In this document: in pieces, positions 1 through 64,000 of the stretch
How positions within the stretch are numbered: the first letter of the stretch is position 1
Layout: each line of letters begins with the position of its first letter
NCBI GenBank assembly: GCA_040756055.1
Contig: JBFLZR010000001.1
Coordinates: 437,849 to 501,848, forward strand
Source of the DNA: Candidatus Zixiibacteriota bacterium
GTDB lineage: Bacteria > Zixibacteria > MSB-5A5 > GN15 > FEB-12
Direction: 5' to 3'
DNA length: 64,000 nucleotides
Position numbers and translations under genes: made by a program
The notes under the pieces: model-generated
Seen by the model: only the letters and a program-made list of their open reading frames with translations
The model's database searches: none
Told to the model about the DNA's origin: nothing

Positions 1-612
1 ATCTTGCTATGTTACTGTGTTGTCAGTAGACCATCCTCAATTGCTGCACATACCAATTTCGCCTTTTAACAAACATCAGGTGTGCAGACTACCCACAATG
101 CTGCACTAACGGCGAAATCTCCCTCAAAATAAGCTGTCAAGTTACTACACCTGAGGTGCATTGTCAAGTCATTAGGTGCCTTTTTTTGGCGCGGAGATTC
201 TTTTAACTTTTTGGCAGTGTTAGCCTTACTCATAACTATTAATGGACGTTTGACGGGTCAATTCGTTGAGAGCAAGGGTAGGGGTGGGGTTAAAAAAATA
301 TAAGAAAAGTAAAATTGATTGGCAGATTTGAGTTTATAGCTCCGCCATGATAATTTCGCCCCCGCCAGGCCCATCCAAAAAGACAAGTATCGGTTCGCAC
401 TTGACGGAAAATAATTCCTTTCGTGGCGGAATGAGTTTCTTTTTTGACGTTGTCTGAGGTGTTGTCGCGCGCCTCATTTGCCGCCTTATCCTGTTGTTAA
501 TCAAGAGCCTTAGAATGAGAGTCGCTGTTTGGCATTGTCGTTGCAATTGCCGGGTGTGATGTCTCAGGAGAGAGACTGACAGGTAAGTCTTTACCATAGG
601 AAGGTAGAAACG
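1..612. other. Intergenic region upstream of SLBB exporter gene
   Basis: No convincing gene lies here. The stretch is AT-richer than its surroundings. It contains two inverted repeats that cross each other: CTGCACA (44-50) with TGTGCAG (81-87), and ATTTCGCC (56-63) with GGCGAAAT (111-118). There is also an imperfect direct repeat of about 11 bases near 37-50 and 94-105. A purine-rich run lies around 270-310. The last bases before the downstream gene form a good ribosome-binding site (AGGAAGG, about 8 nt before the ATG). No confident promoter hexamers could be assigned. Confidence 0.5.
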
Positions 613-2961
613 ATGAAAAGGCTTTTATTTTTTATCACACTGGTGATTGTTTTGATATCCCTGAACTGGTTCAATGAGCTGGTCGCGCAGGATATTGAAA
701 ATCTCACCCCCCAGCAGAAGGAAGCGTTGCTAAAACGCTATGGTTCTCAGGTGCGTGCGAACGGTGACACGCCTCAGTACTATGAGACGCCTTCTATCTA
801 CGAAGCGCACGAATCCGGACAGAACGCAGATGCTGTTATCGATTCCGGAGTGGACCGTTCAAGTGTCCTGGCTGGCGGGGTCGGGGGCGAAAGGTCGGGG
901 GAGCTTCCGGAATTTGAAGATCTGGTACCATTTGGAATGGAGTTATTCGAAGGGGGCGGCGAGAACGGGGTACCAATCGATGTTCCGTCGGCGTCCGATT
1001 ATATTATCGGTCCCGGCGACAATCTGATCATTTATCTGTGGGGAAGGGTTGAGAAGGAATACAATCTAACGCTTGACCGTGAAGGCAAACTCTTCATTCC
1101 GCAGGTTGGTGAGCTGATCGGGTGGGGGCTGACTCTGGAGCAGTTTACCGAAAGAGCCAGGAAACAATTTTCGAGAGTATATTCCGATTTTGATTTGACG
1201 GTGTCACTTGGCAAGATTCGTTCGATCAGGGTGTTCGTGGCCGGCGAGGTGAAAAGGCCGGGCGCTTATACGGTGTCGTCGCTGACTTCGCTCTTCAACG
1301 CCTTGTATCTGGCCGACGGTCCCAACGCGAGGGGCAGTATGCGGCAGATTCGTTTGATGCGGGACGGCAAGCCGGTGGCCGAGGTGGATCTTTATGCCCT
1401 GTTGCTTCGCGGGGACAATTCCGGCGATGTCAGACTTCAGACAGGTGATGTTATCTTCGTGCCGGTGGCGGGGCCACGGGTAGCTGTCCGCGGTCAGGTG
1501 AAACGTTCGGCGACCTATGAGCTCAAGGGTCAGGAACGTGCCGCGGATCTTCTGGAGCTCGCCGGAGGCGCTACGGCCGAGGCGCATCTCGAGAGGGTGA
1601 TGCTCGAACGAATATCCGATGATGATCAGTGGGAAGTGGTTGACATAAATCTCAAGTCGGACGCGGAGCAACCGCAGGAGAACATCTTGCTGGTGGACGG
1701 TGATCGGATGACGGTATATTCGATTTTCGAGGCCAAGAAAAATATCGTGGCGGTGTACGGACAGGTGAAGCATACCGGTTATTATGAGCGTACCGACTCG
1801 ACCTGTGTTTCTGATTTGATAGAGCGGGCGCAGTTGAGGCCCTATGACGTTTATTTAGATCGGGCCGATCTTTTCAGGCGTTATCCGGATCGTCGCATGG
1901 AAGTTATTCCTGTCGATCTCGGCGGCATTATCGCCGGCGACGGTGCATCGGACATGCTGCTTCGTGATCGCGATTCGCTTTATGTGTATTCGATCGACGA
2001 GGTAGCGTGGCGCAAGCACGTGTATATCGAGGGAGAGGTCAAAAATCCCGGGGAGTATCCGCTTTACGATAATATGTCGGTGGAGGATTTGGTTTTCCTG
2101 GCCGGGTCGTACCGGCGGTCAGCGCTTCGTCACAATATCGAAATCGCCCGTATCGATTCGGTGGGCAATGTGTCAATTGTCTATCATGATCTGTCCGAGT
2201 CCAATCCGGCGGCGCTTCGTCTGCGCGAGGACGATCATGTTTATGTCAGGCAGATTCCCGAGTGGAAGCTTCACCGGGCGGTCACCATCGACGGAGAGGT
2301 GGTTTATCCCGGCGAGTATACACTCTCTAAAAAGGGAGAGACGCTGCTGCAGTTGATTGAGCGGGTTGGCGGATTCACGGACCGTGCCTTTCCGCGGGGG
2401 ACGGTGGTTGAGCGCACATCGATCAACGATGGTCTGGCGCGACTTCAGGTGCCCAGAATCATAGAAAAATCGGCTCCTCTCAGGGAAGATTCCACGGGGC
2501 AGATTATACGATACAACAATGTCGAGTATGACGGTGGTTCGATGAGTCGTCTGATAATCGATATGCAGAGGATTTTGGCGAGCGGCGGGGGTGAAGGGGA
2601 TATAACGCTTGAGCCCGGCGATCGTATTTTCGTGCCCACGGTGCCGTCGGGAATTTCGGTCATAGGGGCAGTAGGCTCCAATGGAACGATCAAGTATACG
2701 CAGGATAAGCCGGTCAAATATTATGTTGAGCGGGCGGGAAATTTCACCAAGCAGGCGGACAAGGATGAGACCCGTCTGGTTCGCGCGACCGGAGAGGTCG
2801 TTTCCGGCGGCGGCATTCTGGGTAAACGGGTGGATATCGGCGATGTTATAATTGTCCCGACAAAGATCGAGCGGGATCGCAATTTATTAAAGACTTTTAC
2901 TACCGCGCTTACCGCGGCTACCGGGGTATTGACGTCGGTGTATATCATAAGCAAACTGTGA
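613..2961 (+). CDS. SLBB-domain polysaccharide export protein (Wza-like)
   Basis: This 782-residue protein is probably the periplasmic/outer-membrane polysaccharide exporter of a capsule or exopolysaccharide system. It begins with a signal peptide (about residues 1-26, ending LVAQ). A Poly_export domain follows at roughly residues 130-205 (YIIGPGDNLIIYLWG and FDLTVSLGKIRSI). About six tandem SLBB-like beta-grasp modules follow, each with the VxGxVxxPGxY pattern, for example VFVAGEVKRPGAYTV and VYIEGEVKNPGEYPL. The C-terminus has a hydrophobic segment (TTALTAATGVLTSVYII) that could span or anchor in a membrane. The many SLBB modules make it much longer than classical Wza (about 380 aa), as in other multi-SLBB exporters. 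A strong terminator ends the transcript just downstream, so it is probably transcribed alone although it neighbours other capsule-type genes. Confidence 0.9.
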   Translation: MKRLLFFITLVIVLISLNWFNELVAQDIENLTPQQKEALLKRYGSQVRANGDTPQYYETPSIYEAHESGQNADAVIDSGVDRSSVLAGGVGGERSGELPEFEDLVPFGMELFEGGGENGVPIDVPSASDYIIGPGDNLIIYLWGRVEKEYNLTLDREGKLFIPQVGELIGWGLTLEQFTERARKQFSRVYSDFDLTVSLGKIRSIRVFVAGEVKRPGAYTVSSLTSLFNALYLADGPNARGSMRQIRLMRDGKPVAEVDLYALLLRGDNSGDVRLQTGDVIFVPVAGPRVAVRGQVKRSATYELKGQERAADLLELAGGATAEAHLERVMLERISDDDQWEVVDINLKSDAEQPQENILLVDGDRMTVYSIFEAKKNIVAVYGQVKHTGYYERTDSTCVSDLIERAQLRPYDVYLDRADLFRRYPDRRMEVIPVDLGGIIAGDGASDMLLRDRDSLYVYSIDEVAWRKHVYIEGEVKNPGEYPLYDNMSVEDLVFLAGSYRRSALRHNIEIARIDSVGNVSIVYHDLSESNPAALRLREDDHVYVRQIPEWKLHRAVTIDGEVVYPGEYTLSKKGETLLQLIERVGGFTDRAFPRGTVVERTSINDGLARLQVPRIIEKSAPLREDSTGQIIRYNNVEYDGGSMSRLIIDMQRILASGGGEGDITLEPGDRIFVPTVPSGISVIGAVGSNGTIKYTQDKPVKYYVERAGNFTKQADKDETRLVRATGEVVSGGGILGKRVDIGDVIIVPTKIERDRNLLKTFTTALTAATGVLTSVYIISKL

Positions 2962-3008
2962 TGTGCGTAAAGCACTGACGCTGCATTTTCTTTTCTTACC
3001 TTCCTAAT

Positions 3009-3044
3009 AAAGCCGGAGTGGCAATTGCCGCTCCGGCTTTTTTG
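3009..3044 (+). terminator. Rho-independent terminator after SLBB exporter
   Basis: A perfect 10-bp stem AAAGCCGGAG / CTCCGGCTTT encloses a 12-nt loop and runs into a T tract. It lies about 50 nt after the stop codon of the SLBB gene. Confidence 0.9.
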
Positions 3045-3244
3045 ACGGCGGAAAGATTTTTCGGTTGAAGGGGAAAAAGATGCTTTAGCGGCTGCCATCG
3101 GGCGGTTGAAAGCAATCCCACGCGGGCAGGGACACGGCCGTTTCGCATTGTATTACAGATACTTAGGGCGTGCCGCGCAAAAAGAGAACGGCTGGGCACT
3201 CTCTTTGCGATACGATTTGGCAGAAAGAACTCCGAGGAATTTCT

Positions 3245-4312
3245 ATGTCGAACCTGGCAATTTCATACGCAGAGATATTAGAGGGCACCGCTGGTGTGGC
3301 ACCGCAAGGAAGGGATGCAGGCGAAGATATCGGGATCACATTCGGTGATCGCACGGCATTTTTAACGGATTTGCTCGGAATGTTAGCTAAGTCGGGTAGC
3401 CGGCTGGTCAGTGCCGGTCTGTATACCGCCGATGTAGCGATAGCGGCTGATCGGGCCAATGTCCCGTTGGTGGAGACAGCAGGGGATTCACCTTTCTCGG
3501 GCGATCTGGCGAGGGCTCTGGCTGAGGTCAAAAATGATTTTGACTTGATTTATGCAGCCAACCCGAACCGTGTGAGCGGGGCGGGGTTTTCGCTGGCGGA
3601 TCTTCGGATGCTTGCCAGAGCGGTTCCGAACGGGGCGCTGATAGTTGACGAATATTATTACGAGTGCAGCGGCATCACGGCCGCCTCTCTTTTCGATACC
3701 GATAACAATGTTTTCGTGGTCAGGTCTTTTTCGGTGGCGTTGGGCAGTCAATCCATGGATGCCGGCTATTTGCTGGCCGCAAGATGCGGGATCGATAGCG
3801 TGGCGAGCCTGGCCGGCAGGCACAAGATTTCGGCGATGATGAAAAGAGCCGTACGTGAGATCGGCGCGAATGAGGAGATCGTCGCGTTGAGAGTGACCGA
3901 GCTTCACAGCGAAGCGCTGCGGGTGGCCGGGGAGCTGACCCGTCTGGGAGTGCAGTGTCGTCTTACCGCGAATGACTTCATTTTGTTGAGGGTAGCCAGT
4001 CCGAAGGATGTCGGGAATTTTCTCACCAGGTTCAGAATACCGATTGAGAATCTTGACGGTTATCCGATGATGCGTCGCTATTTGCGATACCAACTCGGAT
4101 CGTCTCAAGCCAGCGACCGGTTGCTCGAGGCGTTTCAAAGGATGCCGGTGCATTATTATCGCATGGCGACATTCGATCATCGGGGTATGGTCGTCAGGCG
4201 CGGCGCGGAGCGTGTCGCCGAACCAGTGGGGGAGTCTCGCATGAAGCGGGCGGCGAGCGACCGAGTGCAGCAATTTGGGTTTAGCGCGGACAGACTGACA
4301 GAAATAAGATAA
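3245..4312 (+). CDS. HisC-like (class I/II fold) aminotransferase homologue lacking the PLP lysine
   Basis: The 355-residue product resembles histidinol-phosphate/threonine-phosphate aminotransferases. It has the cofactor-pocket motif YAANPNRVSGAG, an aspartate in VDEYYYE (D135) and the segment RSFSVALGSQSMDAGYLL. In active family members this last motif reads (S/T)FSK, with lysine forming the Schiff base with PLP; here a GTG codon gives valine at residue 164. A C-terminal LRYQLGSS matches the family substrate-carboxylate arginine region. The start at 3245 is chosen because GAGGAA precedes it at proper spacing; an upstream in-frame start (3170) has none. The gene ends 2 nt before the glycosylphosphotransferase, so they are co-transcribed. 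It may be a catalytically dead or regulatory paralogue in exopolysaccharide synthesis; that role is inferred from position. Confidence 0.75.
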   Translation: MSNLAISYAEILEGTAGVAPQGRDAGEDIGITFGDRTAFLTDLLGMLAKSGSRLVSAGLYTADVAIAADRANVPLVETAGDSPFSGDLARALAEVKNDFDLIYAANPNRVSGAGFSLADLRMLARAVPNGALIVDEYYYECSGITAASLFDTDNNVFVVRSFSVALGSQSMDAGYLLAARCGIDSVASLAGRHKISAMMKRAVREIGANEEIVALRVTELHSEALRVAGELTRLGVQCRLTANDFILLRVASPKDVGNFLTRFRIPIENLDGYPMMRRYLRYQLGSSQASDRLLEAFQRMPVHYYRMATFDHRGMVVRRGAERVAEPVGESRMKRAASDRVQQFGFSADRLTEIR

Positions 4313-4314
4313 TC

Positions 4315-5730
4315 ATGTTTTTAAGCGGCAACAGATATATCAGGAAGGGGCTTCTGATTTTATTCGGGCAAAGCTGCGGCCATTTGACGGCTTCAGCGTC
4401 CGTACTCACCGCTTCGTTCGCCACCGGTATCACCGCGTTGATCACGGCGGAGATGCTGGTCACGATGGCGCTGATACGGTTTTTATATTGCGCCACGCGC
4501 GGTCCGCGTCCGGTGATGACTTTCTATCGTTTTCGTCGTGATAAGTCGCGTGTTGCCCTTGATGAGCTGAAGATAAGCATTGCCTTCGCGGCGGCCTGTT
4601 TTCTTCTGAGGTGGCCGGTCTCAGTGACCGGATTTGGAATTTTCGTGGCGGTCAACGCGGCAGGCCAGCTGGTGGTGTCTCATCTTTCGCGGCTTGTGTC
4701 GGCCCGGCTGTCGCGCGTGGATGGTGAGAAGCTTTCGCAGATATGTTGCCGGCGCATAATCATTGTCGGCACGGGGGCGCTGGCCAGGAAGACGGCCGAC
4801 GAGATTCTCGACAGTCCCGAAACGGATACGTCGGTAGCGGGATTTCTTGATTTCAATCGTAAAGGTTTGTGGCGTTATCGCGACATTCCGCTTATCGGGC
4901 ATCCGCGGGAAACGGGTGTGATTATAGCGAATTGCCAGGTGGACGCCATTGTGATTGCGGTGGAGCCGGAAGATCTCCCGCAGACGCGGTCGGTGTTCGA
5001 AGTTGCCGAGACTATGGGGGTGGCGGTTTGTTTTGTGCCGGAAGTTTTCGAGTCGAAAGTAACACGGGTTCGTACGGAGTCCATAGGCAGGCGGTCGCTT
5101 CTGGTGTATCGCGCCGTTCCGGAGAACGAGATACTGCTGAGTGTCAAGAGCCTTGTCGACAGGATTGGCGCCCTGTGCGGGTTGATTGTGATTTCGCCGG
5201 TGTTGTTTTTGACGGCGCTGGCGATCAAGCTCGACAGCAGGGGCCCGGTCTTTTTCAAACAGACCCGCAGCGGATTGAACGGCAAACCATTCAAGCTTTA
5301 CAAATTCAGGACAATGTGTCAGGGCGCGGACAGGAAGAAAAACGAACTGGCAGCCCTCAACGAGATGTCCGGTCCGGTCTTCAAGATAAGAAACGATCCG
5401 AGAGTAACACGGGTGGGACGGCTGCTTCGCAAGACGTCGCTTGATGAACTGCCGCAGCTTATCAATGTGCTGAAGGGTGAGATGTCGCTGGTCGGACCAC
5501 GTCCGCCGCTTCCCACCGAAGTTGCCGAATACGCGCCATGGCAACACCGCAAGCTGTCTGTCAAGCCGGGGGTGACCTGCACCTGGCAGGTGAGTGGACG
5601 CAATAATATCGATTTCGAGGATTGGATGCGCCTTGATCTGGAGTATATCGACAACTGGTCGCTGTGGGAAGATACCAAGATTATCGCGAAGACGATACCG
5701 GCGGTAATCAAGGGGTCAGGGGCATCATAG
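4315..5730 (+). CDS. Exopolysaccharide polyprenyl glycosylphosphotransferase (WbaP/WcaJ family)
   Basis: This 471-residue inner-membrane enzyme should transfer a sugar-1-phosphate from a nucleotide sugar to undecaprenyl phosphate, starting a polysaccharide repeat unit. N-terminal hydrophobic segments fill roughly residues 1-125. A Rossmann-like CoA-binding-type domain follows (IIIVGTGALARKTADEI). A hydrophobic hairpin (about 283-301) then leads into the C-terminal bacterial sugar transferase domain with the hallmark motifs PVFFKQTRSGLNGKPF, YKFRTM, RVTRVGRLLRKTSLDELPQL, NVLKGEMSLVGPRP and PGVTCTWQVSGRN. It directly follows the aminotransferase-like gene with a 2-nt gap and is followed 36 nt later by a Wzi-like barrel gene. 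The sugar specificity cannot be told from sequence. Confidence 0.93.
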   Translation: MFLSGNRYIRKGLLILFGQSCGHLTASASVLTASFATGITALITAEMLVTMALIRFLYCATRGPRPVMTFYRFRRDKSRVALDELKISIAFAAACFLLRWPVSVTGFGIFVAVNAAGQLVVSHLSRLVSARLSRVDGEKLSQICCRRIIIVGTGALARKTADEILDSPETDTSVAGFLDFNRKGLWRYRDIPLIGHPRETGVIIANCQVDAIVIAVEPEDLPQTRSVFEVAETMGVAVCFVPEVFESKVTRVRTESIGRRSLLVYRAVPENEILLSVKSLVDRIGALCGLIVISPVLFLTALAIKLDSRGPVFFKQTRSGLNGKPFKLYKFRTMCQGADRKKNELAALNEMSGPVFKIRNDPRVTRVGRLLRKTSLDELPQLINVLKGEMSLVGPRPPLPTEVAEYAPWQHRKLSVKPGVTCTWQVSGRNNIDFEDWMRLDLEYIDNWSLWEDTKIIAKTIPAVIKGSGAS

Positions 5731-5766
5731 AGAGTTTTGAGAAACATTTCCTTCGAAAGAAGCTGC

Positions 5767-7230
5767 ATGCCAAAGGCGTGGATACAAAGGATTCTGCTCA
5801 TCCTGATAATTCTGTCACAGGCGGGGCTGTCGCGAGCCTCGTCGGTGCTCCCCGCCGGGCAAGCTGAATACGAATTTGTGTACGACCGTTTGGAGCGAGG
5901 GGAGGCGCTCACATTCGGTGATTACAGTTATCAATTGGGTCCTTATGAAAATCTCGGGGATGAGTTTTCATTTGGACCTTTTGAATTTTTACGACGGCTG
6001 CCGTCGACGCGGCTGGCCGTGTTTTCTTTTGCCGGGGAGGATTTTTACGCCGAAAAGAATAGAAGCGCCGAGGGGTTCGAGGCGATCCGGGGAGGAGTAG
6101 CCGCCAGCCCGGTGGAGAATATGTTCGTGTACGGGAATTTTCTTCTCGATGAGCGCAAGGCGGAGGATCCTTCGTACACGGGCAAGAAGTGGCGGGGTCT
6201 GGCGGGAGGAGTCGAACAGGCGTTTTTGTACTATCGGCTAAAGAAGTTCGAATTCATGGCCGGTAGGTTCGCGTCGTTCTGGGGACCTCGTCATTCGATG
6301 GTGCTGTCATCGAAGAACGCGCTCGATGGTTTCGGATACAGCTTCCACTGGGGGAGGTTGGTGTTGAGCTACCGTCTGGCGCGATTGGACGGGCTGGATC
6401 CGGATATCGACGATGTCGAGCAGTATGAGTACCGCTATTTCGCCGGACATAGGCTGGACGTTCGCCTTGCCCGCAACTTGAGGGTGGGTGTGTTCGAGAC
6501 AATCATCTATGGCGGTCCGGGGCGACAGGTGGAGCTGCTTTATTTGAATCCGATTGTTTTCTTTCATGCCGATCAGCTCAATGAGGGTTTCGAAGATAAC
6601 ACTCTCATGGGCTTTGATGTCACCTACAAGCCGAAGTCGGGGGTGAAGCTCTACGGTCAGCTTTTGGTCGATGATTTCCAGGTGGAGAAAGAAAGCCAGG
6701 GGGATCAGGAGCCTGACCAGTATGGAGTGATAGTCGGCGGTTACTTTGTGGACTTGATTGAAAAGATGGATTTCACGCTTGAATACTCGAGGGTGACCAA
6801 CTGGACGTTCAATCAAGGAAACGCGCGTAACAGATATCTTTTCGAGGGTGAAGTGATCGGTGTGGCTGACGGTAACGACTTTGATTTGACGGAGTTTTGC
6901 GCGACTCGGTGGTTTAGCGATGATGTCGCATTATCGGCTAATCTGTCTTTACGAAGACAGGGTGAGGGAAGGGTGACCGATGACTGGACGAGGCCGTGGC
7001 TCGATGTTGAAGGTGACTATGATGAGCCGTTTCCGACCGGCGTGGTCGAAAAGACGACGAAGGTCAGCGTCGAGCTAAAGAGTTTCGTTCTGGACCATTT
7101 CTTTGTCCAGGCCGAGGGGGGCGTCAATCTGGTGAAGAATTACTCTCATGTTGACGGTGATGACCGGAATCTGCCTTTTGCGCGGATACAGGTATCGACT
7201 TTTTTCTCTGTTCCGATAAGCGTGGAATAG
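5767..7230 (+). CDS. Wzi-like capsule assembly outer-membrane beta-barrel
   Basis: The roughly 487-residue product has a signal peptide (hydrophobic IQRILLILIILSQAG) followed by a region dense in alternating aromatic/hydrophobic strands, as in outer-membrane barrels. The layout and motifs such as AGRFASFWGPRH and LYLNPIVFFHADQ resemble the capsule assembly protein Wzi family, which anchors or organises surface polysaccharide. I chose the ATG at 5767, which begins the signal peptide directly; a TTG at 5737 would add ten residues. It sits just after the sugar-phosphotransferase gene, supporting a role in the same surface polysaccharide pathway. The family call rests on recognition of the motifs and context, not on alignment. 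Confidence 0.7.
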   Translation: MPKAWIQRILLILIILSQAGLSRASSVLPAGQAEYEFVYDRLERGEALTFGDYSYQLGPYENLGDEFSFGPFEFLRRLPSTRLAVFSFAGEDFYAEKNRSAEGFEAIRGGVAASPVENMFVYGNFLLDERKAEDPSYTGKKWRGLAGGVEQAFLYYRLKKFEFMAGRFASFWGPRHSMVLSSKNALDGFGYSFHWGRLVLSYRLARLDGLDPDIDDVEQYEYRYFAGHRLDVRLARNLRVGVFETIIYGGPGRQVELLYLNPIVFFHADQLNEGFEDNTLMGFDVTYKPKSGVKLYGQLLVDDFQVEKESQGDQEPDQYGVIVGGYFVDLIEKMDFTLEYSRVTNWTFNQGNARNRYLFEGEVIGVADGNDFDLTEFCATRWFSDDVALSANLSLRRQGEGRVTDDWTRPWLDVEGDYDEPFPTGVVEKTTKVSVELKSFVLDHFFVQAEGGVNLVKNYSHVDGDDRNLPFARIQVSTFFSVPISVE

Positions 7231-7379
7231 TCTTCGCGTTGTACAATTACATCATCTGATATTTCATTTCCCAAAAAAGTGAGTGGAACAATGGTTGCCG
7301 GCGGGCGGTTTTGATGCTTACCGGTTGCGGTGGCGGAGGGGATTAGTTATAGTCCGAGGAAGTTGAAAAGCAAAGAGAT

Positions 7380-9422
7380 ATGGCTGAGAGACAGAGAAAT
7401 AGACTAGCTGGCGAGAATTCGCCGTATTTGTTGTCGCATGCCGACAACCCGGTGGAATGGTATCCGTGGGGTGAACAGGCGCTTGAGAAAGCGAAAGCGG
7501 AGGACAAACCGATTTTCCTTTCTATCGGCTATGCTGCCTGTCACTGGTGTCATGTGATGGAGCGCGAGTCGTTCGAGAATGAAGATATCGCGCGATTTTT
7601 GAACGAACATTTTATCAGCATTAAGGTTGACCGCGAGCAGCGCCCGGACCTTGATCAGATTTACATGAATTTCACCACCGCTATGACAGGTCAGGGGGGC
7701 TGGCCGATGTCGGTTTTTCTCACGCCGGATTTGAAGCCGTTTTTCGCCGGGACCTATTTCCCTCCCGACGACCGGTATGGCAGGCCGGGCTTTAAGAAAG
7801 TGATAACCGAGATCGCCAAAGCATACAGCGAAGAGAAGGAGATGGTGGTATCGTCGGCGCAGGATATCTTTGAGCAGGTCGCAAGTCAGCTGGAGACGGG
7901 AGGGGCGCCGGGTATTTTCAGCAGGGAGATGCTCGCGCGGTCGGCGGAGGCTTTGATGAGGGGCTTTGATGAAACTCACGGCGGGTTCGGCCAGGCGCCG
8001 AAATTCCCGCACGCGCTGGAGCTTTCGTTTTTCCTTAGATATTACAAAATATCCGGTGATTTATCATATCTGAAGGCGGCGGAGAAATCGCTGCGCTGCA
8101 TGGCGAGAGGTGGTATCTATGATCAGCTGGGCGGAGGGTTCGCGCGGTATTCCACCGATCGAGAGTGGCTGGTGCCGCATTTTGAAAAGATGCTCTATGA
8201 CAACGCTCTTTTGGTACCCGTGTATGCGCAGGCGTTTCAAATTACGAAGGATGATTTCTACCGCAAAATCGTGCGAGGGACGCTTGATTTCATTCTCGGG
8301 GAGATGACTGATCAATCGGGCGGATTTTATTCGGCGCTCGATGCCGACAGCGAGGGGGAGGAAGGGAGGTTCTATGTGTGGACTCCCGCTGAGATTCGTG
8401 AGGTGCTTGCCGATGATGCTGATCTGTTTGAGCGTTACTACAATGTGTCGGCGAAGGGGAATTTCGAAGGGAAGAACATTCTCCATGTTACGCAGCAGGC
8501 GGAGCGAGTTCGGGATACTTATGGGGCGGACGATTTCAATGATTTCCTGAAGGCGGGCAGAGAGAAGCTTCTCGAAGCCAGAAACAAACGTCAGCGTCCG
8601 TTGACGGATGACAAGATACTTACGTCTTGGAACGGGCTGGCGCTGAGCGCGCTGTGCCGGGGGTATCAGGTTACGGGCGACAGGAAATATCTGGATGCCG
8701 CCATCAAGAACGCGGGGTTTGTCCGTGAAAAGCTGTATGTTGGCGATCGGTTGGCACATAGCTACCGCAAAGGTAAGCATTCTGCGGGAGAGTTTCTGGA
8801 GGATTACGCTTTTTATGTCGCGGGTCTTCTGGACCTGTTCGAGAGTGACGGTGGGGCCGGGAATCACAAATGGCTCGGGTTCGCGGTTGAGTTGACCGGG
8901 CGGGGGCTGGAGTTGTTTCTGGATGGGGCAGGACGATTTTACCTTCGCCCTGATAACGAAAGCGATTTGATAATCCGGCCTAAGGATGAGACCGACAGCG
9001 CTATTCCATCGCCGGGTTCAATCATGATATCCAATCTTCTCAGGCTGAATCGGCTCACCGCGGAGAGCGCTTATCTGGAAAGCGCAGAGAAGGCGCTGAG
9101 GGCGATATCGGGACTGGTGGCGAGGTATCCCGGCGGGATGACCTCGGCGCTGTTTGCGATCGATTATTATTTCAGTGACAAGGTCGAGATTGTTGTGATA
9201 GGCGCCGGTAAGGGGCGCGAGGAGATGCTCAGAGAAATATATCAGCGGTATCTCCCTAACAGGATAATCGCACTGGGCGATGGCTCCGGCGGTGGAGGGG
9301 CGTTGTTTGAGGGGCGAACGGCCGCAGATGGCGGGGTTGCCGCTTACGTTTGTGTTAATTCAGTGTGTCAACTTCCGGTGTCGACGGTGGTTGAACTGCG
9401 CGAGCAGTTGGATAGAATATAG
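7380..9422 (+). CDS. DUF255 thioredoxin-fold / glycosidase-like protein (YyaL, SPATA20 family)
   Basis: This 680-residue protein is a full-length member of the widespread YyaL/SPATA20 family. It has an N-terminal thioredoxin-like domain with the signature [19 protein letters not shown] and the CxxC motif [14 protein letters not shown] (C54, C57). A long alpha/alpha-barrel region follows that resembles six-hairpin glycosidases or cellobiose 2-epimerases ([41 protein letters not shown]). The family's biochemical role is unsettled; proposals include redox or thiol chemistry. It has no signal peptide and is probably cytosolic. It lies upstream of OsmC and DUF302 genes on the same strand, which makes a thiol/redox neighbourhood. 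Confidence 0.92.
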
Positions 9423-9516
9423 TGGTGTGGGCTGCCGGTTGCTCTGCGACGGCAGATTCGTATATTACTTCCAAAACTTGGGTAAAACGAAGCGATAAAG
9501 ATACGAGGATGAGGAC

Positions 9517-9936
9517 ATGATTACAGCGAAAATGAAGTGGGCAGGCGGTATGAAGTTCGAGGGGCTGTCCGCTTTTGGCCATAGGATTGTCACTGACGTC
9601 AGTAAAGAGGCGGGGGGCGAAGAAGCCGGTTATAGGCCGACCGAGCTTCTGCTATACGCTGTCGCAGGATGTACGGGAGTTGATGTTGTCAGGATACTCG
9701 AAAAGCAAAGACAGAAACTTCATTCGCTCGAGATAGAGGTAGTGGCGCATCATAATGAGGATTACCCGAGGCCATTTCACACGGTTGAGATCAAATATAT
9801 CGCGCGGGGGGAGAATCTGGACGAAAAGAAGCTTGCCCAGGCGATTGAGTTGTCGGAGTCCAAATACTGTGTGATCAGTCAAACGATAGAAAACGCCGGT
9901 AAGGTGACTACCAGTTATGAGATTATCCCGGAATAA
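9517..9936 (+). CDS. OsmC family protein
   Basis: The 139-residue protein fits the OsmC/Ohr fold, small homodimeric thiol peroxidases or related proteins that reduce organic hydroperoxides. Two conserved cysteines are present in the expected places: C52 in AVAGCTGVDVVRIL at the start of the central helix and C118 in SESKYCVISQTI. The motif RPTELLLYAVAGC is typical of the YhfA/OsmC-like branch rather than Ohr proper. The start is preceded by GAGGATGAGGAC. It is followed 58 nt later by the DUF302 gene and then by the TGA-interrupted small membrane gene. Both peroxide detoxification and sulfur trafficking are possible roles. Confidence 0.9.
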   Translation: MITAKMKWAGGMKFEGLSAFGHRIVTDVSKEAGGEEAGYRPTELLLYAVAGCTGVDVVRILEKQRQKLHSLEIEVVAHHNEDYPRPFHTVEIKYIARGENLDEKKLAQAIELSESKYCVISQTIENAGKVTTSYEIIPE

Positions 9937-9994
9937 TTTGCATCATTTGACCTGCCGGGCTATCTAATCAAAAAGGGAAAGATGAGGTTTAATT

Positions 9995-10384
9995 ATGATG
10001 GATAGGCTGGCTTATCAGATGAAATCGGACAAGTCGTTCGACGCGGTCGTATCGAATCTGGAAAAACAAACATCTGAGCACAAATTTCGAGTATTGCATG
10101 TTCATGATGTTCAGGCTACTCTGGCGGAGAAGGGGCTGCGGCGGGGGCCGCTAAAGATAATCGAGGTTTGTAACGCCGGCTTCGCGCATGAGGCGCTGGG
10201 TAAGAATATCAATGTCGCCCTGTTTATGCCCTGCAAGTTCTCGGTGTATACTGAGGGTGACCAGACGGTGGTCACGCTGGCGCGACCATCGATGATTGCC
10301 GATATGATGCCGGGTACCGGGCTTGACGAGCTGGCTGGTAATGTCGAGGAAACTCTCAAGAAAGTCATGGCGGCATCGGTTTAG
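9995..10384 (+). CDS. DUF302 family protein
   Basis: The 129-residue product matches the DUF302 fold: an N-terminal SFDAVVSNLEKQTSEHKFRVLHVHDVQ segment split around a conserved strand-helix, then LKIIEVCNAGFAHEAL, then NVALFMPCKFSVYTEGDQTVV, ending with ARPSMIADM. The phrases IEVCNP/A and PCxxxVY are characteristic of the family. The cellular role is not established; members often sit near sulfur or redox genes. There is no signal peptide. A second ATG three bases downstream (9998) is an equally possible start. It ends six bases before the putative selenoprotein ORF, so these two are very likely co-translated from one transcript. Confidence 0.85.
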   Translation: MMDRLAYQMKSDKSFDAVVSNLEKQTSEHKFRVLHVHDVQATLAEKGLRRGPLKIIEVCNAGFAHEALGKNINVALFMPCKFSVYTEGDQTVVTLARPSMIADMMPGTGLDELAGNVEETLKKVMAASV

Positions 10385-10390
10385 GTCGAT

Positions 10391-10585
10391 ATGAAAAATG
10401 TAGGCAAGTATATTAACAAGCGGAGCATATTTTCCGGTATTGCCGGCGGTGTGGTCGGCTATATATTGTATTATACCTGCCTGGTGTTTGGAGGTACTTG
10501 ACCGATGACGGTGAATCCGTATCCCTGGATCGTGCTGGGGATTGTGACCGGTGCGGTCATGTCGGTTTCGGATATGAAAGTTTGA
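10391..10585 (+). CDS. Candidate selenocysteine-containing DUF6132-like two-helix membrane protein (in-frame TGA at codon 37)
   Basis: Codons 1-36 encode MKNVGKYINKRSIFSGIAGG and a first transmembrane helix. A TGA follows at 10499-10501. The same frame continues as PMTVNPYPW plus a second helix (IVLGIVTGAVMSVS) and stops at 10583. From memory, DUF6132 proteins are two-helix peptides with a GT-C-PITSNPY-type motif. Here the motif reads GGT-stop-PMTVNPY, so TGA replaces the cysteine. Codons after the TGA keep the G/C-rich third positions of neighbouring genes. A hairpin starts 19 nt after the TGA (8-bp stem 10521-10528 with 10535-10542, loop ATCGTG), consistent with a bacterial SECIS. Reading TGA as selenocysteine gives 64 residues. 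Alternatives are a nonsense mutation, or separate translation from the ATG at 10505, which has GGAGG 10 nt upstream. No sel genes lie in the window. Confidence 0.6.
10521..10542 (+). promoter_or_regulatory. Putative bacterial SECIS hairpin
   Basis: The stem is ATCCCTGG paired with CTGGGGAT (six Watson-Crick pairs, two G-U wobbles) and the loop is ATCGTG. It begins 19 nt after the in-frame TGA, so the apical loop lies about 27 nt from it. That is inside the spacing known for bacterial SECIS elements. If the closing G-C pair is left open, the loop begins with G, as SECIS loops require. The element lies inside the coding frame, as bacterial SECIS elements do. Confidence 0.45.
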
Positions 10586-10597
10586 TGGGATTGATTT

Positions 10598-10798
10598 ATG
10601 CCACTGTTCGAATACAAATGCAGTGATTGCGGTAGCAAATTCGAAGAACTGGTCAGCAGTGACACAAAAGTTGAGTGTCCGAAATGCGGTTCGGAGAACG
10701 TTACGAAGCTTCTGTCGACTTTTTCGGCATCGGGAGGCAGCTCGTCTTCATCGTCGCTTCCCTGCGGTCAGAAATCGTGCGGCAGCGGTTTTAGCTGA
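10598..10798 (+). CDS. FmdB family zinc-ribbon protein
   Basis: This 66-residue protein begins with the FmdB-type regulatory zinc ribbon PLFEYKCSDCGSKFEELV. Two CxxC knuckles, C8/C11 and C27/C30 (ECPKCGSENV), should bind one zinc ion. A serine/glycine-rich linker follows and ends in a cysteine-containing tail, LPCGQKSCGSGFS. The function of such small ribbons is largely unknown; some were named after the formamidase regulator FmdB. It starts 12 nt after the candidate selenoprotein frame and closes this redox cluster before a terminator. Confidence 0.88.
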   Translation: MPLFEYKCSDCGSKFEELVSSDTKVECPKCGSENVTKLLSTFSASGGSSSSSSLPCGQKSCGSGFS

Positions 10799-10846
10799 GC
10801 GACATAGGTGAAAAGCGCCCGCGGTCGCGGGAGAAGAAATTGTCAC

Positions 10847-10871
10847 AAAAACCGGTTACGCCGGCTTTTTT
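10847..10871. terminator. Bidirectional terminator between FmdB and methyltransferase genes
   Basis: The sequence AAAA-CCGG-TTACG-CCGG-C-TTTTTT forms a short hairpin flanked by A and T runs, so it can serve both strands. It overlaps the last codons of the minus-strand methyltransferase. A second GC-rich hairpin, CCCGCG-GT-CGCGGG (10818-10831), lies just before it. The short stem keeps confidence moderate. Confidence 0.5.
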
Positions 10872-11620
10872 GCTACCACGCAGATGCGGTAGGTTCCTTT
10901 TCTGGGTTTTTCAAACGAGTGACATCGGTAGAACCCCTTGACCTGGAAACCCGCGGTTTTGAGCACCTTTTTGATCACAGCGTTTTCATACGCTTTTTCC
11001 ACGTGCACTTCTTCGAAGCGTTCATATAACTCCCCCTTTTTCTGAAAGAAGGTGGTGCGGCAGATGGCCGATTTGGTTTTGGGGTTGTAGTCGTTTTGCC
11101 AGACCCATCCCATGTTGTCGGTGAGGCCGGCATAGATCTGACCACCCCAAAGAATCTTTAGGGCGGGAGGGGTATTCATATCAAAGATGAACCATCCGCC
11201 GGGCAGAAGATGCGCATAGACCGATTTGAAGGCGGTTTTGAGTTCGGTTTGATTTTTGAGGTAATTGAGCGAATCATAGAAGGAGGTTACCAGATCGAAC
11301 TGGACGATTTTTCGGCTGTGGCTGGTATCGAGCAGGCGGAATCTGGGTAGCGACTTTTGATATAGCCTGACTTTGTAGTCTTTCAGTTTTCGCGCGGCCA
11401 TAGCCAGCATGGATGCGCTTTGATCCAGACCGGACATCATGATGCCTTTTTCGGCGAACTTCAGAATCGCCGAGCCGGTGCCGCAGCACAGGTCGAGTCC
11501 GGTGGTCGGCCTGATGTGGAATTTTCGGAATATCTTAAAGCAGTATTCGGTCATTTTGATGGAATGGTGATCGGCTCCCATCTCGTCGTAGACGTTGGCG
11601 AATTTATTATACGGTTTCAA
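10856..11620 (-). CDS. Class I SAM-dependent methyltransferase
   Basis: The 254-residue protein has the Rossmann-fold methyltransferase motif I TGLDLCCGTGSAILKFAEKG, the acidic motif II region MSGLDQSASML, motif III FDLVTSFYDSLNYL and the motif after strand 5 LLPGGWFIFDMNTP. A C-terminal beta-rich region (residues about 165-254) follows, as in the DUF4942/UbiE-like small-molecule methyltransferases. The substrate is not evident. It is encoded alone on the minus strand, convergent with the FmdB gene, with a shared terminator. The start is preceded on its strand by a GGAAAGGAAACC-type ribosome-binding region. Confidence 0.85.
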   Translation of the reverse strand: MKPYNKFANVYDEMGADHHSIKMTEYCFKIFRKFHIRPTTGLDLCCGTGSAILKFAEKGIMMSGLDQSASMLAMAARKLKDYKVRLYQKSLPRFRLLDTSHSRKIVQFDLVTSFYDSLNYLKNQTELKTAFKSVYAHLLPGGWFIFDMNTPPALKILWGGQIYAGLTDNMGWVWQNDYNPKTKSAICRTTFFQKKGELYERFEEVHVEKAYENAVIKKVLKTAGFQVKGFYRCHSFEKPRKGTYRICVVAKKPA

Positions 11621-11796
11621 GCGGTTTCCTTTCCGGCAAACGTTGTTACATCACTAATTTAAGTTGACTTGCCGGGCTCGCGCCAGCTTTCATAAAGTAA
11701 TCCGAAAGGGGTAATCGAATAAAGAAAAAAATCCAAAGTATGGTATATGATTGCCCGGGGCGGCGCAGTCGGGCAGGGTAGCAGAAAGGAGCATAT

Positions 11797-12225
11797 ATGC
11801 CCAATGTGGTGTGGATCTGGCTGGCGGCGATGGTCGTCTTTTTGATACTGGAGCTTTTGACGCCAACCTTTATTTTCGCGTGTTTCGTGGTTGGGGCGCT
11901 GGTGTCCGGAGTGGTGGGCATTTTCAATCCGGAGAACTACTATCTGCAGATCGGTTTGTTCGTGGGTGTGTCGGTGATACTTCTGCCCCTGACTCGTTCG
12001 GTGGCGAAGAGGATTACCAAAGAGTCGCCGCAGAAGTCCAATGTCGACGCGTTGATAGGCAAAGTCGGATTGGTGACCAGAGCGATCGATCCGGATCTCG
12101 GCGGACAGGTTCGTCTGGAAGGTGAAGTGTGGATGGCGACCGCCGGTGAGGCCATAGAGGAAGGCGCCAAGGCGACGGTGATTTCCGTATCGGGCGCGAA
12201 GGTGCACGTTGAAAAGAAAGTCTGA
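11797..12225 (+). CDS. NfeD family membrane protein
   Basis: The 142-residue product has two or three N-terminal transmembrane helices (VVWIWLAAMVVFLILELL, FACFVVGALVSGVVGIF, LQIGLFVGVSVILLPL). A C-terminal OB-fold NfeD domain follows (residues about 80-142) with the motif DALIGKVGLVTRAI and GQVRLEGEVWMATA. NfeD proteins are typically encoded beside stomatin/SPFH proteins and are thought to help organise membrane microdomains. That pairing is seen here: the SPFH gene starts 14 nt after this stop. A GAAAGGAG ribosome-binding site precedes the start. Confidence 0.93.
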   Translation: MPNVVWIWLAAMVVFLILELLTPTFIFACFVVGALVSGVVGIFNPENYYLQIGLFVGVSVILLPLTRSVAKRITKESPQKSNVDALIGKVGLVTRAIDPDLGGQVRLEGEVWMATAGEAIEEGAKATVISVSGAKVHVEKKV

Positions 12226-12239
12226 GAAAGGATAGAGAT

Positions 12240-13202
12240 ATGGAAACCATTTGGCTGTTTTTGATAATCTTCGCGGTGTTCGCCTTTATCGTGGTGGCGA
12301 TGTCGATCAGGATTATTCGTCCGTTCGAGAAGGGGCTGGTCGAACGGCTCGGTAGGTTCCAGCGAATACTCGACCCGGGACTCAACCTGATTGTACCGTT
12401 TTTTGACACGACGATCAAGGTCGATATGCGCGAGGTGGTGATGGATGTTCCGCCGCAGTTGGTGATTACATCGGACAACGTGGGTGTCGAGGTTGACGCT
12501 GTCGTGTACGCGCAGGTGACGGATCCGGTTCGGTCGCGCTATGAGATTACCAACTATGTTATGGCGGCGACGAAGCTGGCGCAGACGAATTTGAGAAACG
12601 TGATCGGCGAGCTCGATCTGGATCGATGTTTGAGTTCACGCGATACCGTGAACGCGCAGCTTCGTGACGTGCTCGATCAGGCGACGGATAAGTGGGGGGT
12701 GAAGGTCAACCGGGTGGAACTTCAGAGGATCGACCCGCCCCGCGATATCACCGAGGCGATGAGCCGTCAGATGAAAGCCGAGCGTGACAAGCGCGCGACG
12801 ATTCTCGATGCCGAGGCGATTAGACAGTCGGAAATTACCAAGGCGGAGGGGCTGAAGCTGGCGGCGATTTTGGAGGCCGAAGGTTTTGCCGAGGCCGTGA
12901 GAAAGAAAGCCGATGCCGAGAAGTACCGTCAGATCACGGTTGCCGAGGGTGAGGGGAAGGCTATCGGGACGGTGTTCGACGCTATCCATGCCGGCAAGCC
13001 GGACGAGAAGCTGATTACGCTGAAATATCTGGAGATGCTTCCGAAGCTGGCCGACGGCAAAGCGAACAAGCTGTTTCTGCCATATGAGGCGAGTGGGATT
13101 ATATCTTCGCTGGCGGCTATGGTGGAAGGTATCCGCGGCGAGGGTGGCCGGGGGCTTGGATCGGGCGGCGCGGGTGATTGTGCCGAGACGCCATCGTCGT
13201 AG
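12240..13202 (+). CDS. SPFH/stomatin-like membrane protein (QmcA type)
   Basis: This 320-residue protein has an N-terminal membrane anchor (IWLFLIIFAVFAFIVVAM), the SPFH domain opening IIRPFEKGLVERLGRFQR and the stomatin core (VDMREVVMDVPPQLVIT, GVEVDAVVYAQVTDP). A long coiled-coil helix rich in A/E/K follows (MKAERDKRATILDAEAIRQ). The tail contains IISSLAAMVEGIRG and a Gly-rich end. It forms an operon with the NfeD gene, a known association in bacterial membrane-microdomain scaffolding and protein quality control. A strong terminator follows. Confidence 0.94.
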   Translation: METIWLFLIIFAVFAFIVVAMSIRIIRPFEKGLVERLGRFQRILDPGLNLIVPFFDTTIKVDMREVVMDVPPQLVITSDNVGVEVDAVVYAQVTDPVRSRYEITNYVMAATKLAQTNLRNVIGELDLDRCLSSRDTVNAQLRDVLDQATDKWGVKVNRVELQRIDPPRDITEAMSRQMKAERDKRATILDAEAIRQSEITKAEGLKLAAILEAEGFAEAVRKKADAEKYRQITVAEGEGKAIGTVFDAIHAGKPDEKLITLKYLEMLPKLADGKANKLFLPYEASGIISSLAAMVEGIRGEGGRGLGSGGAGDCAETPSS

Positions 13203-13228
13203 AATTGATTGCGATAAACTGATTGACG

Positions 13229-13257
13229 AGGCCGGTCATAACAGACCGGCCTTTTTG
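13229..13257 (+). terminator. Rho-independent terminator after SPFH gene
   Basis: A 9-bp stem AGGCCGGTC / GACCGGCCT with loop ATAACA is followed by TTTTT. It is placed 27 nt after the SPFH stop codon. Confidence 0.9.
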
Positions 13258-13334
13258 TTACACGTTAAACCCGGTCAATCCGCTTGACTTCGGGGGTTTG
13301 GGCCGTATAATTGGTGCAGCAAATCGGTAAATAT

Positions 13335-14774
13335 ATGAGTGACCAAGATTCAGACATCCGGAAACCGGCGGTTGCCGGGCTTTTTTATCCCTCAAGCCCG
13401 GTTGAACTTACAAAGACCATTGCCGGACTTTACGCCAGCGTGGAAAAAGCATCGGTCGATGGCACCCCGATCGGTCTGGTGGTGCCGCACGCCGGGTACC
13501 CCTACTCCGGGCATACGGCGGCGAAAGCCTACAAGCTGCTCGAAGGGGAAAGCTATGATACGGTCGTGGTGGTGTCGCCATCGCACCGGGTCTTTTTCAA
13601 GGGGTCATCGGTGTTCGATGGCGCCGGGTATCAGACACCTCTGGGGGTGATAGAAATCGACCGTGAGTTGTCAAGGAGGATCGCCAATATTCATCCATCG
13701 GTTTATTTCTCCAACATGGGTCATGCCAGCGGTTCCACCCGCGGCGAACACGCGCTTGAGGTGCAGCTTCCGTTTCTTCAGGTGGTGCTGGGGAAATTCA
13801 AGCTGGTGGCTATCGTGATGGGAGATCAGGAGGAAGACTCGATAAATTCGCTCGGCGAGACACTGGCGGCGGCGCTCAAGGGGACGAATACATTGATGGT
13901 AGCCTCGACGGATTTATCTCATTTCCATTCGCAGAAAGTGGCGCAGCGGTTGGACTCGGCGGTGAGAGAGGCGGTGGAAAAGTTCGACCCGGATGAGCTG
14001 GTCGAGACGCTTGAGGATGGCAAAGGGGAAGCCTGCGGCGGTGGTATTGTGGCGGCGGTCATGAAGGCGGCGCGTCGTATTGGCGGCAAGCGCGTTCAAT
14101 TTTTGGAATATACGACCTCGGGCGAAACCACCGGCGATTTCAATGAAGTGGTTGGCTATCTTTCGGCGGCAATACTTGCCGATAACAAGCCGGTCGTTGA
14201 TAAGGGCGTGATGGGTTCGTCACCAGCCCGATCCAAGCCGGAGTTTGCGTTGACCGATGATGACCGGGAGCATTTGCTGACAATCGCTCGCGAGGCAATA
14301 GGGGCGCAGTTGAAAGGTGAGAAATACGAACCGCCTGCGAGGGAGAATCTTGAAGCGCAACGCGGGGTGTTCGTGACGATCAGTCTCGATGGTCAACTTC
14401 GCGGATGTATCGGCCTTATCAAGGCTCGTCAACCGATTTATGAGGCGGTGGCTGAGATGGCGATCGCGGCGGCTTTCGAGGATCCCCGGTTCCCGCAGCT
14501 TACCGAAGACGAGTATGAGCGTCTCGAGTATGAGATATCGGTGTTGTCGGCGCTGGAGCGGGTTCATGATCTGGAGAATATCGAGGTTGGGCGCGACGGT
14601 TTGATGATAAAGCTCGATTTGCACTCGGGGCTGCTTTTGCCGCAGGTGGCCACGGATTATGGATGGACCCGGACGGAATTTCTTGAGCAGACCTGTTTGA
14701 AAGCCGGGCTTCCGAAAAACAGCTATCGTGACAGGCACGCCGAAGTATATCGATTCACGGCCGATGTGTTTTAG
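13335..14774 (+). CDS. AmmeMemoRadiSam protein B (MEMO) - protein A (AMMECR1) fusion
   Basis: The protein of about 479 residues joins two domains usually encoded separately. The N-terminal half (about 1-285) is MEMO1-like, with VAGLFYPSSP, VVPHAGYPYSGHTAAK, VVVVSPSHRVFF, STDLSHFHS and GEACGGGIVAAVM; the two histidines and this cysteine match the vestigial metal site of MEMO. The C-terminal half (about 305-479) is AMMECR1-like, with ISLDGQLRGCIGLI, AFEDPRFPQLTEDE and LPQVATDYGWTRTEFLEQTC. These families commonly occur with a radical SAM protein, whose job is unknown; no such partner is nearby. I chose the ATG at 13335 over an upstream TTG (13311). Confidence 0.92.
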   Translation: MSDQDSDIRKPAVAGLFYPSSPVELTKTIAGLYASVEKASVDGTPIGLVVPHAGYPYSGHTAAKAYKLLEGESYDTVVVVSPSHRVFFKGSSVFDGAGYQTPLGVIEIDRELSRRIANIHPSVYFSNMGHASGSTRGEHALEVQLPFLQVVLGKFKLVAIVMGDQEEDSINSLGETLAAALKGTNTLMVASTDLSHFHSQKVAQRLDSAVREAVEKFDPDELVETLEDGKGEACGGGIVAAVMKAARRIGGKRVQFLEYTTSGETTGDFNEVVGYLSAAILADNKPVVDKGVMGSSPARSKPEFALTDDDREHLLTIAREAIGAQLKGEKYEPPARENLEAQRGVFVTISLDGQLRGCIGLIKARQPIYEAVAEMAIAAAFEDPRFPQLTEDEYERLEYEISVLSALERVHDLENIEVGRDGLMIKLDLHSGLLLPQVATDYGWTRTEFLEQTCLKAGLPKNSYRDRHAEVYRFTADVF

Positions 14775-14845
14775 AGCGGCCGCGCGCGTTCCCGCTGAAA
14801 ATATCTCTTGTTGTTTCCATGTTATCAATTGACTAAATTCCGCCT

Positions 14846-15841
14846 ATGCCGGAGAATCATCCAAGCATTCTAATTACCGGGGCAAACGGTTTTGTGGGGG
14901 CGCGTTTGTGCCGTCTTTTTATCGACAAGGGATTCGAGGTTATCGCGGGAGTGCGAAAGACATCGGACCTCAGCCAGCTCAAGGACCTCAATGTTACTTA
15001 TCGCTATGGTGATGTAAATAGTCCCGAGACGCTGGAGCAGATGGTCGCCGGGGTTGACTACATAATTCACAATGCCGGAGTGGTTAAGGTAAAAAGGCAG
15101 GAAACCTTTTTCGAGGTGAATGAAAAGGGTACTCTCAATCTGTTTGAGGCGATTAGTCGGTTCAATCCGGGTGTGAAGAAAGTGGTGTATATATCGTCGC
15201 TGGCCGCAGCCGGGCCGACCGATGGGGACAAGCCCGTGACCGAGCAGGACGAACCGCATCCGATCACGGTGTACGGGCGGTCCAAACTGGCGGGAGAGCG
15301 TGCGGCATTATCGTATTCCGACAGAATCAACGTGATGGCTGTCAGGCCGCCGGGAATTTATGGTCCGGGGGATAAAGAGATACTGGCGTTTTTTCAGACG
15401 GTCAACAATCGAATCAAGCCGTACATTGGCGATACCAGTCGCAAGCTGCAGTTGGTGCATGTGGATGATCTATGCCATGGTTTGTATCTGGCGATTACAT
15501 CGGAAACGAAAACGGGAGCGGTCTATTTCGTTGCCGAGAACCGGTCGTACGCGATGAAGGAACTTATCGGGTTGCTTCAGGCGGCAATCGGCAAGAAGTG
15601 TTTTCCGCTGGTGATTCCATCGTGGTTGTTCAAAACGATAGCATTCTTCTCCGAGGGGGTGTTGAAGCTCTTCGGGGCAACACCTATGCTTACGATCGAG
15701 AAGGCGGGGGAACTCTTGGCGTCGTGGGAGGTGTCCACCCGCAGGGCGAAAGAAGATTTTGGTTATGATTCGCAGATTCCGTTTGAGCGGGGGGCGCGCG
15801 AGACTTATCAATGGTACATTAATGAAGGCTGGCTGAAATGA
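14846..15841 (+). CDS. Extended SDR, NAD-dependent epimerase/dehydratase family
   Basis: This 331-residue protein has the NAD(P)-binding TGANGFVGARL motif at its N-terminus, the strand-4 motif VDYIIHNAGVVK, the active-site serine region VVYISSLAAAG and the catalytic YGRSK. The substrate half includes VRPPGIYGPGDKEIL and a helical C-terminus (LPLVIPSWLFKTIAFFSEGVLKL) typical of the 3-beta-HSD/NSDHL-like extended SDRs. The substrate is unknown. Its stop overlaps the start of the next membrane protein gene (ATGA). It is similar in detail to the second SDR encoded at 17568, for example VRKTSDLSQLKDLN against VRKSSDTSYIDSLN, so the two look like paralogues. Confidence 0.9.
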   Translation: MPENHPSILITGANGFVGARLCRLFIDKGFEVIAGVRKTSDLSQLKDLNVTYRYGDVNSPETLEQMVAGVDYIIHNAGVVKVKRQETFFEVNEKGTLNLFEAISRFNPGVKKVVYISSLAAAGPTDGDKPVTEQDEPHPITVYGRSKLAGERAALSYSDRINVMAVRPPGIYGPGDKEILAFFQTVNNRIKPYIGDTSRKLQLVHVDDLCHGLYLAITSETKTGAVYFVAENRSYAMKELIGLLQAAIGKKCFPLVIPSWLFKTIAFFSEGVLKLFGATPMLTIEKAGELLASWEVSTRRAKEDFGYDSQIPFERGARETYQWYINEGWLK

Positions 15842-16257
15842 TTTCGACAACTCAGATGATTTACTGTTTCGTGGCCGGTGGCGCCTTTTTGCTGGTGGCT
15901 ACATTAATACTGGAGTGGATCGGTAAGAAACTCAATCTTACGAAGGGGATCCCTTCGGAATTACTCGAGCAAACGACCGGCGCGTGGTTTGTGTTGTTTT
16001 TTCTGATGGAGTTTTTGTTTTTTGTCGCTATCCCCACGATCAGTTACAGTTTGCTCTATTTGATAGTGCCTTTCTCGGGAATACGCGCAGGGCTGGCGGC
16101 GGCGCTGTTCGCTTTCACGCTGGGGGCGGTGCCGGTGATTATGGGATTATCGGTACGAGTTAAACTTCCTATGCCGTATTTGTTATATACGCTTCTGGGT
16201 TATCTAATCAAGCTGGCGGGAGCGCTGGCGATAGTTGGTTATCTGTATATACTGTAG
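15838..16257 (+). CDS. Small four-helix integral membrane protein, unknown function
   Basis: I do not recognise this 139-residue protein. It has about four hydrophobic segments: IYCFVAGGAFLLVATLIL, GAWFVLFFLMEFLFFVAIP, RAGLAAALFAFTLGAVPVIMG and YLLYTLLGYLIKLAGALAI. The short cytoplasmic or periplasmic loops carry no obvious catalytic or metal motif. It overlaps the upstream SDR gene by four bases (ATGA), which implies translational coupling. It ends just before the class V aminotransferase, so all three are probably one operon. Confidence 0.8.
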   Translation: MISTTQMIYCFVAGGAFLLVATLILEWIGKKLNLTKGIPSELLEQTTGAWFVLFFLMEFLFFVAIPTISYSLLYLIVPFSGIRAGLAAALFAFTLGAVPVIMGLSVRVKLPMPYLLYTLLGYLIKLAGALAIVGYLYIL

Positions 16258-16266
16258 GTGAAATCG

Positions 16267-17427
16267 ATGAATGACGAGTTGAAAAAGAAATTCGCGGACG
16301 CGCGCTGTCTGTTTCCCCACGCCGGGGATGTCGCTTATTTTAACGCGGCATCGTACGGACCTTTCTGCACCCCCGTAAAGGAAGCTATTGACGCCAACGT
16401 GAAGATTCGGCTGGAGGCGAAGGTTGATGATTCGCATGAGGCGTTCGCGGTGCACGATAAACTCCGGCAGGATTATGCCGGTTTGATCGGGGCTGACAAG
16501 CGCGAGGTGGGTGTGGCGCTGAGTACGACCTACGGGCTGAATATCGCGGCTTTCGGTCTGCCGCTGAAGGAGGGGGATGAGGTGCTGGTAAGCGATGTTG
16601 AGTTTCCGGCGGCGGTTTATACGTTCAAGGGGGCCGCTCAGGCGCGAGGGTTCAAGGTGCGTTTTGTGGAGTCGACTGATCGCTTTTTTGATATAGAAAA
16701 ATTCCGCAAAGCCATAACGCCTCGCACGCGGGCGCTGGTTCTTTCGTTCGTGCAGTATTTCAACGGTTTCAAAAATGATCTGGACCAGATTGGGGCGATT
16801 TGTAAAGAGCATGATATCGTGTTCGTGGTCGATGGCATTCAGGGGATGGGGGCGGAGGTGATCGACGTAAGGAAATCGCAAATCGATATTTTCTCTTCCG
16901 GATGTCAGAAGTGGATGTTGGCCCCTCAGGGGTGCGGGTTTTTCTACCTGTCCGATGACATTCGCGACAGGCTTGTTCACTCCAATATGAGCTGGTTAAG
17001 CGCGGACTGGAATGTGGAGTTTACCAACCTGTTCAGATTTGACCTTCCCTATTTCGATTCAGCCCGTCGATTCGAGATGGGTTACTACGCGGTTTTGAAT
17101 CTTCTGGGGATGAACGCCTCGGTTGAAATCTTCAAGAGTCTGGGTATCGACAATATCCAACAGCACAATCATGAGCTTATTGACCGTCTGGTCAACCATA
17201 TGCGGGCCAACTCGTTTTACTCAATAACATCGTCGATGGAAGGTATCCATCGATCCTCCATTTTCACTTTCAAATGTCCGCGTCTGGATGAGCTTCATGC
17301 TATTCTTGGCAAGAGGGGTATAAAGGTTGTCAAGAGGGAAGGCTCGATACGGGTATCGGTACATCTTTATAACAATGAGGAAGATATCGACCGGTTGATT
17401 GCGGTTCTGGATGAATTTGCCGGTTAG
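16267..17427 (+). CDS. Class V aminotransferase (cysteine desulfurase / NifS-like fold)
   Basis: This protein of about 386 residues is a PLP enzyme of the class V group. The likely Schiff-base lysine is K215 in SSGCQKWMLAPQGCGFFYL, and the pyridine-binding aspartate is D189 in VFVVDGIQGMGAEV. The opening VAYFNAASYGPFCTPVKEAI is the substrate-loop motif seen in isopenicillin-N-epimerase-like and selenocysteine-lyase-like members. There is no cysteine-bearing catalytic loop of the NifS/IscS type, so desulfurase activity is doubtful. The ATG at 16267 is preferred because AGGTG lies six bases before it; a GTG at 16258 is also in frame. It follows the SDR and membrane genes in the same direction. 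Confidence 0.88.
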   Translation: MNDELKKKFADARCLFPHAGDVAYFNAASYGPFCTPVKEAIDANVKIRLEAKVDDSHEAFAVHDKLRQDYAGLIGADKREVGVALSTTYGLNIAAFGLPLKEGDEVLVSDVEFPAAVYTFKGAAQARGFKVRFVESTDRFFDIEKFRKAITPRTRALVLSFVQYFNGFKNDLDQIGAICKEHDIVFVVDGIQGMGAEVIDVRKSQIDIFSSGCQKWMLAPQGCGFFYLSDDIRDRLVHSNMSWLSADWNVEFTNLFRFDLPYFDSARRFEMGYYAVLNLLGMNASVEIFKSLGIDNIQQHNHELIDRLVNHMRANSFYSITSSMEGIHRSSIFTFKCPRLDELHAILGKRGIKVVKREGSIRVSVHLYNNEEDIDRLIAVLDEFAG

Positions 17428-17567
17428 GCTCAGAAGTCGCGATTTGAATTTTGTTAGAACAATCGCCCTGGTGGATTCGTTTTAAAGTTAAATTCGACTG
17501 CTAATTGACATGACAGAGGCGCGTACATATAATTGGTCCGTATTATTTTGGCTTAGGAAGTAGCAGC

Positions 17568-18626
17568 ATGGGTATCGACCTCGCAAACCAAAAGATACTG
17601 GTAACAGGGGCTTCGGGTTCTCTGGCCAAACAGATCATATATGAGCTCGATGGCATGGGCATCAAGCCGATTGCCCATGTCCGCAAGTCATCGGACACCA
17701 GTTATATCGACTCGCTGAATCTGGAAAAGCGCTATGCCGATCTTCGGGAGGAGACGGAGGTCGAGAAGCTGGTTGAGGGTGTCGACCTCGTGATTCACAC
17801 TGCGGCCTGGGTTAATTTCCGTCAGGATCGTCTCACTCAATTCACCGGCATCAACACCTTTGGCGCCCTTAATATGTTCAGGGCCGCTCAAAAGGCCTCG
17901 GTGAAGCGATTTTTGCATATCTCAACGGTGGCGGCGGTGGGGGCGATTCGTCGCAAGCAGAACGGCAATTTTCTCGAAGGTAACAACCTGGTGCGGGAGG
18001 AAACCGAATTCAATCTCGAGCATCTTCGCATTCCATACATTATGACGAAACACGCGGCCGAGCAGGAATTGTGTAAGGCCGCTCAATCGGGCCCCACCGA
18101 ACTGGTGATCGTGAATCCGTCGATAATTATCGCTCCATCAGACGGTGGTGATGATCGAGGCAGGGCGCGCAAGATGTTCGGTAAGTTGATAATGCCGGAG
18201 CTTCCGATTCGGCTCAACCTGATTGATATTCGCGATGCCGCTCCGGCGGTTTTGGCGGCTCTGGAGCGTGGGCGCAATCAGCACAGGTATATCATTGCCG
18301 GAGACAACATTACGGTGAGGGAGCTGGTTTTGGCGGTATCATCGATAATCGGCAAAGTACCGCATCTGGTGCGGATACCTCGCCCGGCGTATGATTTTGC
18401 GGCGCGTTTTTCGGTTTTTTTCAGCAAGCTTCTGGGGCGGGGGAAAGTTGCTTTTTATCCCGATCTGGTCAAGATGCTTGATTTTGACTGGGCCTATTCC
18501 ACCAAGAAAGCTCGCGAGGAACTCGATTTCAAGTGCCGTTCGATTCACACGACGCTCGATGAGCTTCTTACCAACAATTTTACCGGTACCTATTTGAAGC
18601 CTGCCGTAACCCGGGATACCCGGTAA
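17568..18626 (+). CDS. Extended SDR, NAD-dependent epimerase/reductase (second copy)
   Basis: The 352-residue enzyme has the nucleotide-binding motif VTGASGSLAKQ, VDLVIHTAAWVNF, the serine region FLHISTVAAVG and the catalytic YIMTK tetrad motif. Substrate-domain features include VNPSIIIAPSDGGDDRGRA and IDIRDAAPAVLAALERG, as in dihydroflavonol-reductase/3-beta-HSD-like SDRs. It resembles the SDR encoded at 14846 and lies 140 nt after the class V aminotransferase. A shared small-molecule or glycolipid pathway is possible but not shown by the sequence. Confidence 0.9.
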   Translation: MGIDLANQKILVTGASGSLAKQIIYELDGMGIKPIAHVRKSSDTSYIDSLNLEKRYADLREETEVEKLVEGVDLVIHTAAWVNFRQDRLTQFTGINTFGALNMFRAAQKASVKRFLHISTVAAVGAIRRKQNGNFLEGNNLVREETEFNLEHLRIPYIMTKHAAEQELCKAAQSGPTELVIVNPSIIIAPSDGGDDRGRARKMFGKLIMPELPIRLNLIDIRDAAPAVLAALERGRNQHRYIIAGDNITVRELVLAVSSIIGKVPHLVRIPRPAYDFAARFSVFFSKLLGRGKVAFYPDLVKMLDFDWAYSTKKAREELDFKCRSIHTTLDELLTNNFTGTYLKPAVTRDTR

Positions 18627-18662
18627 GCATAAATCCTTTAAAGCTTTATCCTGCAGTAGTGA

Positions 18663-19112
18663 TTATTTGCCGTTTGGTTTGTTAAACCAGAGGCGGTCGA
18701 TTGAGTAGTATCCGGGGCCGGCGACGAGAATTGTCAGGTAGACAATAAAATAGAGCAGGGCGAATTCCTGTTTTGCCCAGGGGTCGGCGCTGTGAATGAT
18801 AAATGCCGCCACGAGCATGGTGATGGCCGGGGGGATTGCGGCCAGTCGGGTTAGAAAGCCGAAGCCGATGGCCAGGGAGCAGAAAAACTCCGCGAACACC
18901 GCCAATATCAGTGTAACGGTTGAGCCAAGTCCGAGCGGATCGGGGAATTGAGCGGCGTATTTGGAGAAATTTACGAGTTTATCGGCGCCGTGGGCAAACA
19001 GCATAAAAGCGGAAACACCGATCCGGAGCACCAGCAAGCCGATATCGGTGCGAATATTCCGCTGTCCGTTTCCTCCCGCCCCGTTTGCGTTCCAACTTTT
19101 CCGTCCGCGCAA
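18663..19112 (-). CDS. DoxX family membrane protein
   Basis: The 149-residue product has four transmembrane helices and the DoxX family features: DIGLLVLRIGVSAFMLFAHG, LGSTVTLILAVFAEFFCSLAIGFG, LTRLAAIPPAITMLVAAFI and KQEFALLYFIVYLTILVAGPG. The glutamate in AEFF and the terminal YSIDRL are family-typical. DoxX proteins are small membrane proteins related to a terminal quinol oxidase subunit, but most have no assigned function. The start codon appears to be TTG, with AAAGGA about 11 nt upstream on the minus strand. It converges with the SDR gene and diverges from the next gene. Confidence 0.87.
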   Translation of the reverse strand: MRGRKSWNANGAGGNGQRNIRTDIGLLVLRIGVSAFMLFAHGADKLVNFSKYAAQFPDPLGLGSTVTLILAVFAEFFCSLAIGFGFLTRLAAIPPAITMLVAAFIIHSADPWAKQEFALLYFIVYLTILVAGPGYYSIDRLWFNKPNGK

Positions 19113-19281
19113 TTGGCTGTCTTTCCTTTAAGTGTGGCCTTTATATCCTTATACGTGACCAGTTGACATTGTTGCCCAGAATGCCGGCCGCGGACTTTGT
19201 GCGCTTGCAAACATTATTTGGTCTTAGTATGATATCTTACGGAGACTTACAACTTTCAATCTTAATCTTGAGGAGCCCAGT

Positions 19282-19674
19282 ATGCGCAAGCTTGTTCTGC
19301 TCGTTTGCATTTTGGCCGCCTGTCAGAGTCGGGCGGGAGTGATACCATCGTGGGAGTCACAGTCGGGGAAGGTCGGCTTTTATCCGATATCCAACGAAGT
19401 TTCGTTTTATAAGAATGTTGATGAAGCCGGGACCGACCGCGGGCAGACACTACAGATCATATCCATTAACAGTTTCAGACTTCTCACGAGTTTCAATTTC
19501 GAATTCACGGGAGATTTCAATTTTGATTATACGCCGGGTTTGAGTGATGACCATTATATCGAGTTATCGATAGTCAAGCCGGTGACGAGTTTTGTCAGTC
19601 TTAATGTTCAGAGGGTGATATCTACTTTCGAGTCGGAGTCGGTTAATCAGTTCGGGGTGAGGTTGGTGTTTTGA
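19282..19674 (+). CDS. Small exported protein, possible lipoprotein, unknown function
   Basis: I do not recognise the function of this 130-residue protein. It starts with a signal peptide (MRKLVLLVCILAACQSRAG) containing a possible lipobox, LAAC, with the cysteine at residue 14. The rest alternates polar and hydrophobic residues (QIISINSFRLLTSFNFEF, DDHYIELSIVKPVTSFVSL, VNQFGVRLVF), and it ends in phenylalanine. That pattern would suit a short run of membrane beta-strands or an immunoglobulin-like sheet. The C-terminal phenylalanine is typical of outer-membrane barrel signals. A strong GAGGAG precedes the start. Confidence 0.65.
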   Translation: MRKLVLLVCILAACQSRAGVIPSWESQSGKVGFYPISNEVSFYKNVDEAGTDRGQTLQIISINSFRLLTSFNFEFTGDFNFDYTPGLSDDHYIELSIVKPVTSFVSLNVQRVISTFESESVNQFGVRLVF

Positions 19675-19754
19675 GGGGGTTGCGGCGCAGAGGGTCAGTA
19701 GGCGAATCGACTGGAAACATTCGGGACTTAATTGCGTTATAATAGGCGCGGCTA

Positions 19755-19783
19755 TTGAATATATTCTGCCGATAGAGTATATT
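19755..19783 (+). promoter_or_regulatory. Probable sigma-70-type promoter of tmRNA
   Basis: A -35-like TTGAAT (19755-19760) and a -10-like TATATT (19778-19783) are separated by 17 nt. Transcription would start near 19790 and give a leader of about 50 nt, removed by RNase P in tmRNA maturation. A separate TATAAT lies at 19738-19743 but has no good -35 partner. Confidence 0.4.
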
Positions 19784-19838
19784 AATGTAGCAGCTCTTTG
19801 ACATCTGAGGCTACGGCCTCTCGATGGATCTTCGAAAC

Positions 19839-20195
19839 GGGGGTGACTCGGTTTCGACGGGTTTAGCGAGGGATCGTTGGCGTGTCGGGGTTGTCTGGGG
19901 CCCCGTTATCAAACCGGACACCACAATAATTGGCAACACTTATGCCATGGCTGCCTAGTAACTAGCGCAACCCGTTGTACCCGAGGCTTTGCCTTCGAGT
20001 CCGGACTACAGCGTCGATAAAAGAAGGATCGGCTTTCTGATGTCTATGAGGAGAGCTTAAATTAAATAGGCTGGCTTCGTCAGTGGCCTGTCGGTCGGCA
20101 GCGGGCGGAGCGAGAATATAAAGACCTGACTATACACGTAGATGACGGTTCGGCGTTAAATTCGGACGGGGGTTCGATTCCCCCCACCTCCACCA
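19839..20195 (+). ncRNA. ssrA: Transfer-messenger RNA (tmRNA)
   Basis: The 357-nt tmRNA rescues stalled ribosomes and tags incomplete proteins. Its 5' end GGGGGTGACTCGGTTTCGACG pairs with the 3' end CACCTCC-A-CCA to form the tRNA-like acceptor stem. The T arm GGGGGTTCGATTCCCCC precedes it, and the CCA is encoded. The tag reading frame ends in codons for GNTYAMAA followed by TAG (19956-19958) and a nearby TAA. Upstream codons in frame read DTTII, so the resume codon is probably GAC near 19917, but this is not certain. The terminal AMAA differs from the common ALAA. Confidence 0.96.
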
Positions 20196-20374
20196 AATTG
20201 GTATATTTTTCTCCTTCGGCCAGCGACGCTTTTTTCAGCGGCTTTCGAGCGTAGCCGCGACCGCGCAATCGACTAAGTTTTACCGTAAGTCATATCCATG
20301 AATATCATGCGATAACTTGCGACGACTACGGTCACGATTTGGACACGGGGATTATTGGTTTTGCCCGAAGCGAT

Positions 20375-21496
20375 CTACTCCATAGGGGGACTCGCGCAAG
20401 ACAGCGCTTCATCCTTCAGGGCGTCTTCGTATTCGGATACCAGAGTTGCCATGAGCTTTTTGACGGAGACAATTTCCTTGACCAGAAAAACGTTGGAGCC
20501 TGCAAAAGCGAATCCATGATGTAATCGACCCCTTTTAGCATTCATCAGGGCATTGGCGATACAATAAGGAGTAGCCTTGAAATCACAGCTTAGAATGCAG
20601 TGATAAGGACAACTGTATGGTTTTTTCAGTCCGCCATTGACGTCATTGAGGAACTTGTTTCTGATTGCCCGACCCGGCATCCCAACGGGACTTTCGATGA
20701 TAACAATATCATCTTGACCCGCGTCGATGTAGGCTTGTTTGAACGCGTCGTCAGCATCGCACTCTTCAGTGGCGACGAACCGCGTGCCCATCTGAACCGC
20801 ATCGGCACCCAGCTCTAAAAACTTGCGTATATCTCTTCCGGTATAGATGCCACCCGCCGCTATGACCGGTATGGGCTTGCCATATCGATTCGAGTAGTGT
20901 TGAGTTACTTCAAGGACGTCTGTCACCAGGTTTTCCAGAGCGAAAGCGTTGTCGTCTATCTGCTCCAGTTTGAATCCAAGGTGTCCGCCAGCCTTGGTCC
21001 CTTCCACTACAATCGCATCGGGCAGGTAGTCGAAGCGTTTGAGCCACCTCTGGCAGAGAAGTTCCGTGGCCCGACCCGATGACACAATGGGTATCAGCTT
21101 GGTCGTTGAACTCGAGTCGACCAGACTCGGCAGGTTCATAGGCAGGCCGGCGCCCGAGAAAATCAAATCAATCCCTTCCTCAACCGCGACTCGCACAAAA
21201 TCGCTATAATTGGAAAAGGCGCACATGATGTTTACCCCGAGAACGCCTTTGGTAAGTGATTTTGCTCGCCTTATCTCGCGGCGCAGAGCGCGTCGGTTGG
21301 CCTCGAGATAATCGGTATAGAAGTCCGGCTCAAACATACCGATACCGGCGGCAGCAATGACGCCGACGCCACCCTCGTTTGCTGCAGCGGAGGCAAGCCC
21401 TGAAAGCGATATGCCGACCCCCATCCCACCCTGGACAATTGGTAGCGGAGCTACTTTGTCACCGATGACTAATGGCTTAAGCCGTGTGTTTGGCAT
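20375..21496 (-). CDS. Nitronate monooxygenase-like NAD(P)H/FMN oxidoreductase with C-terminal Cys cluster
   Basis: This protein of about 373 residues is a TIM-barrel FMN enzyme of the nitronate monooxygenase / enoyl-ACP reductase II family. Motifs include PIVQGGMGVGISLSGLASA at the start, VVEGTKAGGHLGFK, IPVIAAGGIYTGRDI and ADAVQMGTRFVATEEC. It belongs to a subgroup with a cysteine-rich insert after the barrel (SCPYHCILSCDFKATPYC), which could bind a metal or iron-sulfur cluster; that point is inferred. The usual reaction is oxidation of alkyl nitronates or reduction of enoyl thioesters. The ATG at 21496 is preferred to a TTG one codon earlier. It stands alone between tmRNA and the RRM gene. 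Confidence 0.88.
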   Translation of the reverse strand: MPNTRLKPLVIGDKVAPLPIVQGGMGVGISLSGLASAAANEGGVGVIAAAGIGMFEPDFYTDYLEANRRALRREIRRAKSLTKGVLGVNIMCAFSNYSDFVRVAVEEGIDLIFSGAGLPMNLPSLVDSSSTTKLIPIVSSGRATELLCQRWLKRFDYLPDAIVVEGTKAGGHLGFKLEQIDDNAFALENLVTDVLEVTQHYSNRYGKPIPVIAAGGIYTGRDIRKFLELGADAVQMGTRFVATEECDADDAFKQAYIDAGQDDIVIIESPVGMPGRAIRNKFLNDVNGGLKKPYSCPYHCILSCDFKATPYCIANALMNAKRGRLHHGFAFAGSNVFLVKEIVSVKKLMATLVSEYEDALKDEALSCASPPME

Positions 21497-21595
21497 CAAC
21501 TGTACCTGACTTAAATATTAAAAGGAGACTGTCGTCAGACCAGCCCCCTCCAAACTCACCCCGTCACAATCGACGAGGTATCGGCAAGATCAACC

Positions 21596-21886
21596 TTAAT
21601 ATAAACTGCGGTAGCCGTTGCCACCGGGTCTGTTGCCGCTCTGCGGACGAGGTTTCGCCTCGTTGACGTTCAGGGCGCGTCCGTTGAGTTCCTGGCCGTT
21701 CAATCCACTGATGGCGGCGACAGCTTCGCTCTTGCCGGACATTCCCACAAACGCGAACCCTCTGGGCTCGCCACTGTATTTGTCCGTGATGATGTTTACG
21801 GATGAGACCTGGCCGAAAGCCTCGAAGGCCTGGCGTAATTGGTCTTCTGTTGTATCGAACGACATGTTTCCGATGTAGATGTTCAT
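21596..21886 (-). CDS. RRM-domain RNA-binding protein
   Basis: The 96-residue protein is a single RNA recognition motif with a short Gly/Arg/Asn-rich tail. RNP2 is NIYIGNMSF at the N-terminus, and RNP1 is RGFAFVGM near residue 43-50, with the aromatic residues that stack on RNA. The tail (PRPQSGNRPGGNGYRSLY) is like that of cyanobacterial and proteobacterial cold-inducible Rbp proteins, which act as RNA chaperones. About 300 bases upstream hold no gene and could supply a long regulatory leader; no motif was confirmed there. Confidence 0.93.
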   Translation of the reverse strand: MNIYIGNMSFDTTEDQLRQAFEAFGQVSSVNIITDKYSGEPRGFAFVGMSGKSEAVAAISGLNGQELNGRALNVNEAKPRPQSGNRPGGNGYRSLY

Positions 21887-22578
21887 TCCACTCTCCGATG
21901 TTGCCTATCCCGAAGTTGATCGTCCTCCGGACGAACCAGTTGCTTCAAGAAGAAGTAATTGTGTGCGCACAATCGCGCTAAGAATTCGAGGTTAGGCTTT
22001 AGCGGAGGATTGTGGTATTAGGACAAGACTACGGTAAAGGTCGAACTCAAATTGTTATCAAGTACGCACTATATTGGTCCACCGGACAGAAACCTACGAT
22101 TATTTTTGCTGGACGCGGTTTATTTTCGATAAGGCTCTACTGAGCGCGCTCGAAAACCGGTCACAATATAGCAACAATACGACGTAAATGATTGTGCCGC
22201 AGTGCGAGTGTGTGGCTCGGCTCCCTCACCTGCCAAACTTAATTTATTGTATGACAATATTTTATATGCCAGACGGCCGTTATACTCAGTTTAGTTGTCA
22301 TACGCAATTCCTTACCAATACCATATGGCTATTCAGGGATCTCTATTGTCGTTACAATCTGCTTGCCCGCTTACTTGAGAGATTCAACTGACTGCCCAAG
22401 AAGCGATTGGAGGGTTGTTTAGGGTGCGGTTGGTTTGCAACGCGACTTCTTTTTTCCTCGGTGCGCAGTTCTGTGTGCTAAGTTTTTGGTTGACTTTTCT
22501 GAGAAGAAAGTCCAAAGTAAGTCTGGAATATGCTATATATGTCTAATTTTTAGGTATGGCTGAGAAGGATGACAGGCG
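21887..22578. other. Divergent intergenic region between RRM gene and HTH-EIIA gene
   Basis: No gene is convincing in these 692 bases. The only sizeable plus-strand frame (22188-22391) lacks family features and a ribosome-binding site. Just upstream of the HTH-EIIA gene lies a dyad, GACTTT (22492-22497) and AAAGTC (22507-22512), flanked by TTG and CAA. This could be an operator or a transcript hairpin. The minus-strand half probably carries the promoter and leader of the RRM gene. Confidence 0.4.
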
Positions 22579-23271
22579 ATGGTACTTACGGTTAAGGATG
22601 TTGCGAAACTGCTTGGGGTATCTGAGAAGACAGTTTATCGCTGGATAGGCCAGGGGAGTTTGCCGGCGTACCAAATTCATGACCAATACAGATTCAATCG
22701 TGCTGAACTACTCGAATGGGCAACTTCGAAGAGAATTCCAATTGATCCAAAAATTTTTGATGAACCTGAATCGAGCGGGCAGCCAATGCCGACTTTATCC
22801 GAAGCGCTGGTGAACGGCGGTGTGACTTATCGGGTGGTAGGTTCTGACAAGTGGGCGGTGTTGAAGAACGTCGTGCAAATGCTGCAGTTGCCGGAAGAAG
22901 TTGACAGGGAATTTCTGTATCGAGTGTTGGTAGCGCGTGAAGAGCTGTCCTCTACTGGAGTGGGGGAAGGGATAGCGATTCCTCACGTGCGGAATCCGGT
23001 CGTGCTACACATTTCGAAGCCGATGATCAGCTTGTTCTACCTTGAAAACCCAATCGATTTTGGATCGATTGACAACAAACCGGTTCATGCACTCTTTATG
23101 CTTATAAGTCCCACAGTGCGGGCTCACCTTCATCTGATTTCGCGCCTGGCCTACGCGCTTCACGATCCGGATTTCCGCAACGTTATCCAGAGGCAGGGAT
23201 TGCGCGATGAAATCAACGCCGCGGCGAGGAGCGTTGAAGAGAAGTTAACTCTGACATCGACAGGCCATTGA
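22579..23271 (+). CDS. Excisionase-type HTH - PTS EIIA fusion, likely regulator of the Ehr-type complex
   Basis: This 230-residue protein fuses an N-terminal winged helix of the excisionase/MerR type (VKDVAKLLGVSEKTVYRWIG, residues 4-50) to a PTS EIIA (fructose/mannitol, PtsN-like) domain (about 75-225). The phosphorylatable histidine is likely H136 in GIAIPHVRNPV. It carries no other PTS component and none is nearby, so it is more likely a phosphorylation-sensitive or ligand-sensing regulator than a sugar transporter part. It is followed 10 nt later by the first gene of the complex I-like operon on the same strand, which argues for control of or partnership with that complex. Its own promoter may overlap the dyad at 22492-22512. 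Confidence 0.88.
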   Translation: MVLTVKDVAKLLGVSEKTVYRWIGQGSLPAYQIHDQYRFNRAELLEWATSKRIPIDPKIFDEPESSGQPMPTLSEALVNGGVTYRVVGSDKWAVLKNVVQMLQLPEEVDREFLYRVLVAREELSSTGVGEGIAIPHVRNPVVLHISKPMISLFYLENPIDFGSIDNKPVHALFMLISPTVRAHLHLISRLAYALHDPDFRNVIQRQGLRDEINAAARSVEEKLTLTSTGH

Positions 23272-23281
23272 CAAAACCAGA

Positions 23282-25258
23282 ATGTCTATTAAGCTCATTC
23301 TCGTGGCAGTTGGTTTGATCCTCCTTTCGGGGGGCATCTCCTTGATAGCGCGTCGAAATGCCCGTGTGGCCACCGCTGTTGGTATGTCCGGAATAATACT
23401 TGCCTCTTTGGTCGGGTTGACTGCCGTGGCAGGTATTTTCCCAGGTGGTAGTTCGGAATTACTGCGGTGGGCCTGGAGTATTCCGGGTGGCAGTTTTGCC
23501 GTTGGTGTTGATCCATTGTCGGCGGTATTTCTTTTCATACTTTTCTTTGTTTCGATACCGGTGTGCCTGTTTGGCGCGAGCTACCTCCGGTCGTATGGAT
23601 CTGAGCAGAATCCTGGTACGACATGGTTCTTTACCGGCCTTCTCATAGCCTCCATGGCGATGACTGTGATAGCGCGAAATGTGGTCCTGTTTATGGTATC
23701 CTGGGAGTTAATGTCGGTGAGTTCGTTCTTCTTGGTCACTTTCGAGAAAGGGAATCCGACAACAAAGTCCGTTGGTTTGATCTATCTTGTTGCGGCGCAC
23801 ATCGGAGCTGCGTTTCTGTTAATTCTCTTCATACTGCTCGGGCGGAACGGATCACTGGATTTCGACCAGTTCTCCGTAGCCGGCAACGCCGGCTTGCTTT
23901 TCATTCTCTGTCTGGTCGGCTTCGGCACGAAGGCTGGATTCGTACCTTTGCACGTTTGGCTTCCGGAGGCCCATCCCGCGGCTCCGAGTCACATTTCTGC
24001 TCTTATGTCGGGGGTCATGATCAAGATGGGGATATACGGCATCCTTCGAACGCTCACATTTCTCGGCCACCCTCAGCCGTGGTGGGGTTGGTTGTTACTT
24101 GGTGTCGGTGTAACGTCCGGCATTCTGGGAGTGTTATTCGCACTTGCCCAGCATGATGTAAAGCGACTTCTGGCTTATCACAGCGTTGAAAATATCGGTA
24201 TAATCGGCATTGGTCTTGGAATCGGGCTGTTGGGCATGAGCTACAACGCGCCGATGATTGTCGTGCTCGGTTTTGGGGGAGGAATCTTTCATGTTGTTAA
24301 CCACTCCCTTTTCAAGGGGCTGCTTTTTCTTGGCGCGGGTTCGGTCGCCCATGCGGCCGGGACTCGTGAGATTGACCGACTCGGTGGACTTCTGAAGCTG
24401 ATGCCCTGGACCGCAGCTATGTTTCTCGCAGGCTCAGTGGCGATCTGTGGACTTCCGCCGCTCAATGGATTTGCCAGTGAGTTTCTAATCTACCTCGCCG
24501 CTTTTTATGGCGGCACCGGGACCATTGCCGCAACTGCGGTGGCAGGCTTGGTTGGCATCCTCGGCCTGGCCATAATCGGTGGGTTGGCCATTGCCTGTTT
24601 CACGAAAGTCTTCAGTATCATGTTTCTTGGAGAACTCCGATCCGAGCTGGACCGTGAGATTCATGAAGCGAGCACCGCGATGATTATGTCCATGGTCATC
24701 CTTGCGGGCGCGTGCTTTGGAATTGGTTTTCTTGCACCATTTGTCGTCGATGCGCTCGCTCCGTCGATAGCCGTTGTCGCGCAAATGCCGCCGGCGGTCG
24801 CTGACGAATTGCTTAGTCAGGCAACCGCCCCTTTGAGATCGGTGACGATGGTCGCGATCGTCCTTGCCGGTGTCGTTTTGATGTTCGTGCTTGTGCGGCT
24901 GATGCTCTTAAGGAAGAAACCCGTCCAGAGCGCGGTCACATGGGACTGTGGCTACGCCGCTCCCACAGCTCGCATGCAGTACACGGCCGCTTCGTTTGTG
25001 CAGCCCATTACCACCCTGTTCTATCGGGTACTGCGCACGCGGCGGCACCTCAAAACGCCGGAGGGACCCTTCCCAACGACCGCGGCAGTTGAGACTCATA
25101 CGCCGGACACTTTTCAGGAATGGCTTTTTCGTCCCATACTGACCGGCACCGAGCGAGTGCTGAGTGTTTTCCGTTGGCTTCAGCATGGCAATGTCCACAT
25201 CTATGTAATGTATATTCTCGTCATACTGGTTGCTCTGATGTTTTGGAAGATGCGATGA
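23282..25258 (+). CDS. Proton-conducting membrane subunit (HyfB / NuoL-like) of Ehr-type complex
   Basis: The 658-residue integral membrane protein is an antiporter-like subunit of the complex I/group 4 hydrogenase superfamily. It has about 15 hydrophobic helices and the conserved proton-channel segments: the glutamate in FMVSWELMSVSSFFLV, KAGFVPLHVWLPEAHPAAPSHISALMSGVMIKMG, HDVKRLLAYHSVENIGII and HVVNHSLFKGLLFLGAG. Lysines and histidines in these helices are those used for ion translocation in relatives. The C-terminus has an extra soluble segment (VTWDCGYAAPTARMQYTA) typical of HyfB/HycC. The gene is first of six in an overlapping operon and follows the HTH-EIIA gene by 10 nt. Confidence 0.95.
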   Translation: MSIKLILVAVGLILLSGGISLIARRNARVATAVGMSGIILASLVGLTAVAGIFPGGSSELLRWAWSIPGGSFAVGVDPLSAVFLFILFFVSIPVCLFGASYLRSYGSEQNPGTTWFFTGLLIASMAMTVIARNVVLFMVSWELMSVSSFFLVTFEKGNPTTKSVGLIYLVAAHIGAAFLLILFILLGRNGSLDFDQFSVAGNAGLLFILCLVGFGTKAGFVPLHVWLPEAHPAAPSHISALMSGVMIKMGIYGILRTLTFLGHPQPWWGWLLLGVGVTSGILGVLFALAQHDVKRLLAYHSVENIGIIGIGLGIGLLGMSYNAPMIVVLGFGGGIFHVVNHSLFKGLLFLGAGSVAHAAGTREIDRLGGLLKLMPWTAAMFLAGSVAICGLPPLNGFASEFLIYLAAFYGGTGTIAATAVAGLVGILGLAIIGGLAIACFTKVFSIMFLGELRSELDREIHEASTAMIMSMVILAGACFGIGFLAPFVVDALAPSIAVVAQMPPAVADELLSQATAPLRSVTMVAIVLAGVVLMFVLVRLMLLRKKPVQSAVTWDCGYAAPTARMQYTAASFVQPITTLFYRVLRTRRHLKTPEGPFPTTAAVETHTPDTFQEWLFRPILTGTERVLSVFRWLQHGNVHIYVMYILVILVALMFWKMR

Positions 25259-26169
25259 AGACGATGATACTTTCCGCCGTTCATATCGCACTCGCACTGG
25301 TGGCGGCGCCTCTGCTTCCGGGCGTGATTAACCGCACCAAGGCAATCCTCGCGGGGCGACGCGGCCAGCCGCTGCTTCAGGGGTACTACGACTTGCTGAA
25401 ACTCCTTCGCAAGGGGAGTGTCTTCAGCCGTACGACGACCTGGATATTTCGTGTGGGACCGGCTCTCAATCTGGCTGTCATAGCCGCCGGTTTGCTTCTG
25501 GTACCATTTGCCGGTTGTAAGGCGGTGCTCGCATTTGACGGTGATTTCATCCTCCTGGCATACATGTTGGGACTGGGGCGGTTTTTTACCGTCATTGCGG
25601 CACTCGATACGGGATCGAGTTTCGAGGGTATGGGAGCCAGCCGTGAGGTCACTTTTTCGATGTTGGCGGAGCCGATACTCTTCGTGGGCCTGTTTGCTTT
25701 GTCGCGCCTAAGCAACACTGTTTCGCTAAGCGGGATTCTCTATTCGTCGGGCGTGACCGGCTGGAGTATTGGCGCTCCGGTTTTGGTGTCCGGTGCGCTG
25801 TTTGTGCTGTACCTGGCCGAAAATGCTCGTATTCCGGTCGACGATCCGGCGACCCACCTCGAATTGACAATGATTCACGAGGTAATGGTTCTTGATCATA
25901 GTGGGCCCGATTTTGCCTATATATCGTACGGAGCGGCCTTGAAGCTTTGGCTATTGGGCATGCTCGTTGTCGGGGTGTTCTCCCCGAATCTCGAGCAGGC
26001 GTCTTTGTGGTTTCGGGAGGGATATGCGCTCGTGGGAATGGCCATATTGCCAGTCGTTGTGGGCATTGTGGAATCATCAATGGCGCGACTTCGTTTGGTC
26101 AGAGTTCCGCAGCTACTCGTTGGGGCCGGTGCTCTTGCCATGCTGGCTGTCATACTGGTGATGGGGTAG
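25255..26169 (+). CDS. HyfC / NuoH-like membrane subunit of Ehr-type complex
   Basis: This protein of about 304 residues is the membrane subunit that docks the peripheral arm in complex I and group 4 hydrogenases. Typical features are LPGVINRTKAILAGRRGQP near the N-terminus, LLQGYYDLLKLLRKGSV, REVTFSMLAEPILFVGLF with its conserved acidic residue, and ENARIPVDDPATHLELTMIHE, which matches the NuoH quinone-site loop of the family. Eight hydrophobic helices are seen. The ATG overlaps the TGA of the upstream gene (ATGA), giving translational coupling. Confidence 0.94.
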   Translation: MKTMILSAVHIALALVAAPLLPGVINRTKAILAGRRGQPLLQGYYDLLKLLRKGSVFSRTTTWIFRVGPALNLAVIAAGLLLVPFAGCKAVLAFDGDFILLAYMLGLGRFFTVIAALDTGSSFEGMGASREVTFSMLAEPILFVGLFALSRLSNTVSLSGILYSSGVTGWSIGAPVLVSGALFVLYLAENARIPVDDPATHLELTMIHEVMVLDHSGPDFAYISYGAALKLWLLGMLVVGVFSPNLEQASLWFREGYALVGMAILPVVVGIVESSMARLRLVRVPQLLVGAGALAMLAVILVMG

Positions 26170-26172
26170 GCG

Positions 26173-26862
26173 ATGAAGGAAATGGTAAATGCGCTTATTG
26201 CTTTAATCGTGATGGTGGACTTCCTGCTGCTGAGCGCCTCATCGCTGCGAGCCGCAATCCGAATTGTAGCTGTACAGGGGATGGCCCTGGGGCTGCTCCC
26301 GCTATTCGTCCATGACGATGGTCTGACCATTAGGCTGGCGATTATCTCGATTCTCGTCATCTCTTTGAAAGGGGCTCTTATTCCCCGTTTCCTCGCGAGG
26401 GGATTACGCGAGGAGAATGCGGGGCGTGAAATTACCTACTATGTCGGTCCCATCGCATCGCTGCTGATCGGCATTCTCGTGATGTGCAGTTCTTTATGGT
26501 GGGGCAATCTGTTTCCGGTTCCCGATCAACCGGGGTATCATCTCGCCATTCCGATGGCCTTCTTCACTATTATTACCGGGCTGTTTCTTGTTGTCAGCAG
26601 AAGACAAGCGTTGATGCAAATTATCGGTTATCTCGTTTTGGAAAATGGAATTTATGCCTTTGGCGTTTTCTTTGCCCAGTCTGAATCGATGCTCATCGAG
26701 ATCGGCATCCTGCTTGATGTGTTTGTCGGTGTGTTTATAATGGGTGTGATGGTATTTCACATAAGTCGGGAGTTTGACAACATCGAGACAGGCCAACTGA
26801 ACACACTTCGTGATTGGATTCATGGTCGGCGAAAATCCAGCCAGGAGGAAACACCATCGTGA
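26173..26862 (+). CDS. HyfE-like (NuoK-related) membrane subunit of Ehr-type complex
   Basis: The 229-residue protein has about seven transmembrane helices and resembles HyfE, which contains a NuoK-like region. The buried glutamate of the NuoK type appears in IIGYLVLENGIYAFGVFFA. A second acidic helix, IEIGILLDVFVGVFIMGVMV, follows. A short charged tail (about 25 residues) is cytoplasmic. It starts three bases after the NuoH-like stop, and its last codon region carries the AGGAGG ribosome-binding site for the next subunit. Confidence 0.92.
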   Translation: MKEMVNALIALIVMVDFLLLSASSLRAAIRIVAVQGMALGLLPLFVHDDGLTIRLAIISILVISLKGALIPRFLARGLREENAGREITYYVGPIASLLIGILVMCSSLWWGNLFPVPDQPGYHLAIPMAFFTIITGLFLVVSRRQALMQIIGYLVLENGIYAFGVFFAQSESMLIEIGILLDVFVGVFIMGVMVFHISREFDNIETGQLNTLRDWIHGRRKSSQEETPS

Positions 26863-28337
26863 TGATTCTTGCGCTTGTCCTTATACCGGCCCTGGCCGGA
26901 ATCGTTTCATTCACGGTAAAGAGCAGCCGCACGCGCCGGACGGTACTCGTGTCAACCGCCATAGTACACCTCGCGCTGACTGGCGCCGCCTGGCTGTGGC
27001 GACCGGAGCCTATTTTTGACGGTTGGCTGTGTTTGGATGCGTTGGGGCTTGTGTTTCTGTCTGTTGTAAGTGGACTGTTCTTTATGGCAGCCGTTTATGC
27101 TGTCGACTACCTGGCCAAGGAACCATCGGGCACAAGGCGTGACTTCGAGGAGTCCGCGCTGTTCGTCAACGAGCCGGAAGCGATATTCGCGGGGTGTCTG
27201 CTTTTATTCCAATCCACCATGACCTTGGTCACCTTAAGTCACAACTTCGGAGTGCTTTGGGTGGCAGTAGAGGCAACCACGTTATCATCGGCACCACTCA
27301 TATATTTCCATCGCCATCACCGATCATTGGAGGCGACATGGAAGTACCTGGTCATATGTTCGGTGGGAATAGCGCTGGCACTTCTCGGTACGTTCTTTCT
27401 CGCGCACGCGGCGGGATTGGCGTCGGGCAATGTGCCGCTGGTTGTGGAGGAATTGATCAAGAACGCATCCGAGCTTGAGGCTCCCTGGCTAAAGGCCGCG
27501 TTCATCTTTATGCTGGTCGGGTATGGCACGAAGATGGGACTTGCACCTTTGCATAGTTGGTTACCAGATGCTCACAGTGAAGCACCTTCGGTAGTATCGG
27601 CTTTACTATCCGGGGCGCTTCTCAACTGCGCCTTCCTTGGCATTTTGCGAGTAGGCCAGGTGCTCGGCGCCGCTGGATTGGGTGAGTTTGCCCAATCGCT
27701 ACTTTTGTTTTTTGGACTAATGTCCGTACTCGTCGCAACGGTCTTCATTATCGGACAGCTTGACTACAAGAGAATGCTCGCCTATTCGAGCATTGAACAT
27801 ATGGGAATAATCGCGATTGGCGTGGGCATCGGCGGCATGGGAGTATTCGGCGGTCTGCTCCATGCGGTCAATCATTCTTTGGCCAAAGGGATGCTGTTTT
27901 TGGTTGCCGGGAACATACTGGCGCACTACCGGTCAAAGTCAACCAGCGCGGTGTCCAATATGTTTGCGGGGCTGCCACGGTCAAGCGTTCTTTGGATGGC
28001 CGGTTTCCTGGCGATCACAGGTACGCCGCCATTCGGATCGTTTATCAGTGAGTTGAGCATCATCCGTGCCGCTTTTGCCTCGGGGCACCCAATTATAGCA
28101 GTGACTCTGATGGTAGCATTAGGGGTTATTTTCGTGGGGATGGCGAGCATTTTTTTGCGCATGCTGTATGGTACGGCACCCAACTCCGGTCAAAACCTGC
28201 CTTTGGCCAAGGAATCACTTTTCTCGTTCGTGCCTCCCGCCGTTCTCTGTTTAGCGGTGCTTGGCTTAGGGTTGTATCTTCCGCCGGCTCTAAATCAGGT
28301 GCTTCTTGAAGCGAGCAAGCTACTGGGTGTGAAATGA
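26862..28337 (+). CDS. HyfF-like (NuoN/NuoM-type) proton-conducting subunit of Ehr-type complex
   Basis: This second antiporter-like subunit has about 491 residues. Key channel features are GVLWVAVEATTLSSAPLIYF (buried glutamate), GYGTKMGLAPLHSWLPDAHS (lysine and histidine), YKRMLAYSSIEHMGIIAIG and HAVNHSLAKGMLFLVAGNI. The start at 26862 overlaps the previous stop (TGATG) and is served by AGGAGG inside the previous gene; a GTG three bases earlier is also possible. Together with the NuoL-like subunit this gives two putative ion channels, as in Hyf-type complexes. Confidence 0.94.
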   Translation: MILALVLIPALAGIVSFTVKSSRTRRTVLVSTAIVHLALTGAAWLWRPEPIFDGWLCLDALGLVFLSVVSGLFFMAAVYAVDYLAKEPSGTRRDFEESALFVNEPEAIFAGCLLLFQSTMTLVTLSHNFGVLWVAVEATTLSSAPLIYFHRHHRSLEATWKYLVICSVGIALALLGTFFLAHAAGLASGNVPLVVEELIKNASELEAPWLKAAFIFMLVGYGTKMGLAPLHSWLPDAHSEAPSVVSALLSGALLNCAFLGILRVGQVLGAAGLGEFAQSLLLFFGLMSVLVATVFIIGQLDYKRMLAYSSIEHMGIIAIGVGIGGMGVFGGLLHAVNHSLAKGMLFLVAGNILAHYRSKSTSAVSNMFAGLPRSSVLWMAGFLAITGTPPFGSFISELSIIRAAFASGHPIIAVTLMVALGVIFVGMASIFLRMLYGTAPNSGQNLPLAKESLFSFVPPAVLCLAVLGLGLYLPPALNQVLLEASKLLGVK

Positions 28338-29809
28338 TGCAGACCAACCGCAGCCTCGTGTGCCGCAACTGTGAACGGATTCCGCTCGGTAGAGTACCAA
28401 TCGTGGGAACAGATGAACTCGCCGAGGAGGTTAAGAGTGGAGTACGATGTGGCGGCAGGCTTGCCGCTCTATTTGTGCAACCACAGGGCGGAAAATACAG
28501 GTTATTCGCTATCCTCCTGACCGGCAAGGAGGGCAGTATAAGAGTGGCCTCCAGTATGGTGAACCAATCTTATCCCTGCCTAACGCGTGATTGCACACAA
28601 GCACATCTGTTTGAGCGAGAAATAGCTGAACTGTGGGATATCGAACCGCGGGGCCACCCGTGGCTTAAGCCGGTACGCTTCGTGAAATCGCCGATTGGCA
28701 TGACCGAGTTCTTTCATGTCGAAGGCAGCGACGTTCACGAAGTCGCAGTGGGTCCGGTGCATGCCGGTATAATCGAGCCAGGCCATTTCAGATTCAACTG
28801 TGCGGGTGAAGAAGTCCTGCATCTGGAAATAAGTCTGGGATATCAATTTCGAGGGATAGAGCAGTCGTTGAAAGGCGGCCCCCATCGCAGGACAATCCAC
28901 CACATGGAAACCTTGGCCGGAGATACATCAGTCGGCCATGCCACTGCCTTTTCGCAGATCGTTGAGACCTTGTCAGGCTGCCGCGTATCTTTTCGAGCTA
29001 TCGCGCTGAGAAGTATCGCTCTGGAGCTGGAGAGATTGGCGAATCATACGGGCGATCTTGGGGCAATGGCAGGGGATGTCGGTTTTCTGCCGGTCGCAGC
29101 GCATTGTGGCCGCATTCGCGGGGATTTTTTGAACCTTACGGCGATGATCTGTGGAAATCGCCTGGGGCACGGGATTGCCAGACCCGGCGGTATTGGCCAG
29201 GATCTTGACGGCGGTGATCTGGCCTTGTTGGCAGAGAGACTGCATCGCTTATACACTGACGTTTCGATAGCGGCAGAATTGCTGTGGAACACGACATCGG
29301 TCGCCAACCGTTTTGAAGGCACCGGTACTATCGACATGGATCGCTGTCGTGAGTTAGGAATCGTTGGGCCTGTGGCGCGGGCCGCGGGTCTTGAACAGGA
29401 TGTTCGGCTGGAATACCCATCGGACATCTATCGATTTGCGCAGATTCCGGTCTCTTGCTGGAATATGGGAGATGTCTTCGCTCGCGCCTATGTGCGCTGG
29501 TTGGAGATTAGCCGATCCGTGGAGTTCATTCTTGCTCGAATTGCCGGTTTGCCGAAGGAAAATACCCGCGCCAAGACAGGTTCGATGAGCAGCGATTCGT
29601 TGTGCATTTCGCTTGTTGAAGGCTGGCGCGGTGAGATTTGTCACATCGCCTGTACTGATGGCGATGGGCGCTTTTCATGGTACAAGGTTGTTGATCCGTC
29701 GTTTCACAACTGGAGCGGTCTTGCGTGGGCCATGAGAAATCAGCAGATTTCCGATTTTCCTCTGTGCAACAAGAGCTTTAACCTTTCGTATTGCGGCCAC
29801 GACTTATAG
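28334..29809 (+). CDS. Fused NuoC/NuoD-like large subunit lacking [NiFe] ligands (Ehr-type HyfG homologue)
   Basis: The 491-residue protein joins a NuoC-like N-terminus (FEREIAELWDIEPRGHPWLK, residues 93-112) to a NuoD/hydrogenase-large-subunit domain. In group 4 [NiFe] hydrogenases the site reads ERICGxC near the position aligned with residues 192-202. Here it is ETLAGDTSVGH, so the two cysteines are replaced by A195 and T198. The C-terminal DPCxxC is also absent; the end reads FPLCNKSFNLSYCGHDL. The nickel site is therefore missing, as in the Ehr complexes described for some other bacteria. It starts by overlapping the previous stop (ATGA). The substrate and electron donor are unknown. Confidence 0.93.
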   Translation: MMQTNRSLVCRNCERIPLGRVPIVGTDELAEEVKSGVRCGGRLAALFVQPQGGKYRLFAILLTGKEGSIRVASSMVNQSYPCLTRDCTQAHLFEREIAELWDIEPRGHPWLKPVRFVKSPIGMTEFFHVEGSDVHEVAVGPVHAGIIEPGHFRFNCAGEEVLHLEISLGYQFRGIEQSLKGGPHRRTIHHMETLAGDTSVGHATAFSQIVETLSGCRVSFRAIALRSIALELERLANHTGDLGAMAGDVGFLPVAAHCGRIRGDFLNLTAMICGNRLGHGIARPGGIGQDLDGGDLALLAERLHRLYTDVSIAAELLWNTTSVANRFEGTGTIDMDRCRELGIVGPVARAAGLEQDVRLEYPSDIYRFAQIPVSCWNMGDVFARAYVRWLEISRSVEFILARIAGLPKENTRAKTGSMSSDSLCISLVEGWRGEICHIACTDGDGRFSWYKVVDPSFHNWSGLAWAMRNQQISDFPLCNKSFNLSYCGHDL

Positions 29810-29819
29810 GAAGAATATT

Positions 29820-30596
29820 ATGTTGAAAGCTTTGCTGGCCAGAGCGCGATTTGGAAGTCGTACCGTCGAGTTCCCCGATGCCCCGCCAATACTGCCGGTG
29901 CGATTCCAGGGGCGGCCGGTTATTTCTTCCGAACCGTGCGGCAAAGGTTGCCGCGAGTGTATTGATTCATGCCCGACCGAGGCCCTGAGAGTTGTAGACA
30001 GTCATCCCGAGCTGGATTTAGGCCGCTGTCTTTTTTGTGGCGAATGCGAATTAGCCTGTTCGAGCGGCCTGATTCGATTCACGAAAGAATACAGTTTGGG
30101 TAGTAGTGGGCGTTCAGATCTGGTGGTTCGTTTTGACTCCGAGCAATCGCGGATCAAGAGTCTTAATAGTGAGATGCTGCGGCTGTTCAAACGATCTTTG
30201 CGGTTGCGCCAGGTCAGTGCCGGCGGATGTAACGGGTGCGAGGTGGACGTAAACGTACTGAACACGATTGTCTTCGATCTTGGACGCTTTGGCATTCAAT
30301 TCGTGGCCTCACCTCGCCACGCGGATGGTTTGCTCATTACGGGTCCGGTTACCGAGAATATGAGGTTGGCACTGCTCAAAACCTACGAAGCCGTACCAGA
30401 TCCAAAAATCGTCATCGCCGTTGGCGCGTGCGCAATCTCAGGCGGGCCTTATATCGATCACCCTCAGGTGCACAACGGTGCAGGAAGCCATCTCAAGGTA
30501 GATCTCTTCGTCCCTGGTTGTCCGCCGCATCCCATCACCATACTTGATGCCTTGCTTCGGTTGCTTTCGCGCATGCCGAGTCAGCGCAGAGGGTAG
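29820..30596 (+). CDS. Fused ferredoxin - NuoB-like small subunit of Ehr-type complex (HyfH-HyfI fusion)
   Basis: This 258-residue electron-transfer subunit has an N-terminal two-cluster ferredoxin domain: C40, C44, C47, C51 (CGKGCRECIDSCP) and C70, C73, C76, C80 (CLFCGECELAC). A NuoB/hydrogenase-small-subunit domain follows with the N2-type ligands C137 and C140 (SAGGCNGCEVDV), C204 (VGACAISGGP) and C234 (VPGCPPHP). Three [4Fe-4S] clusters are thus predicted, though the site next to the large subunit lacks nickel. In many relatives the two domains are separate genes. It is the last gene of the operon and starts 10 nt after the large subunit stop. Confidence 0.94.
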   Translation: MLKALLARARFGSRTVEFPDAPPILPVRFQGRPVISSEPCGKGCRECIDSCPTEALRVVDSHPELDLGRCLFCGECELACSSGLIRFTKEYSLGSSGRSDLVVRFDSEQSRIKSLNSEMLRLFKRSLRLRQVSAGGCNGCEVDVNVLNTIVFDLGRFGIQFVASPRHADGLLITGPVTENMRLALLKTYEAVPDPKIVIAVGACAISGGPYIDHPQVHNGAGSHLKVDLFVPGCPPHPITILDALLRLLSRMPSQRRG

Positions 30597-31011
30597 CGCG
30601 TCGATCGCGTCCGGAAAGATACGGACGAGACAGTCTTTAGGTCAGCATCTGTGCATCAGGCGTCTTTGTCGAAGGAGATGATTTGAGAGAATCTGAAAGG
30701 CGCTTCGAGACATCGATTCAGCCCCGAAATCTTGTAAAGTACGGGCGGGAGAATGGCGGGGTGTTCGTCGAATGGGGTGCACGCTAGTCAATCAGGCAAT
30801 CTACTAAATCTTATTCCGGCTTATATCGTTGAATATCATGTGACAGCGTACAACGGCGGTGGGCACAGTTTGGTCGCAGCAAATGTGACTGAGGATCCCG
30901 GTGTTTGGACACGAGCCGTTACTTGTCTATCGCGTTGAATCGTTGCCCGGCGATATAACAAAGGGAGGCCGACCCGGTCGGCCTCCTTATTGCTTAGTCT
31001 AAGCTCTCCGA
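30597..31011. other. Intergenic region between Ehr-type operon and katG
   Basis: No gene is supported here. A 61-codon open frame (30753-30938) lacks a ribosome-binding site and family resemblance. A small hairpin GTCCG / CGGAC (near 30611-30628) lacks a T tract. The strong hairpin at 30964-30986 next to the katG stop is annotated separately. Confidence 0.45.
30964..30990 (-). terminator. Terminator downstream of katG
   Basis: A perfect 11-bp inverted repeat GGAGGCCGACC / GGTCGGCCTCC with a one-base centre is followed on the minus strand by CCCTTTGTTA and on the plus strand by TTATTG. It probably ends the perR-katG transcript and may also act on the plus strand. The T tracts are imperfect. 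Confidence 0.65.
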
Positions 31012-33668
<2,657 letters not shown>

Positions 33669-33678
33669 TTCATACTAA

Positions 33679-33691
33679 ACAACCTTGTTGT
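33679..33691 (-). promoter_or_regulatory. Possible PerR operator dyad upstream of perR
   Basis: A short inverted repeat ACAAC-CTT-GTTGT lies 11 nt before the perR start on the minus strand, in an AT-rich promoter-like region. It is not a good match to the Bacillus PerR box, so the assignment rests mainly on position. Confidence 0.25.
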
Positions 33692-33979
33692 AGAGTTGTT
33701 CCTATTTAGGAGTGGATAGAAATGAAGATTCAGCTTCGGCGACCCTAATGTCCAGACAGATCTCTATGCGGCGCAATGGGCAAGAGGAAAAGCATCGGAC
33801 CGGGGCCGGCAGATACCTCAAGAAGGTTTGTCAGATGCGGTGACATCAGGGTGCTAAATACGGCGTTTTTGGTTGTCGGGGCTGTCGCGAATGCATTTCT
33901 TAGAATTAGAACCCGCTGTTCGGTTTTATTTGGGTATCAGAGGATAGCAGTAAGAGAGGGAAGTTCGGTCATAAGGTTC
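33692..33979. other. Intergenic or decayed region upstream of nitroreductase remnant
   Basis: An open plus-strand frame begins at 33776 and runs into the nitroreductase remnant at about 33980, but its first 65 residues match no family I know. It may be decayed coding sequence joined to the remnant. Its composition resembles the surrounding DNA. Confidence 0.3.
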
Positions 33980-34480
33980 GATGACGTATTCATAAAGCGG
34001 TCGTTCATATGAGATTATCAGGATGGTCCCGTATCCATGGAAGTATATCGTTGTTGATGATAAAGAGACTCTGACGAGGATCTCGGACCAGAGAAAGAAA
34101 CAATATTCTTGCTCGCGTCGAGGCTAATCCGGATGACTATGCCAAGCAGCACGGAAAAATGCTTCAAAACGAGGCGTTCAGTGTTCTTTTATAATACTCC
34201 GTGTCTTGTGATGATTCTTGGATGCTCCCATTTAAAGAATCTTTATGTGGATTGGGTTCTGGCCGCCAGTTATTCAATGAAGGATGCGAGTTCACGTGGG
34301 CTGGCGGCGTGCTGGGTGAATTTCGCGACTGAAATATATGCTTCGGAAATGAGAAATGAGTTGGGGATACCGGACGACCGCACAATTATCGCGTATCACT
34401 GGGCTATCCGGAGAAAGTCCCACCAATCCACCAGCGGAAAGAGCCGGAAAGATTGATAATTATCTCGAGATGGATCGAAA
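33980..34480 (+). pseudogene. Decayed nitroreductase-family gene
   Basis: Pieces of a nitroreductase can be read in several frames. DVFIKRSFI-stop-DYQDGPVSMEV corresponds to the family N-terminus (RRSIRDYQDRPV), with TGA at 34010-34012. PWKYIVVDDKETLTRISDQ follows in another frame, after loss of the segment that normally separates these motifs. YNTPCLVMILG and GLAACWVNFATEIY, then ELGIPDDRTIIA, lie in the 34109-34395 frame. SLGYPEKVPPIHQRKEPERL continues in a third frame. At least one stop, one deletion and two frameshifts are therefore needed to explain it. The intact enzyme would have been an FMN-dependent NAD(P)H oxidoreductase. Confidence 0.8.
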
Positions 34481-34566
34481 CGCCTGAGCAGACGCACACA
34501 CTGCGGGGTTACATACGGGCTTTAATTGTCCAGACGATTAGGTGTTGTTAGCGATAGGAACAGACG

Positions 34567-36057
34567 GTGACCGGAAGTAAAATCAAATGGCTCCTGATAT
34601 TGACCCTTGTCATCATCGCGGTCTACGCGGTTCTTCTCATTCCCGAAACGCCCCCGGTAATTGGTGCTTATTCTACTCACTCAGCCTTCGTCTGGGGGCA
34701 GGACGAATACTGGTCGTCCCTGGAGTCCGAGTTTCGACAAAAGAGGGACGTGGGATGCTCTGTTCTTACGGACACAATCTCTTCTCGCATGCGCGCGCTT
34801 GACAGTATTGTGTATGAAGTCGGCGCGGTGAGAGCTGCTCCATCGGACCCTGCGCTAAACAATCTGGAGAAGGCATTCTTCGAGTTGGGCGTCTTAATTG
34901 CGGTCTGTCCGGAATTGCTGCGGGAGTATGTTCGGGCCTTTGAACAAATGCGCTGCTTGATCAAAGACCTGTCGCTTGAGTGGGACCTCGGATCGCGTGA
35001 GGCATCGGACCGGCTGTACCGTCTTCTGTATGGTGGACGTACGGCTGTCGAAGAAGCTATGCTGCAGGCTGAGCCTGGAGCCATTTTGGAGCTGGAGAGT
35101 GTTTGCGATGAGCCATCAAAGACTCCTTCAGCAGAAATAAATGGGGTCCAGGTTCACAGCGGAGATATCTTGATATCGCGTGGCGGCGCCCCTACTTCGG
35201 CTCTGATCGCCCGTGGGAGTGATTATGCGGGTAATTTCTCGCATGCTGCCCTGTGCCACGTGGATGATTCCACGGGAGAGATTTCGATCATCGAGGCGCA
35301 CATCGAGTGCGGGGTAACGGTCTCGACGCGGGAGCAGTATCTAAACGACAAGAAACTCCGTATAATGGTGTTGCGTCCCCGGTCCGACCTGCCATCGATG
35401 ATGGTCGATCCGATGTTACCACATCGAGCCGCGTGCCTCGCTCTCGATATGGCGAGATCGAACCACATTCCGTACGATTTTGAAATGAACACGCGAGATG
35501 ATAGTAGGCTTTTCTGTTCGGAGGTCGTATCATCGGCGTACGACAGCCTTGATTTCCCGCTATGGAAGAAGCTTTCACATATTTCGGAGCCCGGCCTTCG
35601 CAGTTGGCTGGCAGCTTTCGGCGTGAGGAATTTTACCACACAGGAGCCTTCGGATCTCGAATATGACCCGCAGTTGAGGGTAGTTGCCGAATGGCGAGAC
35701 CCAGAGACTCTTATGGAAGACCACATCGACAATGCGATCATCGATGTCATGCTCGAAGGCGCCAGTAACGGGGACCGGTTGGAGTATACGTGGTATATGC
35801 TGCCTGCTGCCAGAGTCATTAAGCTTTACAGCGTCATACTCAATTGTTTCGGTGAGGTTGGCCCCATCCCTGAAGGTATGGGAGCCACCTCCGCGCTCCA
35901 GAATCAGTGGCTGAGTGAGCAGCACCGGGGGACGAAGATCATTCTTAAGAAAAAGATATCCGAGTTTAGAAAAGCTAACGGATATTCGCCTCCCTACTGG
36001 GAATTGGTGAGATTGGCGCGAGAAGCCTACAAAAGTCACGGCCGTACTTCCCTTTAA
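34567..36057 (+). CDS. YiiX/YebB-like permuted NlpC/P60 cysteine hydrolase, membrane-anchored
   Basis: The 496-residue protein starts with GTG after AGGAA and has an N-terminal membrane anchor (IKWLLILTLVIIAVYAVLLI). The central part, about residues 190-335, resembles the YiiX-like permuted papain fold: GDILISRGGAPTSALIARGS, then the histidine H226 in FSHAALCHVD, IIEAHIECGVTVS, and the cysteine C317 in RLFCSEVVSSAYDS. These would be the catalytic His and Cys of an amidase, thioesterase or peptidase acting outside the cytoplasm. The N-terminal helical part and the C-terminal 150 residues are not recognised. It stands alone after the nitroreductase remnant. Confidence 0.75.
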   Translation: MTGSKIKWLLILTLVIIAVYAVLLIPETPPVIGAYSTHSAFVWGQDEYWSSLESEFRQKRDVGCSVLTDTISSRMRALDSIVYEVGAVRAAPSDPALNNLEKAFFELGVLIAVCPELLREYVRAFEQMRCLIKDLSLEWDLGSREASDRLYRLLYGGRTAVEEAMLQAEPGAILELESVCDEPSKTPSAEINGVQVHSGDILISRGGAPTSALIARGSDYAGNFSHAALCHVDDSTGEISIIEAHIECGVTVSTREQYLNDKKLRIMVLRPRSDLPSMMVDPMLPHRAACLALDMARSNHIPYDFEMNTRDDSRLFCSEVVSSAYDSLDFPLWKKLSHISEPGLRSWLAAFGVRNFTTQEPSDLEYDPQLRVVAEWRDPETLMEDHIDNAIIDVMLEGASNGDRLEYTWYMLPAARVIKLYSVILNCFGEVGPIPEGMGATSALQNQWLSEQHRGTKIILKKKISEFRKANGYSPPYWELVRLAREAYKSHGRTSL

Positions 36058-36315
36058 AATACACACACGTCAACGTAACTTATTGATATAAAATCATTTT
36101 GGGGCGACTTCGTTGTGGCGTCACTAAAGTCACGCGAACAATGAGGTCTCCAGATTGTTGAATCTACTACGGACCGGCGCTTGCTGGTTCTGCGCGGTTG
36201 ATGCCATAATGTGACGGGGCCGGATGTCACAATTCCTGCGAGGGGGTATTTCAGGCGAGCAAGGTCTCCGGTCAATTTTCGTGGGATAGATTGCATGTTT
36301 GAGGAGCATTGAGAG

Positions 36316-38952
36316 ATGAACTATACGGATCCGATATGCGGTATGAAAGTGGATGGCGATTCGCCACACCGGCTTGAGGTAGATGGCGAATCCGTTTATT
36401 TCTGCAGCAGCCACTGCAAGAGCAAATATGAAAATCAACTGGAAGCAGCCGGTCGCGAGCCAGGGTTAATCGATCCGGTATGCGGTATGACCGTGTCGCC
36501 TGACACATCACACCGGGAGCGTTACGGTGATGAAGTATACTATTTTTGCTGCGAGGGATGTAGAAACAAGTTTAAGAACGATCCTGACGGGTTTGCCGGA
36601 AGTGCAGGCGAATCGTCGTCATCCAAGAAGAAATCTTCCATTGAGACACACCACGCTGCTCACTCGATACCTGAAGGGGACAGGGGGCAGGACGTGGCCG
36701 GAAAGCCCGCACCCGCAGATGCCACGTATACGTGCCCGATGCATCCGGAGGTGAAAAAGCAAGGGGGAGGGGACTGCCCGCAGTGCGGGATGGCCTTGGA
36801 ACCGGAGATGCCGAGGCTGCAGGCGACAAAGACTGAGTACACCTGTCCGATGCATCCCGAGATAGTCCGAGACAGTCCAGGTAGTTGTCCAATATGCGGT
36901 ATGGCTTTGGAACCGCGGACTGTGACCATAGACGAAGAGGACAATCCTGAACTGCGTGACATGAGTCGTCGCTTCTGGATCTCAGTTGCACTTTCAATAC
37001 CGCTGGTGGCAATTGCGATGAGCGGGCTTATACCGGGATTTAATGACTGGCTTAAGACTCTGGCCAGCGAGCGCATTTTAACTCTGTTTGAATTAGCGCT
37101 GGCTACCCCGATTGTGCTCTGGGGCGGGTGGCCATTCTTTGTTCGCGGGTATCAGTCGATAATAAATCGCAGTCCAAATATGTTTACGCTTATCGGGCTT
37201 GGTGTCGGCGTCGCTTACACCTATAGTCTTATTGCCGCGCTATTTCCGGGAATATTCCCTGATGCGTTTCGCGATTTATCGGGCGAAGTGGGTGTCTATT
37301 TTGAAGCGGCGGCCGTAATTGTCGCACTGGTGCTGCTGGGGCAGGTGTTGGAACTGAGGGCGAGGCGTCGCACGGGAGCAGCCATAAAGGCTCTTCTGGG
37401 TTTAGCGCCGAAGACAGCCCGGCGAGTCAATCAGGACGGATCTGAAGAAGATGTTGCGCTTGATCAGGTACAGATAGGGGACAAGCTTCGCGTTCGACCC
37501 GGTGAGAAGGTGCCGGTTGATGGTAAGGTTGTGGCTGGCAGCAGTGCCGTCGACGAATCGATGATCACGGGAGAGCCGATTCCGGTTGAGAAAGGCAGTG
37601 GGGATAAAGTTATAGGCGCCACGGTCAACGGCACCGGGTCGATTGTGATCGAAGCGGAGAAAGTTGGTTCCGATACGTTGCTGTCGCAGATCGTGCAGAT
37701 GGTCGCCAGTGCGCAGAGAAGCAAGGCCCCGATTCAGAGGATGGCCGACGCGGTCGCGGCGTATTTCGTCCCGACCGTGGTTGGTATAGCTGTCGTAACA
37801 TTTATTGTGTGGGCACTGGTTGGTCCCGATCCAAAACTCACTCACGCTCTGATCAATGCCGTCGCGGTACTTATCATCGCCTGTCCCTGCGCCCTCGGTC
37901 TGGCCACACCGATGTCAATCATGGTCGCCAGTGGAAGAGGCGCCGCGGCTGGCGTATTGTTCAAGAACGCGGAAGCAATCGAGGTTCTTCGCAAGGTCGA
38001 TACGCTCGTGGTCGACAAGACGGGGACACTCACAGTGGGTAAGCCGAGACTGGTCTCGGTGTATGCGCAGTCGCCGCGAAGTGAAAAGGAAATTCTAACA
38101 ATGGCAGCCGGATTGGAGATGGGAAGTGAACATCCCCTGGCCGCAGCTATCGTCGCGGGCGCAAAGGAACGAGGGGCCAAACCGTCAAGAGCCGAAAACT
38201 TCAAGTCAGTCACGGGGAAAGGTGTTACGGGTGTTGTTAATGGCGAGAGGGTGGCTCTTGGAAACCGGGCACTTCTGGAGGAGCTTGGCGTCGATGCAGG
38301 CTCCCTTGCAGATAAAGCAGAAGAGTTGCGGCGAGAGGGACAAACGTCCATGTTCGTAGTGATTGGGGGCAGAGCGGCCGGGCTGATCGGGGTAGCGGAT
38401 CCAATCAAAGACACTACCGCAGAGGCAATCAAGCAATTGCACGACGAAGGCATTGCTATCGTGATGTTGACCGGTGATAGCGAAACCACGGCAAAGGCTG
38501 TGGCGGACAAATTGGGTATCGACGATGTCATGGCCGAGGTGTTGCCGGACCAGAAAGCCGATGCGGTCAAGAAACTTCAGGGTCAGGGGAAATTTGTGGC
38601 AATGGCGGGTGACGGTATCAATGACGCTCCGGCGTTGGCTCAGGCTCACGTCGGTATCGCCATGGGTACCGGCACGGATGTCGCCATGGAGAGCGCGGGC
38701 GTTACATTGGTCAAGGGGGACCTGCGCGGAATCGTGCGTGCTCGAAAGCTCAGCCGGTTGACCATTCGCAACATCAAGCAGAATCTGTTTCTCGCCTTCG
38801 TATATAATTCGGCAGGTGTACCGATAGCGGCCGGGATATTGTATCCTTTCCTCGGCATACTTCTCAGTCCCATGTTTGCCGCGGCGGCAATGAGTTTCAG
38901 TTCGGTGTCGGTGGTGGCCAATGCTCTGAGGCTAAGGCGAGAGTTGATTTAG
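36316..38952 (+). CDS. Heavy-metal (copper-type) P1B ATPase with two YHS and two HMBD modules
   Basis: This 878-residue ion pump has four N-terminal metal modules. Two are YHS domains ([18 protein letters not shown] and [12 protein letters not shown], each followed by a CxxxC), and two are heavy-metal-binding domains ([20 protein letters not shown] and [20 protein letters not shown]). The ATPase core has the metal-site CPC (C523-P-C525) in [17 protein letters not shown], the phosphorylation site D567 in [14 protein letters not shown] in EHPLAAAIV and [13 protein letters not shown]. The CPC and the NxxxxG-like final helices ([11 protein letters not shown]) indicate a Cu(I)/Ag(I)-exporting type. 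It has no classic CxxC heavy-metal-associated domain. AGGAG precedes the start; no metalloregulator lies nearby. Confidence 0.95.
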
Positions 38953-39423
38953 AGGTTGTTTCCCTGCATCAGAATATATAACCACGGTCACAGTACGTGA
39001 TTTCGCAAAAACTGAAGCCGAACATCCTGCGCACGGTCGTATTTGGATAATCGCGCGTTATTGGAAATCGGACGGTAGTCGGTTGTTGGCGTGCATGGCT
39101 GGTAGAGAGTGTTGATGAGGGCGACACTACCGCGCAAGGTCGCGCGGCGCGGCATCGCGCTTAAATTCCAGCCGACAGCAAGCACAAGCAATTGCAGTCA
39201 AACAACTTGCGGGCACAGAATATTTTTCTCCCTTTCCACATTATTTTTTATGAAGCGTTCTGGAATGAGGGCAGACGCCGGACAACGTAAAGCGAAACGA
39301 TTCAGTTCCGGCCGGTCCGAACCTGTTTTTCGACGCTCTGAGTTGGAGTACGCCCTGATGGATCAGTTGCGGTAAATTTTTCATTTCTCGAATTGACAAT
39401 GGAATGGCATATTGTTCTGGATT
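38953..39423. other. Intergenic region upstream of terC
   Basis: No gene is supported in about 470 bases. I looked for the yybP-ykoY manganese riboswitch that often precedes TerC genes and did not see its conserved core. A frame at 39109-39375 has no family features. GC-rich runs around 39130-39160 may be structured. Confidence 0.4.
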
Positions 39424-40380
39424 ATGGAAGTTTATTTGCACAATCAAGCGCTTCTGTACGGTATGTTTATGATCTTTGTGCTGGGTATGCTGGCGCTGGA
39501 TCTGGGGGTTTTTCATCGTCGGGATCATATCGTTAGTATTCGCGAGTCGTTTATCTGGACGGCAGTCTGGATCGTTCTGGCATTCGCTTTCATGGCTTTC
39601 ATCTATTATCGGTATGAGACGACCAGTCCCGGACGAGGGACCGGCGCGGCGTTGGAGTTTCTGACCGGCTATCTGATAGAGAAGTCGCTGAGTATCGATA
39701 ATATCTTCGTTTTTCTTTTGATTTTCAATTATTTCGATGTACCGGCGCAGTTTCAGCATCGGGTGCTGTTTTGGGGAATAATCGGGGCGCTGATTTTCCG
39801 AGCGATATTTATCGCGCTGGGGGCGCTGCTTATCGCCAGATTTCACGCGATCATCTACATCTTTGGCGCGTTTTTGATTTTCACGGGGATCAAGATGTGG
39901 TGGGCGAAGGACAAGCAGATTCATCCCGAACGAAATCCGGTTCTCCGCCTGTTTCGCAAGGTGATGGAAGTCACACGTGACTACCGAGGCAAGCATTTCT
40001 TCATCCGTGAGGGTGGCAGGTGGTTAGCGACACCTCTGTTCGTCGTGCTCCTACTCATAGAATCCAGCGATATTATCTTCGCGGTCGATTCCATACCGGC
40101 GATTTTTGCTGTAACCAAGGACCCTTATATTGTATTTACGGCGAACGTCTTCGCGATCCTCGGTCTTCGGTCGCTTTACTTTTCCGTGGCCGGGGTCATG
40201 CGGTCGTTTCATCTTCTGCATTATGGTCTGTCGATCATTCTTGTGTTCGTGGGGATCAAGATGGTGCTGTCGGATATTTACAAGATCCCTATCGGGATAT
40301 CGCTGGGTGTAGTGGGGCTTATTATCGTGGTGTCGATTGCGGCCTCACTAATGTGGCCGAAAGAGCGCGCGCAGCAATGA
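39424..40380 (+). CDS. TerC family integral membrane protein (Alx-like)
   Basis: The product of about 318 residues is a TerC family member, with about eight to nine membrane helices and the conserved acidic motifs. EKSLSIDNIFVFLLIFNYF and ESSDIIFAVDSIPAIFAVT are the two repeated acidic signatures that probably bind metal. TerC-type proteins such as Alx and MeeF/MeeY-like members export manganese, often helping to metallate secreted proteins; tellurite resistance is the historical name. The ATG at 39424 is used; a TTG at 39412 is in frame and has better upstream purines. It converges with the PGPGW gene. Confidence 0.93.
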   Translation: MEVYLHNQALLYGMFMIFVLGMLALDLGVFHRRDHIVSIRESFIWTAVWIVLAFAFMAFIYYRYETTSPGRGTGAALEFLTGYLIEKSLSIDNIFVFLLIFNYFDVPAQFQHRVLFWGIIGALIFRAIFIALGALLIARFHAIIYIFGAFLIFTGIKMWWAKDKQIHPERNPVLRLFRKVMEVTRDYRGKHFFIREGGRWLATPLFVVLLLIESSDIIFAVDSIPAIFAVTKDPYIVFTANVFAILGLRSLYFSVAGVMRSFHLLHYGLSIILVFVGIKMVLSDIYKIPIGISLGVVGLIIVVSIAASLMWPKERAQQ

Positions 40381-40397
40381 CACCGTTGGGAGTTCAG

Positions 40398-40649
40398 CTA
40401 CCGGCCAGGATTTGAATTATTATCGCCTATTGAACCGGGATTGGACTGTCGACGCAGCTTGGCTTTCATCTTTTTGAGCAGATTTCTGGCCCAGGCGAAC
40501 TCGGCAGACAGAATGGCGAGTCCTGCCGGAATTACGATAATAGCGGGCCCCGGCAGAACCAGCATCGCTATGCCGATGGCCAGAACCGTAAAGCCGATCA
40601 CGGCCACGATCAATCGCCTTAATTGTTTCAGTGTTTTTACGAGCATCAC
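40398..40649 (-). CDS. PGPGW-motif small membrane protein
   Basis: This 83-residue protein has two hydrophobic helices around LVLPGPAIIVIPAGLAILSAEF. The variant PGP motif and the following AEFAWARNLLKKMKAKL match the small PGPGW transmembrane family. Its function is unknown. A basic C-terminal tail follows. The start is GTG at 40649, with ATG three bases in, and AGAAGG lies upstream. It is encoded 48 nt downstream of TspO on the same strand, so the two may be co-transcribed. Confidence 0.8.
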   Translation of the reverse strand: MMLVKTLKQLRRLIVAVIGFTVLAIGIAMLVLPGPAIIVIPAGLAILSAEFAWARNLLKKMKAKLRRQSNPGSIGDNNSNPGR

Positions 40650-40697
40650 AGTTGTTGCCTTCTGATCAAGTGCGGCAAACGGGATAAGCCGCCCATG

Positions 40698-41186
40698 TCA
40701 CCCTCCGCTGTTCAACCGCCAGATAGAGAAGTTCAGAATAGCGGCGAATGATACCCACAGAAAATAGGGAACCAGCAGCGCGCCGGCCGGGATACTCTGA
40801 CGCCAAAACGCGATCCCGGTGGCCAGTATGAGGCACCAGAGTATGGTTATGTCGACGAAGGCCAGGTCCGGACGGTGTATGCCAAAGAACAGCCATGACC
40901 ATATACCATTAAACATGAGTTGAATGAAAAACAGAGTTAAAGCCACGGGTGCCGCCATGTACCCGCCCCGTTTCCAGACAAGCCACGCGGCTACGCCCAT
41001 ACTCAAGTACAAGAAAGACCAGACAGGCCCGAAAACATAGCCAGGAGGTGTCCAGGATGGCTTGCGCAACTGGCTGTACCACTCGCCGGGCATGAACTGT
41101 GAACCGACAAAAGCCGGAACGAAACTGATCGCAATCCAGGCCAAAAGAGAGATAATGCTGGCTGAGGTTTTCATACCCGGTGACAT
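40698..41186 (-). CDS. TspO/MBR family protein
   Basis: The 162-residue protein is a five-helix TspO (translocator, benzodiazepine-receptor) homologue. Signature segments are WYSQLRKPSWTPPGYVFGPVW, LYLSMGVAAWLVWKRGG, LFFIQLMFNGIWSWLFFG and PYFLWVSFAAILNFSIWRLN. Relatives bind porphyrins and cholesterol and are linked to tetrapyrrole breakdown and stress signalling. An internal ATG at 41174 is an alternative start. No tetrapyrrole genes lie nearby. Confidence 0.94.
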   Translation of the reverse strand: MSPGMKTSASIISLLAWIAISFVPAFVGSQFMPGEWYSQLRKPSWTPPGYVFGPVWSFLYLSMGVAAWLVWKRGGYMAAPVALTLFFIQLMFNGIWSWLFFGIHRPDLAFVDITILWCLILATGIAFWRQSIPAGALLVPYFLWVSFAAILNFSIWRLNSGG

Positions 41187-41395
41187 CGCAATAGAAGCGG
41201 CATATGCCGCCTTCCTGAACTGCGGATTTTCATTCCTTATGGTTTTGCGGTTACCGAAAGTGTCGCATTTTCGTAACAGCGTTGGATAATCTCTTGTTCC
41301 ACGGCGCGGAGGCGTGGTTCAACTCTCCCGAATCGACATCAGATTTACGATTCTGGCGAATCCGAGTCAATCGACGGAACGCGCTTCCAACAAGG

Positions 41396-43891
41396 TCAAT
41401 CCAGTATGGAGCCTTGCGACGTTTCGGTGGAGGCGCCTTTTACGTATTTGTCGAACCACCGGAGTTGTTCCCAGAGCACGTGTTCCACGTTCTCGCGCGA
41501 TCGGTATCCGTGGTCCTCGAAGGGAAGCAGCACCAGACGGGCGGTTCCGCCGGAACCACGCACGGCCTCGAAGAACACTTCGGACTGGAAGGTAAGGGTG
41601 CCCGGGTTGGAGTCATCATCGCCGTGTATAATCAGTACCGGTTCATTGACCTGGTTGGCGAAGAAGGTGGGCGAGACCTGGATGTATACATCTCTCGCTT
41701 CGAAAAGGGAGCGACGCTCGGACTGAAAGCCGAACGGCTGGTTGGTTTTATTGTACGAGCCGCTTCTGGCGATGCCTGCCTTAAACAGATCGGTGTGCGC
41801 CAGCAAATTGGCGACCATGAGTCCGCCGTGGCTGTGCCCGATGACGCCGATGCGTTCGGGGTCGGCTACCCCCATTTCAACGGCCTTAGCCACAGCTGCC
41901 TTGGCGTCCGCCACGAGTTGCTGTACGAAGGTATCGTAGGTGGTTTCGGGGTCGCCGATCATGGGCATGGCGGTTTGATCGAGCACGGCATAGCCGTTGA
42001 GCAAAAAGTAAAGGTGCGATGGTCCGTATATGCGCATAAAGTGTTGGGCAGAGCCCCTGACCTGTCCGGCGGTTGCCACCCCGGAGTACTCCAGCGGATA
42101 GGCATATAACACGGTTGGCAGGCGTGTGCCTTCTTTGTAGCCCGGGGGCAGAAGCAACTGGAAGCTGAGGGGAACACCGTCCTCGCGTTCGTAGCGCACG
42201 ATTCGTTTCTCGATTTGCCGAAGCTGCGGGGTGGGATCTTCAAAGCGCGTTATGGGTACCCGTGTCAGGGTTCGGCCGGCTTCCCCTTCCGTCGTCTCTA
42301 TCGCCTCGCCCAGGGTGGCCAGATAGTAATTGGGAACTTCAACAGCAGATTCGGAGCGCAACACAAAGCGGTTCTCATCGCCGGCGAACGCCACGAAGTA
42401 CTCGTATCGGTCGGGGTCGCAGCGGAACAACCGTTCGGTCTCGCCGGACTCGATGTGTCGCAAATCCAGAAATGGTCGGTCGCCTTCGTCGGTGGCGCCG
42501 CTTCCTCTAAAATAAACCGCGTCTCCCTGCTGGCGCAGCACCCAGCGACCGTTTGGCAAGGGACGATATAGAGGATTGCCCGGATCTCCATAGCGATCGT
42601 CCTCATCGAGGTCGAACCACAGGCGCGATGTACCCTCGTCCACGTCCAAAAGCCACACATAGCGCCATCGGCGCATTCTTTCATTCTGGGTGAGCATAAG
42701 CATGCCGCCGTCAGCGCCCCAGGCGTTGAGCCATGGTTGGATGCGGTGTTCGGCGCGGAAAACTTCGTGGGGCTCCTGCGTGAAAGGCGCGTCGAGACAC
42801 ATGAGCCGGTCGCGGTGAGGAACCTCGGCTACAGGATTTCCACCATCGAGAGCCTCGACCCAGAAGAGTGTGTGCGGAGCGGTGGGGCGCCAGGCAACAG
42901 AGCGCGGGCCGAGGGGTTCACCGTGTATCGGGACTGCGTCGGCCAGGGGCAGGGAGGCGATGGTCGCCACAAAATTGCCCTTTTGATCCCATACCTCGAT
43001 TTCTGTGGCGAATCGCCACCAGGCAACCTCGTGGGACCACGGGCCAACCAGACGCTCCACGAGCAGATAGCCGCCATCCGGGGAGAACTCAGCCGTCACA
43101 TAAGGAGCCGGAGCGCCGAGGGTCTTAACTTCCCTCGTTGACGGATCGACGATCGCGAGTTCGCTGGTGGTATAGTATTCGAAGAGAGCGTCATCATAGG
43201 CAGTCTCAAGCAAGTTGCGCGCCTCATAAGTGGAGCGTGCCGAGGCGCCATTGGCCTCGAGGATCATCGGGCCCGCCGGAATAGATGGTGGCTCGGGAGC
43301 CGGTCCACGTTTCGGGATGCTGCGGACAAGTAAACGCTTTTGATCCGGCAGCCAGCAGACCGGTGTGCCAAGGAGCGGATTGACAGCGATGTTATCAATC
43401 TTGGTCAGTTTGCCGTCCACCGAGCCGACCCATAGTCCAATGTGGTCAGTGTGAGCGACGGTGAGCGCGAAGGTTTGACCGTCCACAGTCCATTCCACAT
43501 CATGGACTTCGGAGTTCGCCGGCAAATCAAGCGGCGTTTCGGTTCCTCCTTCGACCTTGATCAGGCGTGGCGATGTGCCTCCGTGTTCGCCATGGTTGCC
43601 GTTAATAGCGGGATTTACTCTGATGCCTGCCAGCTTGTGCATCGGCGCCGCCAATTCTTCGAGGGGAGGATAAACCACGGGATCAGCCAGGAGCATATAC
43701 TCACCGGTCGGTGATGTCCATACCGAGGGCAATTGCGGGGCGTGCAGCACGTTGAGCCATTCTTCGGGTGGTGATTGCCATCCTTCTGACGACGGCGAGC
43801 TGTCGACAGATGTCTCTGCTGCGACCGACGTAACCGGCGCGGCAACCGTCAGTATGACCGCAGCGGCCGTTAACATTACCAACCTTTTCAT
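41396..43891 (-). CDS. Exported S9 family prolyl-oligopeptidase-like (glutamyl endopeptidase-type) peptidase
   Basis: This 831-residue protein has a signal peptide (residues 1-25, LTAAAVILTVAAPVTSVAA), a large beta-propeller region and a C-terminal alpha/beta-hydrolase domain of peptidase family S9. The catalytic serine lies in VIGHSHGGLMVANLL. The aspartate is probably in IIHGDDDSNPG and the histidine in FEDHGYRSREN, near the C-terminus. The N-terminal segment PPEEWLNVLHAPQLPSVWTSP resembles the S9D glutamyl endopeptidases of plants and FCB bacteria. It would cleave oligopeptides in the periplasm. CAGGAGG precedes the start with ideal spacing. Confidence 0.93.
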   Translation of the reverse strand: MKRLVMLTAAAVILTVAAPVTSVAAETSVDSSPSSEGWQSPPEEWLNVLHAPQLPSVWTSPTGEYMLLADPVVYPPLEELAAPMHKLAGIRVNPAINGNHGEHGGTSPRLIKVEGGTETPLDLPANSEVHDVEWTVDGQTFALTVAHTDHIGLWVGSVDGKLTKIDNIAVNPLLGTPVCWLPDQKRLLVRSIPKRGPAPEPPSIPAGPMILEANGASARSTYEARNLLETAYDDALFEYYTTSELAIVDPSTREVKTLGAPAPYVTAEFSPDGGYLLVERLVGPWSHEVAWWRFATEIEVWDQKGNFVATIASLPLADAVPIHGEPLGPRSVAWRPTAPHTLFWVEALDGGNPVAEVPHRDRLMCLDAPFTQEPHEVFRAEHRIQPWLNAWGADGGMLMLTQNERMRRWRYVWLLDVDEGTSRLWFDLDEDDRYGDPGNPLYRPLPNGRWVLRQQGDAVYFRGSGATDEGDRPFLDLRHIESGETERLFRCDPDRYEYFVAFAGDENRFVLRSESAVEVPNYYLATLGEAIETTEGEAGRTLTRVPITRFEDPTPQLRQIEKRIVRYEREDGVPLSFQLLLPPGYKEGTRLPTVLYAYPLEYSGVATAGQVRGSAQHFMRIYGPSHLYFLLNGYAVLDQTAMPMIGDPETTYDTFVQQLVADAKAAVAKAVEMGVADPERIGVIGHSHGGLMVANLLAHTDLFKAGIARSGSYNKTNQPFGFQSERRSLFEARDVYIQVSPTFFANQVNEPVLIIHGDDDSNPGTLTFQSEVFFEAVRGSGGTARLVLLPFEDHGYRSRENVEHVLWEQLRWFDKYVKGASTETSQGSILD

Positions 43892-44205
43892 TTTCTACCT
43901 CCTGGGCTCATCTATTCTCTTAAGTTCTTGTCTTTTGATTCTGCAAATGCACGACGTGTCATTGACGTTTTCCTTGACGTCTTAGAGCCTGGTTCTGCTG
44001 TCAAACGCCTGCTTCCGTATGAGGCTTGGGCGCCGATTCAATTTAAATCGCGCAACGACCGTTGTCAACAACACCGGAAGCGGCAATCTGTATGCGATGT
44101 GGTGTGTTTTTGTGCGCCGTACGGGGTGCGGCTCGCAAGATCGTCCTTGCGCCGGAAGCCAAGGAGCATTTCCTTTGCAGCAAAAAATCAGACAGGAGAT
44201 ACTCG
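43892..44205. other. Divergent intergenic region between S9 peptidase and PAS protein genes
   Basis: No gene is supported. It should contain promoters for both flanking genes. An open frame entering from 44062 continues into the PAS gene but its first 48 residues are not conserved-looking; the PAS gene start is better placed at 44206 behind AGGAGA. Confidence 0.4.
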
Positions 44206-44547
44206 ATGTCCGGTAGCAAGTGGACAGACTTGGCGGCGATAGCAGTCACGGTTACGAACGCCGATGGAATAATAACCGAAATGAATCCAACCTCAATCAC
44301 CACTTTTGCCGCCGATGGTGGAGCGTCGTTGGTCGGGAGCGATGTTTTGGCGTGTCATCCCGAACCATCAAGGACCAGACTGGCCGCGATGTTCAAGGAA
44401 CATCGGCCCAATCATTACACGATCCGGAAGAACGGTCGAAGGAAGATAATCCATCAAATTCCGCTCTCGAATGAGGGGGTGTTTCAGGGGTATGTGGAAA
44501 TCTCAATTCCGATCCCTGACCATCTTCCCCATTTCGACCGTGACTGA
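44206..44547 (+). CDS. Small stand-alone PAS-like protein
   Basis: The 113-residue protein looks like a single PAS domain: AVTVTNADGIITEMNPTSI at the N-terminus is the PAS start, then LVGSDVLACHPEPSRTRL, and the C-terminal strands YTIRKNGRRKIIHQIP and VEISIPIPDHLPHF. Similar short PAS proteins with the phrases CHPEPSR and HQIP occur in anaerobes, their ligand and partner being unknown. It has no output domain, so it would need a partner. The chosen start has AGGAGA upstream. It is convergent with the MFS gene. Confidence 0.75.
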   Translation: MSGSKWTDLAAIAVTVTNADGIITEMNPTSITTFAADGGASLVGSDVLACHPEPSRTRLAAMFKEHRPNHYTIRKNGRRKIIHQIPLSNEGVFQGYVEISIPIPDHLPHFDRD

Positions 44548-44622
44548 CCGACAGCTGCGGCGTATCGCCGAAGTATAGCGCCTGTTGGCCCCGCAGAAAT
44601 CGATTTGAGCAAAGCCGGTGAC

Positions 44623-45855
44623 TTACCTGTTTTTCGGGAAAAACGGTACCAGCACCCAACAGAGGGCCGTTATGCCCGATCCTACCAGCACCAGCAGGGT
44701 GTAAGATGTGTCAACGCCAAGGGAGGTTTTCCAGGAATCGTAAAAGTTTCCGCCGATGATGCTTGATGCGGAGACGCTGAAATTGCTCAGCGACATCAGC
44801 AGCGCGAACACGGTGCCGGCGGCGGCCGGTGGGCAATATCGAGCAGCTAATTCGAGCTGGGTGAGATTGGTGACCATGTAAATGAAGCCGTAGGCGAAGC
44901 TGATGATTACGGCGGAGGTCTGGCTGCCCAGTCCGATATAAACAAGTTTCGAGAGGACCATAAATATCACCGAGCCGTGGAGCAAAAAACTCAGGGGCAC
45001 GTGTTTGGAATACAATCCGTACAGGACGGCGGAGAGAATCGCCCCAAGGCTGGCGATGGTGTAGGTGTAGCCGATGAACTGATCGTCGAATCCCAGAGCC
45101 GTGGTCATGTGAACGTAGAGAACATCGGCGGAAAAGGGGTTGAAGCTCACGAGTAGATAGAAAACGGCAACGAGGATAACGATGCGTGTCCGAGCCGTTT
45201 CGCCGAGGACCTTGATAGCGCGCTTGAGCTGGTCGCGATGAAGTTCGGGGCGAGGTGTTTCTTTGATGTGGAAGATCGCGATATACAGGGCGGCCGCGCC
45301 CAATATGGCGCATATCATAAAGCCGAGGCGTTGCTGCTCGTGCTGACTGATCCATCCGCCGACCACGCCGCACAGCAGACCCGCGCCGTAAATGGCAGCC
45401 CATTGCGCCGATTGAATTCTTCCAGTGAGGCCCAGCGGCTGACCTACTTCCACCATGGTAGCATCGGTCGCCACATCCTTGAAGGCGACGCCGAAACTGG
45501 GCAGGAGCAGCGCCAGAAGTATCGCTGTGGTAGCTCCGGGAGTGAGAGGCATCATGGTGGCGATCAGAAAACCTACGATCATCAACGAGCTCGACAGGAT
45601 CAAGTAGCTTTTTCGCCTGTAGCCCCTGATCGGGACGAAGTCGGTGAGTAGCCCGAAGACCGGTTTTATGTACCAGGGGAATCCCAGAAGGAACATGAAG
45701 GTGGCGATTTCGGTGGTATCGCGCCCCCAGTTTCTGAGCATGGATCGCAGCGGTTGGGCCAGAAGACCTGCTGTCAGTTCACCTGTGCCCTGAATGAAGT
45801 ACAGCGCCGCGAATATGATGATCAGTTTTTTGGTCGGGTTTTCGGTCATTGCCAT
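44623..45855 (-). CDS. MFS transporter (folate/biopterin carrier-like)
   Basis: This 410-residue membrane carrier has 12 predicted helices and the BT1/folate-biopterin-type start KKLIIIFAALYFIQGTGELT, with WYIKPVFGLLTDFVPIRGYRRKSYL forming the cytoplasmic loop after helix 2. DVATDATMVEVG after helix 4 is typical of this branch. The transported compound is not clear; folate, pterin or acyl-CoA-like carriers are known in the group. It has no obvious partner genes. The start has no good ribosome-binding site; the second ATG (two codons in) is possible. Confidence 0.87.
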   Translation of the reverse strand: MAMTENPTKKLIIIFAALYFIQGTGELTAGLLAQPLRSMLRNWGRDTTEIATFMFLLGFPWYIKPVFGLLTDFVPIRGYRRKSYLILSSSLMIVGFLIATMMPLTPGATTAILLALLLPSFGVAFKDVATDATMVEVGQPLGLTGRIQSAQWAAIYGAGLLCGVVGGWISQHEQQRLGFMICAILGAAALYIAIFHIKETPRPELHRDQLKRAIKVLGETARTRIVILVAVFYLLVSFNPFSADVLYVHMTTALGFDDQFIGYTYTIASLGAILSAVLYGLYSKHVPLSFLLHGSVIFMVLSKLVYIGLGSQTSAVIISFAYGFIYMVTNLTQLELAARYCPPAAAGTVFALLMSLSNFSVSASSIIGGNFYDSWKTSLGVDTSYTLLVLVGSGITALCWVLVPFFPKNR

Positions 45856-46042
45856 AGTCAGGGTTGTGCGTTTTCCAACAGACGGAAATATCGACTTTTT
45901 TGTCGTGAAAAATCCACTGTTATTTTCATGGGCGCTGAGAATTTTTGGCTAAGGGCTGCCGAAAGAAAAGAATTGAGGGGTATGGAGCACAGCGTGGGGT
46001 AAGTCTTTGTCGCGTAGCGGAAAAGCCGCTCGACAGTGGAAA

Positions 46043-46846
46043 TTATTGCTCCGTGACCAGGAGCCGTTTGGCCGCCTCGAAACCGCAATGCTGATAACGG
46101 TCATATGCTCTGGCGGCCTCATCCCTGATTACCCTGCGGTCTTTGCCATCCGCCCATGCCACGATAGCGGCTTCGAGGGTGTAGGCTTCGGGGGCCATCA
46201 GGCCCGTTGTCCACAAAACAGGATCGGCCCTGAGTGCCCTGATGTGTCTGCCGAAAAACTGTTTGCTCACGCATGCGAGAATTATGACCTGCCGGCCGGT
46301 GCTGTCAGCGCTGAGGCTGTCTATGGGGAGGTTGAAATCCATTAGTCCATCATGCCCGACATAAGCAACCAGATCGGGGGGGTTGAAAGCGCCTGACTCT
46401 ACCAAAGAGGAATCTTCCGCCCGGGAGATGTCGGGTGTTTTTCGTCCGGCGACGCATGCGAAGAAATCGGATACGGCCTGTTTGATCCGTTCTCCTTTAT
46501 AGGCGTGGGCGATGACGCACAGCGGAAGTGTCGTGTGCCGGAAAACGCACTGCTCGAGCACGGTGTCCGGCCGCACGTGTTGCGCAACCGATACCATGCT
46601 CCATTGGGAACTGCGGTTGAAGAATGTTTTTAAGCCGTAGGCGGCCCCCCAGTAGAGATTGTTGTAGGGATCCTCTCCGTCCCCGAGTTTTGCCGGAACG
46701 GGGATAATGCCCTGGTGGTCGTTGTCGGCGAGCGCGACAAACACATGGACAGTCCGGCAGGTGTCGGCTCCCGATATGCGGGTTGTGACTATGACACACA
46801 ACGTCAAGCAAATGATTAGCGAACGGATCGGCATTTTGGCAACCAT
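46043..46846 (-). CDS. Exported protein with possible caspase-fold (clan CD) features
   Basis: I cannot assign this 267-residue protein with confidence. It has a signal peptide (RSLIICLTLCVIVTTRISGA) and a mature region with an alternating alpha/beta plan. A strand with H165 (LVAYVGHDGLMDF) is followed by a strand ending in C192 (RQVIILACVSKQFFGRH), then WTTGLMAPEAYTLEAAIVAW. The order His-then-Cys at strand ends resembles clan CD peptidases (caspase, gingipain, clostripain). The N-terminal VHVFVALADNDHQGIIPVP and LGDGEDPYNNLYWGAAYG look like conserved family stretches. It might instead be a binding protein of the same fold. It is monocistronic. Confidence 0.55.
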   Translation of the reverse strand: MVAKMPIRSLIICLTLCVIVTTRISGADTCRTVHVFVALADNDHQGIIPVPAKLGDGEDPYNNLYWGAAYGLKTFFNRSSQWSMVSVAQHVRPDTVLEQCVFRHTTLPLCVIAHAYKGERIKQAVSDFFACVAGRKTPDISRAEDSSLVESGAFNPPDLVAYVGHDGLMDFNLPIDSLSADSTGRQVIILACVSKQFFGRHIRALRADPVLWTTGLMAPEAYTLEAAIVAWADGKDRRVIRDEAARAYDRYQHCGFEAAKRLLVTEQ

Positions 46847-47183
46847 TTTTGATTTTCAGATCGTCAGCCACCAACGCAATCAACAGAACGTGCCTATGCA
46901 ATCAAGACGGCCGACTGGACAATATATCCATTGGTTTGAATACCAACAACAAAAGTATCGCAGGGCATAAGCGGTCATGCACTCTGGTCGCGAGGAAACG
47001 AAAGCCCTGCCAGCGCAAAAAATCGCCCAGTTTAGTGTTCCCTAACAGGCAGCGGGAGGTTATCTTTCAGTCAAAACGAATAACAATCGGTCAACCGCCT
47101 TGTCTCGTTCCGGCTTGGCTAATCCCTATTGATCACAAGCGGCGGTTGCATGACGAGCACTGTTCTAGGAGGAGAAGGTTTCT
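46847..47183. other. Divergent intergenic region upstream of S46 peptidase gene
   Basis: No gene is supported. It separates the minus-strand exported protein from the S46 peptidase and presumably holds both promoters. The end contains the strong GGAGGAGAAGG ribosome-binding site of the S46 gene. Confidence 0.4.
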
Positions 47184-49352
47184 ATGACTTCCGGTAAATG
47201 GATAGCCGTACTGACAGTTGTGGTAGTTTTCACCGCGGCGCGGGTTGTTGTGGGCGAAGAGGGGATGTGGCCGCATTACGATGTAGACAAAATGCCGTTT
47301 GAAAGTTTCAGGTCTTCGGGGCTGGAGTTGAACCCGGCCGATATTTATAATCCCGATGGTGGCGGGTTGTGTGAAGCAGTGGTGCGTTTGGGAGCAACTG
47401 GTTCATTTGTATCGGCCGATGGTCTCATTCTTACCAACCATCATGTTGCTTTCGACGCCGTACAGAAGCAGAGCACGGTAGTCAAGAACCTCGTGCGGGA
47501 CGGTTTCTACGCGGCGACACGTGGAGAGGAAATCCCCGCAATCGGTTACGATGCCTGGGTGACGAAGTCGGCCATCGATGTTACTGAGAGGGTTCTTGCG
47601 CGGGTCACTGATGGTATGACCGATTTCGAGCGTTATCAGGCAATCGACCGCGCCATCAAGGAGATCATAGCCGAAGGGGAGAAGCAGGGCGATGTAAAGT
47701 GCCGGGTGGCGAAGATGTTCGACGGCAAGCAGTTCATTTTGTATACGCGCCTCCAGATACGCGACGTGAGAATCGTATACGTCCCGCCGCTCTCGATAGG
47801 TGAGTACGGCGGCGATATAGATAACTGGATGTGGCCGCGTCACACGGGAGATTTTTCATTCCTGCGCGCGTATGTGGCTCCCGACGGCAGCGTCGCTGAA
47901 TACTCAGAGGAGAATGTAGTCTATCATCCCAAGGTCTTTTTCCCCATAGCGAAGTCGGGTATCGAGGAAGGCGACTTTACGATGATAATCGGGTTTCCGG
48001 GAAAGACCAACCGCTACGCCTGTTCCTATGAGGTCGATGATATTGTTCACTTCTCTTACCCGAGTCGCATCGAACTCTACCGTGACATACTTGGTATAAT
48101 CGAGGATATTTCGCGCGATGATCCGGAAACAGCTATCAGGCTTGCCTCTACCGTAAAGGGAATCAACAACGGTCTGAAGAATCGCATTGGCATGCTCGAG
48201 GGATTCGACCAGTGGGACCTGCTGGAGAGAAAAGTTGAGTCAGAGATTGCTCTGACCGATTTCATAAACAGCAGCCCGGAACTTCGCACGAAATATGGCG
48301 GTGTGCTCCCGGGGTTGGATAGTCTGTATCGGGAGATATCCCGTACTCGCGACAAGGATTTCGTGATGGGTTCCATGATGTGGTCGGACTATGTCGACAT
48401 CGCTTTTACATTATATAAGTGGTCGGTTGAACGTCAGAAGGATGACATGGAGCGGGAATCCGGATATCAGGACCGTGACTCGACAAGCATACGGGAGTGG
48501 CTGGAGGACTTGCAAGTGAACCTGGTTCCCAAGTACGAACGGGCGCTTGTCGGGTATTTCCTGGACAGGGCGTTGAATCTTCCCGAGGGACAGCGCGTGA
48601 GCACAATCGACGAAGTTATCAGACAGGTTGAAGGAACGGATCCGCAGACGAAACTTGAAACGTGGCTGGACTACGCCTTTGCCAACACGAAAGTCGGCGA
48701 TCTTGGGTGGCGCCTGAAGATGTTCCATATGTCGACTAAAGAGCTGGAGAGTTTGAACGACCCGATGATCGAATTCGCGCGCGTAACTTATCCGGAACGT
48801 GAAGAACACAGCGATAGAGCGAAGCGTCATGCGGGCACCGCGACTCGGCTTCAGCCCCAATTGATTAATGCCTATGCCGAGTTTAATCACAATGAAATGT
48901 ATCCCGATGCCAACGGGACGATGCGCGTCAATTTTGGCGTAGTCAGAGGTTACAGCCCCTCCGACGCCGTTTGGTATAAGTGTTTCACCACCGCGAAAGG
49001 TGTAATCGAGAAGGAGACGGGTGAGGATCCCTTTATCGTGCCGGAGGCGCTGGAAGAGTATCATGCCAACGCAAGTATCAGCGCTTACGCAGATCCGGCC
49101 ATCGGGGACGTGCCGGTGAATTTTCTCTCGACCAACGATGCGACGGGTGGTAATTCCGGAAGCCCGGTTATCGATGGAAAGGGGAGACTCGTGGGTGTGT
49201 TGTTCGACTGTAATTATGAAAGTATCGCGGCCGACTACCTTTTCAATCCATCGGTGACTCGTTCAATCAGTGTCGATACGCGGTATGTTCTGCATATCAT
49301 AGACGAGATTTATCATCTGGACGCTCTGGTTGGGGAGTTGACGCTTCAGTGA
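47184..49352 (+). CDS. Exported S46 family dipeptidyl-peptidase (DPP7/DPP11-like)
   Basis: This 722-residue serine peptidase should release dipeptides from peptide N-termini in the periplasm. It has a signal peptide (residues 1-25), then the family start GMWPHYDVDKMPFESF. The catalytic triad is visible: histidine in LTNHHVAFDA (H86/H87), aspartate in GEYGGDIDNWMWPRHTGDF, and serine S658 in TGGNSGSPV. The residue equivalent to position 673 of Porphyromonas enzymes, which sets S1 specificity (Gly in DPP7, Arg in DPP11), appears to be cysteine (C676, VLFDCNYES). It probably feeds peptide utilisation together with the S9 and M3 enzymes nearby. Confidence 0.95.
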   Translation: MTSGKWIAVLTVVVVFTAARVVVGEEGMWPHYDVDKMPFESFRSSGLELNPADIYNPDGGGLCEAVVRLGATGSFVSADGLILTNHHVAFDAVQKQSTVVKNLVRDGFYAATRGEEIPAIGYDAWVTKSAIDVTERVLARVTDGMTDFERYQAIDRAIKEIIAEGEKQGDVKCRVAKMFDGKQFILYTRLQIRDVRIVYVPPLSIGEYGGDIDNWMWPRHTGDFSFLRAYVAPDGSVAEYSEENVVYHPKVFFPIAKSGIEEGDFTMIIGFPGKTNRYACSYEVDDIVHFSYPSRIELYRDILGIIEDISRDDPETAIRLASTVKGINNGLKNRIGMLEGFDQWDLLERKVESEIALTDFINSSPELRTKYGGVLPGLDSLYREISRTRDKDFVMGSMMWSDYVDIAFTLYKWSVERQKDDMERESGYQDRDSTSIREWLEDLQVNLVPKYERALVGYFLDRALNLPEGQRVSTIDEVIRQVEGTDPQTKLETWLDYAFANTKVGDLGWRLKMFHMSTKELESLNDPMIEFARVTYPEREEHSDRAKRHAGTATRLQPQLINAYAEFNHNEMYPDANGTMRVNFGVVRGYSPSDAVWYKCFTTAKGVIEKETGEDPFIVPEALEEYHANASISAYADPAIGDVPVNFLSTNDATGGNSGSPVIDGKGRLVGVLFDCNYESIAADYLFNPSVTRSISVDTRYVLHIIDEIYHLDALVGELTLQ

Positions 49353-49363
49353 ACTTGTCTGTT

Positions 49364-49390
49364 CGCCGGGCACGCTTTGCGCCCGGCGAT
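49364..49390 (+). terminator. Hairpin after S46 peptidase gene
   Basis: An 8-bp inverted repeat CGCCGGGC / GCCCGGCG with a 9-nt loop lies 12 nt after the stop codon and is followed by ATTTAACGGATTTTG. The tract is not a clean T run, so termination is likely but not certain. Confidence 0.45.
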
Positions 49391-49499
49391 TTAACGGATT
49401 TTGCCCTCGGGTGTCCGAGTCAACTGGCTATTTAGCGGCCGAATCACACGCTCAGAGTCGACCAGGTTCTCTTGTTCGAGTGACCGGGCGGATTTGGTT

Positions 49500-50924
49500 T
49501 TATCTGCCCGGCAGAATATTCTGATTCATACGAAAGAGATTTTCGGGGTCGTATGTCTTCTTCGCCTTCTTAAGGCGATCATAATTCTCGCCATACGCCG
49601 CCTGTACTCTATCGGTTTCATCGGCGGTCAGGAAATTCACGTACACACCCCCGGTGGCGCATGGAGCCATGTCCTTGTACAGTCCGCGGGCCCACCGCGT
49701 GCACCTCTCATCATCAGTCATATTCCGCCATCGTCCGTGCACGTTCATGATGTATTCGGCCTTACGGTGTGGGTAGGCCGTATCCTTGACGCCCTTTCGG
49801 TTTACCTCGGCTCCAAGCATTCCAAAGAATATCTCGCATTCCTCGTTAGGCAGCCTGGAAACGTAATCTATGGCGATATCGATTGCCGCGTCGGTAAGGG
49901 ATGTGAAGTTATGGGACTTCCAATAATTTCGTGCTCCCGGTGTGAGCAGTGGGTCGAAAGCTTGTTGCCATGCGGCGTAGGGCTGCGTTCCCAGGAATTC
50001 GCCGAGAACGTTTCCAAGACTTCTGAAAGGAGAGATGGCTTTTTCTCCTTCGGAGGGATCTCCGCCGTGAAAGCAGGCCAAAACGACGATTTCTTTGCCG
50101 TGGACGGACTCCGGCAGAAAGGGAAGCGGCGGGGCTTTGCGCATGACCACCCAGACGCTTGTTTCATCGCCGAGTTTTGGAACTATCTCTCGGTATTTTT
50201 CCAATACCTGCCTGGCTTCGTCGAGAGAATAGACAATCAGGCCGGCGTAGACTGATGGTCCCACGGGATGGAGTCGGAACTCGAACCTTGTCACCACGCC
50301 GAAATTTCCGCCTCCGCCGCGAATGGCCCAGAACAGCTCCTGGTTCTCCCATTCGTTGGCTCTCAGCAGTTTGCCATCGGCGGTGACTACATCGGCGGCG
50401 CTCAGGTTGTCGATGGTGAGGCCGTATTTTCGCGAGAGCCATCCGAAGCCGCCACCGAGAGTGAGACCCGCCACACCGGTGGTGGAATTAATTCCAACGG
50501 GGGTGGCAAGTCCGAAGGCCTGTGTTTCATGATCTAGATCGCCGAGTGTGGCTCCCGGCTGCACGTGAACCAGCCTGCTTTCCGGTTCGACTCGAACGGA
50601 TTTCATGAGTGACAGGTCTATCATCAGCCCGTCGTCACAGACGGCATATCCCGCTATGTTGTGACCGCCGCCGTGAATCGTGGTCAGGAGATTGTTTTCG
50701 CGGGCGAAGTTCACGGCGGCGATAACATCGGCGACGCCGGTGCACCGGGCAATAAGCCCCGGCTTTCGATCAATCATCCCATTCCATATTGTGCGTGCTT
50801 CATCGTAGCCGGAATCACCGGGCGCCAGCAACCGGCCCCTGAAGGACCCGGAAAGCTCTTCCAAAAACGATGGCTGCACAGCCGTTTTTGCGCCACCATT
50901 AGTGGCTACATTGATTGGATTCAT
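49500..50924 (-). CDS. FAD-linked oxidoreductase, berberine-bridge/6-hydroxynicotine-oxidase type
   Basis: This flavoenzyme of about 474 residues belongs to the VAO/BBE-like family. The FAD-binding domain has GLIARCTGVADVIAAVNFAR, the covalent-FAD histidine motif IHGGGHNIAGYAVCDDG, and TTGVAGLTLGGGFGWLSRKYG. The cysteine of bicovalent family members is not seen in that loop, so a single covalent bond is expected. The C-terminal BBE motif is YDPENLFRMNQNI. Such enzymes oxidise sugars, alkaloids or aromatic alcohols; the substrate is unknown. The start at 50924 is set by AAAGGA six bases upstream; the frame itself is open for 59 more codons. No signal peptide is seen. Confidence 0.9.
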   Translation of the reverse strand: MNPINVATNGGAKTAVQPSFLEELSGSFRGRLLAPGDSGYDEARTIWNGMIDRKPGLIARCTGVADVIAAVNFARENNLLTTIHGGGHNIAGYAVCDDGLMIDLSLMKSVRVEPESRLVHVQPGATLGDLDHETQAFGLATPVGINSTTGVAGLTLGGGFGWLSRKYGLTIDNLSAADVVTADGKLLRANEWENQELFWAIRGGGGNFGVVTRFEFRLHPVGPSVYAGLIVYSLDEARQVLEKYREIVPKLGDETSVWVVMRKAPPLPFLPESVHGKEIVVLACFHGGDPSEGEKAISPFRSLGNVLGEFLGTQPYAAWQQAFDPLLTPGARNYWKSHNFTSLTDAAIDIAIDYVSRLPNEECEIFFGMLGAEVNRKGVKDTAYPHRKAEYIMNVHGRWRNMTDDERCTRWARGLYKDMAPCATGGVYVNFLTADETDRVQAAYGENYDRLKKAKKTYDPENLFRMNQNILPGR

Positions 50925-51265
50925 TACGATTCCTTTGTGTGTTTTGATTTTTGGCTGCCCGGATGGCCAGAAGTATTTAGCGATATTAAAAACCCTACTT
51001 CTTTTATACGTCGCCGGAAGTTTCGTGTGAGAAAATAATAGATAAAAATAATCCACATCCGCAATCAGGCAGGAGCTGCACGGGACTCGTACCCGGGTCA
51101 TTCGATAACTTACTGTCCGGCAATCAAATCGGGTGAGCGCAGGCCGATTCCCGCTGAAACATACTTTTACAGAACAATCGGAGGGCTTGTACGTATTAAA
51201 ACATTAATGCTGTAGCATTTTTCGTTGGTGTTTAAAAAGTATCAATTTATCTGGGAGTTTCTATC

Positions 51266-53161
51266 ATGCAGACGAAATCATGTTGGCGAATCCTCACGCT
51301 CACCCTGGTTCTCTCGTTGATGGTCAGCGGCGCTGTTTTCGGGCAGTCGGCCGTGCCGCAGCGCTCGGAGATTCCGGACGAGTACAAATGGAACCTGTCG
51401 GACATTTATCCCGATTGGCAGAGTTGGGAGCAGGGGATGGCCGATTTGGAAAGAATGATGGGGGAGTTCGAGAATCTGAAAGGCACGTTGGCCAATGGTC
51501 CCGAGAACGTATATAAGGCCTACAAGCTTTACGACGATATGGATGTAATTGCCTATCGGGTGATACGTTACTCTGGGTTTCAGTTTGCTCTGAACACGCG
51601 CGACAACGAGGCTGCTGCCAGGTCGCAGCAGTTTTACAGCCTGTATGCGAAGTTTGGTACGGCAACGGCCTGGTTGACGCCGGAACTGTTGGCGATCGGG
51701 TGGGACACCATGTCGAAATGGCTGGACGAGTACAAACCGCTCGCTCCCTACCGCCACCCGATTTCGGACGCGTTTCGTCAGCACCAACATGTCCTTGATG
51801 AGGAGAAGGAGCGCCTTCTTTCTTACTACAATCTTCTGAGAAGCAGCCCCGATGACGCGTACACGGCTTTGTCGACGGCCGATATCAAGTATCGCGATGT
51901 GACTTTGTCTGACGGCAGCACGGTGACGTTAACGCCGGGCAATTATCGCGGCATATTGACCAACAACGGCAATCAGGCCGACCGCGCGGCGGCTTTCGAG
52001 ACTTACTATGCCACTTACTCTGACAATGCCAATTCGTACGCAGCGTTGTACAACGGGGTTCTTCAGGCCGACTGGGCCAACACCCAGGCGCGCAACTATG
52101 GTTCATGTCTTGAGGCGGGTCTGGATGACTACAATGTCCCGGTCGAAGTAATCGAGAATCTGATTGCGGCGGTCAAGCGCGGTTTAGAGCCGCTGCATCG
52201 CTTTCACGAACTTCGCAAGAAGGCGCTCGGTCTTGATACCTATCACAACTACGACGGGAGTTACCCAATAGTCGATTTTCATAAGACTTATGAATATGAC
52301 GACGCTGTCAAGTGGATCACCGAGTCTGTCGCGCCGCTCGGCAAAGAATATCAGGACAAAGTGAAAGAGGCGTTCGCCAGCAGATGGGTGGATGTTTACG
52401 AGACGCCCAATAAGACCACGGGAGCGTTTTCCGGTGGATGTTACGGTGTGCATCCTTTTATCCTGATGAATTACAACAAGACGATGGACAATGTTTTCAC
52501 GCTGGCCCACGAGATGGGCCACGCCATGCATAGTGTCCTGTCCGAGCAGAATCAGCCCAAGGCGATATCGGATTACACATTGTTGGGCGCGGAGGTTGCC
52601 TCGGCGGTCAACGAGGGGCTTCTGATGGACTATCTGCTAAAGAACTCCAAGGATCCTCTCGAACGGACTTTCCTGCTTTTGAGGGCGATTGAGGATCTTG
52701 AAGGCACTTTTTACACGCAGGTCCAATTCGCCGAATTCGAGGTGGAGGCTCACCGGATGGTTGAACGGGGTGAGCCTATAACGGCCGAGAGCCTTTCGGA
52801 ACTCTATGACGAAATCGCGAAGGAATACAGGGGCGATGTTGTCACTCCGGATTCGCTTTATCGCTATACGTGGACACGCATAAGTCATTTCTATGACGTG
52901 CCGTATTACGTTTATCAGTACGCAGCATCGTTTTCGGCGGCTGCCCAGCTTATGAACGATATCAAATCTGATGACCAGAAGCTCAGGCAGGACGCTCTCG
53001 ATCGTTATCTCACGTATCTGAAGTCGGGTGGCAACGATTATCCGATTGAGTTGATGAAGAAGGCTGGCGCGGATCTGACTGACCCGGCAACTTTCGATGC
53101 CGTGATCGCTCACATGGATAAACTTGTGACTCAGCTTGAGCAGGAGATGGCCAAGCTGTAA
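51266..53161 (+). CDS. pepF: Exported oligoendopeptidase F (M3B metallopeptidase)
   Basis: The 631-residue zinc peptidase has the M3B features: the N-terminal PDEYKWNLSDIYPDWQSWEQG, the zinc motif TLAHEMGHAMHS (H415, E416, H419), and the third ligand in GAEVASAVNEGLLMDYLL. The C-terminal YDVPYYVYQYAASFSAAAQL is a family signature. Classical oligoendopeptidase F is cytosolic; this protein starts with a clear signal peptide (residues 1-27, ILTLTLVLSLMVSGAVFGQ) and so should work in the periplasm on small peptides. It fits with the nearby exported S46 and S9 peptidases. A T-poor hairpin follows at 53245. Confidence 0.94.
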   Translation: MQTKSCWRILTLTLVLSLMVSGAVFGQSAVPQRSEIPDEYKWNLSDIYPDWQSWEQGMADLERMMGEFENLKGTLANGPENVYKAYKLYDDMDVIAYRVIRYSGFQFALNTRDNEAAARSQQFYSLYAKFGTATAWLTPELLAIGWDTMSKWLDEYKPLAPYRHPISDAFRQHQHVLDEEKERLLSYYNLLRSSPDDAYTALSTADIKYRDVTLSDGSTVTLTPGNYRGILTNNGNQADRAAAFETYYATYSDNANSYAALYNGVLQADWANTQARNYGSCLEAGLDDYNVPVEVIENLIAAVKRGLEPLHRFHELRKKALGLDTYHNYDGSYPIVDFHKTYEYDDAVKWITESVAPLGKEYQDKVKEAFASRWVDVYETPNKTTGAFSGGCYGVHPFILMNYNKTMDNVFTLAHEMGHAMHSVLSEQNQPKAISDYTLLGAEVASAVNEGLLMDYLLKNSKDPLERTFLLLRAIEDLEGTFYTQVQFAEFEVEAHRMVERGEPITAESLSELYDEIAKEYRGDVVTPDSLYRYTWTRISHFYDVPYYVYQYAASFSAAAQLMNDIKSDDQKLRQDALDRYLTYLKSGGNDYPIELMKKAGADLTDPATFDAVIAHMDKLVTQLEQEMAKL

Positions 53162-53244
53162 TTGCTCGGAACGCGGAATTATTTGTGGCTTTTGTTGCCA
53201 GAGAAAACCGACCATTCCGCAATCGCACTAGCTAGGGATAAAGC

Positions 53245-53280
53245 AAAGCTCTTGATTGATGATCAGGAGCTTTGTAACTT
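53245..53280 (+). terminator. Long hairpin downstream of oligoendopeptidase F gene
   Basis: A 12-bp stem AAAGCTCTTGAT / ATCAGGAGCTTT (one G-U pair) with loop TGATG is followed by GTAACTTTGGG. It is a stable hairpin in the right place for a terminator, though the downstream T content is low. Confidence 0.45.
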
Positions 53281-53371
53281 TGGGAAAGGGTCGAATGATT
53301 TCCTGGGCCGTGAAGCCCGCACAATAGACTATGAGCGAAATACGAGTGTCCTTTGAGTAAGGAGTGAGCAA

Positions 53372-54082
53372 GTGCACGAAAACTACGACCTCACGCCAGT
53401 CGTACTTCTGGCCACGATTCACAACGGCGATAGATTCCGCAGCAGTAACGCCAAAGAGTATACCGAGCGACTTAGGATGTTGCTTGAGGAGATCCAGCCA
53501 GACGTTGTCTGCTCCGAATTGTCACCGGAGCAGCTTCGAGGGGACGCGACTTGTGAATGCAAGCCCGAATACCCAGAAGTAATTATTCCCTTTTGCTCAG
53601 AGCGGAATATCCCCATTGTTCCCATTCAACCGGATGTTAAGACGGGAGACGCCGTTGAAAGAGACCTCGCAGAGGCAGGCAGTAAACTTGACCCCGCTGG
53701 GCGAGCTCGGATTGATTCGCTGGAGCAACTGGAGTGTTCTATCGTAGACCGGCTGGCAGAAATTCTGCGGCAGCCAACCGGCTTGGATATGATTCAAATG
53801 CGCGTGCTTGATCTTTTGCTTATAGAGCCTCTGTATCAACTTTACTCTGAGTTCTCAAACCAGAAAGTCCAAGCGCTTTGGGAAGAGTGGAATCAGCATT
53901 TTTTGAGAAGCATTTTAGACGCTGTAAATCTCAGCCGCAACAAACGCATTCTTGCGACAGTCGGTTGGGCCCACAAGTATTGGCTCTGGAATCATTTGTC
54001 CAAGCGAAATGACATTCGGCTGCTGGATTTACACTCCTTCCGACAGTTCTGCGGTGAATCGCCAAGTTCTTCGGATAGCTGA
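53372..54082 (+). CDS. TraB/GumN-like (TIKI superfamily) protein
   Basis: The 236-residue protein starts with GTG behind AAGGAG. It has the scattered motifs of the TraB/PrgY/GumN-TIKI superfamily: a histidine in LLATIHNGDRF (H17), a glutamate in DVVCSELSPEQL (E49) and a histidine in ILATVGWAHKYWLW (H201). Relatives include a metal-dependent peptidase (TIKI) and erythromycin-esterase-like enzymes, but bacterial stand-alone members mostly lack a role. It has several cysteines (CECKPEYPE, IIPFCSERN) and no signal peptide. It is an isolated gene followed by a strong terminator. Confidence 0.55.
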   Translation: MHENYDLTPVVLLATIHNGDRFRSSNAKEYTERLRMLLEEIQPDVVCSELSPEQLRGDATCECKPEYPEVIIPFCSERNIPIVPIQPDVKTGDAVERDLAEAGSKLDPAGRARIDSLEQLECSIVDRLAEILRQPTGLDMIQMRVLDLLLIEPLYQLYSEFSNQKVQALWEEWNQHFLRSILDAVNLSRNKRILATVGWAHKYWLWNHLSKRNDIRLLDLHSFRQFCGESPSSSDS

Positions 54083-54454
54083 CCATCCAACCGCGGCCAG
54101 TACCAGGCTTTGCCTCCTGTCTAACGAAAATCGAGCTAATCAGGGTGCCGGTTCAGACCGGCGCCCTTTTTCTTGCCCGCTAAACCTTTATTTATTAACG
54201 GCATACCAGACTGTTTGAGAAGCTTATCGGAAAACTGCCGGAAAATCGGTCGGCACTTGCTGCTCCAGAGCCGGTTACGCTTGACAAACAGGGGGAAAGA
54301 ATTATTATTTCCGGTTGTGAAAGACGTCACAAGTCGGCTCAGCCGCAGACGGAGAAATCAATATACTGCATAGACTTGTCGAAAAAATCGCGTATCCGCC
54401 TGTCGATAAAGATTTTCACATACACTTATTAATAGTGGAGTTGGTATAGGTAGT
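54083..54454. other. Intergenic region upstream of the HMG-CoA-lyase-like gene
   Basis: The left part holds the terminator at 54143-54172. The rest, about 280 bases, has no gene and should contain the promoter of the four-gene acyl-CoA module. I could not pick out reliable promoter hexamers or a known riboswitch. Confidence 0.4.
54143..54172 (+). terminator. Rho-independent terminator after TraB-like gene
   Basis: A 10-bp stem GGGTGCCGGT / ACCGGCGCCC (one G-U pair) with loop TCAG is followed by TTTTTC. It lies 60 nt after the TraB-like stop codon. Confidence 0.9.
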
Positions 54455-55378
54455 ATGGTAATAAAGGAAATTTGTATTCACGAAGTAGGACCTCGCGACG
54501 GGTTGCAGGTCGAAAAGACTACAGTACCGCTCGAGGAGAAGATTCGCTGGATTGATGGTGTGATCTCAAGTGGTGTTGATATCGTTCAGCTTGGCTCGTT
54601 TGTGAACCCGGAGAAGGTGCCGCAGATGGCTGATACCGACCAGTTATTCAGTCACTACTCGAAGTCCGGTAACAGGCCCGACAAGGTTGTTCTTTCCGGT
54701 TTGGTGCTCAATGAGAAAGGATTGGAGAGAGGTATGGCCTGCGGTGTTGACATGTTTTGCATGGGTGTGTCAGCAAGCGAAACCCACAGTCAAAAGAACA
54801 CCCGCATGACAACCTCGGAGGCTCTTACGCGCATTATCGCGATGGCAAAGATGGCGATGGAGGCGGGCAAGAAGGTTCAGGTTTCGGTGCAGTCGGCATT
54901 CGGGTGCGGTTTTGAAGGTCCGATACCTTCGGAAAAAGTACTCGGGATCGTGAAGGAGTATTTGGCGGCCGGGGTGAAGAATATCAGTCTGGCCGATACT
55001 GCCGGACACGCTCAGCCGCTTCAGGTGGAAGAACTCTACAGCGCCATAGGCGAGCTGGATTCCACGGTCGAGCTGGCCTGTCACTTCCACAACACCTATG
55101 GGTTGGGTCTGGCGAATTGTTACGCTGCGCTCAAGAGCGGCGTGAGATATTTCGAGTCGGCTTTCGGCGGATTGGGCGGCTGCCCGTTCACGAAGCTTCC
55201 GGCCGGCAATGTCAGCACCGAGGATCTGGTCCATTCGCTTCAGCGGATGGGATATCGCAAAGACATACGACTTTCGATTCTGTTGGACACGGCCCGGCAG
55301 GTGGGCGAGTTTTTCGGTCGCGAACTGCCCGGCTCGGTCCTGAAAGCAGGGTCTATTGTGGATTTCAAGAAAGGATGA
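54455..55378 (+). CDS. HMG-CoA lyase-like (DRE-TIM) acyl-CoA lyase
   Basis: This 307-residue TIM-barrel enzyme belongs to the HMG-CoA lyase group of the DRE-TIM family. The metal and catalytic motifs are EVGPRDGLQVE, GSFVNPEKVPQMAD, the HFHNTYGLGLANCYAAL strand with metal-binding His residues, and the cysteine loop GGLGGCPFTKLPAGNVSTED. It should cleave a 3-hydroxy-3-methyl acyl-CoA (HMG-CoA, citramalyl-CoA or a related substrate) by retro-Claisen chemistry. It is the first of four closely spaced genes, with a CoA-transferase and an aconitase-family dehydratase, whose context points to a hydroxy-dicarboxylic acid rather than ketone-body metabolism. Confidence 0.9.
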   Translation: MVIKEICIHEVGPRDGLQVEKTTVPLEEKIRWIDGVISSGVDIVQLGSFVNPEKVPQMADTDQLFSHYSKSGNRPDKVVLSGLVLNEKGLERGMACGVDMFCMGVSASETHSQKNTRMTTSEALTRIIAMAKMAMEAGKKVQVSVQSAFGCGFEGPIPSEKVLGIVKEYLAAGVKNISLADTAGHAQPLQVEELYSAIGELDSTVELACHFHNTYGLGLANCYAALKSGVRYFESAFGGLGGCPFTKLPAGNVSTEDLVHSLQRMGYRKDIRLSILLDTARQVGEFFGRELPGSVLKAGSIVDFKKG

Positions 55379-55392
55379 ATGAGAGAATTATC

Positions 55393-56586
55393 ATGAAGCT
55401 ACTTGAGAACATTCGTGTAATCGACATGACGAACGTCCTGTCCGGGCCATTCTGTACTTTGCACCTGGCTTTGCTCGGTGCGGAGGTTATCAAGATCGAG
55501 GTTCCCGATGGGGGAGATCTGGCTCGCAAATTGGGCAATGTGCCGGCTTTGAATAAAGAGCTGATGGGCACGAGTTTCCTTGCCCAGAATGCCAATAAGA
55601 AATCCATGACCCTGAATCTAAAACTCGATGAAGGGAAAGAGATATTTCGCAAGTTACTTGAGAGCGCCGATGTTCTCGTGGAGAATTTCCGGCCCGGCGT
55701 GATGGCTCGACTGGGTTTCTCATGGGAGGAGATGGAGAAAATTAATCCGCGTCTGGTTTACTGCGCGATTTCCGGTTTCGGCCAGACAGGTCCCGATGCG
55801 TTCAAACCAGCTTACGACCAGATCATTCAGGGTTTGTCGGGTGAGATGGATGTTAATGGCGATGAGAGACTGCATCCGCTTCGGGCCGGGTTCCCCGTGT
55901 GCGATACGGTTGGTGGTCTCAATGCCGCGTTCGCGGTGATGGCGGCGCTGTTTCATCGAGAGCGTACCGGTGAAGGACAGTGTATTGATATAGCCCTTCT
56001 GGATTCGATTATGCCTTTAATGGGTTGGGTGGCGGCCAATCTGCTTATCGGAGGCAAGGCTCCGGTGCCGATGGGCAACGACAATTTCACCGCGGCTCCC
56101 TCGGGCGCGTTCAAAACGAAAGACGGATACATTAATATTGCTGCCAATCAGCAGAAGCAATGGGAGGATCTGGCCGATCTGGTGGGCCTGCCTGAGCTTA
56201 AGACCGATCCGAGATTTCAGGAGCGCGACACACGCAAGGCCAATCGCAAGGCTCTGACGCCGATTCTGGAAGAGAAACTTGTTCAGAACACCACCGAGCA
56301 CTGGGTTGAGGTGTTCAACGCGAAAGGGATTCCTTCGGGCGACATCGTGACTCTGGAGAAGGCGCTGAAGAGCGATCAGATCAAACATCGCGAGACAATA
56401 GTCAGTGTTAACGAACCCGGAATCGGAAATATTCAGATTTTCAATCTTTCGGCAAAGTTCTCCAAGACGCCGGGAACGATTGAAACTCCGCCGCCGCGTC
56501 TTTCGGCCCACACGGAAGAGATTCTCACGCAGCTTGGCTATTCGAAGGAAGCTCAGGCGGCGCTTAAGGAGAAGCAGATCATATAA
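55393..56586 (+). CDS. Class III CoA-transferase (CaiB/BaiF family)
   Basis: The enzyme of about 397 residues moves CoA between acyl groups through an enzyme-bound aspartyl anhydride. Typical motifs are RVIDMTNVLSGPFCTLHLALLGAEVIKIE near the start (residues 9 to 37), VLVENFRPGVMARLGFSWEE, and the catalytic aspartate in KPAYDQIIQGLSGEM. It most likely activates the hydroxy acid cleaved by the neighbouring lyase, in the manner of succinyl-CoA:citramalate or malate CoA-transferases; the exact acid is inferred only. An in-frame ATG at 55375 overlaps the previous stop (ATGA); I used 55393 because it begins at the usual family N-terminus. Confidence 0.93.
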   Translation: MKLLENIRVIDMTNVLSGPFCTLHLALLGAEVIKIEVPDGGDLARKLGNVPALNKELMGTSFLAQNANKKSMTLNLKLDEGKEIFRKLLESADVLVENFRPGVMARLGFSWEEMEKINPRLVYCAISGFGQTGPDAFKPAYDQIIQGLSGEMDVNGDERLHPLRAGFPVCDTVGGLNAAFAVMAALFHRERTGEGQCIDIALLDSIMPLMGWVAANLLIGGKAPVPMGNDNFTAAPSGAFKTKDGYINIAANQQKQWEDLADLVGLPELKTDPRFQERDTRKANRKALTPILEEKLVQNTTEHWVEVFNAKGIPSGDIVTLEKALKSDQIKHRETIVSVNEPGIGNIQIFNLSAKFSKTPGTIETPPPRLSAHTEEILTQLGYSKEAQAALKEKQII

Positions 56587-56624
56587 ACGTGTTTTGAATA
56601 ATATCAATTATCGGAGAATAGTAA

Positions 56625-57917
56625 ATGGGAATGACATATGTTCAGAAGATCTTAGCCCGGGCCTGCGGTAAGCAGTCGGTTGCCGTTGGTGACGTTGTCG
56701 AGCCCGAGGTACATCTGGCCATGTCGCACGAGAATGGCGCCCTTGTCATGACGCAGTTCGGCGAGATTTACAAGGGCACGAATCTCGAGGCGAATGTTTG
56801 GGACCCGAGCCGCATAGCAATCATTTTTGATCACCGCGTTCCGGCCGAGAGTTCCAAGACGGCGACCAATCAGAAGAGACTGAGAGATTTCGTAGGCAAG
56901 CAAGGCATAAGTAAATTCCATGATATCCGCGGCGATGAGGGCGGCATCTGTCATCAGATTCTTCCGGAGTACGGTTATGTTCGTCCGGGATACGTGGTGG
57001 TTGGAACCGACAGTCATACCACCAGTCATGGCGCCCTGGGAGCATTTGCTTTCGGCATTGGCGCCACCGAGATGGCGGCGGTGTGGACGCTGGGGCACGT
57101 GCTGAATGTCGAGGTGCCGGGGACTATCAAGGTTAACGTCAACGGTAAATTCGCCGAGCACGTGGGTCCCAAAGACCTGATACTTTATCTCATCGGGAAG
57201 ATCAGCGCCGAAGGCGCGAATTTCAGGGTTCTGGAATTCCATGGCGAGGCTATTCGTAACATGTCAACCTCCGGTCGTCTGGTTATCTGCAACATGTCGG
57301 TGGAAGCCGGTGCGACATCGGGTATCGTTCCCCCGGATGCCGAGACACTTCGCTATCTGAAGGACGAGGCGGGTGTGAAAGACAAGGTGGAGATCTTCGC
57401 CGCCGATCCGAATGCGGTGTATGAGCAGGTGGTGGAGATCGATGCTTCCAGGCTGGGTCCGCAGATTGCCTGTCCGCACACGGTGGATAATGTCAAACCG
57501 ATCGGCGAGGTGGCGGGCACGAAGATTGATCAGATTGTTATCGGTTCGTGCACCAACGGTCGTCTTGATGATCTTGCGGTTGCCGCCCGGACGCTGAAAG
57601 GCAAGAAGGTGGCGCGCGGCACCAGGATGCTCATTTTCCCGGCTTCGTGGCGCATCTATCACGAGGCCATGAAGCTCGGTTACCTCAGTGATCTGGCTCA
57701 GGCCGGCGCTGTGGTGTGCAATCCCGGTTGTGGTCCGTGCCTTGGTGTTCACCAGGGAGCGCTCGGTGATAAGGAAGTCGCGCTGGCGACGACCAACCGT
57801 AATTTCAAGGGAAGAATGGGAAATCCGAACGCCGATGTTTACCTTTGTTCGCCGGATGTCGCCGCGGCAAGCGCCATCACCGGTGTCATAACCGATCCGA
57901 GAGCAGGAGGTCGCTGA
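56625..57917 (+). CDS. Aconitase-family dehydratase large subunit (LeuC / homoaconitase / dimethylmalate dehydratase-like)
   Basis: This 430-residue iron-sulfur hydro-lyase subunit has cluster ligands in VIGSCTNGRLDDL and CNPGCGPCLGVHQG, and substrate-site motifs FDHRVPAESSKTATNQ, GICHQILPEYGYVRPG and VVGTDSHTTSHGALGAFAFG. Its length matches the archaeal/bacterial short LeuC/HacA type made as two subunits. Isopropylmalate isomerase is the nominal function, but no other leucine genes are nearby. The linked HMG-CoA-lyase-like and CoA-transferase genes suggest a dehydratase for a methylmalate-type acid (for example citramalate or 2,3-dimethylmalate). It starts 38 nt after the CoA-transferase. 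Confidence 0.92.
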   Translation: MGMTYVQKILARACGKQSVAVGDVVEPEVHLAMSHENGALVMTQFGEIYKGTNLEANVWDPSRIAIIFDHRVPAESSKTATNQKRLRDFVGKQGISKFHDIRGDEGGICHQILPEYGYVRPGYVVVGTDSHTTSHGALGAFAFGIGATEMAAVWTLGHVLNVEVPGTIKVNVNGKFAEHVGPKDLILYLIGKISAEGANFRVLEFHGEAIRNMSTSGRLVICNMSVEAGATSGIVPPDAETLRYLKDEAGVKDKVEIFAADPNAVYEQVVEIDASRLGPQIACPHTVDNVKPIGEVAGTKIDQIVIGSCTNGRLDDLAVAARTLKGKKVARGTRMLIFPASWRIYHEAMKLGYLSDLAQAGAVVCNPGCGPCLGVHQGALGDKEVALATTNRNFKGRMGNPNADVYLCSPDVAAASAITGVITDPRAGGR

Positions 57918-57918
57918 A

Positions 57919-58410
57919 ATGAGTAAGGTTGTATATAAAGTTGGCGATGACGTTTCCACCGACATCATCTACCCGGGGCGTTACATGGCCACGGTGCTTC
58001 CGACGGAGACGCCGCAGTTTGCGTTTGCCGATGACGCCGATTTCAACAAGAAGCTCAAAGCCGGCGATATAGCTCACGGCAGCTTCGTGGTCGCAGGTGA
58101 GAATTTCGGTTGCGGTTCATCGCGCGAGCAGGCGGCATCGTGCCTCAAGGGGTGGGAGCTGGTCATAGTGGCCAAGCACTTTGCCCGAATCTTTCTTCAG
58201 AACGCCATTAACCTCGGACTGCAGATGGTCATATGCCCGGACGTTGAGGCCGATGAAGGTGACCGGCTTGAGCTGAAAGGTAATGTGCTTGTGAACGTGA
58301 CGAAGGGAAAGGAGTTTAAAGTAACTCCGCTTCCGGCAGCGCGCCAGGCGATCATAGATGCCGGCGGTCTGATTCCTTTCACCAGAGCGAGGCTTCTGGC
58401 AGGGAAGTAG
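57919..58410 (+). CDS. Aconitase-family dehydratase small subunit (LeuD-like)
   Basis: The 163-residue swivel-domain subunit pairs with the large subunit encoded one base upstream. It has DDVSTDIIYPGRYMATVLP, where the flexible substrate-recognition loop lies, and GENFGCGSSREQAASCLKGW, the family hallmark. Later residues (FARIFLQNAINLGLQMVICPD, TPLPAARQAIIDAGGLIPFT) fit LeuD. Recognition-loop sequence would distinguish isopropylmalate, homoaconitate or dimethylmalate use, but I cannot resolve it by eye. It is the last gene of the four-gene module. Confidence 0.92.
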   Translation: MSKVVYKVGDDVSTDIIYPGRYMATVLPTETPQFAFADDADFNKKLKAGDIAHGSFVVAGENFGCGSSREQAASCLKGWELVIVAKHFARIFLQNAINLGLQMVICPDVEADEGDRLELKGNVLVNVTKGKEFKVTPLPAARQAIIDAGGLIPFTRARLLAGK

Positions 58411-58912
58411 GTTAAATTGAAGCGCCGGTCGCCGCGTTTTTTGGCGCGCCGGTCGGTCTGTGATTAGTACTTTCGGTGGCCGACACGCGATTTGCCTGTC
58501 GGTCACTTTTGTATGTTTTGTCGGGTTGTCCAGGGGTTTTCAGATAGAAGTCACGCAGGGCGGTCTGTTTGTACAATTTCTGAACATGCGAAGGACCATC
58601 ATTTATAAGACACGGAAACAGGAACGTTTTTTGCTTTTAGTACCCGCGAAAGATATCAGGTCTGCTCTGAGGGCCTCGTTTTTGGCCCGAAAGAGCGCAA
58701 GTTAGAGACTCTTTGCTGAATACAGGGAATAAAAAATGCATCAGGTTGCAACACAGACGGATTACCACATCGAGAATAGATCTGGATTCCGGATGGAAGT
58801 GCACCCGATGCAATCCTGCTTGAGCGGCAAAGTTGACAGAGGATGGAAATAATATGTATCGGAATTTCACTTGTAATGGCGAGTGGAGTACCTTTGGTCG
58901 CCGGAGGACCTT
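58411..58912. other. Intergenic region between dehydratase module and OmpA-like gene
   Basis: About 500 bases with no convincing gene. A GC-rich repeat GCGCCGG occurs twice (near 58421 and 58445) around GTTTTTTGG and could end the upstream transcript. A small GGGCC / GGCCC hairpin lies near 58673-58690. The small frame at 58460-58705 has no family features. The right end should carry the promoter of the OmpA-like/lipoprotein operon. Confidence 0.4.
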
Positions 58913-59890
58913 ATGAGTAAGTTTTTGTGTACTATCATTGGATGTTTGGTCCTGCTTGCCGGGGCAGCTTTGTCTCAGGAGGTCGTGATATACGATTTTC
59001 CTATTGGCGTAGCGGGCAGTGTGGATCAGGAAATATTCAGGCCCTATTATGACGGACTTGAGGCGGTAGCCGACACGCTCGAGAAATATCCGCTGGCGGT
59101 GGCGGTTGTGACCGGCGGCGCCGATGGAGAGCGCTACCGGGTTAACAACGACGCTCAGAACCCGGCTTTGGCGCTGGGCCGTGCCCACGCGCTGAGAGAT
59201 CTACTCATGCGGGAGTTCGGCGTTGACTCGAGCCGGATCTATATCCGCACTGAGGATGTCAAAGAGAAGGGTCCGCAATATCGTTACGCCGCGGTGCGAA
59301 TCGTGCGAGTGATAGCGGATGTGGACGAGCGCGTGAACAAGCTCAAACAGCAGGTGGACACGCTGCTTCAACGGGCGCCCGTGGAGAAGCACTTTACGGA
59401 AATCAAAGAGGTTCCGGTGCCCCCGAAAGAAAATCTCGGCGTACAGTTTGGGGTGGGGCTTTCGTCCTCGCCGTTCGGAATGATTCCGGTGGCATCGAGC
59501 GCCTTCACCTACAAACGCATAATTTATGTTGAGGGTATTGTCGGTCACACGTTCTGGAACCGTTCATTCGAATTCGAGGGTGTGGACCTCGATACCAAGC
59601 GCAGGATGCTCGGCGGCTACGCGATGGTCTTCCCGTACGAAGACATCCCGATCGGCGCCGTTGGCGGCTGGCTGCGGGTGGAGGAGATTTCTCAGGATTA
59701 TTACGAGTACGTCAAGTTGTCCGAAGGTCTGGTGCTCGGGCTTCGCGCCATGCCGCTCGACTGGCTTTCGGTCACGGCGGCCTGGAATCCCTCGAAACAG
59801 CGTGTCGTGGACAGAGATATGTCTGAGTCGAAAAACGGCCAGTTCCTGATCTTTGCCCAGGCGCACATACTGTTCGGAGGTGAGCGATGA
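58913..59890 (+). CDS. OmpA-like exported protein with C-terminal beta-barrel-like region
   Basis: This protein of about 325 residues has a signal peptide (FLCTIIGCLVLLAGAALSQ) and a central region like OmpA C-terminal peptidoglycan-binding domains: EAVADTLEKYPLAVAVVTGGADGE, NPALALGRAHALRDLLMREFGVDSSRI and RYAAVRIVRV. A short coiled stretch (DERVNKLKQQVDTLLQRAP) follows, then 140 residues of alternating amphipathic strands ending ILFAQAHILF, as in a barrel. The order, OmpA-like domain first and barrel-like part last, is the reverse of classical OmpA. GGAGG sets the start. Its stop overlaps the lipoprotein start (ATGA). Confidence 0.7.
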   Translation: MSKFLCTIIGCLVLLAGAALSQEVVIYDFPIGVAGSVDQEIFRPYYDGLEAVADTLEKYPLAVAVVTGGADGERYRVNNDAQNPALALGRAHALRDLLMREFGVDSSRIYIRTEDVKEKGPQYRYAAVRIVRVIADVDERVNKLKQQVDTLLQRAPVEKHFTEIKEVPVPPKENLGVQFGVGLSSSPFGMIPVASSAFTYKRIIYVEGIVGHTFWNRSFEFEGVDLDTKRRMLGGYAMVFPYEDIPIGAVGGWLRVEEISQDYYEYVKLSEGLVLGLRAMPLDWLSVTAAWNPSKQRVVDRDMSESKNGQFLIFAQAHILFGGER

Positions 59891-60654
59891 AACGGCTGGT
59901 ACTGCTTGGCATCGCGGCGATACTGTCGATGAGTATGCTGCTTATCGCGAATTGCTCGAACCCCCTCGAAACGGATAACGGGACCGATCCGAATCCGAAC
60001 CCGAACCCGATAGAAACAGAGACGGTGTTCGTGGTGGACACGGTTTCCGTGATTGATACGCTCATAGACACCATTTACGGCGGTGACACGCTCACAATTA
60101 TCGACACTATGTACTATGTCGATACGGTGTTCCATGTCGACACCATCTTCGACGGCGATACCGTGATTATCGTGGATACGGTGATTGACGTCGACACTTT
60201 GTACATCATTGACACGTTGATTGAAATCGACACGATCATTCAGATCGATACGCTCATCAACGAGGATACGGTGTACGTTGTGGACACCATAAACATCGTG
60301 GATACGGTTACGATTGTCGACACACTCTACATTGTCGAGCCGGACCCGGGCGGATTTTCGAGCGTTTGCTCTATTATTCACGCGAACCTGCGTGAGATTA
60401 TCTGGATGTTCGGCAATGAGGCCGGGAATTACAACCTTACGTTTACCGCTACGGCGACGCGTGACTTCACGTTCCGCTGGTTGATAATCACGGTTGACGG
60501 TCAGGAGTATTACTGGAATCCGATGGAGGTCTATGAGTTCAAGGTCGATGGTTATCTCGATGAGGACGCGGTGATACGCATAAAACCGGATCAACCGCTG
60601 CTGCTGGGTCATGAGGTCGACGTCTGCCTGAAGATAGAGAAGCCGCAGCAATAA
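59887..60654 (+). CDS. Lipoprotein with Asp-Thr hexapeptide repeat stalk
   Basis: The 255-residue product has a lipoprotein signal (LLIANC, cysteine at residue 23), a short Asn/Pro linker and then an extraordinarily regular segment. Residues 51-150 contain 17 Asp-Thr dipeptides, every sixth residue except one spacing of four, in units such as DTVIIV, DTLYII and DTIIQI. The last 105 residues form a small domain with YNLTFTATATRDFTFRWLI and two or three cysteines. The repeat could form a beta-structured stalk holding the domain away from the membrane, possibly binding metal through Asp rows; both are inferred. It is translationally coupled to the OmpA-like gene. Confidence 0.8.
   Translation: MKRLVLLGIAAILSMSMLLIANCSNPLETDNGTDPNPNPNPIETETVFVVDTVSVIDTLIDTIYGGDTLTIIDTMYYVDTVFHVDTIFDGDTVIIVDTVIDVDTLYIIDTLIEIDTIIQIDTLINEDTVYVVDTINIVDTVTIVDTLYIVEPDPGGFSSVCSIIHANLREIIWMFGNEAGNYNLTFTATATRDFTFRWLIITVDGQEYYWNPMEVYEFKVDGYLDEDAVIRIKPDQPLLLGHEVDVCLKIEKPQQ
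60037..60336 (+). repeat. Asp-Thr hexad coding repeat (18-bp period)
   Basis: The DNA encodes DT dipeptides at residues 51, 57, 61, 67, 73, 79, 85, 91, 97, 103, 109, 115, 121, 127, 133, 139 and 145 of the lipoprotein. GACAC(G/C) and GATAC(G/C) recur every 18 bases, but other codon positions vary. The protein period is therefore kept by selection rather than by recent DNA duplication. Confidence 0.85.
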
Positions 60655-60691
60655 GAGACTGATTATATAGTATTGGTGGCAGGGTTAGAGA

Positions 60692-60726
60692 AAAGCTCCG
60701 GGCCTTTGAAGGTCCGGAGCTTTCTT
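60692..60726. terminator. Bidirectional terminator between lipoprotein and glutathione peroxidase genes
   Basis: A 10-bp stem AAAGCTCCGG / CCGGAGCTTT encloses a loop with its own CCTT / AAGG pairing. It ends with TTTCTTG on the plus strand and CTTTTCTC on the minus strand, and lies between convergent genes. Confidence 0.85.
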
Positions 60727-60727
60727 G

Positions 60728-61324
60728 TTATAAGTTTTTTTTGATGCTGCCGACTATTTCGTCGGACAGAGGTTGCTGTTTGGGATCAAACCTGGCAACG
60801 AGGTTACTTTTGCGATCGAGCAGGAATTTGGAGAAATTCCATTTTATCTCACCGGGCAGAGACGACTTTTCGGTCAGCTCGACAAACAGCGCATGCTGGT
60901 CTTCGCCCTTAACGCTGACCTTGGCCATTATGGGGAATGTTACGTTGAAGTTGGTCTGGCAGAAGTCGAGGATTTCCTCGTTTGTACCGGGCTCCTGACC
61001 ACCAAAATTGTTGGCCGGAAAACCGATAATCACCAGTCCGCTGTCTTTGTACATCTCATACAACTTCTGCAGGTCGGTATACTGTGGGGTATTGCCGCAC
61101 AGGCTGGCCACGTTGACGATAAGCACGACCTTCCCGGCGTAATCCGCCAGTGTGACGGTGTCGCCATTAATCGTCTGGAAAGGGATCTTTCTGATCTTCG
61201 CGGCAAAATCCGAAGGCTGTTTGGCTTCACCCGCTGAGGGATCGCCTGACGCGTCATTGCCGGCGGCATCGACCGTTGCGGCGAACAAAGTAGTCGCGAG
61301 TAAAATCGTAAGTATACTTTTCAT
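60728..61324 (-). CDS. Exported glutathione/thioredoxin peroxidase (GPx family)
   Basis: The 198-residue enzyme has a signal peptide (SILTILLATTLFAATVDA) and the GPx fold. The peroxidatic residue is cysteine, C76, in NVASLCGNTPQY. The catalytic partners are Q110 (FPANNFGGQEPGTN), W162 and N163 (EIKWNFSKFLLD). A second cysteine, C122 (LDFCQTNFNVTFP), sits where thioredoxin-dependent GPx enzymes have their resolving cysteine, so thioredoxin is the likelier reductant. It would protect the periplasm from peroxides. Its peroxidatic site uses an ordinary cysteine codon. It converges with the lipoprotein gene on a shared terminator. Confidence 0.94.
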   Translation of the reverse strand: MKSILTILLATTLFAATVDAAGNDASGDPSAGEAKQPSDFAAKIRKIPFQTINGDTVTLADYAGKVVLIVNVASLCGNTPQYTDLQKLYEMYKDSGLVIIGFPANNFGGQEPGTNEEILDFCQTNFNVTFPIMAKVSVKGEDQHALFVELTEKSSLPGEIKWNFSKFLLDRKSNLVARFDPKQQPLSDEIVGSIKKNL

Positions 61325-61576
61325 AATCTATCCTCTCGGTTGGTGTTATCCGGACTCGTCGAGCCCTGTTTGTTTTATAGGAATTAGAACCAGTCTGCGA
61401 CCCTGTTAGTTCCATTCGGCGTCAGGACGGCCCGATTTACCTGAGCCTGCCAATTCGTTGTGATTTAAGTGGTTAACGTGCGTCGTGACCGTGCATGTTA
61501 CTCGCCCCTTGCGGGTTACGCCCGGGAGTGTTACCATTGCACCATTAATATATGTAATAAGAAGGAGATTACGCTC

Positions 61577-63256
61577 ATGTCCGAGAAATTCATATTCCAC
61601 ATGTACGGTGTAAATAAATTCTACGGCCAGAGGCAGGTGCTCAAAGAAATCAATCTGAGTTTCTTTCCGGGTGCCAAGATTGGCATCGTCGGCGAGAACG
61701 GTTCCGGTAAGACGACGGTTTTGAATATCATGTCCGGCAGGGATACGGAATTTCAGGGGCACGCCTTCATAACTCCGGGCTACACTGCCGGCATGCTCGA
61801 ACAGGAACCGCAGCTGGATCCATCGCTGACTGTTCGCCAGACGGTAGAGTCGGCGTTCGGCGCCACAAAGGCGTTGCTCGATGAATACAATGCCCTTGCC
61901 GAGAGCCTGGCGACGCCGATGGATGACGACAAGATGCAAAAGGCCATGGATCGAATGGGTGAACTTCAGGACAAGATCGACACTATCGACGGATGGAACC
62001 TTGACCAGTCGTTCAAGGTAGCCAGTGATGCTTTGTGCCTCCCCGAGGACAACCGTGTCGTTGGCACTCTCTCGGGCGGGGAGCGTCGACGGGTGGCGCT
62101 GTGCAAGATTCTGCTGGAGAAACCGGACCTTCTGCTTCTGGACGAGCCGACCAACCATCTCGATGCGGAAACGATAGACTGGTTGGAAGAGCAGCTTCGC
62201 GAGTATCCCGGCACGGTCATCATAGTAACGCACGATCGGTATTTTCTCGATAATGTCACCGAGTGGATACTGGAACTTGAGGGGGGACAGGGAATACCGT
62301 GGAAAGGGAATTACAGTTCGTGGCTCGAGCAAAAGCTGGCTACTCTGGTGGAGGCGGAGAAGAGTGACGCACCTCGCTCCAAGGCCCTCAAGCGTGAGCT
62401 GGAATGGATACGCATGAGCCGTGGCGATCGCAATGAGCTGGCCCGAAGCCGCATAAGAGAATACGAGCAACTGGTGGCCCGCGAGACGGCCAGGGCGAAG
62501 TCGGCAAGCACGGTCATTCAGATCGCGCCCGGCCCGGATCTCGGAAATCAGGTGGCGGAGTTTCATGATGTCAGTATGGGATTCGATGATCAGAAGTTGT
62601 TTGAGAACCTGTCGTTCGCGGTCCCTCGCTCGGCGGTGGTTGGGATGGTAGGCCCCAACGGTACCGGCAAGACGACTTTACTGAAACTCATTACCGGCGC
62701 TCTTGAGCCTGTCGCGGGAAAGACGGTTGTTGGTTCTACAGTAAAGTTTGCCGTGGTCGATCAGGAGCGGGAGTCCCTTGGAAGTGAGCGCAGTCTTATC
62801 GAGGAAGTAGGCGAGGGACTCGATGAAGTGACAATCGGCAACCGCAAGGTTCCTATTCGCCAGTATCTGGCGCAGTTCGGATTCAAGGGGGCATCGCAGC
62901 AGAAGCTTGCGGGGCAACTCTCGGGTGGTGAGCGTAATCGGTGCAATCTTGCCAAGGTGCTGAAGATCGGCGGTAATTTGCTGCTGCTCGATGAGCCGAC
63001 GAACGATCTCGATGTCAATACCCTGCGCATGCTTGAAGAGGCAATTCTGGATTTCTCGGGTTGCGTGATGGTGATAAGTCACGATCGGTTCTTTTTGGAT
63101 CGCATCTGCACTCATCTGCTCGTATTCGAGGGAGAAGGTAAGGTGCGCTGGTGGGAAGGGAACTTCTCCGCCTATCAGGATTGGCGGAGCAAGGAGCTGG
63201 GCGGGCGGATGTTCGAGAACCGTCGGAATCGATATAAGACGCTGGTGCGATCTTAG
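61577..63256 (+). CDS. ettA: ABC-F ATPase, energy-dependent translational throttle EttA
   Basis: This 559-residue cytosolic protein contains two ABC ATPase domains and no membrane part. It binds the ribosomal E site and gates the first peptide bond according to ATP/ADP levels. Walker A motifs are GENGSGKTTVL and GPNGTGKTTLLK; signature motifs LSGGERRRVAL and LSGGERNRCNLAK; Walker B LLLLDEPTNHLD and LLLLDEPTNDLD. The long interdomain linker and the opening FHMYGVNKFYGQRQVLKEI are EttA-like rather than Uup- or ABC-F resistance-type. The start at 61577 is set by AAGGAG, within a longer open frame. Confidence 0.95.
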   Translation: MSEKFIFHMYGVNKFYGQRQVLKEINLSFFPGAKIGIVGENGSGKTTVLNIMSGRDTEFQGHAFITPGYTAGMLEQEPQLDPSLTVRQTVESAFGATKALLDEYNALAESLATPMDDDKMQKAMDRMGELQDKIDTIDGWNLDQSFKVASDALCLPEDNRVVGTLSGGERRRVALCKILLEKPDLLLLDEPTNHLDAETIDWLEEQLREYPGTVIIVTHDRYFLDNVTEWILELEGGQGIPWKGNYSSWLEQKLATLVEAEKSDAPRSKALKRELEWIRMSRGDRNELARSRIREYEQLVARETARAKSASTVIQIAPGPDLGNQVAEFHDVSMGFDDQKLFENLSFAVPRSAVVGMVGPNGTGKTTLLKLITGALEPVAGKTVVGSTVKFAVVDQERESLGSERSLIEEVGEGLDEVTIGNRKVPIRQYLAQFGFKGASQQKLAGQLSGGERNRCNLAKVLKIGGNLLLLDEPTNDLDVNTLRMLEEAILDFSGCVMVISHDRFFLDRICTHLLVFEGEGKVRWWEGNFSAYQDWRSKELGGRMFENRRNRYKTLVRS

Positions 63257-63286
63257 GAATGCAGTCTCGATGGCCGGGTTTGAACG

Positions 63287-64000
63287 ATGAGCTTGACCTT
63301 TCGAACAGACTACTGGGATGATGCTCAGGCGAAATCCGCATTCATCCGCTTCCTGCATCACATTCACCGACTGGATTTGACACTCTGGGACAAGCTGGGG
63401 TCCTGGGACCACAACTATCGACCATTCTCTTACTTCGATGGCAATACGATAGCCGCGAGCGTGTGTGTTTACTCGATGGACATGATGGTAGAGGGGAGGC
63501 GATGTTCTGTCGCGCAAATCTCGGGGGTTGGGACGGATGAGAAATATCGGCGCCGGGGGCTTAGTCTCGCACTGACCGAAAGAGCTATCGAGTGGGCGAG
63601 TTCACGACATGAGTTCTTTTACCTTTTCGCCGACGCGGATGCATTTAAACTGTATGAGAGAGCCGGGTTTCGTCGCGTGGTGGAGCACAAGACAAGGATA
63701 CCGGTCGAGGGTTGTAAACCGCGCGGCAATGTAGTGAAGCTGGATATCGAAAACAAGAAACACCTTGAATTAATTTATCAACATGCGGGTAAGAGAACTG
63801 CTGTTTCGGATAGGCTTGGCGTGTTCAACGAGAAGTTGTTTATGTTCTGGTGTCTGTATTTTCTCCGCGACAACATTTACTATATTGCCGACCTGGATTT
63901 GCTGGTTCTCTACAAGCGGGAGAATGGACTGTTGACTTTTTGCGATATTGTGGGCAGTGAGATTCCGGAGTTTACCAGTATCTATCCTTATATCAGTGAT
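63287..64000 (+). CDS. GNAT family N-acetyltransferase, 3' end cut by window edge
   Basis: A 238-codon open frame runs to the window end without a stop. It begins with MSLTFRTDYWDDAQAKSAF. The acetyl-CoA-binding motif of GNAT enzymes is clear, VSVAQISGVGTDEKYRRRGL followed by ALTERAIEWA and KLYERAGFRRV. The remaining C-terminal part (TRIPVEGCKPRGNV and LLTFCDIVGSEIPEF) suggests a longer, two-domain GNAT in which the second half resembles a degenerate copy. The acceptor is unknown. It starts 30 nt after EttA and may be co-transcribed. Confidence 0.8.
   Translation, partial: MSLTFRTDYWDDAQAKSAFIRFLHHIHRLDLTLWDKLGSWDHNYRPFSYFDGNTIAASVCVYSMDMMVEGRRCSVAQISGVGTDEKYRRRGLSLALTERAIEWASSRHEFFYLFADADAFKLYERAGFRRVVEHKTRIPVEGCKPRGNVVKLDIENKKHLELIYQHAGKRTAVSDRLGVFNEKLFMFWCLYFLRDNIYYIADLDLLVLYKRENGLLTFCDIVGSEIPEFTSIYPYISD

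Follow-up and report, generated by a model that had tools for sequence, protein, structure and literature searches.

A probable selenoprotein family of small two-helix membrane proteins in Zixiibacteriota and other phyla, in which selenocysteine takes the place of the DUF6132 cysteine

A catalogue published in 2026 recognizes 119 families of prokaryotic selenoproteins, among which are OsmC-like and FmdB-type proteins (PMC13188914). The published model of the bacterial SECIS element has a loop of 3–9 nt with a G in the first two loop positions, at a spacing of 16–37 nt (PMC13188914). The Pfam family DUF6132 (PF19628) has no function on record, and neither this family nor the motif of the proteins described here is present in the 119-family catalogue (PMC13188914), in line with the first-pass annotation, by which the family is not known from lists of bacterial selenoproteins. 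None of the new families of the 2025 deep-Sep paper fits, no selenoprotein model of NCBIfam 20.0 matches the family, and full-text searches of the open-access literature, both for DUF6132 or PF19628 and for Zixibacteria together with selenoprotein, returned nothing relevant. Our study concerns a short gene in the window, by which we mean the whole stretch of 64 000 nt of Candidatus Zixiibacteriota DNA that was analysed. Its product is read, with a probability of about 0.93 and on comparison of sequences, as a selenoprotein with selenocysteine (Sec) at the DUF6132 cysteine position. The family has in common with the catalogued prokaryotic selenoproteins the exchange of Sec with Cys, the SelB pathway, an RNA structure after the UGA and redox neighbours, but it differs from them in consisting of two membrane helices with no thioredoxin fold. 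We consider it a new family of bacterial selenoproteins, unusual as a minimal membrane hairpin and possibly also in how far its RNA element lies from the UGA.

The frame runs from the ATG at 10391 through a TGA at codon 37 to a final TGA at 10583–10585 and is otherwise open; both coordinates and translation agree with the earlier description of a frame broken solely by that TGA. With TGA read as U, the translation is MKNVGKYINKRSIFSGIAGGVVGYILYYTCLVFGGTUPMTVNPYPWIVLGIVTGAVMSVSDMKV, and coding sequence is kept on both sides of the in-frame TGA, as looked for in a selenoprotein gene. The features of the locus are as follows.

9517–9936, + strand: OsmC-family protein, with which the conserved operon opens (PF02566, 65.9 bits)
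9995–10384, + strand: DUF302 protein, 6 nt 5' of the selenoprotein gene (PF03625, 60.8 bits)
10391–10585, + strand: gene of the probable two-helix membrane selenoprotein, 64 residues, Sec as residue 37
10499–10501, + strand: in-frame TGA, read as selenocysteine (111 TGA, 17 TGC/TGT and 0 other among 128 homologues)
10521–10542, + strand: hairpin of the first-pass annotation, 8 bp with the 6-nt loop AUCGUG, -9.4 kcal/mol; present here, not conserved as such among relatives
10544–10560, + strand: conserved covarying hairpin GUGACCG-GUG-CGGUCAU, loop at 10551–10553, 49 nt after the TGA
10598–10798, + strand: FmdB-type zinc-ribbon protein, 12 nt 3' of the selenoprotein gene (PF09723, Zn_ribbon_8, 58 bits)

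Homologues were collected from 132 genomes of the class by a protein search followed by profile searches; the profile searches also covered the phylum to which a Syntrophaceae genome belongs (39/395 genomes) and Armatimonadota (63/291 genomes). The protein and profile searches were free of any codon restriction and carried no bias for TGA, because the queries had Cys at the Sec position. Among 128 non-redundant homologues the aligned codon was TGA in 111, TGC in 11 and TGT in 6, a count of aligned genes outside which stand many weaker profile matches with one TGA. The totals include 14 Sec loci that are known solely through a DNA pattern fixing the TGA and are uninformative on codon choice; without them there are about 97 TGA against 17 Cys, and the picture is unchanged. 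The U/C pairs proposed as a check by the first-pass annotation were therefore found, with no codon for a residue other than cysteine and neither TAA nor TAG. The TGA genes end in a mixture of stops (49 TAA, 38 TAG and 23 TGA), and an internal codon that is nevertheless always TGA is therefore not an ordinary stop. A pseudogene or a sequencing error could be suspected for a gene taken from a single MAG; however, the same TGA recurs, with the frame kept after it, across numerous independent assemblies (111 non-redundant genes), and this explanation was rejected as having a negligible probability.

Two further readings of the TGA bear on these counts. The first-pass annotation had put forward two coupled ORFs as a competing reading, in which a peptide of 36 residues would stop at the TGA and a second ordinary ORF would start from the ATG at 10505. 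The GGAGG at 10490–10494 does indeed lie 10 nt 5' of that ATG in the window. This arrangement fails in the relatives, however, as 22 of the 71 Sec members have no ATG, GTG or TTG within six codons after the TGA and just 4/71 have such a start together with a Shine–Dalgarno-like tetramer, while Cys homologues run as single ORFs over the site and neither TAA nor TAG ever occurs as the internal stop, which makes two separate peptides exceedingly improbable. Decoding of the TGA without SelB, by a code in which TGA stands for Trp or Cys, or by non-specific readthrough, has in its favour that a C follows the TGA in 44/71 Sec genes, a context that favours readthrough. Nonetheless, TGA terminates 23 of the same genes, the exchange partner is only ever Cys and never Trp, the Sec machinery is present, and an RNA structure follows the TGA in Sec and not in Cys members. 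Reassignment was rejected, and decoding without SelB as a whole is very improbable.

The distribution of the two forms was examined on a tree of 83 members, which is rough because it rests on few columns; the Sec/Cys label needs five changes on it, three of which are forced by well-supported branches. Cys and Sec have thus been switched at least three times. Within one taxonomic family (f5) Sec is found in L169 and L171 and Cys in L167 and L168, and within another (f15) Sec is found in L164 and Cys in L165. The family is present in at least three bacterial phyla. Some Cys members sit in genomes that also make Sec, an observation that counts against the selenoprotein explanation in making an advantage of Sec less evident.

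The search of the genome (3.3 Mb, 12 contigs) for selA, selB, selC and selD, suggested alongside the original claim, found all four. These are selA (524.8 bits) with selB adjoining it (333.5 bits), a tRNA-Sec gene (selC; anticodon UCA, 69.4 bits), and selD (384.7 bits; L082, G000:C2:620963-621886). The selD gene has one in-frame TGA of its own, and for this reason the selenophosphate synthetase is probably itself a selenoprotein here. A tRNA-Sec was found in 105/132 genomes of the class and in 13/14 genomes of other lineages. One weak match to the family profile (G057:C3:46567-46650) lies mostly within a tRNA-Sec gene (46591–46683) and is a false positive.

In the proposed mechanism SelB, bringing Sec-tRNA, would recode the TGA with the aid of a downstream hairpin, which in this lineage would be that at 10544–10560. 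In all RNA tests each gene was compared with its own copies in which synonymous codons had been redrawn. For the MFE of the first 72 nt, the mean z was -1.57 in Zixiibacteriota Sec genes (best 5 % in 26/57) and -1.85 in Sec genes of other phyla (best 5 % in 28/53), while the effect was slight in Cys genes (mean z -0.48; best 5 % in 4/17). RNAalifold on 31 Zixiibacteriota genes returned a single helix, window 10544–10560, with 95.9 % of cells paired and 23 double changes, compared with 6.6 in shuffles (0/500 as many), figures that come from rows selected by us and biased to intact helices. When all 57 Sec genes are included, the paired share of cells is 84.7 % (shuffles ≤80.5 %) and there are 35 double changes (shuffles ≤19). 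The distal helix, or a shifted form of it (GGGGC-GGUNNN-GUCCC), is found in 50/57 Zixiibacteriota Sec genes against 22.4±3.2 expected and is lacking in 7/57; in Cys genes it is found in 2/17, against 2.3 expected in shuffles. RNA structure beyond the synonymous-codon expectation is therefore present in Sec members and not in Cys members, and the hairpin at 10544–10560 is likely the SECIS element or its apical part. The hairpin to which the first-pass annotation had pointed, at 10521–10542, exists with the 8 bp and 6-nt loop described and belongs to the minimum-energy fold. It was rejected as the conserved element, however; RNA structure after the TGA is indeed kept in Sec members, but the hairpin that the Zixiibacteriota relatives conserve is the one at 10544–10560.

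Set against the bacterial SECIS consensus, the Zixiibacteriota loop in register A lies 49 nt from the UGA and in register B 53 nt, both beyond 16–37 nt. The window's own sequence, taken singly, also has a hairpin at 37 nt that fits the rules (-15.3 kcal/mol, p about 0.01 versus synonymous shuffles). By comparison, L137, L193, L197, L199 and their relatives have a textbook element, UCCCU-GGUC-AGGGA, with the loop 19–20 nt from the UGA, and Desulfobacterota and Armatimonadota have long stems in which UGCAACCC is paired with GGGUUGC. The idea that one SECIS consensus serves the entire family was rejected, as the structure differs lineage by lineage. Taken together, the Sec machinery, the restriction of the aligned codon to TGA or Cys and the RNA structure kept in Sec members support the selenoprotein reading with which the first-pass annotation began; each of its three routes to refutation was tried, and none overturned that reading.

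The description of the protein as DUF6132-type holds in part. The window protein gives no match to the Pfam model, scoring under the 23.2-bit cut-off, and because it falls below the model when taken alone we call it DUF6132-like. On the other hand, six Cys members pass the cut-off, the Sec member L143 passes it directly (27.5 bits, cut-off 23.2), and hhalign of the window protein and five near relatives against the six Pfam-passing Cys members gave a probability of 98.6 % with E 1e-15 over 58 columns, Sec standing opposite Cys. Judged by these alignments, the Sec and Cys forms are one family. Its likeness to DUF6132 consists of two glycine-rich helices around G-T-C-P-[IL]-T-x-N-P and of a gene neighbourhood, with FmdB downstream, that the Pfam-passing Cys members share; its difference is the presence of Sec instead of Cys in 111/128 collected members. 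An AlphaFold model of modest confidence (pLDDT 70, pTM 0.43) has helices at residues 7–32 and 43–63 with Sec in the loop. Searches of the PDB gave spurious weak matches only by sequence and no relative with E below 3 by fold. Sec would sit in the loop that joins the two glycine-rich helices of this small membrane protein.

The gene is the third of a tight cluster in the order OsmC, DUF302, selenoprotein gene and FmdB. The redox neighbours named by the first-pass annotation were borne out, with OsmC and DUF302 upstream and, further upstream, a larger protein with weak thioredoxin-like matches. This last is a 680-residue protein (window 7380–9422) that precedes OsmC; it has a stretch of 11 protein letters not shown here and its matches are to the thioredoxin fold, and related sequence occupies the same place in several relatives. 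OsmC and DUF302 lie upstream of the gene in most Zixiibacteriota loci, and FmdB follows on the same strand, ≤400 nt from the Sec/Cys codon, at 73 of the 81 loci whose available sequence sufficed. Thioredoxin is encoded on the same strand within 400 nt at 18/57 loci of other phyla, nearly always directly upstream at 15–85 nt. Thioredoxin reductase is downstream in L198 and L203 and OsmC is downstream in L117, L211 and L216, while in the Cys member L217 genes for thioredoxin and thioredoxin reductase both follow. Elsewhere in the window, another TGA-joined frame (40401–41186, minus strand) looks on inspection like two ordinary genes side by side, one TspO-like and one for a small membrane protein.

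A Cys is found four residues after Sec (UxxxC) in 89/111 Sec members; it is absent from the window's own clade, and three of the nearest relatives of the window protein have no Cys at all. Many Cys members (L032, L041, L046, L049, L052, L167 and L168) have a partner Cys about five residues before the active Cys, and the Sec members L169 and L171 have a Cys of this upstream type. In Zixiibacteriota, K/R residues number about 3.5 ahead of helix 1 and 0.2 within the loop; the corresponding counts elsewhere are 1.2 and 1.0. These positive charges suggest that the loop is outside in Zixiibacteriota but not in other phyla, and the topology may differ between phyla or be dual. The side of the loop is of relevance because a partner thioredoxin would be cytosolic.

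From the neighbour genes, the placement of Sec in the loop by AlphaFold and the pattern of Cys, we tentatively favour a thioredoxin-maintained selenol redox centre at the membrane, in defence against peroxide or reactive sulfur, at somewhat less than even odds. In most members the selenol would work with the Cys four residues on, whereas the window's clade, lacking that Cys, would need either a partner protein or a small thiol, or else a second copy, and the selenol would act at the membrane together with OsmC against peroxide or reactive sulfur. The same selenoprotein could have a different job, not as a thioredoxin-linked reductant but with a Sec that carries sulfane sulfur or selenide, or passes it on, across the membrane or along it. 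This role is suggested by a rhodanese adjoining L121, divergent and with a YgaP-like membrane domain, and by the surroundings of L117 and L210, where a CsoR/FrmR-type repressor (PF02583), thioredoxin and OsmC are encoded, and the three near relatives without any Cys would suit a single-residue carrier. However, neighbouring thioredoxin and thioredoxin reductase genes are far commoner than rhodanese in other phyla, and vicinal Cys occur in most members (the +4 position in 89/111 Sec members). We regard a carrier role as the main rival, somewhat less likely than the thioredoxin-linked one.

In summary, our study proposes a family, spread over at least three phyla, in which Sec would be active in a thioredoxin-coupled minimal membrane hairpin and in which the Zixiibacteriota SECIS loop would lie 49–53 nt after the UGA, beyond the accepted range; this combined picture is offered as a possibility that we would rate a little short of evens. 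Because the TGA splits a gene of 50–70 codons, the gene would be missed by gene finders, and a probable selenoprotein family across several phyla has been hidden from annotation. The selenoproteome would thereby gain a membrane protein without a thioredoxin fold, and the naturally varied RNA elements, one of them apparently distal, offer material for testing the rules of SelB recoding. For the unstudied Pfam family DUF6132, the finding provides a candidate active residue together with candidate partners in thioredoxin and OsmC.
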